From: Acidobacteriota bacterium
GTDB taxonomy: Bacteria > Acidobacteriota > UBA4820 > DSQY01
Length of the DNA: 45,719 bases
NCBI GenBank assembly: GCA_021813555.1
Contig: JAKAKG010000038.1
Coordinates: 1-45,719, forward strand
Reading direction: 5' to 3'
In this document: positions 1-45,719 of the stretch, one piece after another
Layout: each line of letters starts with the position of its first letter
Position numbering within the stretch: the first letter of the stretch is position 1
Made by a program: the position numbers and the translations under genes
Notes under the pieces: model-generated
What the model saw: only the letters and a program-made list of their open reading frames with translations
What the model was told of the DNA's origin: nothing
The model's database searches: none

Positions 1-47
1 ACTGCCTCCTTTCTCAGAATACCATACCGATGCTTCTCAGGCAGGCC

Positions 48-66
48 TCCCCGGTTGTTCCGGGGA
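48..66. repeat. Inverted repeat overlapping a -35 box
   Basis: Seven-base arms TCCCCGG (48-54) and CCGGGGA (60-66) flank a 5-nt TTGTT loop. The loop and right arm overlap the -35 hexamer of the promoter at 55-83. It could be an operator, or the tail of a terminator for a gene left of the window; no T-run follows it, so I do not call it a terminator. Confidence 0.4.
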
Positions 67-83
67 TCACGGCTCGCTACACT
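55..83 (+). promoter_or_regulatory. Sigma70-type promoter for the zinc-ribbon/EamA pair
   Basis: TTGTTC (55-60), a 17-nt spacer, then TACACT (78-83). An AGGAGG ribosome site (91-96) and the ATG at 105 follow closely, which supports real promoter placement. Confidence 0.5.
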
Positions 84-104
84 ATCCTTCAGGAGGCTCC
101 GTCC

Positions 105-323
105 ATGGGACTTCAAAGCGACAAATTCACGCTGCAGGGCAACGTCCAGCCCTGGCGGTGCGACCTGTGCGAGGCCGCCTTCGAGCCGGATCTCAAGGGA
201 ATCTGCGCGGCCTGCGGACGGATCGTCTGCCCCGATCATCGCATCTCGCGCGAAACCCCGAGGGCTTTGGGCGGGACCGAATCGGTTTGTCCCTCGTGCG
301 CGGGCTCCCAGGACGGTCCGTGA
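105..323 (+). CDS. Small zinc-ribbon-like protein (72 aa)
   Basis: I chose the ATG at 105 because AGGAGG lies 8 nt before it; the frame is open further upstream but without a ribosome site. The product has four Cys/His pairs, CDLC, CAAC, CPDH and CPSC, in the pattern of two treble-clef or zinc-ribbon knuckles. It has no signal peptide or membrane segment, so it is probably cytoplasmic. The stop codon overlaps the GTG start of the following exporter (GTGA), so the two are translationally coupled. I do not recognise a named family. A metal-binding or nucleic-acid-binding accessory role is possible but unproven. Confidence 0.7.
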   Translation: MGLQSDKFTLQGNVQPWRCDLCEAAFEPDLKGICAACGRIVCPDHRISRETPRALGGTESVCPSCAGSQDGP

Positions 324-1216
324 GCGCCTCCGGGCCCGGGAAGGCCAGGTGGCTGCTGGCGCTCGGGCTCGCGAGCATCTCCTTCGCCTCCATCCTCGTC
401 CGGTACTGCGCCGCTCCCGCCCTGGTCATCGGCTTCTACCGGGAACTCATGGCCTCCGTGGTGCTCCTGCCGGTGATTCTGCTCAGGCTCAGGCAGGAGC
501 CCTGGGAGGGCGGGGTGCAGAAGCGCCTGCTGCCCTACACCCTCGGTTCGGGGGCCATCCTCGGGCTCCACTTCGCGTGTTGGATCGGGGCCGTCCAGCT
601 CACCACGGTGGCCTCGGCCCTTCTGGTCATGTCCATCCAGCCCGTCTGGGCCGCCGTGCTCGGGTACTTCTTCTTGAAGGAGGCCGTACCCCGCAAAGGG
701 ATCTTCGCCATCGCCGTGGCGCTCGCCGGGGTGGCCCTCATCGCATGGGGGGATGGGGGCCGTGGCTCGGCAAACCTCATGGGCGACGGTCTGGCGTTGG
801 TTTCAGGCCTCGCCGCCGCCGCCTACCTCACCGTGGGGCGCCACCTGCGCCGGCGTCTGCCGCTCCTTCACTACCTGTTCACCGTCTATGCCGCCTCGGC
901 GTTCTTCCTGGGTCTCGCGGCGGTCTTCGCGGGAGAGCCCATGACGGGGTTCGATGGCCGGACCTGGATCATGTTCGGCCTCCTGGCCCTCTTCCCGTCG
1001 GTTCTGGGACACAGCCTCGTCAACTACGCCATCCGTCACATGGAGTCCTACCGCGTCAACCTGTCCATCCTGGTGGAACCGGTAGTTTCCACCGCGCTGG
1101 CCGCCGTGCTCTTCGCCGAGATTCCAGGGCCGCGCTTCTATCTTGGGGCCTTGTTCGTGCTCGCGGGGGTGGTCACGGCCCTGTGGCGCAAAAAACCTAT
1201 CGCCCCATCCAGCTAA
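320..1216 (+). CDS. EamA/DMT-family transporter
   Basis: A hydrophobic 298-aa protein of the usual length for the drug/metabolite transporter superfamily. It has about ten predicted membrane helices arranged as two EamA repeats. The first ends near the conserved stretch with VWAAVLGYFFLKE and the second near PVVSTALAAVLFAE. The GTG start at 320 overlaps the stop of the upstream gene (GTGA) and gives an N-terminus (VSASGPGKARWLLALGL) that leads straight into helix 1. An open frame back to 158 would only add a charged non-membrane extension. The substrate cannot be read from the sequence; relatives export amino acids, nucleotides or small metabolites. Confidence 0.85.
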   Translation: MSASGPGKARWLLALGLASISFASILVRYCAAPALVIGFYRELMASVVLLPVILLRLRQEPWEGGVQKRLLPYTLGSGAILGLHFACWIGAVQLTTVASALLVMSIQPVWAAVLGYFFLKEAVPRKGIFAIAVALAGVALIAWGDGGRGSANLMGDGLALVSGLAAAAYLTVGRHLRRRLPLLHYLFTVYAASAFFLGLAAVFAGEPMTGFDGRTWIMFGLLALFPSVLGHSLVNYAIRHMESYRVNLSILVEPVVSTALAAVLFAEIPGPRFYLGALFVLAGVVTALWRKKPIAPSS

Positions 1217-1254
1217 GGGGCCACCGAGCGCCTTGGAGTGCCGAGGAGGCGCCG

Positions 1255-1845
1255 TTAGGAGGGTGAGCCCGTCAGCGTTTTCACGAAGGCCAGGACCTCG
1301 GCCTCGTGGTTGCTCACGTCCACGCCGCGCCAGATCTTCCGGATGATCCCCTCGCGGTCGATGACGAAGGTGGATCGGTCGAGGCCCAGGGCCGTCTTGC
1401 CGAAAAGGCTTCCCTTCTTCCACGATCCGTATTCGGTGATGATCTTGCCGTCGGGATCGGAGAGGAGCGGGAAGTTCAAACGGTACTTCTCTGTGAAGGC
1501 GTGATGCGAGTCCAGCGAGTCCTTGCTGACGCCGAGGACGACGGCTCCCAAGGTCCGAAGTTGGGCCTGGCCGTCCCGGAAGGAGCACGCCTCCTTGGTG
1601 CAGTGAGGCGTGTTGTCCTTGGGGTAGAAATAGAGAACGACGACCTTCCCTTTGAAGTCGTGGAGGGAGACGGTCCCACCTTCGGAGGAAGGGGCCGTGA
1701 AATCGGGTGCCGGCATGCCGGCCTTGAGTTCTGCCTGGACCACGGGGGACTCCTTATCGCCGCTTTGAGCCCACGGCCCCGAGAGGGCCGTCAAGGCCAG
1801 GAGGGAGACGCCGAGGGCCGCTTCCAGGCTCAGGGGGAATTTCAA
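1255..1845 (-). CDS. bcp: Secreted Bcp/PrxQ-type peroxiredoxin
   Basis: A thiol peroxidase that reduces hydrogen peroxide and alkyl hydroperoxides. The AhpC/TSA thioredoxin fold carries the PrxQ active site YFYPKDNTPHCTKEAC, with peroxidatic Cys82 and resolving Cys87 five residues later. His81 sits where most Bcp proteins have Gly. I chose a TTG start at 1845 because a strong GGAGGAGG ribosome site lies 5 nt upstream and the product then begins MKFPLSLEAALGVSLLALTA, a clean signal peptide. An ATG at 1860 is in frame but has no ribosome site, and it would place the Shine-Dalgarno inside the coding region. Export to the periplasm is unusual for Bcp, which is normally cytoplasmic. It stands alone, with its 3' end facing the exporter gene. 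Confidence 0.85.
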   Translation of the reverse strand: MKFPLSLEAALGVSLLALTALSGPWAQSGDKESPVVQAELKAGMPAPDFTAPSSEGGTVSLHDFKGKVVVLYFYPKDNTPHCTKEACSFRDGQAQLRTLGAVVLGVSKDSLDSHHAFTEKYRLNFPLLSDPDGKIITEYGSWKKGSLFGKTALGLDRSTFVIDREGIIRKIWRGVDVSNHEAEVLAFVKTLTGSPS

Positions 1846-2027
1846 GGAGCCCTCCTCCATTTGGCCAAACCGCCTGCGCGCGCCGGCCATTCCCGCCCGG
1901 CGAAGGGGAGGCGGGCGTTGGGTGAAAGGGCCCATCCAGAGGGAATGGGCTGGGCGATCCGGCCGGGTCCCTCGGAAGAAGCACCAATTCGGCGTATACT
2001 TCGGCCTGCCTTTTTTTAGGAGGGGTT

Positions 2028-3752
2028 ATGAAAACGTTTTCGATCAAAGTCGACCCCCTGACGGGAGAAGACTATTACGAGGTTTATCTCCGCGGCCGCG
2101 CCCTCATGAACGATCCCCATCTCAACAAGGGTTCGGCTTTCACGCCGGAGGAGAGGTTGAGCCTGGACCTGGACGGCCTGCTGCGGTCGGGGGTGTCCTC
2201 CATGGACTCGCAGCTCGAGCGCGGCCTGGAGTCCTACAGGCGCAAGCCCGACGATTTGGAGCGCTATCTCTTTCTCATCGGGCTCCAGGACCGGAGCGAA
2301 CCGCTCTTCTACAGGCTTCTCGTGGACAACCTGCCCGAGATGGTTCCCGTCGTTTACACGCCTACGGTGGGCCAGGCCTGCCTCCAGCTCAGCCACATTC
2401 AGCGGCGCTTCAGGGGCATCTACATCAATCCCGAGAACATCGCCAACATCGACCACATCCTCCAGAGCGTCTCTCTGCCTCAGGTGAACCTCATCGTCGT
2501 TACGGACGGCGAAAGGATCCTCGGCCTGGGCGACCTTGGATCGGACGGCATGGGCATTCCCGTGGGCAAGGTGAGCCTCTACGTGGCCGCCGGCGGGCTC
2601 CACCCCGCCGTTTGCCTGCCCATGTCCCTGGATGTGGGGACGAACAACGAGCGCCTCCTCAAGGACCCGCTGTACCTGGGCTACCGGCATCCGCGCCTGA
2701 GGGGCGCGGAGTATGAAGATTTCATCGAGAAGTTCGTCCTGGGGATCCGCCGAAACTTCCCGGACGCCCTCCTGCAGTGGGAGGACTTCGCCAAGCAGAC
2801 GGCCTTCAAGAACCTGGAGCGCTACCGGAGCCGCATTCCTTCCTTCAACGACGACATTCAAGGGACGGGTGCCACGGCCCTGAGCGTGCTCATGACGGCC
2901 ATGCGCATCAAGAAGAGCTCCTTCAAGGAGCAGCGGTACGTCATCGTGGGCTTGGGCCAAGCGGGCACGGGCATAGGGCTGAACATCCGCGCAGCCCTGA
3001 AGCAGGAAGGCCTCTCCGAGGAGGACATCCGGGCGCGCATCTTCGCCGTGGAGCAGCAGGGCCTCCTGATGGAGGACGACCCCAAACTGGAAGGCCCGCA
3101 GAGGCCCTTCGCCCAGCACCGCGCCTCCGTGGAGGGCTGGACCCTCGACGCCCCCGGCACCATCACCCTTCAGGACGTGGTTCGCAACGCCAAACCCACG
3201 GTGCTCATCGGCGTCACGGCCAAGCGCGGCCTCTTCAGTCCAGCGATTCTCGCCGAGGTGGCCAAACACACGGAGCGCCCCATCGTCCTGGCCCTGTCCA
3301 ACCCCACGGCCAAGACCGAGTGCACCCCCATGGAAGTGGCCCAGGCCACGGACGGGCGGGGCCTCATGGCCACGGGAAGCCCCTTCGATCCCCTGGAATG
3401 GAAAGGCCGGACCCTCTACGCCTCCCAGTGCAACAACATGTATATCTTCCCAGGCCTGGGACTCGGGGCCCTGGTGGCCAAGGCGACGAAGGTGACGGAC
3501 GCCATGTTCCTTGCCGGGAGCCGGGCCATCAGCGCTCTCATCACGCCCGAGCAGGAGGCCCAGGGCAAGCTCCTGCCGGAGATGAAGGACATTCGGCGCG
3601 TATCCGCCGCCGTTGCCAAGGCCGTGGCCATCGAGGCGCGCGATTCGGGCCTGGGCCGGCTGGTGGACGACAGCACCTATGAACGGCTCATCGCCAGAGC
3701 CCAGTGGGATCCACAGTACACTCCCTACCGCCCGGGACCGCTGCACCCGTGA
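2028..3752 (+). CDS. maeA: NAD-dependent malic enzyme
   Basis: Decarboxylates malate to pyruvate and CO2 with NAD reduction. At 574 aa it has the length of the SfcA/MaeA (long) class. Visible motifs are the catalytic Tyr110 in VVYTPTVG, Lys181 in GKVSLYVAAGG, the metal-binding ED pair at 252-253 and the NDDIQGTG loop (Asp275/276). A Rossmann dinucleotide site, GLGQAGTGIG, is near 308-317. TAGGAGGGG precedes the ATG, and a TATACT at 1995-2000 could be its -10 with only a poor -35. The stop codon lies inside a GTGAGGA heptamer array, and a strong bidirectional terminator follows. It links the C4 pool to pyruvate and would supply NADH to respiration. Confidence 0.95.
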   Translation: MKTFSIKVDPLTGEDYYEVYLRGRALMNDPHLNKGSAFTPEERLSLDLDGLLRSGVSSMDSQLERGLESYRRKPDDLERYLFLIGLQDRSEPLFYRLLVDNLPEMVPVVYTPTVGQACLQLSHIQRRFRGIYINPENIANIDHILQSVSLPQVNLIVVTDGERILGLGDLGSDGMGIPVGKVSLYVAAGGLHPAVCLPMSLDVGTNNERLLKDPLYLGYRHPRLRGAEYEDFIEKFVLGIRRNFPDALLQWEDFAKQTAFKNLERYRSRIPSFNDDIQGTGATALSVLMTAMRIKKSSFKEQRYVIVGLGQAGTGIGLNIRAALKQEGLSEEDIRARIFAVEQQGLLMEDDPKLEGPQRPFAQHRASVEGWTLDAPGTITLQDVVRNAKPTVLIGVTAKRGLFSPAILAEVAKHTERPIVLALSNPTAKTECTPMEVAQATDGRGLMATGSPFDPLEWKGRTLYASQCNNMYIFPGLGLGALVAKATKVTDAMFLAGSRAISALITPEQEAQGKLLPEMKDIRRVSAAVAKAVAIEARDSGLGRLVDDSTYERLIARAQWDPQYTPYRPGPLHP

Positions 3753-3786
3753 GGAGCGAGAAGTGAGGAGTGAGGAGTGAGGAGCG
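3749..3786. repeat. Heptamer tandem repeat (GTGAGGA) at maeA stop
   Basis: Five 7-nt units in register, GTGAGGA, GCGAGAA and then three more GTGAGGA. The maeA stop codon TGA (3750-3752) is bases 2-4 of the first unit. The same heptamer recurs at 35477 and 42024. Confidence 0.85.
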
Positions 3787-3809
3787 CAAGTCAAGGGCAA
3801 ACTGCGAAC

Positions 3810-3860
3810 ACGAACGTGCCCCACCGGACAGGCGGGGCACGTTCGTTACTCAGTTTTTCT
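3810..3860. terminator. Bidirectional intrinsic terminator between maeA and the Fe-S oxidoreductase
   Basis: A perfect 13-bp stem: ACGAACGTGCCCC at 3810-3822 pairs with 3834-3846 across an 11-nt loop. It is followed on the plus strand by a T-run (TTTTT at 3854-3858). The two flanking genes converge here, so one hairpin may serve both. Confidence 0.8.
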
Positions 3861-3891
3861 TCCTAACCTCTTAACTTTCTAACTTCCTAGC
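3860..3891. repeat. Octamer tandem repeat (TTCCTAAC type)
   Basis: Four 8-nt units in register: TTCCTAAC, CTCTTAAC, TTTCTAAC and TTCCTAGC. It lies between the terminator and the stop codon of the minus-strand gene and belongs to the short-period repeat family found elsewhere in the window. Confidence 0.75.
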
Positions 3892-3893
3892 TT

Positions 3894-5933
3894 TTACCCT
3901 TGCACCGCCCGCGCCGCGAGTTCGAGCACGTCGGTGGTGTTGAAGCCCTCGTGCCCCGTTTCGCCAGCCGCGTTGTTGAGCATGACGTTGCAGAAGGGGC
4001 AGGCCACGGCCACGCCGTCGGCCTTGGTTTCCATGGCCTGCTCGAGGCGCAGGTGGTTGATCCGGGACCCGAGCTTTTCCTCGAGCCACATGCGTCCGCC
4101 TCCCGCGCCGCAGCACATGGCTGCCTCGCCGTGCTGTTTGATCTCCGTTAGCTTCACGCCTGGGATGGCCTTGAGCAGGGTTCGGGGGGCCTCCACCACG
4201 CCGTTGTACCGCGCCAGGTAACAGGGATCGTGATACGCCAGGCTGGCCTTCACTTCCTGGGTCAGTTTCAGGCGTCCGTCGGCGACCAGCTTGGCTACGA
4301 GCTCCGTGCCGTGAACGACTTGGTAATTTCCTCCGAAGGCCGGATATTCGTTTTTCAGCGTGTTCAGGCAGTGGGGGCAGTTGGTGACGATGTTCTTCAC
4401 CTTGTACCCGTTGAGGGTCTCGATGTTGGTCTCCGCCAGCGTTTGGAAGAGGTACTCGTTGCCCAGCCGGCGGGCGCTGTCGCCCGTGCAGGTCTCCTCC
4501 GAGCCGAGGATGGCGAACTTGACGCCCGCCGCCTTGAGGAGCTTCGCGAGGGCCGCGGAGACCTTCTGTCCGGCGGCGTCGTAGGCCCCCGCGCAGCCCA
4601 CCCAGAACAGGTACTCCACTTCGGGCTCCTCGGCCATGATGGGTACGTCCAGGCCGTCGGCCCATTTGCCCCGGTCGGCTTGAGGCAGGTTCCACGGGTT
4701 GCCCTGGCGCTCCATGCCCTTGAATCCGATCTGGGCCTCCGCGGGGAAGTCGCTCTCCTCCAGCGTAAGGTAGCGCCGCATCTGGACGAGCTTGTCCACG
4801 AAGGTGATGTGGAGCGGGCAGGCCCACTCGCAATAGCCGCACGTGGTGCACGCCCAAATCGTGTCCCGGCTGATTTTGCCGCCCAGCTCCTTTTCGGCCC
4901 ATGGGGGCTCGTCGTGGCCGAGTTCCCACTTGGCCCCTTCGGGCACATGGCCGCCGATGAGGAGCCGGTCCTCGGGTACGGGCTTGTCCTGTTTCATCTG
5001 TTCCAGCGGCGTGGCGTAAAGGTAATCCCGCAGGTCGTTGCCGTAATTCTTGGGCCGCAGGGGCTTGCCCGTGAGGGTCGTGGGGCAGACCTCCTTGCAC
5101 CGTCCGCACTCGGTGCACGTGTAGAGGTCCAGCATCTGCTTCCAGGTGTAGTCCTGGATGCGGTTGGCGCCGAAGTGCTCCACTTCGAGGTCCATTTTCT
5201 TGATGTTCTTGTTCGGCTCGAGCTCCCGGAAGTAGATGTTGAAGAGGGCCGTGAGCACGTGGAAGTGTTTGGAGTAGGGCAGGAAGTTCAGGAAGCCGAA
5301 GAGGATGGCCAGGTGCAGCCACCACATGGCCATATAGAAGCCGGAGAGCGTCGCCGGCGCCATGCCCGAGAGCAGGCCGGCCACGGCTTCTCCCGCGGGG
5401 GACCAGGAGGCCCATTCGGGTTTGTGGAGGACGATATAGGCTCCGTCCGCCAGCAGGTCCGTCACCATGAGGCCGCCGATCAGGCTCAGGGTGGCCCACG
5501 CATCCGGAGAGTTATCCAGCCGGGCCGGACGGAAAAAGACCCGCCGGAGCATGGCCATGCCGATGCCCACGATGACCAGGATCTCGAAGACGTCCTTCGT
5601 GAGCTGGTAGCCCAGACCCCAGGGGCCCAGGGCTTCGGTCATGTGGAAGGAGGGGAAGAGGCCTTCGGCCACGAGGCCCAGGGAACGGAGGCCGAGGACG
5701 CAGAAACCCCAGAAGATGAGTAGGTGGAAGAAGCCCGCGTAGCGGTCGCGTACCATCCGTTTTTGCACGAAGGCGTAGAGAAGGAGACCTTTGAGCCGGG
5801 TCCAGGGATGGTCGAAGCGGTGGTCCGGGAGGCCCGCCAGGAGGGCGCCGATGCGGCGCTGGGCGGTATTGGCGAACAGAGCCAGCGAGCCGATGACGAA
5901 GACCCAGAACAGGATCGTCTGAACGGAATGCAT
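3894..5933 (-). CDS. Membrane Fe-S oxidoreductase, DUF224 / ETF:menaquinone oxidoreductase type
   Basis: A 679-aa three-part protein. Residues 1 to about 250 hold about six membrane helices resembling the nitrate-reductase gamma/cytochrome b subunit. Next come two 4Fe-4S motifs, CTECGRCKEVCP (near 273) and CTTCGYCEWACP (near 362). The C-terminal half has two CCG (heterodisulfide reductase D) domains, with CPHC, the DPCYLARYN loop, CCGAGGGRMW (near 606) and CPFC. Family knowledge: such fused proteins pass electrons from electron-transfer flavoprotein to menaquinone (EMO type) during acyl-CoA oxidation. No etfAB genes are in the window, so the partner is inferred. The ATG at 5933 is preceded by GGGAGGAGAGGG; the frame stays open far upstream only because it runs antiparallel to nothing coding. 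A promoter is visible at 5984-6013. Confidence 0.85.
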   Translation of the reverse strand: MHSVQTILFWVFVIGSLALFANTAQRRIGALLAGLPDHRFDHPWTRLKGLLLYAFVQKRMVRDRYAGFFHLLIFWGFCVLGLRSLGLVAEGLFPSFHMTEALGPWGLGYQLTKDVFEILVIVGIGMAMLRRVFFRPARLDNSPDAWATLSLIGGLMVTDLLADGAYIVLHKPEWASWSPAGEAVAGLLSGMAPATLSGFYMAMWWLHLAILFGFLNFLPYSKHFHVLTALFNIYFRELEPNKNIKKMDLEVEHFGANRIQDYTWKQMLDLYTCTECGRCKEVCPTTLTGKPLRPKNYGNDLRDYLYATPLEQMKQDKPVPEDRLLIGGHVPEGAKWELGHDEPPWAEKELGGKISRDTIWACTTCGYCEWACPLHITFVDKLVQMRRYLTLEESDFPAEAQIGFKGMERQGNPWNLPQADRGKWADGLDVPIMAEEPEVEYLFWVGCAGAYDAAGQKVSAALAKLLKAAGVKFAILGSEETCTGDSARRLGNEYLFQTLAETNIETLNGYKVKNIVTNCPHCLNTLKNEYPAFGGNYQVVHGTELVAKLVADGRLKLTQEVKASLAYHDPCYLARYNGVVEAPRTLLKAIPGVKLTEIKQHGEAAMCCGAGGGRMWLEEKLGSRINHLRLEQAMETKADGVAVACPFCNVMLNNAAGETGHEGFNTTDVLELAARAVQG

Positions 5934-5983
5934 CCCTCTCCTCCCCTCGGTGGTGTGAGTGCGCTCCGGCGCACGACACGTCC

Positions 5984-6013
5984 AGGATAGGGCGGCGCGC
6001 GGCCCCTTGTCAA
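5984..6013 (-). promoter_or_regulatory. Promoter of the DUF224 Fe-S oxidoreductase
   Basis: Read on the minus strand: TTGACA (6008-6013), an 18-nt spacer, then TATCCT (5984-5989). It lies about 50 nt upstream of the ATG at 5933. The -35 box sits in a near-palindrome of CCCCT and AGGGG. Confidence 0.6.
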
Positions 6014-6109
6014 CAGGGGTGTGAATACATACTCGCACCAGAAGCGGTCCTGAAATTGCTATGGGAGTAAGGATGGAGTGGCTTTCAGAGAGCGCGCCTT
6101 CGCAATCTG

Positions 6110-7255
6110 CTAAAGGGGGCGGCCCTCGCCCTGCGGGGGAAGAAAGGCGATCAGCCCCTCCTTGGCGAGTTTCTTGAAAATCATCAGCGCCTGGATTTCC
6201 TGGATGGGGGAGATGCGGATGATGGATTGCACGGAAGTCATCCCGTTGATGCGGTTCAGGATGTAGTTCTCCTGGGGCGTGAAGGAGAGCTCGTTCAGAT
6301 CGCCGAGGGACCGGCGGAGGTAGGGCAGGTGCTCGATGGAGAATTCGTCCGTCACGAGGCTCGCCTTGATCTCTTTGTAGGCTTTGGAAATCATGGAGTT
6401 CGCCAGAGCGTGGCCGGGCTGGAGGAGGAGGACCTGCTTGAAGGTCTCGATGGCCTGCTCGAATTCGCCGGCGTTGAACTGCTTCAACCCGTTGTTGGCC
6501 AGGCTCCGGCCCTGCTCTTCGAGGAGGACCTCGGAGGGCCGCGGCGGGGGCGGCACGTCGAGCACCTCCACGATGCCCATCCTGTACATATCGTAGAGGG
6601 TCTTGCTCACGGCGAAGTCGGAGGCGTGAAACATGAGGCACAGGTCGCTGATGCGCCTTGGGCTTTCGAGGAGCTGCACCATGCGGTTGTAGAGCGGGTC
6701 CGAGAGGATGGACCTCGTGAGGGCTTCGGGCAGGATGCGGAGCACCGCTTCGGAGGAGGGGAAGATGTTCCTGATGCGCGCCCATTCGTCCGAGCGGCGG
6801 GTGCCTTCCATCAGAATGGAGGTCACGTCCATTTCGATGGCCACGTGGGTTTCCTGGGCCGGCGCGTCGTTGTAGAACTTGAACGAGCCCTCCTCCCAAA
6901 GGAAGAGGTCGTAGATGGTTTCCTCTGCTTTGATGCGGAGGAATCGCTGCACTTCGTCCTCCTGGAGGAGGCCGTCCATGACCAGGAGCCGGCCCAGCTT
7001 GATGCCCGTGTCTCCTTGTTTCTGGAAAGCCCGCATGAGGTCTTCCTCGGCGATTTTGCCGTAGGAGAGAAGAAACTGCCCGAAGTATTCGCGCGGGTCG
7101 TTGCTGGCCGAAGCCACGATCTTGCCCAGGCGGAAGTAAATTTCCTTCACGATGTCCCGGCGCTGCAGGAGGAGGATCCCCGTCTTCTGGCTGATGGCCA
7201 TCCACTGGAGGAGGTCGGGCAGCGGCATGGTGGCGAAGTCACCGAGCAGGCTCAT
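6110..7255 (-). CDS. DUF4388 (PATAN-type) domain protein
   Basis: A 381-aa soluble protein. Residues 1 to about 115 match the DUF4388 pattern (MSLLGDFATMPLPDLLQWM, then SQKTGILLLQ and a segment with IYFRLGKIVAS). A middle helical region follows, containing EEDLMRAFQKQ and DEVQRFLRIKAEETIYDLF. A short helical repeat with ANNGLKQFNAGEFEQAIETF looks TPR-like (near 270-300). The C-terminal part resembles a winged helix with NRINGMTSVQSIIRIS. Family knowledge: DUF4388 proteins are abundant in Acidobacteria, Myxococcota and Deinococcus and are tied to signalling and gliding, with few biochemical data. No ribosome site precedes the ATG, but TATACT ends 7 nt upstream, so the mRNA may be leaderless. 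Confidence 0.8.
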   Translation of the reverse strand: MSLLGDFATMPLPDLLQWMAISQKTGILLLQRRDIVKEIYFRLGKIVASASNDPREYFGQFLLSYGKIAEEDLMRAFQKQGDTGIKLGRLLVMDGLLQEDEVQRFLRIKAEETIYDLFLWEEGSFKFYNDAPAQETHVAIEMDVTSILMEGTRRSDEWARIRNIFPSSEAVLRILPEALTRSILSDPLYNRMVQLLESPRRISDLCLMFHASDFAVSKTLYDMYRMGIVEVLDVPPPPRPSEVLLEEQGRSLANNGLKQFNAGEFEQAIETFKQVLLLQPGHALANSMISKAYKEIKASLVTDEFSIEHLPYLRRSLGDLNELSFTPQENYILNRINGMTSVQSIIRISPIQEIQALMIFKKLAKEGLIAFLPPQGEGRPL

Positions 7256-7261
7256 GGCATT

Positions 7262-7267
7262 AGTATA
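7262..7267 (-). promoter_or_regulatory. -10 box for a possibly leaderless DUF4388 transcript
   Basis: TATACT on the minus strand (7262-7267) ends 7 nt before the ATG (7255), so transcription would begin at or next to the start codon. No Shine-Dalgarno is present, and the -35 region is a pyrimidine tract without a good hexamer. Confidence 0.35.
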
Positions 7268-7322
7268 AAGGGGAAAAGGAAAAGGCGGAAGGTGGAAAGA
7301 AGGGGAGCGGGGAGCGGGAGGC
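7268..7322. repeat. Purine-rich low-complexity tract
   Basis: On the plus strand the stretch is almost only A and G (GGGGAAAAGGAAAAGG, later GGGGAGC repeated). It separates the DUF4388 gene from the rplT terminator and shares composition with the 7-8 nt repeats elsewhere. No gene is seen in it. Confidence 0.5.
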
Positions 7323-7340
7323 TGTCCGGGGACGCGAAAC

Positions 7341-7372
7341 GGGGTGCCGGGCGGTTTCCCCCTCGGCACCCC
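7341..7372 (-). terminator. Hairpin terminator of the thrS-infC-rpmI-rplT operon
   Basis: On the minus strand GGGGTGCCG pairs with CGGCACCCC, and the stem can be extended inward by two GG/CC pairs around an AAA loop. It lies 25 nt after the rplT stop. The trailing T-run is weak (GTTTCG), so it may be partly Rho-dependent. Confidence 0.6.
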
Positions 7373-7397
7373 TTGGGTTTCGGTCTTCCGAATCGGC

Positions 7398-7754
7398 TTA
7401 CGCGATGGCCTTCTTGGCGGTCTCGCAAAGGACCGCAAAGGCGGCCGCGTCGGTGCGAGCGATCTCCGCGAGCGACTTCCGGTTGAGCGTGATGTCGGCT
7501 TTCTTGAGGCCATCCATGAACCGGCTGTAGCTCATGCCGTTCTGGCGGCATCCCGCGTTGATGCGGGTGATCCAGAGGCGGCGGAAATCGATTTTGCGGA
7601 CCTTCCGGCCCGCGAAGGCAAAGTTGAGCGAGCGCTCCACCTGCTCCTTGACCGTCCTGTACAGGCGGTGCTTGGAGCCGAAGTAGCCCTTGGCAAGCTT
7701 CATCAGCTTCTTGCGGCGCTCCACTTTGTGGTGGCCGCGGCGGACTCTAGGCAT
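7398..7754 (-). CDS. rplT: 50S ribosomal protein L20
   Basis: 118 aa, the standard length. It has the conserved basic N-terminus [19 protein letters not shown], followed by [19 protein letters not shown] and [17 protein letters not shown]20 binds 23S rRNA early in 50S assembly and in several bacteria represses its own operon. TAGGAG (7763-7768 on plus) precedes the ATG. It is the last gene of the infC-rpmI-rplT unit, and a pair of hairpins lies between rpmI and this gene. Confidence 0.97.
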
Positions 7755-7769
7755 CGGGTCATCTCCTAA

Positions 7770-7817
7770 GGCGCCTCCAGATGGAGCGCCGATTTCTACG
7801 CGCTTGCGGGCAAGCGC
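7770..7817 (-). promoter_or_regulatory. Two hairpins between rpmI and rplT (possible L20 or attenuation site)
   Basis: Hairpin 1 (7800-7817) has a 7-bp GCGCTTG/CAAGCGC stem with a CCCG tetraloop. Hairpin 2 (7770-7790) has GGCGC plus TCCA arms with one bulged G, and it abuts the rplT ribosome site at 7763-7768. In other bacteria L20 autoregulates by binding mRNA in this operon, so a translational-control role is plausible; that is inference. Confidence 0.45.
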
Positions 7818-7823
7818 CGGTCC

Positions 7824-8021
7824 TTAAGCGTAGGGAAGGAGCCGTTTCACCTTGGCGTGGTCGGCCTTGTCCACCGTGTCGGCGGCTTGGAGGCGGTTTT
7901 TCCGCTTGCGGTCCTTGGACGTGAGAATGTGGCGGTGGAACGCCTTGAACCGCTTAAATTCGCCCGTGGCCGTGGCTTTGAAGCGCTTGGCCGAGGCGCG
8001 GTGCGTTTTCATCTTGGGCAT
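7824..8021 (-). CDS. rpmI: 50S ribosomal protein L35
   Basis: 65 aa, the standard length, with the family start MPKMKTHRASAKRFKATATG, a central KRFKAFHRHILTSKDRKRKNRL and a C-terminal DHAKVKRLLPYA. A TAGGAG ribosome site precedes the ATG. It lies 21 nt after infC and 69 nt before rplT in the classical order. Confidence 0.97.
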   Translation of the reverse strand: MPKMKTHRASAKRFKATATGEFKRFKAFHRHILTSKDRKRKNRLQAADTVDKADHAKVKRLLPYA

Positions 8022-8042
8022 GGCGCAACTCCTAGGTTATTC

Positions 8043-8570
8043 CTACGACTTCTTAATGGGCGTCAGCAACATGACCATGGTTCTGGCCTCCATGGACGGC
8101 GCCCGCTCGATTTTTCCCTTCTGGACGACTTCCGTCGCGATACGCTGGAGGAGCTTCTGGGCCATCTCGGGGTGGACGATCTCCCGGCCCCTGAACCGGA
8201 CCGTGATTTTGACCTTGTCCCCCTCCGAGAGGAACTCCTCGATGTGTCGCTTCTTGACCTGGAAGTCATGCTCCTCGATCTTGGGCCGGAGCTTGATCTC
8301 CTTCACGACGATCTGCTTCTGCTTCTTTCGAGCTTCGGCGGCCTTTTTCTTCTCGTCGTAGAGGAACTTCCCGTAGTCGACGATGCGGCAAACCGGGGGA
8401 ACGGCGGTGGGAGCAATCTCCACCAGGTCCAGACCCTTGCCTTCGGCTATCACCATGGCTTCATCGGGCGTCATGAGCCCCAACTGGCTGCCGTCGTCGT
8501 CGATGACACGGATCTGGCTGATCCGGATCTGGCGGTTGACCCGCGGTCCTTTTGGCGTCGCGTCTCGGAT
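8043..8570 (-). CDS. infC: Translation initiation factor IF-3 with a predicted AUC start
   Basis: IF-3 binds the 30S subunit, checks start-codon/initiator-tRNA pairing and blocks early 50S joining. I place the start at ATC (8568-8570). This gives 175 aa with the family N-terminus RVNRQIRISQIRVIDDDGSQ, the N domain up to VCRIVDYGKFLYDEKKKA and the C domain (KEIKLRPKIEEHDF to MVMLLTPIK). The only ATG, GTG or TTG alternatives start inside the conserved N domain (TTG at 8483). AAGGAGGG (8575-8582) sits 5 nt before the ATC. Rare start codons (AUU, AUC) on infC are known in other bacteria and make IF-3 limit its own synthesis. Confidence 0.93.
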   Translation of the reverse strand: MRDATPKGPRVNRQIRISQIRVIDDDGSQLGLMTPDEAMVIAEGKGLDLVEIAPTAVPPVCRIVDYGKFLYDEKKKAAEARKKQKQIVVKEIKLRPKIEEHDFQVKKRHIEEFLSEGDKVKITVRFRGREIVHPEMAQKLLQRIATEVVQKGKIERAPSMEARTMVMLLTPIKKS

Positions 8571-8574
8571 AGCG

Positions 8575-8582
8575 CCCTCCTT
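8575..8582 (-). promoter_or_regulatory. infC ribosome binding site that fixes an AUC start
   Basis: AAGGAGGG on the minus strand lies 5 nt before the ATC codon and overlaps the thrS stop codon (8581-8583). No ATG, GTG or TTG occurs at a usable distance, so this site is the main evidence for the start choice. Confidence 0.8.
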
Positions 8583-10680
8583 ATTCCAGTTCTAGGGAGC
8601 GCGCCCTGGTTCGTTCCAGGGCGAGCAGTTTAAATGCTTCCACGGGCATCACGCCCTTGTCTCCGCCCGTACGAGTTCGCATGGATACGGAGGAACTTTC
8701 CTGCTCCCGGTCACCCGCGACGAGCATGTAGGGAACCTTTTGCAGCTGGGCTTCGCGGATTTTGTAACCCGTTTTCTCGGTCCGCGCATCCACGCTCACG
8801 CGCAATCCAGCGGCGCGCAACTCCCCGGCCACAGCTTCGCAGTATGCCACATGTCGGTCCGCGATGGGAAGGAGGCGGACCTGCTCGGGGGCCAGCCAGA
8901 GGGGGAAGGCGCCCTTGAAATGCTCGATGAGAATGCCCACAAACCGCTCCATGGAGCCGAAGGGCGCGCGGTGAATCATGACCGGACGGTGCGCCGTATT
9001 ATCGGCGCCGGTGTAGGTGAGATCGAAGCGGATCGGGAGATTGTAATCCACCTGCACGGTGCCGAGCTGCCACTCGCGGCCGATGACGTCCTTGATGATG
9101 AAATCGATTTTAGGCCCGTAGAAGGCCGCCTCTCCCGGCTCCTCGGTGAAGGGCACGCCCAGGGTCTGGGCCGCCTCCCGGCACGCTGCCTCGGCCTTGT
9201 CCCAATTATCCGACGTGCCCGTATATTTCTGCGAGTCGGGGTCGCGCAGCCCAACCCGCACTCGGTAATCGGCCAGCCCGAGGGTGCGGAAGATGATCTT
9301 CACGAGGGCTAAGCAGCCGCGCACCTCGGCCCCGACCTGGTCTTCCGTGCAGAAAAGGTGGGCGTCGTCCTGGGTAAAGCCCCGCACGCGCGTCATGCCG
9401 TTGAGTTCCCCGCTCTGCTCCCATCGATAGACCGTGCCAAATTCCGCGAGGCGCACGGGGAGATCGCGGTAGCTGTGCGGCTGGGACGCGAAAAGTTTGA
9501 TGTGGTGCGGGCAGTTCATGGGTTTGAGCAGGAAGCCGTCGAGAAGCTTGTCGTCGGCCATGATCTGCCCGGCGCCAATGACTTCGCGCCCGGCTCGTTC
9601 GTTGACACTGGCGGCGAGGCGCGCTGAAGCGGCCTCCACCCTGCTCATCAGTTCGGCGCAGGAACAGTTCTCCTCAAGCGCCACATCCATGGACTCGGGG
9701 GCCACGATGGCGGGGAACTGGGAATCTTTATAGTAAGGAAAGTGGCCCGAAGTCTTGTAGAGCGTGAGCTTCCCTATGTGGGGCGTGAAGACCTGGGCGT
9801 ACCCCTGCTTTCCCAGCTCCTCGGAGATGAACGTCTGCAGCTCCTGCCGGATCGTTGCACCGGCGGGAGTCCAGAGGATGAGCCCTTGGCCCACCTCCTC
9901 ATCGATGTGGAAGAGCTTGAGCTCCTTGCCCAGCTTGCGGTGGTCGCGAAGCTTGGCCTCCTCCAGCCTTCGCAGGTGCTCCTCCAGGTCTTTCTTGGCG
10001 AGGAACGCCGTGGCGTAAATCCGCTGGAGCATCTTGTTGTGCTCGTCGCCCTTCCAGTAAGCGCCCGCCACGGACAGGAGCTTGAAGGTCCCCGGCTTGA
10101 TCTTGCCCGTGGAGGGCAGGTGCGGCCCGCGGCAGAAGTCGTTGAAGGCGCCCTGCCGGTAGATGGAGACGGGCTCGTTCTGGCCCCGCTCGAAGGCGAG
10201 CTCGGACTTATAGGGTTCCTGTTCAGCGTCGAAAAGGGCCTTGGCCTGTTCCCAGGGCATCTCCTCGCGCCGGATGGGCGTATCTCGGGCGATGATATCG
10301 TTCATCCGCCCCTCGATGGCTCCGAGCTCCTCGGGCGTGAAGGGCGCGGTCCTGTCGAAGTCGTAGTAGAAGCCGTTTTCGATGACGGGGCCGATGGCGA
10401 TTTTGGCCTCAGGATAAAGTTCCTTCACGGCGTTGGCCAGGAGGTGAGCGCACGAGTGGCGGTAGACGGACAGGGCGTCGGCGGACCTGTCGGTCACCAG
10501 CTCGACCTTCGCGTCGCGGTGAAGAGGGACGTAAACATCCACGAGCCGCCCGTCCACCTTGGCCGCAAGACACGCCGCGGCGAGGCGAGGCGAGATGCTC
10601 TCGCCCACCTCCAAGGGTGTGACGCCCTCGGGGAACACTCGCGTGGTCCCGTCGGGAAGGGTCACTTGGACTTCGGGCAC
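8581..10680 (-). CDS. thrS: Threonyl-tRNA synthetase with an insertion before the MNCPHH motif
   Basis: Charges tRNA-Thr. The 699-aa protein has a TGS domain (PEVQVTLPDGTTRVFPEGVT), an editing domain (HSCAHLLANAVKELYP, then GPVIENGFYYDF), the class II core and an anticodon-binding C-terminus. Zinc ligands are visible as Cys390 in PMNCPHH, His in TQDDAHLF and His in VMIHRAPFG. Motif 2 is near YRWEQSGELNGMTRVRGF. Between YKDSQF and LKPMNCPHH there are about 62 residues, where E. coli ThrRS has about 14; the extra segment contains CSCAELMSRVEAASARL. The GTG start has TAGGAG upstream. The leader can form competing hairpins, and infC follows immediately. Confidence 0.97.
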   Translation of the reverse strand: MPEVQVTLPDGTTRVFPEGVTPLEVGESISPRLAAACLAAKVDGRLVDVYVPLHRDAKVELVTDRSADALSVYRHSCAHLLANAVKELYPEAKIAIGPVIENGFYYDFDRTAPFTPEELGAIEGRMNDIIARDTPIRREEMPWEQAKALFDAEQEPYKSELAFERGQNEPVSIYRQGAFNDFCRGPHLPSTGKIKPGTFKLLSVAGAYWKGDEHNKMLQRIYATAFLAKKDLEEHLRRLEEAKLRDHRKLGKELKLFHIDEEVGQGLILWTPAGATIRQELQTFISEELGKQGYAQVFTPHIGKLTLYKTSGHFPYYKDSQFPAIVAPESMDVALEENCSCAELMSRVEAASARLAASVNERAGREVIGAGQIMADDKLLDGFLLKPMNCPHHIKLFASQPHSYRDLPVRLAEFGTVYRWEQSGELNGMTRVRGFTQDDAHLFCTEDQVGAEVRGCLALVKIIFRTLGLADYRVRVGLRDPDSQKYTGTSDNWDKAEAACREAAQTLGVPFTEEPGEAAFYGPKIDFIIKDVIGREWQLGTVQVDYNLPIRFDLTYTGADNTAHRPVMIHRAPFGSMERFVGILIEHFKGAFPLWLAPEQVRLLPIADRHVAYCEAVAGELRAAGLRVSVDARTEKTGYKIREAQLQKVPYMLVAGDREQESSSVSMRTRTGGDKGVMPVEAFKLLALERTRARSLELE

Positions 10681-10702
10681 CGACAGCTCCTAAACCGTCA
10701 CG

Positions 10703-10766
10703 GGGAGCCGGGGGACCGAAAGCGGGAAGCCGAACAGGCTCACCGGCTCCCAGCCCCCCGCTTCCC
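10703..10766 (-). promoter_or_regulatory. Structured thrS leader with four interlocking arms
   Basis: In minus-strand order: arm A GGGAAGC (10760-10766), arm B GGGAGCCGG (10743-10751), arm C GCTTCCC (10724-10730), arm D CCGGCTCCC (10703-10711). A pairs perfectly with C (7 bp) and B with D (9 bp). These pairings cross each other, so a pseudoknot or switching structure is possible. B can also pair with C using one bulge. Arm D ends 11 nt upstream of the thrS ribosome site (10687-10692). Part of the resemblance may come from the GC-rich short repeats common in this genome. Confidence 0.4.
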
Positions 10767-10775
10767 TAAAAGGGG

Positions 10776-10851
10776 TGGTAGGCGCGAGCGGGATCGAACC
10801 GCTGACCTCTACCGTGTCAAGGTAGCGCTCTCCCATCTGAGCTACGCGCCT
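10776..10851 (-). tRNA. tRNA-Val (anticodon GAC)
   Basis: 76 nt including an encoded CCA. The acceptor AGGCGCG pairs with CGCGCCT. The D stem is GCTC/GAGC. The anticodon stem CTACC/GGTAG encloses loop TTGACAC with GAC at 34-36. The T arm is AGCGG-TTCGATC-CCGCT. The discriminator A is followed by genomic CCA (10776-10778 on plus). It is transcribed from its own strong promoter towards thrS, and no terminator with a T-run separates the two. Confidence 0.97.
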
Positions 10852-10864
10852 ACACGAGCCTCAA

Positions 10865-10893
10865 AGTATAGCAGGAGAAGGCGGTTATGTCAA
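10865..10893 (-). promoter_or_regulatory. Strong promoter of tRNA-Val (and perhaps thrS)
   Basis: On the minus strand: TTGACA (10888-10893), a 17-nt spacer, then TATACT (10865-10870). It ends 13 nt before the mature tRNA 5' end. It is the best consensus promoter in the window. Confidence 0.8.
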
Positions 10894-10938
10894 AGGGGCT
10901 CGAGCGGAAACGAGGGAAGGAGCGAGCGGCGGAACAGG

Positions 10939-10980
10939 GAGATGAGGAAATGAGGAGATGAGGAGAAAAGGGGATGAGGG
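10939..10980. repeat. Octamer tandem repeat (GAGATGAG type)
   Basis: Five 8-nt units: GAGATGAG, GAAATGAG, GAGATGAG, GAGAAAAG and GGGATGAG. It lies between the tRNA-Val promoter and the stop codon of the lytic transglycosylase gene. Confidence 0.75.
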
Positions 10981-10991
10981 AGACCACTGCG

Positions 10992-13190
10992 TCAAGGGGA
11001 CGCCTGAGGCGGAGCGAGTGCGGCCATCTGCAAGGCGCCTGGAGCCAGGGGAGCGGGGAACTCCGAATAGAGCCGGCTGTACTCCCAGCAGTTCAAGAGA
11101 ATGCGCCGAACGTAAGAGCGCGTCTCTTTGAAAGGGATGGATTCGATGAAGAGGTCCGGTTCTTTCGGACACCTGGGCCGGGCGAGCCAGTCGTCCACGC
11201 GCCCAGGCCCGGCGTTGTAGGCCGCCAAGGCCAGCTCCACCCGGCCGTGGTAGCGGTTCAGCAGTTCCCGCAGAAAGGCGCAGCCCGCCCGCGTGTTCCA
11301 GGATGGGTCGGTGTAGCATGCGGGCGGGTCGAATCCCAATTGGTACCGGCGGGCCAAGGTAGACGCGGTGCCGGGCATGAGCTGCATCAGGCCCCTCGCC
11401 CCGGAACGTGAGAGGGCGTCGGGGTCCCACAGGCTTTCCTGGCGGATAAGGGAGCAGACCAGCAAGTAGGGCAAAGCGCGGGAGTCCGCGGAGGCGAGCA
11501 CGGCCTCGCGGAAGGGGGCGGGGTAGAGGACGCGCCAGACGGAGCGCGGAAGGGCATCACCGTTCTCGTTGAAGACTCGAGGGTAAAGGATGCGAGCGGT
11601 TCGGATGGCTCCCGAGTAGTCCATGGCTGAGATCTTGGCCAGAGTGAGGGTCCAGAGGAGGGCCGAACGGGCGGCGGGGTCGTTCTCTTCATCGAGGGCC
11701 AGCTGCACCTCCCTGGCCGCGTCTCTCGGCAGGCCAAGATCCATCAGCAGCCGGCCCTTGGCCATGTGGCTTCCGGGCGGGGCCGGAGGTTCGGCCGGGG
11801 AAAGGATTCCTGCCGCTCCAGCGGGCGGCGGTGCTCCCCGGAGCCGGTAGCCGAAGTAACCGTATCGGTCCTCGCGAAGGGTGAGTTCTTTGAACTCCTT
11901 CGCCTCCGATGGCCGCATGAGCCCGCGGCGGTAGAGGCTGTAGGCCGCCGCGTGCCGGTAATCACTGTCCGGCGGAAGGTGCTGGACGAGGATGCGCCAG
12001 GCTCCCTGGGCGCCCTTGAGGTCGCCCGCGAGGGCCCTGTCCCAGCCCTTGTCGTAGAGGTATTCGCACGCCTCGGGTTGGGCCTGGCCGAAGGCCATGA
12101 GCGCCTCCGCCAGAACCACGGCCCGCCGCTCGGAAGGCTGCCTGATGCGCCACTTCAGGAGGTTGACGAGGGCTTTCTGCCGGCCCTCCGCCGCTTCCGG
12201 CAGGCCCATGACCAAGGTTTCCACTGCCTCGGCGGCCTTCTCCGTGGCCCCCGCCTTGGGCAGGGCAAAGCCCGCCCTTGTTATGGCGGCGATCCGCGCT
12301 TCCTGAGGAGATCCCACGGTCTCGTAAACCTTCAGGGCCTCTGCCGCCCGGCCCTGTCCCTCCTGGAGGCGGCCCTTGAGGAAGGATGCCCAGCCCGCTT
12401 CCTCGGCGCCGGAAGGCACAAAATGGGGCAGTTCCGCGCCGAGTGAGCCCATGTCTCCCTCAGAAGCCAGGGAGCGAAGGCGCTCAAGCTGAACGGCCGA
12501 AGGGAGTCCGGCGAACGTCTGTTTCCACTGCGGCCTGGCCTTGAAGAAGGCCTCTGAAGGGGAGAGGGCGGGGGCTCTCGTCCAGAGCCAGAGGGCCAAG
12601 ACCTTCGCTTCCTCGGTTCGTCCCGTGTCCTCCAGGAGCCCCCCGAGGCGGGCGTGGAGGGCCGGGTCCTGGGGCGCGGAGTCTAGGAGGGCGCGTACGT
12701 AAGGGATGGCCCCAGCCTTATCTCCAGCGGCCTCCGCCTGCTCCGCTAAAAAAGCGGCTGCTTCGAGCTTGTACGAGGGGTGGGGCTGGGCTGAGAAGAG
12801 GCTCTCGTAAAGCACCTTGGCCTCAGCCAGCCGGCCCGCTTTCACCAGCAGCGCCGCCCGCCAGGCGGCCCCGCATTCCCACAGGGGGCACTGCATGACC
12901 GAGGGCTGGCTGTACTCGGCGAGGGCTTCTTGTTGCTTGTTCTGCAGATCGAGAATCCGGCCCGCCGCGAGGTGGTCCAGTCCCTGCCGCGCCGAGCCCT
13001 CTGCATGCTCCGGGGGGGCAAGAGGCTGGGGCGGAACCGCGAGGATGGGCCCGGCCAGGGCAACCAGAGCCCCGGCCAGGAGGAGGCTACATGCCCAGGA
13101 GCGAGGTGTCGCCGTCGGCGAGGTACTTGGCGAGTGCTTTGTCAAAGTATGCCCGGCTCTGGATCGAGGGCCTTTGGAATCGATGCTCAT
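10992..13190 (-). CDS. Periplasmic soluble lytic transglycosylase (SLT70-like)
   Basis: Cleaves peptidoglycan glycan strands to anhydromuropeptides. The 732-aa protein has an N-terminal signal-type hydrophobic stretch (CSLLLAGALVALAGPILA), a long alpha-helical superhelix typical of SLT70 (many AEAL/AEA repeats) and a C-terminal catalytic domain. That domain carries SLIRQES with the catalytic Glu, SGARGLMQLMPGTA and LALAAYNAGPGRV. The ATG at 13190 has GGGAGG just upstream. It overlaps the end of the preceding GAF-like gene by about 100 nt and leaves a rather long n-region before the hydrophobic core. A start nearer 13100 would need a CTG. Probably cotranscribed with the upstream gene. Confidence 0.88.
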   Translation of the reverse strand: MSIDSKGPRSRAGHTLTKHSPSTSPTATPRSWACSLLLAGALVALAGPILAVPPQPLAPPEHAEGSARQGLDHLAAGRILDLQNKQQEALAEYSQPSVMQCPLWECGAAWRAALLVKAGRLAEAKVLYESLFSAQPHPSYKLEAAAFLAEQAEAAGDKAGAIPYVRALLDSAPQDPALHARLGGLLEDTGRTEEAKVLALWLWTRAPALSPSEAFFKARPQWKQTFAGLPSAVQLERLRSLASEGDMGSLGAELPHFVPSGAEEAGWASFLKGRLQEGQGRAAEALKVYETVGSPQEARIAAITRAGFALPKAGATEKAAEAVETLVMGLPEAAEGRQKALVNLLKWRIRQPSERRAVVLAEALMAFGQAQPEACEYLYDKGWDRALAGDLKGAQGAWRILVQHLPPDSDYRHAAAYSLYRRGLMRPSEAKEFKELTLREDRYGYFGYRLRGAPPPAGAAGILSPAEPPAPPGSHMAKGRLLMDLGLPRDAAREVQLALDEENDPAARSALLWTLTLAKISAMDYSGAIRTARILYPRVFNENGDALPRSVWRVLYPAPFREAVLASADSRALPYLLVCSLIRQESLWDPDALSRSGARGLMQLMPGTASTLARRYQLGFDPPACYTDPSWNTRAGCAFLRELLNRYHGRVELALAAYNAGPGRVDDWLARPRCPKEPDLFIESIPFKETRSYVRRILLNCWEYSRLYSEFPAPLAPGALQMAALAPPQASP

Positions 13191-14343
13191 AGGCCTCCCG
13201 GCTTCGGTCAATGTCATCTCTCAGGAGCGCGTAGAGGTTCTTGCTCCGCTTGCCCTGTTCCACCTCTCGCGGGTGATACAGGGCGATTTCCTGAACCAGG
13301 AGGCGGGCAAAGCGCTGAGCGTCCTCGTGAAGTTTCTCCTCGCCGGGCGGAATGGTATCTTCTGCGGGCTTGGAGGGGGCAGTCGCCTCCACCACGGAAG
13401 GCGGCTCCGCGAGCTCCTCAAGCTGAGGGGGCGGCGCGGGAACCTCCTCCACCACCTCGGCCACGTCGTACGTTTCCGCGGGAGGGGAAGGGTAGGCCGC
13501 CTCCTGAGGGATATCGGCCACGATCGTCTGGTTGGAGGGGACGTCCTCCGGCTCGGGGGCCTCGGCCAGGGTGCCGCTGTCCTCGAAGAGGAGGCTCTCC
13601 TCGGCGGCCGGCAAGGGTGCCTCCGGGACCCCAGGGGTCACGATTCCCTGGTTCTCCAGGACCGGCGGCAGGGGGTCCCGCTTCTGACGGAGGGGGAAGA
13701 TATCGATGACGAGCGATGCCATTCTCACCAGGATATCCACGCTGTAGTGATCCAGCTTTCCGCCCTCGCCCGAGTCGGCATAGACGAGGGCCGAAACCTT
13801 GCCCTTCAGAATCAGGGGCGAGATGAGGCTCCGCCGGACCGGGGGACCCGGAGGGATGAAGGCAGGCACGGCGCCGTCAAGGAGCATACGGGTGCGGGAG
13901 CTGGCCACGGTGCGGAGGATGGGGTCATCACCGAGGTTGGCGCGCCAAGCCTTGACCCCGCCATCGAATCCGAAGCCGTTCCAGCCCTGCACCGCCTCGT
14001 CCCGAAGCACGAGCACGGCGGCCCGGTGGGCGAACTCTTGAAGCCCCTGAAGGAGGGCGTCAAGGATCTCCGTCTGGCTTTTGGCGAACTCGATGGATTC
14101 CAGCCGGTACAGGAGGACGTTGTTGAGCGCGGCCGGGACAGGCGCGGGCGCTGGTTCGGGGGGAACGGGGGCTTCCGGCGCGGGGATCGCCTCGCCGATG
14201 CTCCTGGCCAAGTCGCCAGGTTCCGGGAGGACCGGCAGAGCGGCGAGGGCGTTCTTGAGCTGCAGGCCCACCGCGTCCAGGGCCGCGCGCATCTCGTTCA
14301 GGTGTTCAGCGAGCTTGTCGGCGATCAATTCTTCGTGGCTCAT
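13087..14343 (-). CDS. GAF-like sensor protein with a C-terminal charged helical module
   Basis: A 418-aa cytoplasmic protein. Residues 1-40 are helical and 45-70 are Pro/Ala-rich. About 75-230 look like a GAF domain (LLYRLESIEFAKSQTEILDALL, then RRSLISPLILKGKVSALVYAD). A Pro/Glu-rich linker spans about 235-335, and the C-terminus (about 340-405) includes DAQRFARLLVQEIALY and YALLRDDIDRSREAYEHRF. I recall that last module at the end of otherwise unrelated sensor-like proteins in Acidobacteria, but it has no function I can name. The gene has its own TTGACA/TACAAT promoter with a palindromic spacer. Function unknown; a signalling role is inferred from the GAF-like fold only. Confidence 0.7.
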   Translation of the reverse strand: MSHEELIADKLAEHLNEMRAALDAVGLQLKNALAALPVLPEPGDLARSIGEAIPAPEAPVPPEPAPAPVPAALNNVLLYRLESIEFAKSQTEILDALLQGLQEFAHRAAVLVLRDEAVQGWNGFGFDGGVKAWRANLGDDPILRTVASSRTRMLLDGAVPAFIPPGPPVRRSLISPLILKGKVSALVYADSGEGGKLDHYSVDILVRMASLVIDIFPLRQKRDPLPPVLENQGIVTPGVPEAPLPAAEESLLFEDSGTLAEAPEPEDVPSNQTIVADIPQEAAYPSPPAETYDVAEVVEEVPAPPPQLEELAEPPSVVEATAPSKPAEDTIPPGEEKLHEDAQRFARLLVQEIALYHPREVEQGKRSKNLYALLRDDIDRSREAYEHRFQRPSIQSRAYFDKALAKYLADGDTSLLGM

Positions 14344-14383
14344 GGGATCCCCTTCATTGAATGCGCGTTCCGCCCGATTTCAA

Positions 14384-14413
14384 ATTGTAGGGACCGGTCC
14401 CGGCGCCTGTCAA
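14384..14413 (-). promoter_or_regulatory. Promoter with a 12-bp palindrome in its spacer
   Basis: On the minus strand: TTGACA (14408-14413), an 18-nt spacer, then TACAAT (14384-14389). Within the spacer GGGACCGGTCCC (14390-14401) is a perfect palindrome, a good position for a repressor or a MerR-like activator. It drives the GAF-like gene and probably the lytic transglycosylase. Confidence 0.65.
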
Positions 14414-14446
14414 GGCGCGCGGTCCGGGCGAGCTCGCCGGTGATAC

Positions 14447-15484
14447 CTAGGGAGACCCGGATCCAAAAAGGTTTGGGCCCATGGTTCCAGGGAGCGGGAG
14501 GCCCAAGTGCTCGCAAGCGCGGGCCGTGATTCGCCGGCCCCGGGGCGTGCGCTCCAGGAAGCCGATCTGCATGAGGTACGGCTCGTAGATTTCCTCCACC
14601 GAGTCCTTCTCCTCACCGATGGAAGCGGCGATGGTGTTCAGCCCCACGGGGCCCCCGGCGAACTTCTCCAAAATGGTGAGGAGGATGCGGCGGTCCACGT
14701 CGTCCAGGCCGAACCGGTCCACCTCCATGCGCTCCAGGCTGTCCCTCGCGATGGCCAGGTTGATGGCGCCGTCGGCGAGGATCTGGGCGTAGTCGCGCAC
14801 ACGCCTCAGGAGGCGGTTGGCGATCCGAGGCGTCCCCCGGGACCGCCGGGCGAGCTCCGTGGCGGCTTCCGCTTCCAGGGGAACCACCAGGAGCTTGGCG
14901 GAGCGCTCGGCGATGACCTGGAGGTCCGGCACGGGGTAGAAGTCCATGTGAAACGTGATGCCGAAGCGGTTGCGCAAGGGCGATGAGAGGAGGCCCATCC
15001 GTGTCGTGGCACCGATGAGAGTGAAGGGCTGGAGGGGGAGCGTGATGGTTCTGGCCCCCGGCCCTTGGCCCACGAGGAGGTCGAGCTTGAAGTCCTCCAT
15101 GGCCGGATAAAGAATTTCTTCCACGGCGGGGGACAAGCGGTGAATCTCATCGATGAACAGGATGTCCTGCGGGTCGAGGTTGGTGAGGAGGGCCGCGAGG
15201 TCGCCCGCCTTCTCGATGAGGGGGCCCGAGGTCACCCGGATGCGCACCCCCATCTCCGCGGCGATGATGTGGGCGAGGGTGGTTTTTCCCAGGCCGGGAG
15301 GGCCGCAGAAGAGGACGTGATCCAGGGCGTCCCCGCGGCGTGCCGCCGCCTGGAGGTAGATGTGGAGGTTCTCCTTGATTTTGGGCTGGCCCACGTATTC
15401 AGACAGCCGCCGGGGCCTGAGCGCCGCTTCCCACTGCCGTTCGGAGGCGTCCCCGGAGCCCTCCACCACGCGATCATCCGTCAT
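14447..15484 (-). CDS. ruvB: Holliday junction branch migration helicase RuvB
   Basis: The AAA+ motor that with RuvA drives branch migration and with RuvC resolves recombination junctions. 345 aa, normal length. Walker A is [15 protein letters not shown] and Walker B is LFIDEIHRL. Sensor 1 is in [18 protein letters not shown], with the arginine-finger region nearby. The winged helix is at the C-terminus ([17 protein letters not shown]). Its ATG overlaps the stop of the aminotransferase-fold gene (ATGA at 15481-15484), so the two are coupled. ruvA and ruvC are not in the window. Confidence 0.97.
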
Positions 15485-16644
15485 GCGGCCCCCGTGAGGA
15501 CCCTCACGAGCCGGTCGAAGTCCTCGGGTCCATTGTACACGTGCGGGCTCACGCGGACGCGCCCCATGCGGAAGGCCGTGAGGACGTCCGCTTCTCTCAG
15601 GCGCCGCTGGGCCTCCGCCGCGTCGGGCAGGTCCAGGAAGACAATCGATGATCGGTGGGACGAAGACAGCGGTACCACCGTGGGGACGCCCGCGTTTTCG
15701 AGGCGGGAGCGGAGATCGTCAAGAAGGTGGCCGAGCCTCACGGCCACCCCCTCGGGGCCAGCAGGCTCAAGGAGATCAAGATAAGCCTGGGCCCCCACCA
15801 TGGGCAGCCAAGGAGGCGTGCCGCCGTCCCAGCGCCGGGCAGAGGCGAAAGGTTCAAGGTCCGTGTCGGTGAGGAGGGTCAGGTCCTCGCAGCAGGGCAC
15901 CGAATACCACGAAAGGCACGGGTTGCGCAGGCGGTCCAGAAGCCCCGGCCTGACGTAGAGGGCTCCGATACCGCTGGGGGCGGCGATCCACTTGACCACC
16001 TGGAAGGCGAAGAAATCCACGTCCGTGTCACGGAGCTCCGGAGGCCATGCGCCCACTCCCTGCATGCCGTCCACGAACACGAATTCCACGCCCCGGCCCT
16101 TGAGGTCGCGGCTCAACACGGCCAAGTCCATCTTGTAGCCGGTGCAAAAGGATACCCAGGAAAAAGCCACCGCGCGGGTTTGCCGGGTGACGGCGGCTAG
16201 GACGTCCTCCTCCGTCACGGGATGTCCGGACCGGCCCGCAAAGACCACGCGCGCCCCGTCCTGCTCGGCCATTTTGAAGGGGTAGGAGACGGAAGGAAAC
16301 TCGTTCATGGGGATGACGATGTCGTCTCCCTTGCGCCACGCCACGGCGTTGACCGCCTTGATGAGCCCGTCGGACGTGGAGGAACAGAAGGCCAGGGTAT
16401 CGGCCGAACATCCGAGCCACCGGGCGAACGTCTCGCGCAGGCGCCGGGGGACCTCGGGAGTGTACAAGTCTTCAGGATTACCTTCGCAGGAAGTCTCCAC
16501 GAAGTTGTGGAGGGCCTGGGCGACGGGCCTCGGATAGGGCTGGTCGGAGGCATTGTTCAAGTAGACAAAGCGCTCCGCCGCCGGATAAAGGGTGCGAAGA
16601 TCATCCCAGAATGGAGCGTCACCCTGCATAGTCTCTGGACGCAT
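15481..16644 (-). CDS. Class-V aminotransferase-fold PLP enzyme (cysteine desulfurase-like)
   Basis: 387 aa with the fold-type I pattern. The N-terminal [17 protein letters not shown] resembles the NifS/SufS/isopenicillin-N epimerase group. [17 protein letters not shown] contains the PLP-ring Asp, and [19 protein letters not shown] contains the lysine that would form the Schiff base. No clear active-site Cys loop of true cysteine desulfurases is visible, so desulfurase activity is uncertain; it may be an epimerase, lyase or selenocysteine-lyase-like enzyme. I took the ATG at 16644 (GGAG 8 nt upstream); a second ATG at 16629 is also possible. Coupled to ruvB by an ATGA overlap. Confidence 0.8.
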
Positions 16645-16678
16645 GCTTGTCTCCGGCGAAGGCCTCCAGGGAGGTCCG

Positions 16679-17443
16679 TTAGTGGAAGAGAATTCCAAGA
16701 AGGCCCTTTTCTCGGGTGACGGGCAGCGTGGTGAAGGCGCTCTTGGCCCCCTCCGTCCCAGACTCCCGAAGGGTTACGGTGATGCTGCGGCGCCGCTCAT
16801 CCTTGCCCGACTGCACTTGGACCCGTTCGAACTCGGCCTTGACCAACTGGAAGGGTGACTGGTCGGAGAACCAGTACACCCCCGATTCCGTCACCTTCAC
16901 CTTGCGCCCGAAGAGCGACGATTCTGTGGTGGTGGAGAGCCGCAGGCGTGTGCAGGGGATGACGCGGCCCTTGGTGGTGGTTGCGTCCTCCGGCGGAAGC
17001 TCTTCCTTCTGCTGGCGGATTTTGATCTTGCGCGCCTGGCCGTGCATGAATTCCAAGGCCCCGGTGGTGAGCTTGAAGGGATCGCGGTTCGGTTCCTGAA
17101 ACTCCAGTTCTAGAGCTTCCAGGAAGGGGTTGAGGGCCTCATCTTGGGCAGGTTTAGCCTTCAGAAGAAGGCGCATGGTGCCGTCCTTGAAGCCCGCGAA
17201 GTCGGTGGGGCCGGCCTCCAGCCAGATGTAGTCCGCGCCATCTCGGGTCTCGGAACCCGTGACGGCGAGGTTGAACCGCTCGGTCTTGAGCCCGCCCGGC
17301 CAGCGCGTCTCGATGCGGTAGGAGGCCCAAGCTCCGGGAGCCGGGGGCCGCGACAGAAATGTGGAGAGATCCTGCCCGGACGCCAGCACGCACGCGCCGA
17401 GCATGAGAGCCGTGAGCAGGATCGGGCGGAGGGTTTTTGGCAT
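16679..17443 (-). CDS. Secreted protein of unknown function
   Basis: 254 aa. The N-terminus MPKTLRPILLTALMLGACVL followed by ASGQD is a signal peptide, with a possible lipobox at Cys18. The rest is beta-rich (YRIETRWPGGLKTERFNLAV, SGVYWFSDQSPFQLVKAEF, DERRRSITVTLRESG) and without membrane segments. That general pattern resembles periplasmic or lipoprotein beta-sandwich proteins, but I do not recognise the family. It lies just upstream of the aminotransferase-fold gene on the same strand (35 nt gap) and divergent from hrcA. The envelope location is fairly sure; the function is not. Confidence 0.75.
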   Translation of the reverse strand: MPKTLRPILLTALMLGACVLASGQDLSTFLSRPPAPGAWASYRIETRWPGGLKTERFNLAVTGSETRDGADYIWLEAGPTDFAGFKDGTMRLLLKAKPAQDEALNPFLEALELEFQEPNRDPFKLTTGALEFMHGQARKIKIRQQKEELPPEDATTTKGRVIPCTRLRLSTTTESSLFGRKVKVTESGVYWFSDQSPFQLVKAEFERVQVQSGKDERRRSITVTLRESGTEGAKSAFTTLPVTREKGLLGILFH

Positions 17444-17566
17444 GCTCGCATCGCTCCAGGGCCAAGGATACCCGCTCGGAGCGCGGCGGTCAAAGGCGAA
17501 GAGGGGATGGGGAAAGGAGGGCGCGGGGAGAGGCGGGCTAAGACCCCGGCCGCCCGCGGCGGCGGC

Positions 17567-17595
17567 TTGATTCGACGGAGGTCCGGTGCTATAAA
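17567..17595 (+). promoter_or_regulatory. Promoter of the hrcA-grpE-dnaK-dnaJ operon
   Basis: TTGATT (17567-17572), a 17-nt spacer, then TATAAA (17590-17595), followed by AAGGAGG (17605-17611) and the ATG at 17622. No CIRCE inverted repeat (TTAGCACTC/GAGTGCTAA) is visible around it. Confidence 0.75.
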
Positions 17596-17621
17596 TAACC
17601 GGTCAAGGAGGTTCTCCAACG

Positions 17622-18662
17622 ATGGGGGATCAACTGCGCGCCCGCGAGGAGGCCATCCTCCTGGGGCTTCTCATGAATTTCCTGGAGACCCGGGAGCCGG
17701 TCGCTTCCAAGCGGCTCGCGGCCCAATGCGCCGAGGGCCTCTCCCCGGCCACCGTGAGGAACATCCTCGCGGGGCTTGAGGAGAAGGGCTACCTCATGCA
17801 GCCTCACCCGAGCGCGGGGCGCGTGCCCACGGACCTGGCGTACCGCTACCTGGCGGAGCACGTGGCCATGGAGGCCGGGGGCGAGGAGGCCCCGGACTGG
17901 TCCGAAGTGGACACCCTCGTCGCCGACGGCAGCCTCAACGCCCTGGCCCGCGCCGCGAGCAACACCCTCGCGGAGCGCGTCCATGGCTTGGCGTTCGCCG
18001 TCACTCCGGCGGCCGGGGAACTGCGCCTCAGGAGTTGTGAGCTCGTACCCCTTTCGGCGGGCCGAGTGCTTTGGGTGGTGGTGTCCCAGGCGGGGCAGGT
18101 ACTGGAGGCGGTCCTCAGAAGCCCGGAAGCATACAGCCACGAGGAACTGCGCTGGTTCAGCAACTACCTGAGCGAAACCTATGCCGGGTGGTCCCTGGGC
18201 GAAATCCGGGGGCACCTTCAGGGCCAGGTGGAAGGCGAACGAGCCCAATGCCGGCGGGAAATCCGTCAGGCCCTCGCCCTGGTGGCCCCATACCTCCTCG
18301 CGGTTCCAAGGGAAAGAGAGTTCTTTTGGGAAGGGGCTTCGTGGCTTCTGGACGCCCCCGGAGCGGACGAGGACTTGGGGACCGTAAGGGCCCTGCTGGA
18401 ATCGCTCCAGCGCAAGTCCCAACTCCTTGATCTGTTGGATGCCCTGGGCAGAGAGAAACCGGGCCTCCGGGTGGTTCTCGGGGCGGACTGGCCCGATCCG
18501 GCTTCCAGAAGCCTGGCGATGGTCGCCGCGCCCTTCGGGGGTGAGGCGGCGGGCTACGGTGTGCTGGGGGTAATCGGTCCCATGGCCCTGCGCTATGACA
18601 CGACCATACCCCTCGTCCTGCGGGTGGCGCGCCTCGCATCCCTCGCCAGCACGAGGCTCTGA
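17622..18662 (+). CDS. hrcA: Heat-inducible transcription repressor HrcA
   Basis: Represses chaperone operons at normal temperature by binding CIRCE elements and is tuned by GroEL. 346 aa, the usual length. The N-terminal winged helix is clear (VASKRLAAQCAEGLSPATVR, EEKGYLMQPHPSAGRVPTDL). The middle and C-terminal parts (LRVVLGADWPDP, GYGVLGVIGPMALRY) match the GAF-like HrcA core. First gene of hrcA-grpE-dnaK-dnaJ, with a good promoter and AAGGAGG. The expected CIRCE operator is not seen upstream, so its target may be elsewhere in the genome or diverged. Confidence 0.93.
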   Translation: MGDQLRAREEAILLGLLMNFLETREPVASKRLAAQCAEGLSPATVRNILAGLEEKGYLMQPHPSAGRVPTDLAYRYLAEHVAMEAGGEEAPDWSEVDTLVADGSLNALARAASNTLAERVHGLAFAVTPAAGELRLRSCELVPLSAGRVLWVVVSQAGQVLEAVLRSPEAYSHEELRWFSNYLSETYAGWSLGEIRGHLQGQVEGERAQCRREIRQALALVAPYLLAVPREREFFWEGASWLLDAPGADEDLGTVRALLESLQRKSQLLDLLDALGREKPGLRVVLGADWPDPASRSLAMVAAPFGGEAAGYGVLGVIGPMALRYDTTIPLVLRVARLASLASTRL

Positions 18663-18685
18663 GGCTCTTGACGGAGGACGGCCCC

Positions 18686-19345
18686 ATGTCAGACGACCGG
18701 AAGGTGGTCCCAGGCGGCCCGCTGGAGCCGCCCCGCGACGATGAGGACATCTCCATCGAGTTCGTAGACCACGAGGAGGTCCCCCCTGCGGAAGGCTCGT
18801 CTCGGGCCGGCGAGCGTGAAAACGAGACGGGCATGGCTGAAATCCAGGGGAGCGCCGCGGCGTCCTCTTCCACCGTCGCCGAGCTGGAGCAGAAGGTTGT
18901 CCTTCTGGAGGAGCGAATTCTGCGGCGCCAGGCTGATTTCGAGAACTACCGCAGGCGCCAGGAGAGAGAGCAGGACCAACTGCGCAGGCAGGCCATGGCC
19001 TCCGCGGTCGAAGGCCTTCTGCCCGCTCTTGACGACCTTGACAGAGCCCTGGATGCCGTGCGGGGCGAGGTGTCCTCGGACCACATGCAGGGCCTCACGC
19101 TGGTGCGGCAGCGCATCATGGATACCCTCGGGAAGATGGGGCTCGAGGAGATCGAGGCCCAGGGCCTCCCCTTCGACCCGGCCCTGCATGAGGCCGTGTC
19201 CATAGCCCGCCAGCCTGCCCTGCCGCCCATGACCGTAACGGCGGTCTTCCAGAAGGGGTACACCCTCGGGGGGAAGCTGCTGAAACCGGCGCGCGTCGAG
19301 GTGAACGGACCCGCGGAGGAAACTCAAGGAGGAGGGGATGCCTAA
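18686..19345 (+). CDS. grpE: Nucleotide exchange factor GrpE
   Basis: Releases ADP from DnaK. 219 aa from the ATG at 18686 (GGAGG 8 nt upstream). The TTG at 18668 is less likely because it precedes that site. It has an acidic N-terminus, a long coiled-coil helix (VAELEQKVVLLEERILRRQA, then DFENYRRRQEREQDQLR) and a C-terminal beta domain (GLPFDPALHEAVS, VFQKGYTLGGKLLKPARVEV). Its stop overlaps the dnaK start by 8 nt. Confidence 0.95.
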   Translation: MSDDRKVVPGGPLEPPRDDEDISIEFVDHEEVPPAEGSSRAGERENETGMAEIQGSAAASSSTVAELEQKVVLLEERILRRQADFENYRRRQEREQDQLRRQAMASAVEGLLPALDDLDRALDAVRGEVSSDHMQGLTLVRQRIMDTLGKMGLEEIEAQGLPFDPALHEAVSIARQPALPPMTVTAVFQKGYTLGGKLLKPARVEVNGPAEETQGGGDA

Positions 19346-21173
19346 GGTCATCGGGATCGACCTCGGAACGACGAATAGCTGCTTGGCCTTCATCGAGGGC
19401 GGACAACCCGTGATCATTCCCAACCGAGAGGGCGGAAGAACCACACCCTCCATCGTGGCTTTCACGGACCAGGGGGACCGGCTCGTCGGCAACCTGGCCA
19501 AGCGCCAGGCCGTGACCAATCCCGCCAACACGGTGTTCGCGGTCAAGCGCCTCATGGGCAAGAAGTTCAACGAGGACGTCGTGGTGGAGGCGCGGAAGCT
19601 CCTGCCCTACACCATGACCGAGGCTCCCAACGGCGACGTGCGGATGAAGGTTCGGGACAGGGAGTACTCGCCGCAGGAGGTTTCCGCCTACATTCTGGCC
19701 GACCTGAAGAAGAGCGCGGAAGAGTATTTCGGCGAAGAGGTGAAGGAGGCCATCATCACGGTCCCGGCCTACTTTTCCGATCCCCAGCGGCAGGCCACGA
19801 AGGACGCGGGGCGCATCGCGGGCCTCGAGGTGCTCCGGATCCTCAACGAGCCCACGGCCGCCTGCATCGCGTTCAATCTCGACGAGAACGCCAGCAAGAC
19901 GGTGGCGGTGTACGACCTAGGGGGCGGCACCTTCGACATCAGCATCCTCAAGGTGGGCCAGGGCCTCTTCGAGGTGGTCGCCACGGCGGGCGACACCTAC
20001 CTCGGGGGCGAGGACATGGACCGGGCCATCATGCTCGAACTCGTGAGGCGGTTCGAAAAGGAAACGGGCATCAACCTGACGTCGGACCGGCTGGCCCTTC
20101 AGCGCCTCAAGGAGGCGGCCGAGAAGGCCAAGTGCGAGCTGTCGGCCATGACCTCCACGGAGATCAACCTCCCCTTCATCGCGGCGGACCCCACGGGGCC
20201 GAAACACCTCGTGACGGTCCTCTCCCGGCCCGAACTGGAATCCATCATCGCCGACATCGTCACCAGGACCCGCAAGCCCTGCGAGGACGCCATGAAGATC
20301 GCGGGGCTCACCCCCGCGGGCATCGACGAGATCCTGCTGGTGGGGGGCCAGAGCCGGACGCCCCTGGTGATCCAGACGGTGCGTGAGATTTTCAGCAAGG
20401 AGCCCCGCCGCGACAAAAACCCCGATGAGGTGGTGGCCCTGGGTGCTGCCCTGCAGGCCGGCATCATGACGGGAGACGTGAAGGAGATCGTCCTCCTTGA
20501 CGCCATTCCCTTGAGCCTGGGCGTGGCCACCAAGGGGAACATGTTCGTGAAGCTCATCGACCGGGGCTCCGCCATTCCCACCAAGAAATCGCGCATCTTC
20601 ACCACGGTCGTGGATAACCAGGACTCGGTGGAGATCCACGTCCTCCAGGGCGAGCGGGAAGTGGCCGGCGAGAACATCAGCCTGGGCAAATTCCAGCTCG
20701 TGGGCATCCCCCCCGCGCCCAAGGGCCTGCCTCAGATCGAGGTGACCTTCGACATTAACGCCAACGGCATCGTGTCCGTCTACGCCAAGGACATCATCAC
20801 GGGCAACGAGCAGAAGATCGTCGTGAACCCCTCCTCGGGCCTCACGGAGGAAGAGATCTCGCGCATCGTGTCCGAAGCCCACGTGAAAGAAGAAGAAGAC
20901 CGGCGGGCGGTGGAGATCCAAAAGCTCAAGCTCAAGCTCGAGCGGCTGCTGGAGAACAACCGGAAGGCGTTCAAGGAGTTCGGCGCGCTCCTGGACGCGG
21001 AGCGGCAGACGGCCATCGAGGGAGCGCTCAAGGAGGCCCAGCGCAACCTTGCCGCCGATAATCTAACCCGGATGCAGGAATCCTTGGAGGAGCTCTCGCG
21101 GGCCTCCAGGACCCTCTCCGAAGTCATCCTCTACGATCCGAACGCCATGGGGGGCGGGAGCCAGAAGACATGA
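19338..21173 (+). CDS. dnaK: Molecular chaperone DnaK (Hsp70)
   Basis: ATP-driven folding chaperone. 611 aa. The ATPase domain begins GIDLGTTNSCLAF and includes VYDLGGGTFDISIL and LLVGGQSRTPLV. The substrate domain includes GVATKGNMFVKLIDRGSAIP and the linker-proximal FDINANGIVSVYAKD. A helical lid follows SSGLTEEEISRIV. It works with GrpE (upstream, overlapping) and DnaJ (downstream, ATGA overlap). The short C-terminal tail ends NAMGGGSQKT and lacks the EEVD of eukaryotic Hsp70, as expected. Confidence 0.97.
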   Translation: MPKVIGIDLGTTNSCLAFIEGGQPVIIPNREGGRTTPSIVAFTDQGDRLVGNLAKRQAVTNPANTVFAVKRLMGKKFNEDVVVEARKLLPYTMTEAPNGDVRMKVRDREYSPQEVSAYILADLKKSAEEYFGEEVKEAIITVPAYFSDPQRQATKDAGRIAGLEVLRILNEPTAACIAFNLDENASKTVAVYDLGGGTFDISILKVGQGLFEVVATAGDTYLGGEDMDRAIMLELVRRFEKETGINLTSDRLALQRLKEAAEKAKCELSAMTSTEINLPFIAADPTGPKHLVTVLSRPELESIIADIVTRTRKPCEDAMKIAGLTPAGIDEILLVGGQSRTPLVIQTVREIFSKEPRRDKNPDEVVALGAALQAGIMTGDVKEIVLLDAIPLSLGVATKGNMFVKLIDRGSAIPTKKSRIFTTVVDNQDSVEIHVLQGEREVAGENISLGKFQLVGIPPAPKGLPQIEVTFDINANGIVSVYAKDIITGNEQKIVVNPSSGLTEEEISRIVSEAHVKEEEDRRAVEIQKLKLKLERLLENNRKAFKEFGALLDAERQTAIEGALKEAQRNLAADNLTRMQESLEELSRASRTLSEVILYDPNAMGGGSQKT

Positions 21174-22288
21174 CACCATCGGGCGACTACTACGAAATCC
21201 TGGGCGTTCCCAAAAACGCCAGCCAGGAGCAAATCAAAGCGGCCTACAGGAAAGCGGCCCTCCAATTCCACCCCGACAGAAACCCCGGGGATAAGGCCTC
21301 GGAAGAGCACTTCAAGAAGGCCTCGGAGGCGTACTCGGTTCTGGGCGACCCGCAAAAGCGGGCCCATTACGACCGGTTCGGCACGGCGGGGGGAGGCATG
21401 CCTTCGGGTGGCGGCGTCCCGTGGGACTCGGAGGTCTTTACGGACTTCTCCGATCTCCTGGGCGGCCTCTTCGGGTTCTCCGATCTCTTCGGAGGAGGCC
21501 GGCGAAACCCCCACCGGCCTCAGCGGGGCGCCGACCTCAGGTTCGACGTCCGTCTGACCCTGGAGGATGCCTTCCTGGGCAAGGAAGAAAATGTCGAGAT
21601 TCCCCGGGAGGATCCCTGCGCCGAGTGCAAGGGCTCGGGGTCCAAGACGGGCCGCCGCTTGACATGTCAGACGTGCCGAGGCCACGGAACCATCGCCTAC
21701 AGGCAGGGTTTTTTCACCGTGAACCGAACGTGCTCTCACTGCGGCGGCACCGGCGAAGTGGTGCAGGACCCGTGCGGAACCTGCCGGGGGCGGGGGCGGA
21801 TCCGGGCGAAAAAATCCATCAAAGTGCGGATACCCGCCGGAGTGGACGACGGCTCGCGCCTTCGTGTGGCGGGCGAAGGCGAAGCGGGAGAGCGCGGAGG
21901 GCCGCAGGGGGACCTCTACCTGTTCATTTCCGTAGAGGAGCACCCTTTCTTCAAACGCGAGGGAGCAGACCTTTTCTGCACCGTGCCTCTCAGCTTCCCA
22001 CAGGCCGCCCTGGGGACTCAGGTTCTCATCGCCACCCTCGACGGCGAAGTGGACCTGGCCGTCCCCGCGGGGGCACAGCCCGGCCAGCAGTTTAAAATTG
22101 CCGGGAAGGGCATGCCCCGCATCGGCCGGTCGGGGAGGGGAGACCTGATCGTGGAGGCGCAGGTTCAAAGCCCCAAGCGGCTTCACAAGGAAGAGAAAAG
22201 GCTCTACGAAGAGCTCCTCAAGCTCGAAAAGGACCGGGAGGAGCACGGCGGGGGGTTCTTCAAGAAGGTCTTCGGCCGAATGGCCTGA
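21170..22288 (+). CDS. dnaJ: Co-chaperone DnaJ (Hsp40)
   Basis: Stimulates DnaK ATPase and delivers substrates. 372 aa. The J domain has the HPDRNPGD motif, followed by a Gly/Phe-rich linker. The zinc domain has four CxxCxGxG units (CAECKGSG, CQTCRGHG, CSHCGGTG, CGTCRGRG), then the C-terminal substrate-binding domains. ATGA overlap with dnaK. Confidence 0.96.
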   Translation: MTPSGDYYEILGVPKNASQEQIKAAYRKAALQFHPDRNPGDKASEEHFKKASEAYSVLGDPQKRAHYDRFGTAGGGMPSGGGVPWDSEVFTDFSDLLGGLFGFSDLFGGGRRNPHRPQRGADLRFDVRLTLEDAFLGKEENVEIPREDPCAECKGSGSKTGRRLTCQTCRGHGTIAYRQGFFTVNRTCSHCGGTGEVVQDPCGTCRGRGRIRAKKSIKVRIPAGVDDGSRLRVAGEGEAGERGGPQGDLYLFISVEEHPFFKREGADLFCTVPLSFPQAALGTQVLIATLDGEVDLAVPAGAQPGQQFKIAGKGMPRIGRSGRGDLIVEAQVQSPKRLHKEEKRLYEELLKLEKDREEHGGGFFKKVFGRMA

Positions 22289-22311
22289 GGCCCAGGCATA
22301 GGGGGCGACGC

Positions 22312-23001
22312 ATGCGGTTCATGGGAATGATCATCGGGCTTTCCTTCCTTGCCCTCGTGGTGTCGTGCGGGTCCATGACGGGCTCCAACGACGAGCTGAC
22401 GCGGCGAGTCGATTACCTGCGCCAGGACGTGGAAGACCTCACCAAGCAGCAAAAATCCCTCACGGAGGAGATTCAGAAGCTTCAATCCGCGGTGCAGGCC
22501 ACGCCCCCTGTTCTTTCGGCCCCCGCGGCGCCGGGGCCCCCTCAGGCGGGAGGCTCTCCGGTGGTCGAGTCCGCGCCGGCCCCTGAGACGGCGCCCGCCA
22601 TGGAGCCTGCGCCCGCCGCCGAGGCTCAGAACCTGGCGCCGGACCCATCGGCCCTTTACAAGAAGGCCCTGGACCTCATGGAGCGCGGGCAGTACACGGA
22701 GGCCCAGGCCGGCTTCGCCAGCTTCATCCGCCAGTTTCCCCAATCGGACCTGGCCGACAACGCCCAGTACTGGATAGGGGAGTGCTTTTACTCCCAGAAG
22801 AACTACAAGGAAGCGGAAACGGCCTTCAAATCCGTCCGCGATCACTTCCCTTTCGGCAACAAGGTGCCCGACGCCCTTTTCAAGCAGGCCCTCTGCGAGC
22901 GCCAGCTCGGCCAGGAGGACCAAGCCAAGGCTACCCTTAAGTCCCTGATGGAGGATTATCCCGACTCGGAGGCGGCGGCGAAGGCGAAGGGGAAGGACTG
23001 A
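22312..23001 (+). CDS. CpoB/YbgF-like TPR lipoprotein
   Basis: 229 aa. It has a lipoprotein signal (GLSFLALVVSC, Cys at 19), a coiled-coil (DELTRRVDYLRQDVEDLTKQ), an Ala/Pro linker and three C-terminal TPRs with the YbgF pattern (ALYKKALDLMERGQYTEAQAGF, then YWIGECFYSQKNYKEAETAF). In proteobacteria CpoB coordinates peptidoglycan synthesis with the Tol-Pal system during division. No tol genes are adjacent here, so the role is inferred from architecture. It follows dnaJ by 23 nt and may be in the same transcript. Confidence 0.85.
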   Translation: MRFMGMIIGLSFLALVVSCGSMTGSNDELTRRVDYLRQDVEDLTKQQKSLTEEIQKLQSAVQATPPVLSAPAAPGPPQAGGSPVVESAPAPETAPAMEPAPAAEAQNLAPDPSALYKKALDLMERGQYTEAQAGFASFIRQFPQSDLADNAQYWIGECFYSQKNYKEAETAFKSVRDHFPFGNKVPDALFKQALCERQLGQEDQAKATLKSLMEDYPDSEAAAKAKGKD

Positions 23002-23030
23002 GTGCTCCCCTCATCCATTGGCCCCTATCC

Positions 23031-23915
23031 GTGACGTACCCTCGGGGCGATTGGACCCCCCTGGCCGCGGACGCTTCGGCCCGGCGCTATTTCGTGGGAC
23101 GGGTGGAGGGCCGCGAGGTTCTCCTGGCGGACTTCGGCGAGGACGCCGACGGCCTCGAGCGCTTCGTGTACGTCAGGAACCTCCTGGACGATTGCGGCGT
23201 TCCTGTCCCCGACATCTATGAGGCACGCCCCGAGGAAGGCTGGATTCTGCAGGAATTCGTCCGGGGCCGGCCCTTGTCCAAGGCGCGCTGGACCGAGGAT
23301 CTCCAGCGGGCCGTCCTGAACCTGGCACGCGGGATCGGCTCCATGGAAGGCTGGTGCGATGGTCCCGAGCTCCTGCAACTGGACGGCGCGCGCCTGCGGT
23401 TCGAGCTGGCCTTCTTCAAAGTCCACTTCATTGAAGGATTCCTCAACAGCCCCGCGCCAAAAGACCTGGCGACCGCCCTCGACGCCCTCGCCGAGGAGGT
23501 GGCGGCCTATCCGCAGGTCATGGCGCACCGCGATTTCCATTCGGAGAACCTCCTGGAGCGCAAAGGAGGAAGGCTCGTGGTGCTCGACTTCCAAGACGCC
23601 CTTTTGGCGCCGAGGGCCTACGACGCCGCCTCCCTCGCCGTTGACCCTTATCGGAAGCAGGGCCGCCAGTTGGACGAGACCTTCAGGTCGCTCTGGCTCG
23701 CCGGGAGCGCCACCGGGTCCGAGGAGTTTGACAGGACCGCCCTCCAGCGGTCCCTGAAAGCGCTGGGCACCTTCGGCTACCAGATCACTCGTCGGAAGCG
23801 AGCCCGCTACATGCGCTTCGTGGGCCCTCAGGCGCTCCGGACGTTAGATCTCCTCTCCTCGTCCCCCGCCTCGCTCGCCTCCTTGCGGCCGCTGCTGGAA
23901 GGCCTGCCCATCTAG
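23031..23915 (+). CDS. amgK: APH-fold sugar kinase, AmgK-like
   Basis: 294 aa. An aminoglycoside-phosphotransferase fold kinase with catalytic loop VMAHRDFHSENLL (HxD with Asp then Asn) and the metal-binding VLDFQDALLAPRAYDAAS. That pairing is typical of AmgK, the anomeric N-acetylmuramate/N-acetylglucosamine kinase of the cell-wall recycling route that bypasses fosfomycin. The partner MurU is not next to it, so the substrate is likely but not certain. The GTG start is the first usable codon after the upstream stop and lacks a clear ribosome site. Proximity to a lytic transglycosylase (13 kb window) and a CpoB-like gene fits wall metabolism. Confidence 0.75.
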   Translation: MTYPRGDWTPLAADASARRYFVGRVEGREVLLADFGEDADGLERFVYVRNLLDDCGVPVPDIYEARPEEGWILQEFVRGRPLSKARWTEDLQRAVLNLARGIGSMEGWCDGPELLQLDGARLRFELAFFKVHFIEGFLNSPAPKDLATALDALAEEVAAYPQVMAHRDFHSENLLERKGGRLVVLDFQDALLAPRAYDAASLAVDPYRKQGRQLDETFRSLWLAGSATGSEEFDRTALQRSLKALGTFGYQITRRKRARYMRFVGPQALRTLDLLSSSPASLASLRPLLEGLPI

Positions 23916-23981
23916 CATGCCGCTAAGCGCGTGCTAAAATGTACCTACGAGCGTGGCGCAGCCGCGAGCGGGAGGGCCCTC

Positions 23982-25640
23982 ATGTCTGAACCCGATTCCA
24001 CCCATACCCTGGCCGAAGGCCTCGGCCGCTATTTGGAGACCGTCCGGCCCCAGCTCGAAAAGGCTGGACGGTCGGTGGTGGAGAAGGGTTCGGGAATACC
24101 CGTGGAGCCGCTCTTCACGCCTCTCCAGTTCCGTGAGTCGGAGTACATGGATAAACTCGGGCTTCCCGGGGAGGCGCCTTTCACCCGGGGTATCCAGCCG
24201 ACCATGTACCGAGGCCGGCCGTGGACCATGCGCCAATACGCGGGTTTCGGCTCCGCTGCCGAATCGAACGCCCGCTACCGCTACCTTCTGGAGCAGGGAC
24301 AGACGGGGCTTTCGGTGGCTTTCGACCTGCCCACCCAGATGGGCCTGGACGCCGACCACCCCCTCTCCGAGGGTGAGGTGGGCAAGGTGGGCGTCTCCGT
24401 TTGCTCCTTGGAGGACATGGAAGTTCTTCTCAGCCGCATACCGCTGGACAAGGTGTCCACCTCCATGACCATCAACGCCACGGCGTTCATCCTTCTGGCC
24501 ATGTACCAGGCCGTGGGGGAAGCCCAGGGCACGAGGCCTGAGGCGCTGACGGGTACCGTGCAGAACGACGTGCTCAAGGAGTACATCGCCCGGGGGACGT
24601 ACATTTTCCCCGCGGAGCCATCCCTGCGAATCATCACGGACATCTTCGAGTACGGAACGAAGGTCATGCCCCGATTCAACACCATCTCCATCTCCGGATA
24701 CCACATCCGCGAGGCGGGGAGCACGGCAGCCCAGGAGATCGCCTTTACCCTCATGGACGGCCTCACGTACGTGCAGGCGGCGGTGGATCGAGGGCTCGAC
24801 GTCAACGAATTCGGCGAGCGCCTGTCCTTTTTCTTCAATGCCCACAACGACTTCTTGGAGGAGGTGGCCAAGTACCGCGCGGCGCGCCGCCTCTGGGGCC
24901 GCCTCATGGGGGACAGGTTCGGTGCCACCAATCCCAAGGCGCGCATGCTGCGGTTCCACACGCAGACCGCGGGATCGACGCTCACGGCACAGCAGCCCGA
25001 GGTGAACGTGATCCGCGTGGCCCTTCAGGCGCTGGCGGCCGTCATGGGCGGAACCCAATCGCTTCACACCAACTCCATGGACGAGGCCCTCGGCCTGCCC
25101 ACTCAGACGTCGGCGACCCTCGCCCTGCGCACCCAGCAGGTCATCCGCCACGAGAGCGGCGTGGTGGACACCGTCGATCCCCTGGGCGGTTCCTATGCGG
25201 TGGAGTACCTCACGGACGCTCTGGAAGCGAAGGCCCTGGAGATCATGGCCAAGGTGGAGGAGCGGGGAGGCATGGTGGCGGGCATCGAGTCGGGCTGGGT
25301 CCAAAGCCAGATCTCGGACGCCGCCTATCTCTACCAGCAGGCCATCGAGAGCGGTGAGCGGGTGGTGGTGGGCGTGAACGCCTTCGCGGGCAGCGCCGTG
25401 TCCCCTCCCATCCTCAAGATCGACCCCGATCTCGAGCGCCAGCAGCGGGAGCGGCTGGAGGCCCTCAGGGCAAGACGCGACACCGCCGCCTGCGGGCGCG
25501 CCCTGGCGGGGCTGGCGGAAGCGGCCAGGGGAGGAACCAACCTCATGGGGCCTACCCTGCAAGCCGTCAAAGCCTACGCCACCGTGGGCGAGATCATCGG
25601 AGCGCTGAAGGAGACCTTCGGAACCTTTGAACCCCGTTAA
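23982..25640 (+). CDS. Acyl-CoA mutase large subunit (methylmalonyl-CoA mutase type)
   Basis: 552 aa, the TIM-barrel large subunit only, without the C-terminal B12-binding domain, which must be a separate gene outside the window. Landmarks are [69 protein letters not shown] (substrate-site His) and [14 protein letters not shown]. The Tyr in the first motif region and the Arg in IARGTY point to methylmalonyl-CoA rather than isobutyryl-CoA (residue logic from characterised mutases; moderate). I chose the ATG at 23982. It converts (R)-methylmalonyl-CoA to succinyl-CoA and links propionyl units to the TCA cycle. Confidence 0.9.
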
Positions 25641-25722
25641 GGTTCAGGAATAGCAGGCCCACGGCGGGAGTTCATAGATCCTGAGCGGCGTCCCACCGGA
25701 TGCCCAACTTCCAGGAGGATTC

Positions 25723-26103
25723 ATGTCGAAGAAATTCATCGTGATGGCCCTTTTCGCCTCGGTCCTTTCGCTCTTCACGGCCACGGCCGCGGCGGCGGCG
25801 TGCGCCCACAAGGGCTGTCCCGCCCAAGCGGCCAACAAGCAGGGATGCATGATGCAGGGCAAGGCCTGCCCTCACCAGGCGGAGATGCAAGCCGCCTTCG
25901 CCGCCTTGGAGAAGGATCTTGCGGTCATGGAGAAGGGCGTTCCAGCGGCCGATCAGGCGGCGTTCATGAAAGAGCACCAGGCCAACCTTAAGAAGCTCTT
26001 GGACGCGCGCGCGGCCTGCATGAAGGAGTGCAAGATGATGCAGGGCGGTGCCAAGACGGGCATGAAACCCGCGGCCTCCGCGTCATCCGTACCCAAGGCC
26101 TGA
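25723..26103 (+). CDS. Small secreted Cys/Met-rich protein
   Basis: 126 aa with a signal peptide (MSKKFIVMALFASVLSLFTA, cleaved near AAAAA). The mature part has CAHKGC, QGCMMQGKACPHQ, then after a helix AACMKECKMMQGG. Paired Cys with His and Met suggests binding of a soft metal such as copper, perhaps for periplasmic copper buffering, which would suit an organism with a copper oxidase. This is inference, and I do not recognise the family. AGGAGG precedes the ATG, and a perfect intrinsic terminator follows, so it is a single-gene unit. Confidence 0.75.
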   Translation: MSKKFIVMALFASVLSLFTATAAAAACAHKGCPAQAANKQGCMMQGKACPHQAEMQAAFAALEKDLAVMEKGVPAADQAAFMKEHQANLKKLLDARAACMKECKMMQGGAKTGMKPAASASSVPKA

Positions 26104-26135
26104 TCGGGTCCGAAAAGGACAAGGCGAACCACCGG

Positions 26136-26165
26136 AAGCGGGGAGACATCTCCCCGCTTTTTCCT
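26136..26165 (+). terminator. Rho-independent terminator
   Basis: A perfect 11-bp stem AAGCGGGGAGA (26136-26146) with a CA loop and its complement (26149-26159), running into TTTTT (26158-26162). Confidence 0.92.
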
Positions 26166-26195
26166 TTCAGCAGCCTGCGAAGGGTGTGCGCCGCA

Positions 26196-26225
26196 TTGCG
26201 GGTGCTCCGGGCCAAGCTATATACT
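26196..26225 (+). promoter_or_regulatory. Promoter of the VWA-FHA gene
   Basis: TTGCGG (26196-26201), an 18-nt spacer, then TATACT (26220-26225), followed by GGAGGAGG and the ATG at 26254. Confidence 0.55.
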
Positions 26226-26253
26226 ATCAGCCCGATAGGGAGGAGGTTCCGCC

Positions 26254-27522
26254 ATGCGCGCCCGATGGCTCGTCCTTGGGATGTTGGTGATCTTCCCGCT
26301 GCTGGCCCAGGCCACGCCCACAGCGATCCTCGTGGACACGAGCCGGTCGATTCCTCTGGCCCAGTTTGAAGCCCTCAAGGGGTCCCTGGAGGCGGCGTTG
26401 CCTGATCTTGTCTCCAAAGGCCCCGTGGCCCTTTATGCCTTCAACGACGAACCCGTCAAACTCGTGGACTACACCACGGACCAGGGGGCCCTGCGCGAGG
26501 GAATCCAAAAGCTCGCCGAGGGTGGACGCTTCACCCTCCTGTATGACTGTCTCTTCACGGCCGAGAAAGACATGGCCGCCCAGGGACCCCCGGGGGTCAT
26601 CCTCCTCTTGACTGACGGGCGGGACGAAAACTCGGCCGTCACCCTGGAGGACTTCGCCGCCAGGGCGAGCGAGGCTCACGTGGCGGTGGTATCAGTGGGC
26701 CTGGGGGCTGCCGACGAAAAGTCTCTGCGGCGCCTGGCCGTACTCACGGGCGGACGCTACGCGGGCCTTCTGGGCAAGGGAGACGCCGCGAGCCTCGTAA
26801 GTGCATGGCGGGACACGGAGGCCGCGCTTCCGCCACCGCCGCCTCCCAAGACCGCGGTGATCCAAAAGTCCCAACCGGCCGCCGCCCCCCCGATTCCACC
26901 GCCTCCCGCCGACCATTCGGGACTGTGGATTCTCGCGGTTGTGTTCCTTGCCGGGTTCGCCATCGTGGTGGTGGTCCTGGTGGTTCTTCTGAGACGGACC
27001 AAGCCTCCCGAGGCCCGCGTGTGCGAGACGTGCGGGCGGGCCCTCCAGGCCTGGGAGGCCCAGTGTCCCGATTGCCTCGCCAGCGAGCTCGCCATCACGA
27101 AACCGGGCGTGGACCCTCAGACCCCGGCGGCGCCGCCCCTGCCGGAGATCGATCCCGCGCTCCTGCGGAAGGGCCCGTCCTCGGAGGCTCTTGAACATAC
27201 GCTCGTGCTGGACGAAGTGCCCGTGCTGGTGCTCCGGCGGGGAAACAACCCTCCCCGAATGTTCCAGCTCCCTCCGGGGCAGGTCGTCTCCATCGGCCGC
27301 GACAAGGTGAACACCATCTCCGTGGCCGACCAGACCCTCTCCGCGCAGCACTTCCGCATCGTCCAGAAGGAGGGCAAGTTCTATCTGGTAGACCTCCAAT
27401 CCACCAACGGGACGTATCTGGACAACGCCCGGGTGACCCTCGCCGAGCTGGGCAGCGGAGCCGTTATCCGGGCCGGCCAATGCGAATTTGCCTTCCGCCT
27501 GGAGATGAAAAAGCTGAGCTGA
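26254..27522 (+). CDS. Membrane protein: periplasmic VWA, TM helix, cytoplasmic zinc ribbon and FHA
   Basis: 422 aa. A signal peptide (MRARWLVLGMLVIFPLLAQA) is followed by a von Willebrand A domain (about 22-185) with an intact MIDAS: DTSRS, then LLLTDGRDENS. A Pro-rich stalk leads to a strong membrane helix (about 222-248, LWILAVVFLAGFAIVVVVLV) and a positive RRTK stop. A zinc ribbon follows (CETCGRALQAWEAQCPDC) and then a C-terminal FHA domain (about 325-410: VSIGRDKVNTISVADQTLSA, STNGTYLDN). The expected topology puts the metal-dependent adhesion domain outside and the phosphothreonine reader inside, so it may transmit an envelope signal to a Ser/Thr kinase system. That role is inference. 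It is transcribed alone. Confidence 0.85.
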   Translation: MRARWLVLGMLVIFPLLAQATPTAILVDTSRSIPLAQFEALKGSLEAALPDLVSKGPVALYAFNDEPVKLVDYTTDQGALREGIQKLAEGGRFTLLYDCLFTAEKDMAAQGPPGVILLLTDGRDENSAVTLEDFAARASEAHVAVVSVGLGAADEKSLRRLAVLTGGRYAGLLGKGDAASLVSAWRDTEAALPPPPPPKTAVIQKSQPAAAPPIPPPPADHSGLWILAVVFLAGFAIVVVVLVVLLRRTKPPEARVCETCGRALQAWEAQCPDCLASELAITKPGVDPQTPAAPPLPEIDPALLRKGPSSEALEHTLVLDEVPVLVLRRGNNPPRMFQLPPGQVVSIGRDKVNTISVADQTLSAQHFRIVQKEGKFYLVDLQSTNGTYLDNARVTLAELGSGAVIRAGQCEFAFRLEMKKLS

Positions 27523-27581
27523 TGCCTCCGGAGGCCGGGATGCCGTCCTCTGCTTCTTGTCGGGCAAGCGTGGCTCGGGGC

Positions 27582-28340
27582 CTATTCGGAGGGCGGCGGA
27601 GGAGGGTCGATCTCCTCGATGTGCTTTCGGAGGCGGTGGACCTCCAGGCGGAGGAGCTCGACTTCCCGTTCCTCGTCTTGCAGGATGGATCGCATGAACC
27701 AGCTCGACAGGAGCCCGGCCAGGGTTCCGAATAGGGTGATCCCCGCGGCCATGAGGACGGCGGCCACCAGGCGGCCGGAGAGGGTCACGGGATATTTGTC
27801 CCCGTAGCCCACGGTGCACACGGTCACCCACGCCCACCACACCGCGTCCTGGGGGGTGAGGATGTTGGCGCCCGGTGCGCCCGCTTCCGCCTCCAGGATG
27901 AAGATGGCCGCGAAGCCCGCCACCATCATCGTGGTGAGGAGGGCGGTGGCGAAGACCGCGCGGGCCTTTTTCTTGTAGAGGTGGGACAGGAGGGCGCCCG
28001 CGGAGGGGAAGGCCCACATCTGCCGGGCCACCCAGGCGACGTACACGAGGCGTCCCACGCGAAGGACGTTGTACTGGGGGAGGCTGGCTACCAGGTCGAT
28101 CCATCCCCATCGCAGGAAGGCTTTCTTGGATGGGGCAATCCACAGGCGCACGAAGAAATCCGCGATGAACAGGTAGCAGATGGCGTCGTCATACGTGTCC
28201 AGCAGGGCGCGGGTCGGCTCCGGCAGGGGAAGGAAGTAGTAGGCCAGCAGGGCCGCCATGCCATAGAGGGAAAGGAGTCCGAGGCCCACGTGGACCAGCG
28301 TCAGTTCCTGCGGGTGCTGCCCTTCGCGGTTTCGCGTCAT
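27582..28340 (-). CDS. Voltage-gated-like potassium channel
   Basis: 252 aa. It has about six membrane helices. The region FFVRLWIAPSKKAFLRWGWI with downstream LRVGRLVYVAWVARQ recalls an S4-like voltage sensor with Arg residues. The selectivity filter is TVCTVGYGDKYP in the pore loop. After the last helix a coiled-coil tail (EREVELLRLEVHRLRKHIEE) may tetramerise the channel. No RCK/NAD domain is present. Ends facing the VWA-FHA gene; the start is divergent from asnS. Confidence 0.9.
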   Translation of the reverse strand: MTRNREGQHPQELTLVHVGLGLLSLYGMAALLAYYFLPLPEPTRALLDTYDDAICYLFIADFFVRLWIAPSKKAFLRWGWIDLVASLPQYNVLRVGRLVYVAWVARQMWAFPSAGALLSHLYKKKARAVFATALLTTMMVAGFAAIFILEAEAGAPGANILTPQDAVWWAWVTVCTVGYGDKYPVTLSGRLVAAVLMAAGITLFGTLAGLLSSWFMRSILQDEEREVELLRLEVHRLRKHIEEIDPPPPPSE

Positions 28341-28441
28341 CGGAACCCCAAGCCGAGGTTAGACCAGGACCGCCGATCCGGCAAGGGGGGAGAGCCGGAG
28401 CGGGGGGCGTCCCGTCTTGATGGGTCCGGCGCGCCAAGAGC

Positions 28442-28470
28442 TTGCTCAATGGCGCCTGGTTGCCTATAAT
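28442..28470 (+). promoter_or_regulatory. Promoter of asnS
   Basis: TTGCTC (28442-28447), a 17-nt spacer, then a consensus TATAAT (28465-28470), 24 nt before the ATG. Confidence 0.75.
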
Positions 28471-28494
28471 TCCAAGATTCGGAAGGGGAGCGCC

Positions 28495-29799
<1,305 letters not shown>

Positions 29800-30360
29800 G
29801 CAAAGAACGGGGGACAGGAGCGGGGCGGCGGCGGGTTCCCGGCGCGGCCCTTGGCACGGCTTACGCTTCTTGCGACGCCGTTCCCCTCGCTCCTCGTGTT
29901 CCGCGTCTCACATGTCATAGTCCCCGTCTCAAGTCTCACGTCTCACGTCCGACCTCGGCTGTTTGGTCCCGGACCAGCCGGCTGCTTGGCCTGGACGAAG
30001 GGTTTCTGTAATGAAACGTGACGGAGCCTCTGAAACGCCACCGTCAACCTCAAGCGCTTTACGCTTGCATTCCAGATGCGATATCTTGCTACCAGCAACG
30101 TTGCTATGCGGGGTTGTCTGCGCCGGCAAGTCACGGCGTGAAGCAGTTGGCAAGGGTTTTGAATATGCATGCTCTTTCAGAGGTCGGCGCGGTGGCGGGT
30201 TCCTTGGGTGGGGGATGAGATGCAGACCATACCCTGTCGAATCAAGAGTGAGAGTAGAGCATGAGGGCAGGGGGAAGCTGGTGCCGCGCTACCTGTCCCG
30301 CTCACGTTCTCTTCACGGGAGTAAAACACGCCGGACCCGGGTGGAGGCAGGAGGCCTCGC
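29800..30360. other. 561-bp intergenic region before the ACIII operon, no gene seen
   Basis: The stretch is less GC-rich than its flanks from about 30000 on. It holds a degenerate GTCTCAC repeat (29925-29950) and a 12-bp palindrome AGCAACGTTGCT (30094-30105). I found no tRNA, no convincing sigma70 promoter and no conserved reading frame. It must contain the control region of the respiratory operon, since AGGAGG and the GTG of actA follow at its end. Confidence 0.6.
29925..29950. repeat. Short heptamer repeat (GTCTCAC type)
   Basis: Consecutive units GTCTCAA, GTCTCAC and GTCTCAC, then GTCC. It is the reverse-strand analogue in style (not exact sequence) of the GTGAGGA arrays. Confidence 0.55.
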
Positions 30361-30924
30361 GTGCACCCATTTGACCGGGCTTTTCGCCTCATTCTTCCCG
30401 TGGGGGCCGTGGCCGTCCTGGTGACGGTCTTGGCCGTGGGATGGTTCACGGAGCCCGACCAGCTCCTCAAAGGCTACGAGCCTGCACAGCCCATTCCCTT
30501 CTCCCACAAGCTGCACGCGGGCACCATGAAGGTGCCTTGCCTGTACTGCCACGTGGGGGCGACCCGGTCCAGAATCGCGGGGGTTCCTTCCGTGGAAACC
30601 TGCATGAACTGCCATCGTGTCACGAAAACAGACAGCCCGGCCATCATTCAGCTGACCCGGATTTACGAATCGGGACGGCCGCTGCTGTGGAAGCGCATCC
30701 ACGACCTTCCGGACTATGTGTACTTCGACCACCGCCCTCACGTGCACGCCGGAATCGCCTGCCAGACGTGCCACGGCGAGGTGCAGACCATGGACGTGGT
30801 CTACCAGCACATGTCCATGCGGATGGGCAACTGCCTGGGATGTCACCGTGATCCTCACGCCGCCCTTCCTGAGCATTCACCCGTCAAGCGGGGCCCCGAG
30901 AACTGTTACGCATGTCATCGGTAG
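30361..30924 (+). CDS. actA: Alternative Complex III pentaheme cytochrome ActA
   Basis: 187 aa. One N-terminal membrane anchor (about 8-28) then five CxxCH heme motifs: CLYCH, CMNCH, CQTCH, CLGCH, CYACH. Pentaheme ActA is the electron-exit subunit of Alternative Complex III, a quinol oxidase unrelated to bc1. His residues such as FSHKLHAG and YFDHRPHVH are positioned as sixth ligands. The GTG start has AGGAGG 6 nt upstream (30349-30354). First gene of the respiratory operon. Confidence 0.93.
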   Translation: MHPFDRAFRLILPVGAVAVLVTVLAVGWFTEPDQLLKGYEPAQPIPFSHKLHAGTMKVPCLYCHVGATRSRIAGVPSVETCMNCHRVTKTDSPAIIQLTRIYESGRPLLWKRIHDLPDYVYFDHRPHVHAGIACQTCHGEVQTMDVVYQHMSMRMGNCLGCHRDPHAALPEHSPVKRGPENCYACHR

Positions 30925-30978
30925 GGATCGAGCCAATGGACGAACGAGCCTGCGAACAAGACAGATCGGTGAAGCGCG

Positions 30979-33900
30979 GTGGATGAAAAAGTGAAGGCCC
31001 GAATGAGGGCCCACCTCAAGCGGGGCATGCCCCGGCACTGGCGCTCTCTGGAGGAGCGAACGCCCACGCCCGAGCTGAGAGCAGAGGGCTGGAACGAATT
31101 CGCCCCGGGAGCGGCCGAGCCCATGGCCCCGCCCGCGGATGTCCTTTCCCGGCGGCGGTTCCTCGGCCTCGTGGGAGCCACGGCGGCTCTCGCGGCCACG
31201 GCCGCCTGCTCGAAGGTGGACCGCGGATTCATCGTTCCGTACACGAAGCGGCCCGTGGAAGTGGTGCCAGGCGTGGCGAACTACTACGCGAGCACCTTCC
31301 AGGAAGGGCGCCGCGCGTACAGCGTCCTGGTCAAAACCCGGGAAGGGCGGCCCATCCACATCACCGGCAACGACGAGCACCCGGCCTTCAAAGGGAAGAC
31401 ATCTCCCAGGGCCATGGCCGATATCATGCGTCTCTACGATCCGGACCGTCTGAGGGGGCCTAGGATCGACGGAAGGGCGGCTTCGTGGTCCGAGGCGGAC
31501 CGCCTCCTCGTGGAAGCCCTTCGGTCGGCCAAAGCTACGGGTAAGGGGGTGCTCCTTCTGACGGGTGCCGTGCTCTCTCCGACGCGCCGGACCCTCATCG
31601 CGGACATGAAATCCGCGTTGCCCGGGCTTGAGCACGCAGCCTGGGAGCCCGCCGCGGGGGACGCGGAGCTGTCGGCCGCGAGGGCGTCGTTCGGCGGCCC
31701 CGCTGTGGTCAAAACGAAAGTCGGCCAGGCCAAGGTTATCCTGTCCTTGGGAGCCGATTTCCTAGGCGGCGATGACCCCGAGTCCGTGGGAGCCTTCGCC
31801 GCCTGGCGGAGGCCCGAGAGGCCCGGCGAACCCATGAACCGGCTCTGGGCGCTGGAGGGGGCCATGACGCTGACGGGCGCCAAGGCGGACCGCAGGGTTC
31901 CTGTGAAGCCCTCCCAAGCCGCTCCCCTGGCCTTCGCCCTCGCCCGCGCCTTGAACGAACTGGGTGTGCCCCTGCCGGCGGGGGTACAGGCCTCGGCTCT
32001 GGCGCCAGGGGACTTCCACGGAACGCCCCTCTCCGCCGAAGAGTGGGGAGCCCTCCTGAGCGATTTAAGGGCTGCACGCGGCGAGGCGCTGGTGGTGTGC
32101 GGGGCCTCCATGCCGCCCGAGGCGCACGTGGCGGCGCATCTTCTGAACGCCATGGTGGGCGGAACCCTCGCTCAGGCCCGCCCGGCCGAACCGCTGGCGT
32201 CGCTCAGGGATCTGGACGGGGTTGTGCGGCGCATGGCGTCGGGCGGCTACGAAACCGTCATTTTTTGGGGAGTCAATCCCGTCTATGCGTTTCCCGACGC
32301 GGATCGCCTTGCGGCCGCCATTGAAAGGGCTCCCTTGAAGGTCTGGATGGGAGTGATCGAGGACGAGACCTCCGCCCGTTGCAGGATCGTGCTTCCTGAG
32401 CATCATTGGCTCGAGGCCTGGGGGGACTATGACGATGGCGACGGGGTCGTCTCCCTCCAGCAGCCGACCGTGGGACCCCTCTACGATACGAGGCAAGGCG
32501 AAGAGGTGATTCTGGGCTGGCTCAAGGGCCTGGGCGCGGTTCCGTCCACCGATTACCACGCCTATATCCAGGCCCGGTGGCGCAAGGAAGTCTACCCTCA
32601 AGGGAGCCCCGTTTCCTTCGAGCGCTATTTTGAGGCCGCCCTTCACGACGGTTTGGTGAGGACGGAGTCTGGCATCCCGGCCGCCCTGGCCTTCAATGGC
32701 GCCGCCGTGGAGGCAGCGAGGGGCCCATCCTCTGCCGCGTCCGAACAGGGGTTTGAATTGCTGCTCGCACCGGGGTATGCCGTCTACGACGGGCGCTACG
32801 CCAACATCGGGTGGCTTCAGGAGCTCCCCGACCCGGTGACCAAGAATACGTGGGGCAACCCCCTGTCCCTGTCCGTCGCCGACGCCGAGGCCCTCGGGCT
32901 AAGGGACGGGGACGTGGTGAAGATCGAGGCGGGGAAGGCGGCCATGGAGGTGCCCATCCTGGTGCAGCCGGGCCAAGCTGAGGGCGTCCTCGTCCTCGCC
33001 TTGGGATACGGCCGGTCTGCCGGGAGCGTTGCCACGGGCATCGGAGTGAACGCCTTCCAGCTCAGGGACGCCGAATCATCTTCCCCCAACCTTCGCGCCG
33101 GTGTTCACCTTACGAAGACCGGCGGCAGACGCGACCTCCCCATCACCCAGGCTCACCACAGAATGGAAGGCCGCGATATCGTGCGCTCCTACACTCTCGC
33201 CGAGTATGCGCGGGAGGCGGCAAAGGGGAGGTCCGAGGGAGACCTGGTCACCCTCTACGATCCCCAGAAATTTCCCGAGCATAAGTGGGGCATGGTGATC
33301 GACCAGAGCGCGTGCGTAGGGTGCAGCGGCTGCGTCATCGCCTGCCAGTCGGAGAACAACATCGCCGTCGTGGGAGCGGAGCAGGTGGTTCGGGGACGGG
33401 AGATGCAGTGGATCCGCATCGACCGCTACTACGAGGGCGATCCGAGGCGCCCCCGAACGGTTCACCAGCCCATGCTTTGCCAGCAGTGCGACGACGCCCC
33501 CTGCGAGAACGTGTGCCCCGTCAACGCCACCAACCACAGCCCCGACGGGCTCAACCAGATGGTGTACAACCGGTGCGTGGGCACCCGGTACTGCGGCAAC
33601 AACTGTCCCTACAAGGTCAGGCGCTTCAACTTCTTCGAGTACACGGCCTTCAAGAAAGACCCCGAGGCCCTGGCTTACAACCCCGAGGTTACGGTTCGTC
33701 CCCGGGGCGTCATGGAGAAGTGCACCTTCTGTATCCAGAGAATTGAAGATGCTCGCATGAGAGCGCGCGACGAGAACCGGCCGCTGCGAGACGGCGAGAT
33801 CGTGACCGCCTGCCAGGCGGCCTGCCCCGCCGATGCCATCGTCTTCGGCGACCTCAAGGATCCCCAGAGCCGTGTTTCCCTTCTGTCCAAGAGCGGCCGC

Positions 33901-33993
33901 GGCTACAAGGTTTTGGCGGAGCTCGGCGTGCGCCCCGCCATCACCTACCTCGCGAACCTCACGAATCCGACGGCGGGAGAAGAACAAGCATGA
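30979..33993 (+). CDS. actB: Alternative Complex III Fe-S subunit ActB
   Basis: 1004 aa, fused molybdopterin-oxidoreductase-like and ferredoxin-like parts (a B1-B2 architecture). A Tat motif SRRRFLGLVG (57-66) leads to a lipobox Cys77 after a 55-residue N-terminal extension. Residues about 80-735 resemble the molybdopterin family, but ACIII binds no Mo cofactor. The C-terminal region has Cys clusters CVGCSGCVIACQ (from 779), CQQCDDAPCENVCP (from 836), then CVGTRYCGNNCPYKV and CTFCIQR with a final CQAACP, for about four Fe-S clusters. It hands quinol electrons to the ActA hemes. Started by GTG at 30979. Confidence 0.93.
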   Translation: MDEKVKARMRAHLKRGMPRHWRSLEERTPTPELRAEGWNEFAPGAAEPMAPPADVLSRRRFLGLVGATAALAATAACSKVDRGFIVPYTKRPVEVVPGVANYYASTFQEGRRAYSVLVKTREGRPIHITGNDEHPAFKGKTSPRAMADIMRLYDPDRLRGPRIDGRAASWSEADRLLVEALRSAKATGKGVLLLTGAVLSPTRRTLIADMKSALPGLEHAAWEPAAGDAELSAARASFGGPAVVKTKVGQAKVILSLGADFLGGDDPESVGAFAAWRRPERPGEPMNRLWALEGAMTLTGAKADRRVPVKPSQAAPLAFALARALNELGVPLPAGVQASALAPGDFHGTPLSAEEWGALLSDLRAARGEALVVCGASMPPEAHVAAHLLNAMVGGTLAQARPAEPLASLRDLDGVVRRMASGGYETVIFWGVNPVYAFPDADRLAAAIERAPLKVWMGVIEDETSARCRIVLPEHHWLEAWGDYDDGDGVVSLQQPTVGPLYDTRQGEEVILGWLKGLGAVPSTDYHAYIQARWRKEVYPQGSPVSFERYFEAALHDGLVRTESGIPAALAFNGAAVEAARGPSSAASEQGFELLLAPGYAVYDGRYANIGWLQELPDPVTKNTWGNPLSLSVADAEALGLRDGDVVKIEAGKAAMEVPILVQPGQAEGVLVLALGYGRSAGSVATGIGVNAFQLRDAESSSPNLRAGVHLTKTGGRRDLPITQAHHRMEGRDIVRSYTLAEYAREAAKGRSEGDLVTLYDPQKFPEHKWGMVIDQSACVGCSGCVIACQSENNIAVVGAEQVVRGREMQWIRIDRYYEGDPRRPRTVHQPMLCQQCDDAPCENVCPVNATNHSPDGLNQMVYNRCVGTRYCGNNCPYKVRRFNFFEYTAFKKDPEALAYNPEVTVRPRGVMEKCTFCIQRIEDARMRARDENRPLRDGEIVTACQAACPADAIVFGDLKDPQSRVSLLSKSGRGYKVLAELGVRPAITYLANLTNPTAGEEQA

Positions 33994-34073
33994 ACCGCGA
34001 AGGCGCCAAGACCGCCAAGACTGATCTTGATATTAGGATGCCTATCTCGTCGCAACCTTTGCGTCTTAGCGGT
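33994..34073. repeat. Imperfect inverted-repeat element between actB and actC
   Basis: The left arm (33994-34011, ACCGCGAAGGCGCCAAGA) and right arm (34056-34073) are imperfect inverted repeats, about 14 of 18 positions complementary, around a 44-nt less GC-rich centre. The element starts directly at the actB stop codon. It resembles the AACCGC-AAG-type palindromic intergenic repeats (REP-like) scattered through many genomes. Confidence 0.6.
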
Positions 34074-34098
34074 GCAACGTCCTTATTTCGGGTGGCCC

Positions 34099-35487
34099 AT
34101 GAAGGCTGACGCGGTGAGGCTTCCGGAAGAGCTCCAGGCCCCAGCCCTGACAGCGGGGCTCGTGACGTCGGGAAACCTGGACGATCAGGTCCTCACGTTC
34201 GCCTTCAAGAAGCCCCCACGGGCCTGGTACATTGGGTTTGCCATTACGAGCAGCGTCATGACGCTCGGGCTGGTTCTTCTCGGATATACGGCGGCCGTGG
34301 GCATCGGTGTGTGGGGCAACACCAACCCCGTCTTCTGGGCCTTCGCCATCATCAACTTCGTGTTCTGGGTTGGAATTGGCCACGCCGGCACCCTCATCTC
34401 GGCCATCCTCTTCCTGTTCCGCAAGCGCTGGCGCAACGCCATAGCTCGCTTCGCTGAAGCCATGACCATCTTCGCGGTCATGTGTGCGGGCATCTTTCCC
34501 CTCATCCACGTCGGTCGGCCGTGGCTTGCCTATTTTCTCTTCCCTTACCCGAATCAGCGCGCCGTCTGGCCCAACTTCCGTTCGCCCCTCCTGTGGGACG
34601 TCTTCGCCGTGAGCACCTATTTCAGCGTCTCGCTGCTCTTCTGGTATCTCGGACTGCTTCCCGACATCGCCTCCATGCGGGACCGGGCCACGGGGAAAGT
34701 CAGGAAGGCCGTCTACTCGGTGCTCTGCCTCGGGTGGCGGGGCGCCAACTCGCACTGGAACCACTTCGAGAAGGCGTATCTGCTCCTGGCGGGATTGGCC
34801 ACGGGCCTCGTCTTATCGGTCCACAGCGTGGTTTCCTTCGACTTCGCCGTATCTCTGGTTCCCGGCTGGCACATGACCATCTTCCCGCCCTACTTCGTTA
34901 CCGGGGCCATCTTCGCGGGTTTCGCCATGGTCCTCATGGTGCTCATCGTGGTGCGCGAGACCATGGACATGAAGAACCTGATCACGGACTACCACCTCGA
35001 TGTCATGAGCAGGGTCATCCTCGCCATGTCCTGCCTCATGGGGTACGCCTACCTCATGGAGGGTTTCACGGCCTGGTACTCCATGAATCAGTTCCTCCAC
35101 TCCATCTTCACGAATTACTTCATCGGAGCCTACTGGTGGACGGGCTGGCTGACCGTGGCCTGCAACGTTTTGATTCCACAGCTCTTCTGGTTCAAAAAGT
35201 GCCGGCAGAGCTACGTTTGGATGATCGTGATCGCCCTTGCGGTGACGACGGGGATGTGGTTCGAGCGCTTCGTCATCATCGTGGTGTCGCTGCATCACGA
35301 CTTCCTGCCGGCCTCGTGGCACCTCTACAAGCCCACCCTCGTGGACTACGGCATCCTGCTCGGGTCCTTCGGCCTCTTCTTCACGATGGTCCTTCTTTTC
35401 GCCCGCGTTCTTCCGGTGATCGCCACCACCGAAATGAAGGGCATCCTCCCCGGTGCGCAGCCACATGCAGTGAAAAGTGAGGAGTGA
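34099..35487 (+). CDS. actC: Alternative Complex III NrfD-like membrane subunit ActC
   Basis: 462 aa. About ten membrane helices with the NrfD/PsrC pattern (WVGIGHAGTLISAILFLFRK, FEKAYLLLAGLATGLVLSVH, FDFAVSLVPGWHMTIFPPYF). The quinol-binding and proton-channel subunit of ACIII. The ATG at 34099 gives a typical start (MKADAVRLPEELQAP); in-frame codons back to 34027 would encode part of the intergenic repeat. The last codons (VKSEE and the stop) are encoded by the GTGAGGA array that follows, an odd C-terminus created by the repeat. Confidence 0.93.
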   Translation: MKADAVRLPEELQAPALTAGLVTSGNLDDQVLTFAFKKPPRAWYIGFAITSSVMTLGLVLLGYTAAVGIGVWGNTNPVFWAFAIINFVFWVGIGHAGTLISAILFLFRKRWRNAIARFAEAMTIFAVMCAGIFPLIHVGRPWLAYFLFPYPNQRAVWPNFRSPLLWDVFAVSTYFSVSLLFWYLGLLPDIASMRDRATGKVRKAVYSVLCLGWRGANSHWNHFEKAYLLLAGLATGLVLSVHSVVSFDFAVSLVPGWHMTIFPPYFVTGAIFAGFAMVLMVLIVVRETMDMKNLITDYHLDVMSRVILAMSCLMGYAYLMEGFTAWYSMNQFLHSIFTNYFIGAYWWTGWLTVACNVLIPQLFWFKKCRQSYVWMIVIALAVTTGMWFERFVIIVVSLHHDFLPASWHLYKPTLVDYGILLGSFGLFFTMVLLFARVLPVIATTEMKGILPGAQPHAVKSEE

Positions 35488-35520
35488 GGAGTGAGGAGTG
35501 AGGAGTGAGGAGTGAGGAGA
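35477..35520. repeat. Heptamer tandem repeat, six perfect GTGAGGA copies
   Basis: Six exact units from 35477 to 35518, then GA and an AAAAGG tail. The actC stop codon TGA (35485-35487) lies inside the second unit. The gap to actD-actE (35488-35633) holds only this array, an A/G-rich stretch and the octamer repeat at 35571. Confidence 0.9.
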
Positions 35521-35570
35521 AAAGGATGGGAACAGGGAGCCGGGGAAAGCATGGGGGAGCCATGGGTACT

Positions 35571-35602
35571 CCTAGTCCCTCAGTCACCGAGTCACCTAGT
35601 CA
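35571..35602. repeat. Octamer tandem repeat (CCTAGTCA type)
   Basis: Four 8-nt units: CCTAGTCC, CTCAGTCA, CCGAGTCA and CCTAGTCA. Same 8-nt period as the repeats at 3860 and 10939 but with another unit sequence. Confidence 0.75.
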
Positions 35603-35633
35603 CGTCAACTGGAAGCGGGGAGCAGAGAGCTGA

Positions 35634-36830
35634 ATGATGACGCAACCCAAGAGCGGCGACACGTTTGGGGTCGTGGGGCTGTTCGAGAGCGCGGATGCCC
35701 TCATGGCGGCGATTTCCAAGGTGCGCGAGGCTGGGCTGGGCAAGGTGGAAGCCTACACGCCCTACCCGGTTCACGGTCTGGACAAGGCCCTGGGACAAAG
35801 ACGGTCCCCCCTGGGCGGGATGGTCATGATCATGGGCGTTCTTGGCGCGCTCACGGCCTTCCTCTTCCAGTGGTGGATCAGCGGTATTGATTATCCCATC
35901 GTCACGGGGGGCAAGGCGCCCACCTCCTGGCAGGCCTTCGTCCCCATCATGTTCGAGGTGACGGTCCTCTTCGCCACGTTTACGGCGGGGCTGGGCATGC
36001 TTTTCTTCCTGAACAAGCTGCCTTTCTTCGGCCACCCCGTCCTTCACGCCAAAGCCATCTCGGCGATCACGCGCGACCGGTTCGGCCTCGCCATCGAAGC
36101 GGAGGGCGACGCCTTCGACGTGGCGGCGGCGGTTCGAGCCCTTGAATCGGCGGGGGCGCGGCCCATCGAGGTGATCTCCGTGCCCTCGTTCAGCGGGCCC
36201 ATGACCGCCAGGTACTTGGAGCGGAGCCTCTTGGGAATCGCCATCGCCTGCGCCGTTTCGGGCTATGCCACATACTGGGCGGTAAAGCTGTTCCCCGTCC
36301 TTCCGCCCACCTCCCACATGCTCGTTCAGCCCAGACTCGATCCCCAGAAGCCCAGCGCCTTTTTCAAGGACGGCCACGGCATGCAGCTTCCCGTTCCGGG
36401 CACTGTGGCTCGGGGATACCTGCCCTTGGGCGTCACGTCGCAAGAAGAAGCGGCCACCCTGGTGAACCCTTTGGCCGTGACCCAGAAGGTTCTCGAGGAG
36501 GGGAGGCAGGCCTACATGAACCACTGCGTGGTCTGCCACGGGCCTTTGGCCAACGGCGTTCCCACCCTCACGAGCGCCTACGGCGCCAAGCCCGCGAACC
36601 TGCAAGCGCAGCAATTTCGTGAGTATCCGGACGGCAAGATCTACTGGGCCATCGTCATGGGCAAGAACGCCATGCCCTCCTACGCGGCGGACCTGAGCGA
36701 GGATGATCGCTGGGCGGTGATCCACTACCTACGAGCTCTTCAGCGGGCGCAGAACGCCAAGCCGGGAGACTTGGCCGGCGTAAAGTTTGAAGCGGGAAGC
36801 GGACAAGGATCAGAGGGGAAGGCGCCATGA
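35634..36830 (+). CDS. actDE: Fused ActD-ActE: DUF3341 membrane subunit joined to a monoheme cytochrome c
   Basis: 398 aa. Residues 1 to about 190 are ActD: a ferredoxin-like region beginning FGVVGLFESADALMAA, two membrane helices (GGMVMIMGVLGALTAFLF and VPIMFEVTVLFATFTAGLG), then FDVAAAVRALESAGARPIEV. A third helix (LLGIAIACAVSGYATYWAVK) leads to the ActE cytochrome with heme motif CVVCH (near 301) and an axial Met in GKNAMPSYAA. In described ACIII operons actD and actE are usually separate; here one uninterrupted frame encodes both. Two adjacent ATGs (35634 and 35637) are possible. The stop overlaps the actF start (ATGA). Confidence 0.9.
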   Translation: MMTQPKSGDTFGVVGLFESADALMAAISKVREAGLGKVEAYTPYPVHGLDKALGQRRSPLGGMVMIMGVLGALTAFLFQWWISGIDYPIVTGGKAPTSWQAFVPIMFEVTVLFATFTAGLGMLFFLNKLPFFGHPVLHAKAISAITRDRFGLAIEAEGDAFDVAAAVRALESAGARPIEVISVPSFSGPMTARYLERSLLGIAIACAVSGYATYWAVKLFPVLPPTSHMLVQPRLDPQKPSAFFKDGHGMQLPVPGTVARGYLPLGVTSQEEAATLVNPLAVTQKVLEEGRQAYMNHCVVCHGPLANGVPTLTSAYGAKPANLQAQQFREYPDGKIYWAIVMGKNAMPSYAADLSEDDRWAVIHYLRALQRAQNAKPGDLAGVKFEAGSGQGSEGKAP

Positions 36831-37975
36831 CCGGATCGAAGACGAGCACCGGCCAGGTTCTTTGGGGCGCGGCCGCTCTGGGGCTCATGGGCGTGGTTGC
36901 CGCGTACCCCGTGGCGGGCCCCGCGAGGTTCTGGGCGAACTGGCTCCTCTGGTTCCTCTTCCTGCTCACCATCGCCATGGGATCCCTGTTCATCGTGGCC
37001 CTCGAACACCTGGTGGGTTCACGGTGGAGCGTGCCCCTGCGCCGCATCCCCGAACGCCTCTCGACCCTCCTCCTGCCGGCCGTACCCATGGCCCTCGTGG
37101 CCCTGGGCGCCCTTCCCGTCCTCTACCCGGGCACCAGGCCGGAAGCGGCCCACGATCCGGTTCTTGCGGGGAAGGCCTTCTGGCTCAGCACGCCCTTTGT
37201 TTCCACCAGGGTGGTGCTCTGTCTGGCCCTTTGGCTCGTGGGAGTCGCCGTTCTCACGGGAGGGTCCCTCCGCCAGGACCGAACGCGCGACCCGGGTTTC
37301 AACGTGAAAGCCCGCCGCTTCGCCCCGGCGTTCCTTGCCATCTTCGCCCTCACCCTCACCCTCGTGGCCTTTGACTGGATCTCGGCCCTCGAGCCTAAAT
37401 GGTATAGCGACATTTTCGGCGTGTATCTCTTCGCCGGAACCTTCCTGGCCGCCCTCGCCGCCACGGCCGCATCGGTGGTGTACCTCAAGGACAGGGGCAG
37501 GCTGGAAGGGGTTCGCCCCGCCCACCTCTATAACCTCGGTGCCTATCTCTTCGCCTTCACCGTCTTCTGGTCGTATATCGCCTTCGCCCAGTACCTCCTC
37601 ATGTGGTACGGAGACATGCCCGAGGAGGTCTTCTGGTACAAGGAGCGTTTGGCGGGACCCTGGCTGGGTGTGGCCCTCCTGCTCGGCGTCGTGCATTTTC
37701 TCATTCCCTTCTTCGCCCTGATCCCGAGAGACGCCAAGGAGGACACCCGGCGGCTTTTCTGGGTGGCCGTGCTCATGCTCGTGGCCCACGTGCTGGATCT
37801 CTACTGGCTCATCTTTCCCGTCCTGGGACCGCCCCGCTTGTTCTGGCCCGAGCTGAGCTTCGCCCTCTTCTTCATCAGCGGCGGGCTCCTCTGGGTCCGG
37901 GCCGCCATGGAGCGGGGCGAAGACATGCCGGCGGGCGATCCCTTCCTTCGCGAGGGACTGGAGTTTCGGCTATGA
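36827..37975 (+). CDS. actF: Alternative Complex III NrfD-like membrane subunit ActF
   Basis: 382 aa, about ten membrane helices, the shorter second NrfD-type subunit that pairs with ActC in the complex. Landmarks are FDWISALEPKWYSDIFGVYL, FWSYIAFAQYLLMWYGDMPE and DLYWLIFPVL. ATGA overlaps at both ends couple it to actDE and to the following cytochrome gene. Confidence 0.92.
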   Translation: MTGSKTSTGQVLWGAAALGLMGVVAAYPVAGPARFWANWLLWFLFLLTIAMGSLFIVALEHLVGSRWSVPLRRIPERLSTLLLPAVPMALVALGALPVLYPGTRPEAAHDPVLAGKAFWLSTPFVSTRVVLCLALWLVGVAVLTGGSLRQDRTRDPGFNVKARRFAPAFLAIFALTLTLVAFDWISALEPKWYSDIFGVYLFAGTFLAALAATAASVVYLKDRGRLEGVRPAHLYNLGAYLFAFTVFWSYIAFAQYLLMWYGDMPEEVFWYKERLAGPWLGVALLLGVVHFLIPFFALIPRDAKEDTRRLFWVAVLMLVAHVLDLYWLIFPVLGPPRLFWPELSFALFFISGGLLWVRAAMERGEDMPAGDPFLREGLEFRL

Positions 37976-38874
37976 TCGAAGCCTATGTCACGAGGGAGGA
38001 ACTGCGGCGCCTCCTTTCCGCCCTCCTCGTGGTGATCATTTTCATCTGTCTCGTGGCGCTCTTCGCCTTCCTCATCATTCCTGGAACGCGCAACGCCAAT
38101 GCCCCCATAGCCGTTCCCGCGGTCAATCCGCCGCAGGGGCAGACGGGATGGCTCGACGTCACCGAGTATCCGCCCGAGGCGGGATACACGGTGCCGCCCG
38201 TGGATCCGAAGACGGTCATGACGCCGACTCCCGCGCTCCTGGCCCGGGGCAAGGTCCTCTTCGAGCAGAACTGCGTGGCCTGCCACGGCCCGGAAGGCCA
38301 CGGCGACGGCCCGGCCGCCAAAGGGCTCAATCCGCCGCCTCGAAACTTCAGCCAGCCAACCGGCTGGATCAACGGCTACCAGATCGAAGGCATATGGAAA
38401 ACGCTCCAAGAGGGCGTCAAGGGAAGCGCCATGGTGGAGTATGACTACCTCTCCACGAAGGATCGCATGGCCCTCGTGCACTATGTGCAGTCGCTTGGAG
38501 ACTTCAGCCACGGGCCGGAGGACCCGGCCAAACTCGCGGCCCTCGCCAAGCTCTTCGCTTCGGCCGGCCAGGTGGTGCCCCCCAAGATTCCGGTTTCCAT
38601 GGCCATGGCCAAGCTGGAAGAAGAGTATGTGGCTCCCGCGCCGCTGTGGAATCTGGCCGGGGCGCCGGCCTTGGCGCGGCGGTCCATTCTCGATCCGGCC
38701 CGGGCCGCCAGGACTCTCGCGGGACTCTCCGGCTGGCGGACCGACGAGAGGTCCATGGCGAGAGAACTCGTTCGCGGGGCCCCGGCCAACGGGTTCAGCC
38801 CTGCGGTGGCAACCTACACGCCGGAGCAGTGGAGAGACCTGCACTCGCAGCTGGAGGGCATTGCAAGCCCATGA
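37972..38874 (+). CDS. Membrane-anchored monoheme cytochrome c of the ACIII-caa3 operon
   Basis: 300 aa. The ATG at 37972 overlaps the actF stop. One N-terminal membrane helix (LLSALLVVIIFICLVALFAF) is followed by a periplasmic cytochrome c domain with FEQNCVACHGPEGHGDG and, later, GSAMVEYDYL as the possible Met ligand region. The C-terminal 100 residues have no recognised domain. Its place between actF and the oxidase genes suggests it carries electrons from ActA/ActE to CuA of subunit II, alongside the heme fused to that subunit. It could instead be a structural extra subunit; I cannot decide from sequence. Confidence 0.85.
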   Translation: MIEAYVTREELRRLLSALLVVIIFICLVALFAFLIIPGTRNANAPIAVPAVNPPQGQTGWLDVTEYPPEAGYTVPPVDPKTVMTPTPALLARGKVLFEQNCVACHGPEGHGDGPAAKGLNPPPRNFSQPTGWINGYQIEGIWKTLQEGVKGSAMVEYDYLSTKDRMALVHYVQSLGDFSHGPEDPAKLAALAKLFASAGQVVPPKIPVSMAMAKLEEEYVAPAPLWNLAGAPALARRSILDPARAARTLAGLSGWRTDERSMARELVRGAPANGFSPAVATYTPEQWRDLHSQLEGIASP

Positions 38875-38936
38875 GAAGCGTTACCAATTTGGATCAGCCG
38901 TCTAAGTTCTTTCCAATCGCCGCAGGGGCCGAGAAC

Positions 38937-39776
38937 ATGAAGAAAATGTTGGTCACGTGCAGTCTCGTGGTTACCGTGCTGGCGGCGAGTTCGGGCCTTC
39001 GCGCCGCTTCTGGGGCGGGGTCGCCTGGAGCGTCCGCCGGATCCTCGCCCCCCCTGGCACCCGGTGCGGTGGGCATGGACGAGAAGCTCGGCGGGCAGGT
39101 ACCCATGGACCTTGTCCTGAAGGACGAGGAGGGGAATCCGGTGACCCTCGGATCCCTCATCAACAAGCCCACGATCCTGACCCTGAACTTTTTTCGGTGC
39201 ACGGGCATCTGCACGCCCCTGCTCAACGGGCTGGCGGAGGCCATCAACCAGTTGCCCTTGGAGCCGGGCAGGGATTACCAGGTCATCACCGTGAGTTTTG
39301 ACGAGCGAGACACGCCCGAGATGGCTCTCGCCAAGCGCACCAACTACCTCAAGCAGATTCAGAAGCCTTTCCCGCCCACCGCGTGGCGCTTCCTCACGGG
39401 GCCCGCGGAGGCCACCCAAGCGCTGTGTGACTCGGTGGGATTCAAGTTCAAGCGCCAGGGCGACCAGTTCGTCCACCCCGGGGCCATCATCCTCCTGTCG
39501 CCCCAAGGAAGGGTGACCCGCTACATGTACGGCATCACCTTCCTGCCGGCGGACCTCCAGATGGCCGTGCAGGAAGCGGCCCGCGGCGAGGCGAGGCCCA
39601 CCATCAACAAGTTCTTGCTGTTCTGCTTCAGCTACGATCCCGCGGGGCACCGGTATGTTTTCAGCATCACCAGAGTCGTCGGCACCGTGGTCGTCCTCAC
39701 GGCGGCGGCTTTCGTGGCGTTCCTCGTGTTCTCCGGGCGCCGGGCCAAACAGACCTCGGCACAGGAGCTCCCATGA
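38937..39776 (+). CDS. SCO1/SenC-family copper chaperone
   Basis: 279 aa. A signal peptide (MKKMLVTCSLVVTVLAASSG), then a thioredoxin-like fold with the copper motif FRCTGIC (CxxxC) and the distal His in FVHPGAI. An unusual C-terminal membrane helix (VVGTVVVLTAAAFVAFLVF) follows. Sco proteins deliver copper to the CuA site of oxidase subunit II. An in-frame ATG at 38871 overlaps the upstream stop and is an alternative start; I prefer 38937 because the signal peptide begins there. The stop overlaps ctaD (ATGA). Confidence 0.9.
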   Translation: MKKMLVTCSLVVTVLAASSGLRAASGAGSPGASAGSSPPLAPGAVGMDEKLGGQVPMDLVLKDEEGNPVTLGSLINKPTILTLNFFRCTGICTPLLNGLAEAINQLPLEPGRDYQVITVSFDERDTPEMALAKRTNYLKQIQKPFPPTAWRFLTGPAEATQALCDSVGFKFKRQGDQFVHPGAIILLSPQGRVTRYMYGITFLPADLQMAVQEAARGEARPTINKFLLFCFSYDPAGHRYVFSITRVVGTVVVLTAAAFVAFLVFSGRRAKQTSAQELP

Positions 39777-41404
39777 GCGCGCCATCAGCCACGGCCTCTG
39801 CGTCCGAGCCAAGCTTCCTGGTGGATCAGGGCCCGAGGCACGGCCTGCTGGCCTGGCTCACCACCACCGACCACAAGCGCATCGGCCTGATGTACCTGGC
39901 CGCCATGGTCACCTTCTTCTTCACGGGAGCGACCATCGGCATCTTCATGCGGCTGGTGCAACTCTCCTCCTTGAGCCACATGATGACGGCGCAGACCTAC
40001 AACGCGCTCTTCACGGTGCACGGCGTCATCATGATCTTCCTCTTCGTGATCCCCGGGCTTCCCGCCGTCTTTGGAAACTTCTTCCTTCCCCTGCAGATCG
40101 GCGCCAGGGACGTGGCCTTCCCCAGGCTCAATCTCGCCTCCTGGTACTTCTTCATGGCGGGGGCCGTACTGGCTATTACGAGCCTCTTCACGGGGGGCGG
40201 GCCTCCCGATACGGGCTGGACCTTCTATGCCCCCTTCAGCATCAAGACGGGCACCAACGTGACCCTCGCCGTCTTCGCGGCCTTCGTGCTGGGGTTCTCG
40301 TCCATGCTCACGGGCGTCAACTTCATCACCACGATCCACCGGATGCGCGCCCCGGGCATGAAGTGGTTTCGGATGCCCCTCTTCTGCTGGAGCCTTTACG
40401 CAACGGCGTGGGTGCAGATCTTGGCCACGCCCGTCCTCGCCATCACGCTGGTCCTCGTGATTTTGGAGCGGCTGTTCGGCATCGGTATTTTCGATCCTGC
40501 CAAGGGAGGCGACCCGCTCCTTTACCAGCACCTCTTCTGGATCTACTCCCACCCCGCGGTGTACATCATGATCCTGCCGGCCATGGGAGCCATCACGGAG
40601 ATCATTCCCACCTTCGCCCGGCGCACCATCTTCGGCTACAAGGCCATCGCCTTTTCGTCCATGGCCATCGCCGGCGTGGGATCGCTCGTGTGGGGCCACC
40701 ACATGTTCACCAGCGGCATGAGCCTTACTGGCGACATGATCTTCTCCCTCCTCACCATGATCGTGGCCGTTCCCAGCGCCATCAAGGTCTTCAACTGGAC
40801 GGCCACCCTCTACAAGGGATCCATCGATTTTCAGCCGCCTCTCCTGTACGCCCTCACGTTCATCTTCCTCTTCTGCATCGGAGGGCTCACGGGCGTCATG
40901 CAGGGGGCCCTCGCCGTAAACCAGCACGTGCATGACACCTACTTCATCGTGGGGCACTTCCACTACGTCATGTTCGGCGGGACGGGGATCGCCTTTTTCG
41001 CGGCGCTCCTCTACTGGTTTCCCAAGATGTTCGGGAAGATGTACTCCAGAAAGGTGGCCTATATCGCCTGGTTCCCCATCTTCGTCGGGTTCAACATGCT
41101 GTACTTCACCATGCTCGTGCTGGGACTGGAAGGCATGCCCCGCCGCTACTACCACCACCTGCCGCAGTTCGACACGGGCCACGTGGTGGCCACCGTGGGT
41201 TCGTGGATCCTCGTGTCCGGGCTTCTCATCCTCTTCGGCAACTTCGCCTACGCTCTTTTCAAGGGGAAGAAAGCGGGATCCAATCCGTGGGGCGGGCCGA
41301 CACTGGAGTGGACCACCGCCTCGCCGCCTCCACAGGAGAATTTCGCGACGATCCCCACCGTCACCGGCCCCCCCTATGCCTTTCCCGTAGAGCCCCGGCC
41401 ATGA
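39773..41404 (+). CDS. ctaD: caa3-type cytochrome c oxidase subunit I, A2-type
   Basis: 543 aa, twelve or more helices. It holds heme a, heme a3 and CuB. Ligand landmarks are TVHGVIMIFL (low-spin His), WIYSHPAVYIMILP (CuB His cross-linked to Tyr), WGHHMF (CuB His pair) and HDTYFIVGHFHYV (His ligands and Mg-site HD). The YSHP motif replaces the GHPEV glutamate of A1 enzymes, which marks an A2-type oxidase whose D-channel ends with Tyr-Ser. The K-channel Lys is kept in PSAIKVFNW. ATGA overlaps with the Sco gene and subunit III. Confidence 0.95.
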   Translation: MSAPSATASASEPSFLVDQGPRHGLLAWLTTTDHKRIGLMYLAAMVTFFFTGATIGIFMRLVQLSSLSHMMTAQTYNALFTVHGVIMIFLFVIPGLPAVFGNFFLPLQIGARDVAFPRLNLASWYFFMAGAVLAITSLFTGGGPPDTGWTFYAPFSIKTGTNVTLAVFAAFVLGFSSMLTGVNFITTIHRMRAPGMKWFRMPLFCWSLYATAWVQILATPVLAITLVLVILERLFGIGIFDPAKGGDPLLYQHLFWIYSHPAVYIMILPAMGAITEIIPTFARRTIFGYKAIAFSSMAIAGVGSLVWGHHMFTSGMSLTGDMIFSLLTMIVAVPSAIKVFNWTATLYKGSIDFQPPLLYALTFIFLFCIGGLTGVMQGALAVNQHVHDTYFIVGHFHYVMFGGTGIAFFAALLYWFPKMFGKMYSRKVAYIAWFPIFVGFNMLYFTMLVLGLEGMPRRYYHHLPQFDTGHVVATVGSWILVSGLLILFGNFAYALFKGKKAGSNPWGGPTLEWTTASPPPQENFATIPTVTGPPYAFPVEPRP

Positions 41405-42018
41405 GTTTGCAGGCCTCGGCCCACGCGGAACCCAGGGATGATTTCGGCGCCAAGCTCGGGATGTGGCTCTTTCTCGTCACGGAGATGATTCTCTTCGGCG
41501 GCCTCTTCATCGGCTACTCCTACATGCGCTCCAAATACCCCGCGGAGTTCCATCACGCCGGGTCCGAGCTGAACGCCACCATCGGCATCCTGAACACCCT
41601 CGTCCTGCTCACCAGCAGCCTCACGGTGGTCCTTGCCATCGTGTCGCTCCAGCGGGGAGAGAAGGGCAAGACCGTGGCTTTCCTGGGTGCCACCCTCTTC
41701 CTCGCGGCCCTCTTCCTGGTGGACAAGGGCATCGAGTGGACCGGAGAGATCGGCCGGGGCCTCTATCCCAATGCTCCGCACCTCGCCACGCTGCCTCCGG
41801 GGGAGCAGGTATTCTTCGGGCTTTACTACACCATGACGGGGCTCCACGGCCTCCACGTGTTGGCGGGCATGGGAGTCCTTGGATGGGCGCTGACGCGCGT
41901 GATGCGGGGCCGGATATCCAGGGATCACGCCGTCGTTCTGGAGAACGCCGGCCTCTACTGGCACCTGGTGGACGTCATCTGGATCTTCCTCCTGCCCCTG
42001 TTCTACTTGGCGGCGTAG
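41401..42018 (+). CDS. ctaE: Cytochrome c oxidase subunit III
   Basis: 205 aa, about five membrane helices (short subunit III type). Motifs are KLGMWLFLVTEMILFGGLFI, GLYYTMTGLHGLHVLAGMG and ENAGLYWHLVDVIWIFLLPL. The ATG at 41401 overlaps the ctaD stop. It supports proton uptake and stability of subunit I. Its stop is followed by a GTGAGGA array. Confidence 0.95.
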   Translation: MSLQASAHAEPRDDFGAKLGMWLFLVTEMILFGGLFIGYSYMRSKYPAEFHHAGSELNATIGILNTLVLLTSSLTVVLAIVSLQRGEKGKTVAFLGATLFLAALFLVDKGIEWTGEIGRGLYPNAPHLATLPPGEQVFFGLYYTMTGLHGLHVLAGMGVLGWALTRVMRGRISRDHAVVLENAGLYWHLVDVIWIFLLPLFYLAA

Positions 42019-42023
42019 GGACA

Positions 42024-42060
42024 GCGAGGAGTGAGGAGTGAGGAGTGAGGAGTGAGGAGA
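42024..42060. repeat. Heptamer tandem repeat (GCGAGGA + 4 x GTGAGGA)
   Basis: GCGAGGA then four perfect GTGAGGA units (42031-42058), ending in a GAAAGGG tail like the array at 35477. It lies 6 nt after the ctaE stop. Confidence 0.88.
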
Positions 42061-42106
42061 AAGGGAACAAGATGCAACGGCTAGCAGCGGCGGCGCAGGG
42101 GTTTCC

Positions 42107-42135
42107 TGCTTCCGGCTACCCGCTTCCCGCTCCCG
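42107..42135. repeat. Degenerate GC-rich short repeat (GCTTCCCG type)
   Basis: Units close to GCTTCCCG/GCTACCCG/GCTCCCG in loose 7-8 nt register. Between this and the heptamer array the ctaE-ctaF gap (42019-42154) holds no gene. Confidence 0.5.
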
Positions 42136-42154
42136 AACCTGCGAGGATAATCAG

Positions 42155-42457
42155 ATGACCGAGCAGACGAAGTCGATGGTGGAGCATCCAGAGGAAAGCC
42201 CCGGCTACGGAACCTTCGTGGCCGTGTGGGCGGCCCTCGTGGTCCTCACGGGGCTCCTCGTTTTCGTGAGCCATTTCGGACAGAAGGCCGCCGTATGGGG
42301 CCTGCTCACCATCACGCCCCTCAAGGCGGGGCTCGTGTTCTATTTCTTCATGCACCTCAAGTATGAGGGGCCCCTCGTGAAGGGCGTGGTGTTCGTGGCC
42401 CTGGGCACGCTCCTCATCTTTTTCGCGCTCACGTACGCCGACGTGGCGTTCAGGTAA
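42155..42457 (+). CDS. ctaF: Cytochrome c oxidase subunit IV
   Basis: 100 aa. Three membrane helices in the COX4_pro pattern: FVAVWAALVVLTGLLVFVSH, LLTITPLKAGLVFYFFMHLK with the typical FFMHLK motif, and a last helix ending ALTYADVAFR. A small structural subunit of bacterial caa3/cbo oxidases. Confidence 0.88.
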   Translation: MTEQTKSMVEHPEESPGYGTFVAVWAALVVLTGLLVFVSHFGQKAAVWGLLTITPLKAGLVFYFFMHLKYEGPLVKGVVFVALGTLLIFFALTYADVAFR

Positions 42458-42461
42458 GGCC

Positions 42462-43433
42462 ATGGGATGGATGGTTGAAGCCTCGACCGCGGCCAGGGGA
42501 GCGGACAGGGTCTTTCTTGTCAGCCTGGGCATCTCCGTGTTTTTCCTCGTCTTCATCACGGCGCTCATGATTTACTTCGTGATCCGGTACAGCAAGAAGC
42601 GCCACCCCCAGGCGGAGAATATCGAGGGCAACGTCTGGCTGGAGATCACGTGGACGGTGATTCCCCTGATGGTCTTCCTGTCCATCTTCTACTACGGATG
42701 GACCAATTTCGACTACACGCGCAACCCCCCCCGGGACGCCATGGTGGTGAACGTTTTGGGACGGCAGTGGGCCTGGTCCTTTGAGTATCCGAACGGCAAG
42801 GTCACGAGCGTGCTCTACGCGGCTCTGGGTAAGCCCATGAGGCTGGATATCCGCTCGGCGGACGTGATCCACGGCTTTTTCGTTCCCGCCTTCCGCCTCA
42901 AAATGGACGCGGTTCCGGGCCACGTGAACACGACGTGGTTTGAGCCCACCCGGCTCGGCTCCTACGACATCGAATGCACGGTCATTTGCGGGGTTGACCA
43001 CTCGTACATGCTTTCCAAGGTGGTGGTGGTTCCCGTGGAGGAATTCAAGGCGTGGTATTTCGGGGGAGACGATGCCCCCGAGCCCGGGAAAGGAGTCGCG
43101 ACCGCCAAGGAACCGGAGGGCGACAATTCGGGCGGTGTTAAAGGTGAGGTGCCGGCCCTGGCCATTCTCCGGGCCAAGGACTGTCTCATGTGCCATTCCA
43201 TAGACGGCAAACCCATGGTGGGCCCCACGCTGAAGGGCCTCTACGGTTCAACGGAGACGGTGGTGTCGGGCGGCAAGGAGCGCGCGGTTAAGGTGGATGA
43301 TGCTTATCTCAAGGTGGCCATCCAGGCCCCCGAGGCCTCCATCGTCAAAGGCTATCCGCCCACCATGCCGCCCGCGGCGCTCAGCCCGGCGGAATTGTCC
43401 CAGGTCTTGGACTACATCAAGTCGCTCAAGTGA
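42462..43433 (+). CDS. ctaC: caa3 oxidase subunit II with fused cytochrome c
   Basis: 323 aa. Two membrane helices (about 17-40 and 56-77), then the CuA cupredoxin domain. The distal His is in SADVIHGFFVPAFRLKMDAV, and the CuA loop is CTVICGVDHSYM with both Cys, His and Met. The glutamate normally between the two Cys (bovine Glu198) is Val here. A linker leads to a C-terminal cytochrome c with CLMCHSIDGKPMVGP and a Met ligand in YPPTMPPAALS, so the oxidase is caa3-type. It comes last of the oxidase subunits, not first as in most operons. The start has only AAGG as a ribosome site. Confidence 0.94.
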   Translation: MGWMVEASTAARGADRVFLVSLGISVFFLVFITALMIYFVIRYSKKRHPQAENIEGNVWLEITWTVIPLMVFLSIFYYGWTNFDYTRNPPRDAMVVNVLGRQWAWSFEYPNGKVTSVLYAALGKPMRLDIRSADVIHGFFVPAFRLKMDAVPGHVNTTWFEPTRLGSYDIECTVICGVDHSYMLSKVVVVPVEEFKAWYFGGDDAPEPGKGVATAKEPEGDNSGGVKGEVPALAILRAKDCLMCHSIDGKPMVGPTLKGLYGSTETVVSGGKERAVKVDDAYLKVAIQAPEASIVKGYPPTMPPAALSPAELSQVLDYIKSLK

Positions 43434-43467
43434 GCCGCAGGCCGTAACCGGCGCCAGGAGGAAAGAC

Positions 43468-44364
43468 GTGAGCACAACGGCGATTCTGGAGCACGCCAAG
43501 ACGCCTGGGATCGTGAAGGTTCTGGCGGACCTCACCAAGGTGCCCATCTCGGGCATGTCCACGGTGACGGCTGCCGCCGGGTACGTGGCGTGTGCCCGCG
43601 GCGTACGCTTCGGCGTGCTTACGGCGGTTTTGGGGACGCTGCTCCTCGCCATGGGCGCGAGCGCCCTGAATGAATACCAGGAGCGGGAGCTGGACGCCCG
43701 CATGGAACGCACGCGGCACCGGCCACTTCCCGAGGCCTGTCTCAGCCCCGCCGGCGCCTTGGCCATCGCGCTGGGATTGGGAGCGGCGGGCTTCCTGATC
43801 CTCTTCCTCGCGCACGGCGTGAGGACGGCCCTGCTGGGCGCCCTGGCCATGGTCTGGTACAACGGCGTGTACACACCGCTGAAGCGGGTCACTCCTTTCG
43901 CCGTCCTGCCGGGGTCTCTCATTGGAGCGTTGCCCCCGGCCATCGGCTGGGTGGCCGCGGGCGGACGGCTCGAAGCCCCGGCCCTCCTGGCCATCTGTGC
44001 GGTCTTCTTCATCTGGCAGGTACCCCATTTCTGGCTCCTGCTCCTCATGTACAGCGACGACTACGAGCGCGGGGGATTCCCGACCCTGACGCGGCGCCTG
44101 GGCGTTCCGGGCTTGACCCGTCTCACGGTCACCTGGATGTGCACCGCCGCGGTCTCCGTGTTCCTCGTGCCCGTCTTCGGTGCCACCGCCTCCTTCCCGT
44201 CTTTCATCCTTCTGGCCGCCTCGGCGGCCTGGCTCGTGTTCGTGTCCCTGAGACTCCTGTTCGGAACGGCCGGCCGCCAACGCCTGCGCCAGGCGTTCAT
44301 GCACATCAATCTCTTCGCGCTGCTGGTCATGGCCGCCCTGTTCCTCGATCCCCTCTTCGGCTGA
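43468..44364 (+). CDS. ctaB: Protoheme IX farnesyltransferase (UbiA family)
   Basis: 298 aa, about nine membrane helices. Makes heme O from heme B and farnesyl diphosphate, the precursor of heme A for this oxidase. The first prenyl-PP motif is NEYQERELDARMERTRHRPL and the second is YSDDYERGGFPTL. The GTG at 43468 has AGGAGGA 5 nt upstream; an open frame further back overlaps ctaC and is not used. Last gene of the operon. No ctaA (heme A synthase) is in the window. Confidence 0.92.
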   Translation: MSTTAILEHAKTPGIVKVLADLTKVPISGMSTVTAAAGYVACARGVRFGVLTAVLGTLLLAMGASALNEYQERELDARMERTRHRPLPEACLSPAGALAIALGLGAAGFLILFLAHGVRTALLGALAMVWYNGVYTPLKRVTPFAVLPGSLIGALPPAIGWVAAGGRLEAPALLAICAVFFIWQVPHFWLLLLMYSDDYERGGFPTLTRRLGVPGLTRLTVTWMCTAAVSVFLVPVFGATASFPSFILLAASAAWLVFVSLRLLFGTAGRQRLRQAFMHINLFALLVMAALFLDPLFG

Positions 44365-44410
44365 AGGTGCCGCCACCCCTGTCCCGGTTTCCGCGGCGGG
44401 ATGCCCCGGC

Positions 44411-44862
44411 TTATCTCGTCTCGAAGCTCACCACCACCGTCATGTAGCACGCCACGGCCTGGCCGCTCCGCGCGATGGGCCGGGTGTATTGCCACTGCCT
44501 CACGGCGTCCATGGCGGCCCCGTCGAAGATGGGATTGGTGCTGCCCAGGACCTTCACCTCCGAGACGCGGCCGTTTTCGTCCACCACAACCTGCAAGATG
44601 ACCCTGCCCCGAAGCCCCATGGCGAGAGCCGCCGGGGGATAGGCGGGCGTGACCTGGCGCATGAGCTTGGGTGGGGTCACCTCCCAGACGTTCAAAATGG
44701 GAGGCCGAATGTCGATGGGTCTCGTGGGTTGAGAGCCCAAATCGCCGATGGGCGGGATGCCCTCCAATCCAGGTATGGCGGGGCCGCCGCGGCCAGGGGA
44801 AGGGACAGGAGCTTGCGCGCGGAGACTTCCGGTTTTCCGTCGTATCCCAAGCTCTCGAACAT
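44411..44862 (-). pseudogene. TonB C-terminal domain protein, apparently frameshifted near its N-terminus
   Basis: AAAGGAGG (44869-44876) sits 6 nt before the ATG at 44862, which reads MFESLGYDGKPEVSARKLLS then LPLAAAAPPYL and runs to a stop at 44692. The TonB domain lies in another frame from about 44790 down: WEVTPPKLMRQVTPAYPPAA, GLRGRVILQVVVDENGRVSE, AAMDAVRQWQYTRP. That frame has no plausible start; its only GTG is inside the ribosome site. The join needs a change equal to one deleted base (mod 3), and the membrane anchor is shortened. So this is a damaged gene, a sequencing error, or a programmed shift. The intact form would be a TonB-like energy transducer or regulator. Confidence 0.65.
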
Positions 44863-44983
44863 GAGGCACCTCCTTTCATTGAGGGTATAGACCGCGTGTG
44901 AAGCCAGCGGTTCCGGCCTGAAGGCGGAGGCCCGGCAAGCACTGCTCCTTGCCGTCAGGCCGCTGGCCACGTATCCTTGGCTC

Positions 44984-45719
44984 ATGGCGCGTATCCTGAT
45001 GCTCGATCAATACGCGGGACTGGGCGGGGGACAGCGGGTCCTCATGGACCTGGCATGGGCCTTCCGCGGCGCGGGCCACTCGGTCCGCGTCATGCTCCCG
45101 GGAGAAGGGAGGACCGCGTCCGATCTTGCGGCGGGAGGCTTTGAGGTCATGGCCCTGCCCCTTCCCGCCATGACGCCCGGGCGCAAGACGCTTGGCGAGA
45201 AGGCGAGCTACATCGTCCACGCCCGCCGCGCCGCGAGTGCCATAGAACGGGCCCTGGGGGCGGAAGGCGCGGACCTCATCTACGCCAATGGCCCCCGCAC
45301 CGTCCTTCCCGCGGTGTGGGCATCGAAGAAGAGCGGGGTTCCCGTGGCCTGCGGCCTCCATCTCATTTTCCGGGGAGGCTTGGAGCACCGGCTCCTGAGC
45401 TGGTGTTTTCGCAACCCCGCCGTACGGCGTGTCATTTTCTGCTCGGATGCCGTGGCTGACCCTTTCCGCGAGGCGGCGGGGGACAAGGGAAGGAAAGTCC
45501 TCTATTGGGTAAGTCCACCCTTCCTGGAGCGGCCCGCTGACCGCGGCGCCTCGCGCGCGGCGTACGGCCTCCAGGGTTCGGACATCGCCGTGGGCGTCCT
45601 CGGCAGGATTTCCAAGACCAAAGGCCAGCGGCTTTTTCTGGAAGGCCTCATGCCGCTCCTTACCATCCATCCGCGCCTCAAGCTCCTCGTGGCGGGCGCC
45701 GCCGACTTTGAGGACCCGG
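44984..45719 (+). CDS. Glycosyltransferase (group 4 / GT4-like), 5' part only
   Basis: An open frame from ATG 44984 runs off the window end (at least 245 codons). The N-terminus MARILMLDQYAGLGGGQRVL is the Rossmann start of GT-B glycosyltransferases with a Gly-rich loop. The second domain begins near DIAVGVLGRISKTKGQRLFL, the typical GT4 G-R-KGQ motif. It probably adds sugars to a lipid- or envelope-linked glycan; donor and acceptor cannot be told. It is divergent from the TonB-domain gene. Because it has no stop in the window it is easy to overlook. Confidence 0.85.
   Translation, partial: MARILMLDQYAGLGGGQRVLMDLAWAFRGAGHSVRVMLPGEGRTASDLAAGGFEVMALPLPAMTPGRKTLGEKASYIVHARRAASAIERALGAEGADLIYANGPRTVLPAVWASKKSGVPVACGLHLIFRGGLEHRLLSWCFRNPAVRRVIFCSDAVADPFREAAGDKGRKVLYWVSPPFLERPADRGASRAAYGLQGSDIAVGVLGRISKTKGQRLFLEGLMPLLTIHPRLKLLVAGAADFEDP

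Follow-up and report, generated by a model that had tools for sequence, protein, structure and literature searches.

Bacterial FHA proteins are numerous, and few of them have a known ligand. The closest known set of parts to the protein analysed here is the archaeal pair ArnA-ArnB. ArnA is described as a zinc ribbon, a disordered linker and an FHA domain, ArnB as a vWA protein, and their interaction as controlled by threonine phosphorylation (PMC6509490, PMC12852372). An archaeal operon is reported to hold genes for a calcineurin-like phosphatase, a zinc-ribbon-FHA protein and a vWA protein (PMC7016017). Pseudomonas PpkA is described as a kinase with a C-terminal VWA domain (PMC1262709), and accounts of the vWA-MoxR conflict systems place FHA among the C-terminal domains of vWA proteins in a MoxR setting (PMC7159879). 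Self-recognition by FHA domains has also been reported. The FHA of Bdellovibrio DgcB binds its own tail, LEKpTSIV, and L11 (−3), pT14 and V17 (+3) touch the FHA in the crystal (PMC6733907). According to the same report, the phosphothreonine recognised by GarA and OdhI is N-terminal, and the self-tails of all three proteins share hydrophobic residues at −3, +2 and +3, Glu at −2 and Ser at +1 (PMC6733907). In mouse TIFA the ordered structure starts at Glu10, just after Thr9; pThr9 reportedly docks on the FHA of a second dimer and drives the formation of oligomers (PMC7083832). In the openly accessible portions of the literature searched, we found no description of a VWA-transmembrane helix-zinc ribbon-FHA architecture.

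We analysed a gene with this architecture in a stretch of 45,719 nucleotides (the window) from an uncultured member of the Acidobacteriota whose genome comprises 3.3 Mb in 235 contigs. The first-pass annotation had placed the gene correctly, and an open reading frame of 422 codons occupies exactly 26254-27522 (+). From the reading frame, Pfam and the orthologues, the 422-residue product reads as signal peptide, VWA domain, transmembrane helix, zinc ribbon, threonine motif and FHA domain. The VWA domain (residues 23-172; 26320-26769 (+)) scored above the Pfam cut-off (PF00092, E 7.8e-11, 42.9 bits vs 23.8) and carries the MIDAS residues D28, S30, S32, T94 and D121. The FHA domain (profile match at residues 322-417; 27217-27504 (+)), with G348, R349, S363, H366, N385 and G386, was likewise above its cut-off (PF00498, E 1.8e-16, 60.8 bits vs 20.7). 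The double zinc ribbon profile PF12773 scored below threshold (E 0.0057, 17.2 bits vs 27.3); despite this, one CxxC..CxxC ribbon was found at 27022-27075 (+) by Pfam and alignment, and all four of its cysteines are there (C257, C260, C271 and C274). The protein scored below the curated cut-off of the acidobacterial VWA family TIGR03436 (37.8 bits vs 81.25) and missed the NCBIfam equivalog cut-off for OdhI (38.7 of 200 bits).

An AlphaFold2 model built from an 18-row alignment gave confident VWA and FHA domains and a helix at residues 222-248 (mean pLDDT 79.8). When the model was ranked with Foldseek, a GarA chain came top, followed closely by OdhI and further GarA chains. GarA and OdhI were the best solved-structure matches to the FHA domain by both profile and fold. 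The best VWA match was that of ANTXR2, and BatB, ArnB (8s05) and ArnA (5a8i) were matched too. The comparison with the extracellular VWA receptors ANTXR1/2 and with bacterial BatB covered the VWA fold, which they share; we know of no FHA domain in their cytoplasmic parts.

A profile search (E ≤ 1e-30) recovered relatives in 30 of the 396 sampled genomes of the phylum, among them 12 of the 13 from the order of the source genome. Family counts of n = 30 below refer to one protein per genome examined. When 80 relatives were searched at the protein level, the order yielded full-length orthologues from every genome but one (12/13), the exception being G002, which is 67% complete; more distant ones turned up elsewhere. 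A family sequence in the Acidobacteria MAG BP8.bin17 was 91% identical. A chance reading frame was ruled out because orthologues from 92% to 26% identical align along the entire length. Two members have uncertain starts (L017, TTG; L019, GTG). A plasmid search returned 15 records, all rhizobial, matching the VWA part alone (34% of the query).

The five MIDAS residues were invariant in the 18-row alignment, and the MIDAS pattern was kept in 29/30 members; the remaining member, L094, did not match, and inspection by eye indicated loss of the pattern. All six FHA core residues named above were invariant (30/30). The zinc ribbon between VWA and FHA, which the first-pass annotation had described, is present in the window protein but its cysteines were kept in only 24/30 members (L094 judged by eye), so that the ribbon is dispensable in the family. 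In L094 (genome G384) we observed a degenerate MIDAS and no ribbon cysteines together with an intact threonine motif and FHA domain; here a putative cytoplasmic switch outlives the adhesion site.

The N-terminal hydrophobic segment of the window protein ends in AQA. From hydropathy it was read as a signal peptide (residues 1-20; 26254-26313 (+)), and cleavage after AQA was proposed by eye. A proline-rich linker (26827-26916 (+)) leads from the VWA side to a second hydrophobic segment at residues ~222-248 (26917-26997 (+)), assigned as a transmembrane helix from the model and hydropathy. Topology was scored in 29 members. L094 was left out for want of a MIDAS-like match; its transmembrane segment, cysteine loss and threonine come from separate sequence inspection. 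Ahead of the VWA domain, the most hydrophobic stretch of 17 residues had a Kyte-Doolittle mean above 1.6 in 25/29 members and of 1.3-1.6 in the other four. A second hydrophobic segment followed the VWA domain in 29/29, and Lys and Arg were richer on its C-terminal side, also in 29/29. The two hydrophobic segments and the charge bias support the proposal, already made in the first-pass annotation, that the VWA domain is periplasmic and the FHA domain cytoplasmic.

What that annotation had passed over is the most conserved feature of the cytoplasmic linker, a threonine at residue 316 (27199-27201) within the motif L-E-H-T316-L-V-L (27190-27210 (+)), which we propose, from its conservation, as a kinase target and FHA ligand. 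T316 lies 32 residues upstream of the FHA Gly-Arg. It was Thr, never Ser, in 30/30 members, encoded by ACG, ACC or ACA, and its spacing to Gly-Arg was 32 in 29/30 and 31 in one. It was the sole invariant residue between C274 and G348 in the 18-row alignment, and the sole invariant residue of the linker (249-330) in a redundancy-reduced set (18 rows, <60% identity). In the reduced set, residues 313-319 formed the most conserved seven-residue window of the linker (3.02 bits vs 1.78 for 275-312).

The residues around T316 follow the pattern hydrophobic-[D/E]-x-T-x-hydrophobic-hydrophobic. Across the 30 members we counted L25 I3 F1 D1 at −3, E17 D12 S1 at −2, L10 M8 R4 V4 F3 Q1 at +1, V26 T1 A1 L1 M1 at +2 and L25 I2 M2 V1 at +3. 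Thus, −3 was hydrophobic in 29/30, −2 acidic in 29/30, +2 hydrophobic in 29/30 and +3 hydrophobic in 30/30. The strict motif stood at the right place in 28/30, the exceptions being L016 (at −2) and L019 (at −3). Serine at +1, the fifth published feature of self-tails, was seen in 0/30. The family has four of the five published self-recognition features when Asp is counted with Glu at −2. These data suggest that the protein may itself be a kinase substrate, beyond being a reader of phosphothreonine.

Controls on the motif were drawn from other FHA domains and from a protein background. In the family, Thr was found at −32 from Gly-Arg in 26/27 distinct rows and within one residue of that position in 27/27. 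The comparison set was 27 distinct FHA domains from outside the family, each preceded by 45 residues or more. It was taken mostly from the top FHA scores in the phylum rather than at random, and one of its domains had Thr at exactly −32; a further 17 domains with too short an upstream sequence were left out. Under looser tests, 7/27 had Thr at −31 to −33 and 6/27 had T-x-hydrophobic-hydrophobic somewhere in the region. The strict motif occurred 20 times in 106,482 background residues, in 19 of 288 proteins. It was absent from the kinases at five of six fetched kinase loci (L054 gave no kinase frame).

The position of T316 bears on how it might be read. The distance from Thr to the FHA Arg is 33 residues here, compared to 47 in DgcB (T14-R61) and 59 in GarA (T22-R81). 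Both structure models start the first FHA strand at residue 319, three residues after T316, and the residues before the strand, T316 included, had no secondary structure in either. Confidence around T316 was low, with pLDDT below 50 for residues 312-318 in one model and a mean of 52 for 309-318 in the other. The termini of FHA domains lie opposite the binding loops. Given this arrangement and the short residue count, T316 is hard to fit into its own pocket. The short segment leaves it little room to fold back onto the FHA domain of the same chain, so that binding would be in trans, an argument from residue counts and general FHA geometry.

Comparison with the self-reading FHA proteins gave both likenesses and differences. 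LEHTLVL here resembles LEKpTSIV of DgcB as reported, with the shared features at −3, −2, +2 and +3, and the pocket R, S, T and N are conserved. Unlike the window protein, DgcB is an FHA-GGDEF enzyme without a VWA domain, has a Thr-Arg distance longer by 14 residues, and has both Ser at +1 and a second phosphate-contacting Arg, R76, next to S75. The residue positioned as R76 was G, S, A or T in 30/30 members, and therefore the pocket is not identical to that of DgcB. GarA and OdhI, the closest solved FHA matches, are alike in the self-recognised N-terminal phosphothreonine that has been described for them and differ in being metabolic regulators. The reported arrangement of TIFA is similar in geometry, with a Thr directly ahead of the ordered FHA that is read between chains. 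TIFA is an immune adaptor without a VWA domain or membrane span; geometry is what we compare, and homology is claimed for the FHA domain alone.

Three things can be read directly from the protein sequence: the topology signals, a complete MIDAS and conserved core residues of the predicted FHA phosphothreonine pocket. Together they are consistent with a single-pass membrane receptor or adaptor that would hold its VWA domain in the periplasm and its zinc ribbon and FHA domain in the cytoplasm. T316 is the most likely centre of the mechanism. We propose that one of the Ser/Thr kinases of the cell would phosphorylate T316, within the flexible stretch that precedes the opening strand of the FHA domain. 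Phosphorylated T316 would be bound in trans by the FHA domain of another copy, and the receptors would then assemble into a chain or cluster at the membrane, comparable to the assemblies of TIFA in solution. We give this sequence of phosphorylation, binding by another copy and clustering about an even chance of being right. The coupling of clustering to the VWA side would be the least certain step. An envelope ligand might gather the receptors first, or phosphorylation might gather them and raise the avidity of the VWA domains. Signals could cross the membrane inside-out as well as inwards, the direction that the first-pass annotation had favoured. Its suggestion of a Ser/Thr kinase pathway is plausible, as the source genome gave 14 kinase-domain matches above threshold, along with 9 to FHA. 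Ser/Thr kinases were found in 30/30 family genomes, with at least six matches each; this co-occurrence is a weak test because kinases are common in the phylum.

On a bolder and more tentative reading, which we hold to be possible though we lean against it, these proteins would be bacterial integrin-like receptors, in which an outward MIDAS is wired to an inward FHA and phosphorylated T316 of the same protein is read only by neighbouring copies. If so, Ser/Thr kinases would control whether the receptors stand alone or cluster in the membrane, and the change would alter avidity for an envelope ligand. Kinase signalling would then be joined to an integrin-type domain on one chain, and the ArnA/ArnB module set would prove to be split by a membrane. 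Sequence alone would here name a ligand (one threonine), its reader, a between-chain geometry and a testable output, the clustering of an outward adhesion domain.

The strongest alternative to T316 being read by other copies of the same protein keeps the topology and gives the FHA domain a different protein to read, such as a kinase in its activated state or a second FHA protein, while the T316 motif docks the FHA of that partner in a hetero-assembly. The 9 FHA matches of the source genome would supply such partners, and in genome G199 the family gene overlaps, by called starts, an FHA-RDD gene whose product has the similar motifs LEKTELV and IQKTQLL. However, motif and FHA stand on one chain in 30/30 members, and an FHA-RDD neighbour was noticed at a single locus. 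We consider a hetero-assembly unlikely, if well worth keeping in view.

Less probable again is a structural role, in which T316 caps strand one of the FHA domain, with the protein acting as the simple envelope-to-cytoplasm linker that the first-pass annotation had proposed, its VWA domain binding an envelope ligand and its FHA domain bringing phosphoproteins to the membrane. The near-fixed spacing from T316 to the fold could point to a structural function for the threonine where β1 begins, and intact MIDAS and FHA core residues would suit a simple linker. Yet a threonine at this place is rare in other FHA domains (1/27 at −32, 7/27 within one residue), T316 falls in a low-confidence, structureless stretch of both models, and the conservation at −3, −2, +2 and +3 is like that of a ligand. 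A wholly cytoplasmic protein, whose N-terminus exports no VWA domain and which acts like ArnB and ArnA in one chain, agrees with the family profile matching both chains of the archaeal complex 8s05 but seems barely credible given the hydrophobic N-terminal segment that adjoins the VWA domain (above 1.6 in 25/29, 1.3-1.6 in the others) and a strongly hydrophobic second segment with more Lys and Arg C-terminally in 29/29 scored.

The trans-reading receptor that we prefer also departs from the archaeal pair in other ways. ArnA-ArnB of Sulfolobus share the same three modules, and ArnA has the zinc ribbon-linker-FHA order found here. ArnA and ArnB are two separate cytoplasmic proteins, whereas here one chain with two hydrophobic segments would place its VWA domain across the membrane. 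The β-sandwich and helical bundle of ArnB are absent from our model. The phosphothreonine of the archaeal pair is in the vWA protein, whereas the candidate here is beside the FHA domain.

We also assessed the signals around the gene. A ribosome-binding site, GGGAGGAGG (26238-26246 (+)), lies 7 bases before the ATG. The upstream gene ends in a strong intrinsic terminator (26135-26163 (+); −21.3 kcal/mol, z −3.85, followed by TTTTT); the sister species G001 conserves the stem, with four T after it instead of five. A sigma-70 promoter scan upstream of the gene found none at threshold. Below the threshold is a weak promoter-like pair noted by eye, TTGCGG-18-TATACT (26196-26225 (+); 8/12 matches), which is conserved in G001, where the intergenic region is 98% identical. 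No downstream terminator was found, and 27515-27625 folded no better than shuffled sequences (z 0.19). The earlier picture, of a gene flanked by two terminated units and driven by a promoter of its own, is thus half supported: the terminator upstream was found, and neither a promoter at threshold nor a terminator downstream was.

The next gene in the window encodes an ion channel (PF07885; 27582-28340 (−)); it is convergent with the VWA-FHA gene, and 59 bases separate their ends. In both the window and G001, which belong to the same genus, the ion-channel gene sits between the VWA-FHA gene and a tRNA-synthetase gene. A class II tRNA synthetase, AsnRS by our reading, was directly next on the same strand in 8/12 members from the order, with gaps of 9-93 bases in seven of the eight, as measured from called starts, two of which look over-extended. 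It was not seen near the gene in G007 and G008. Outside the order, the neighbour survey covered loci with the family gene called (L047 and L103 were not among them), and no tRNA synthetase was found there within three called genes, as judged by protein starts. We rejected the tRNA synthetase as a conserved operon partner, since it was seen at no surveyed locus outside the order, and the adjacency is taken as neighbourhood rather than function. No neighbour was seen to recur across the phylum among the surveyed loci, and no Ser/Thr kinase was found among the annotated neighbours (Pfam on 10 outside the window and 5 inside).

Several other observations were made at individual loci. At four loci the family gene has an NtrY-type histidine kinase as its divergent neighbour: L044 and L106 (by Pfam), and L098 and L104 (by sequence start). 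An NtrC-type regulator followed the family gene in L044 (Pfam), L098 and L104 (sequence start), and not in L106. In the FHA-RDD protein of G199 (L101:3873-4958), both threonine motifs stand after the FHA domain, as if the motif had been reused. Another FHA protein of the source genome, L058 (G000:C185), has T-V-I-L shortly upstream of its FHA domain, perhaps a second self-ligand. Upstream of the gene, 25723-26103 (+) encodes a protein of 126 residues with a signal-peptide-like start that is rich in Cys and Met and matched no Pfam family at E ≤ 1; its composition suggests that it could be a metal-binding periplasmic protein.
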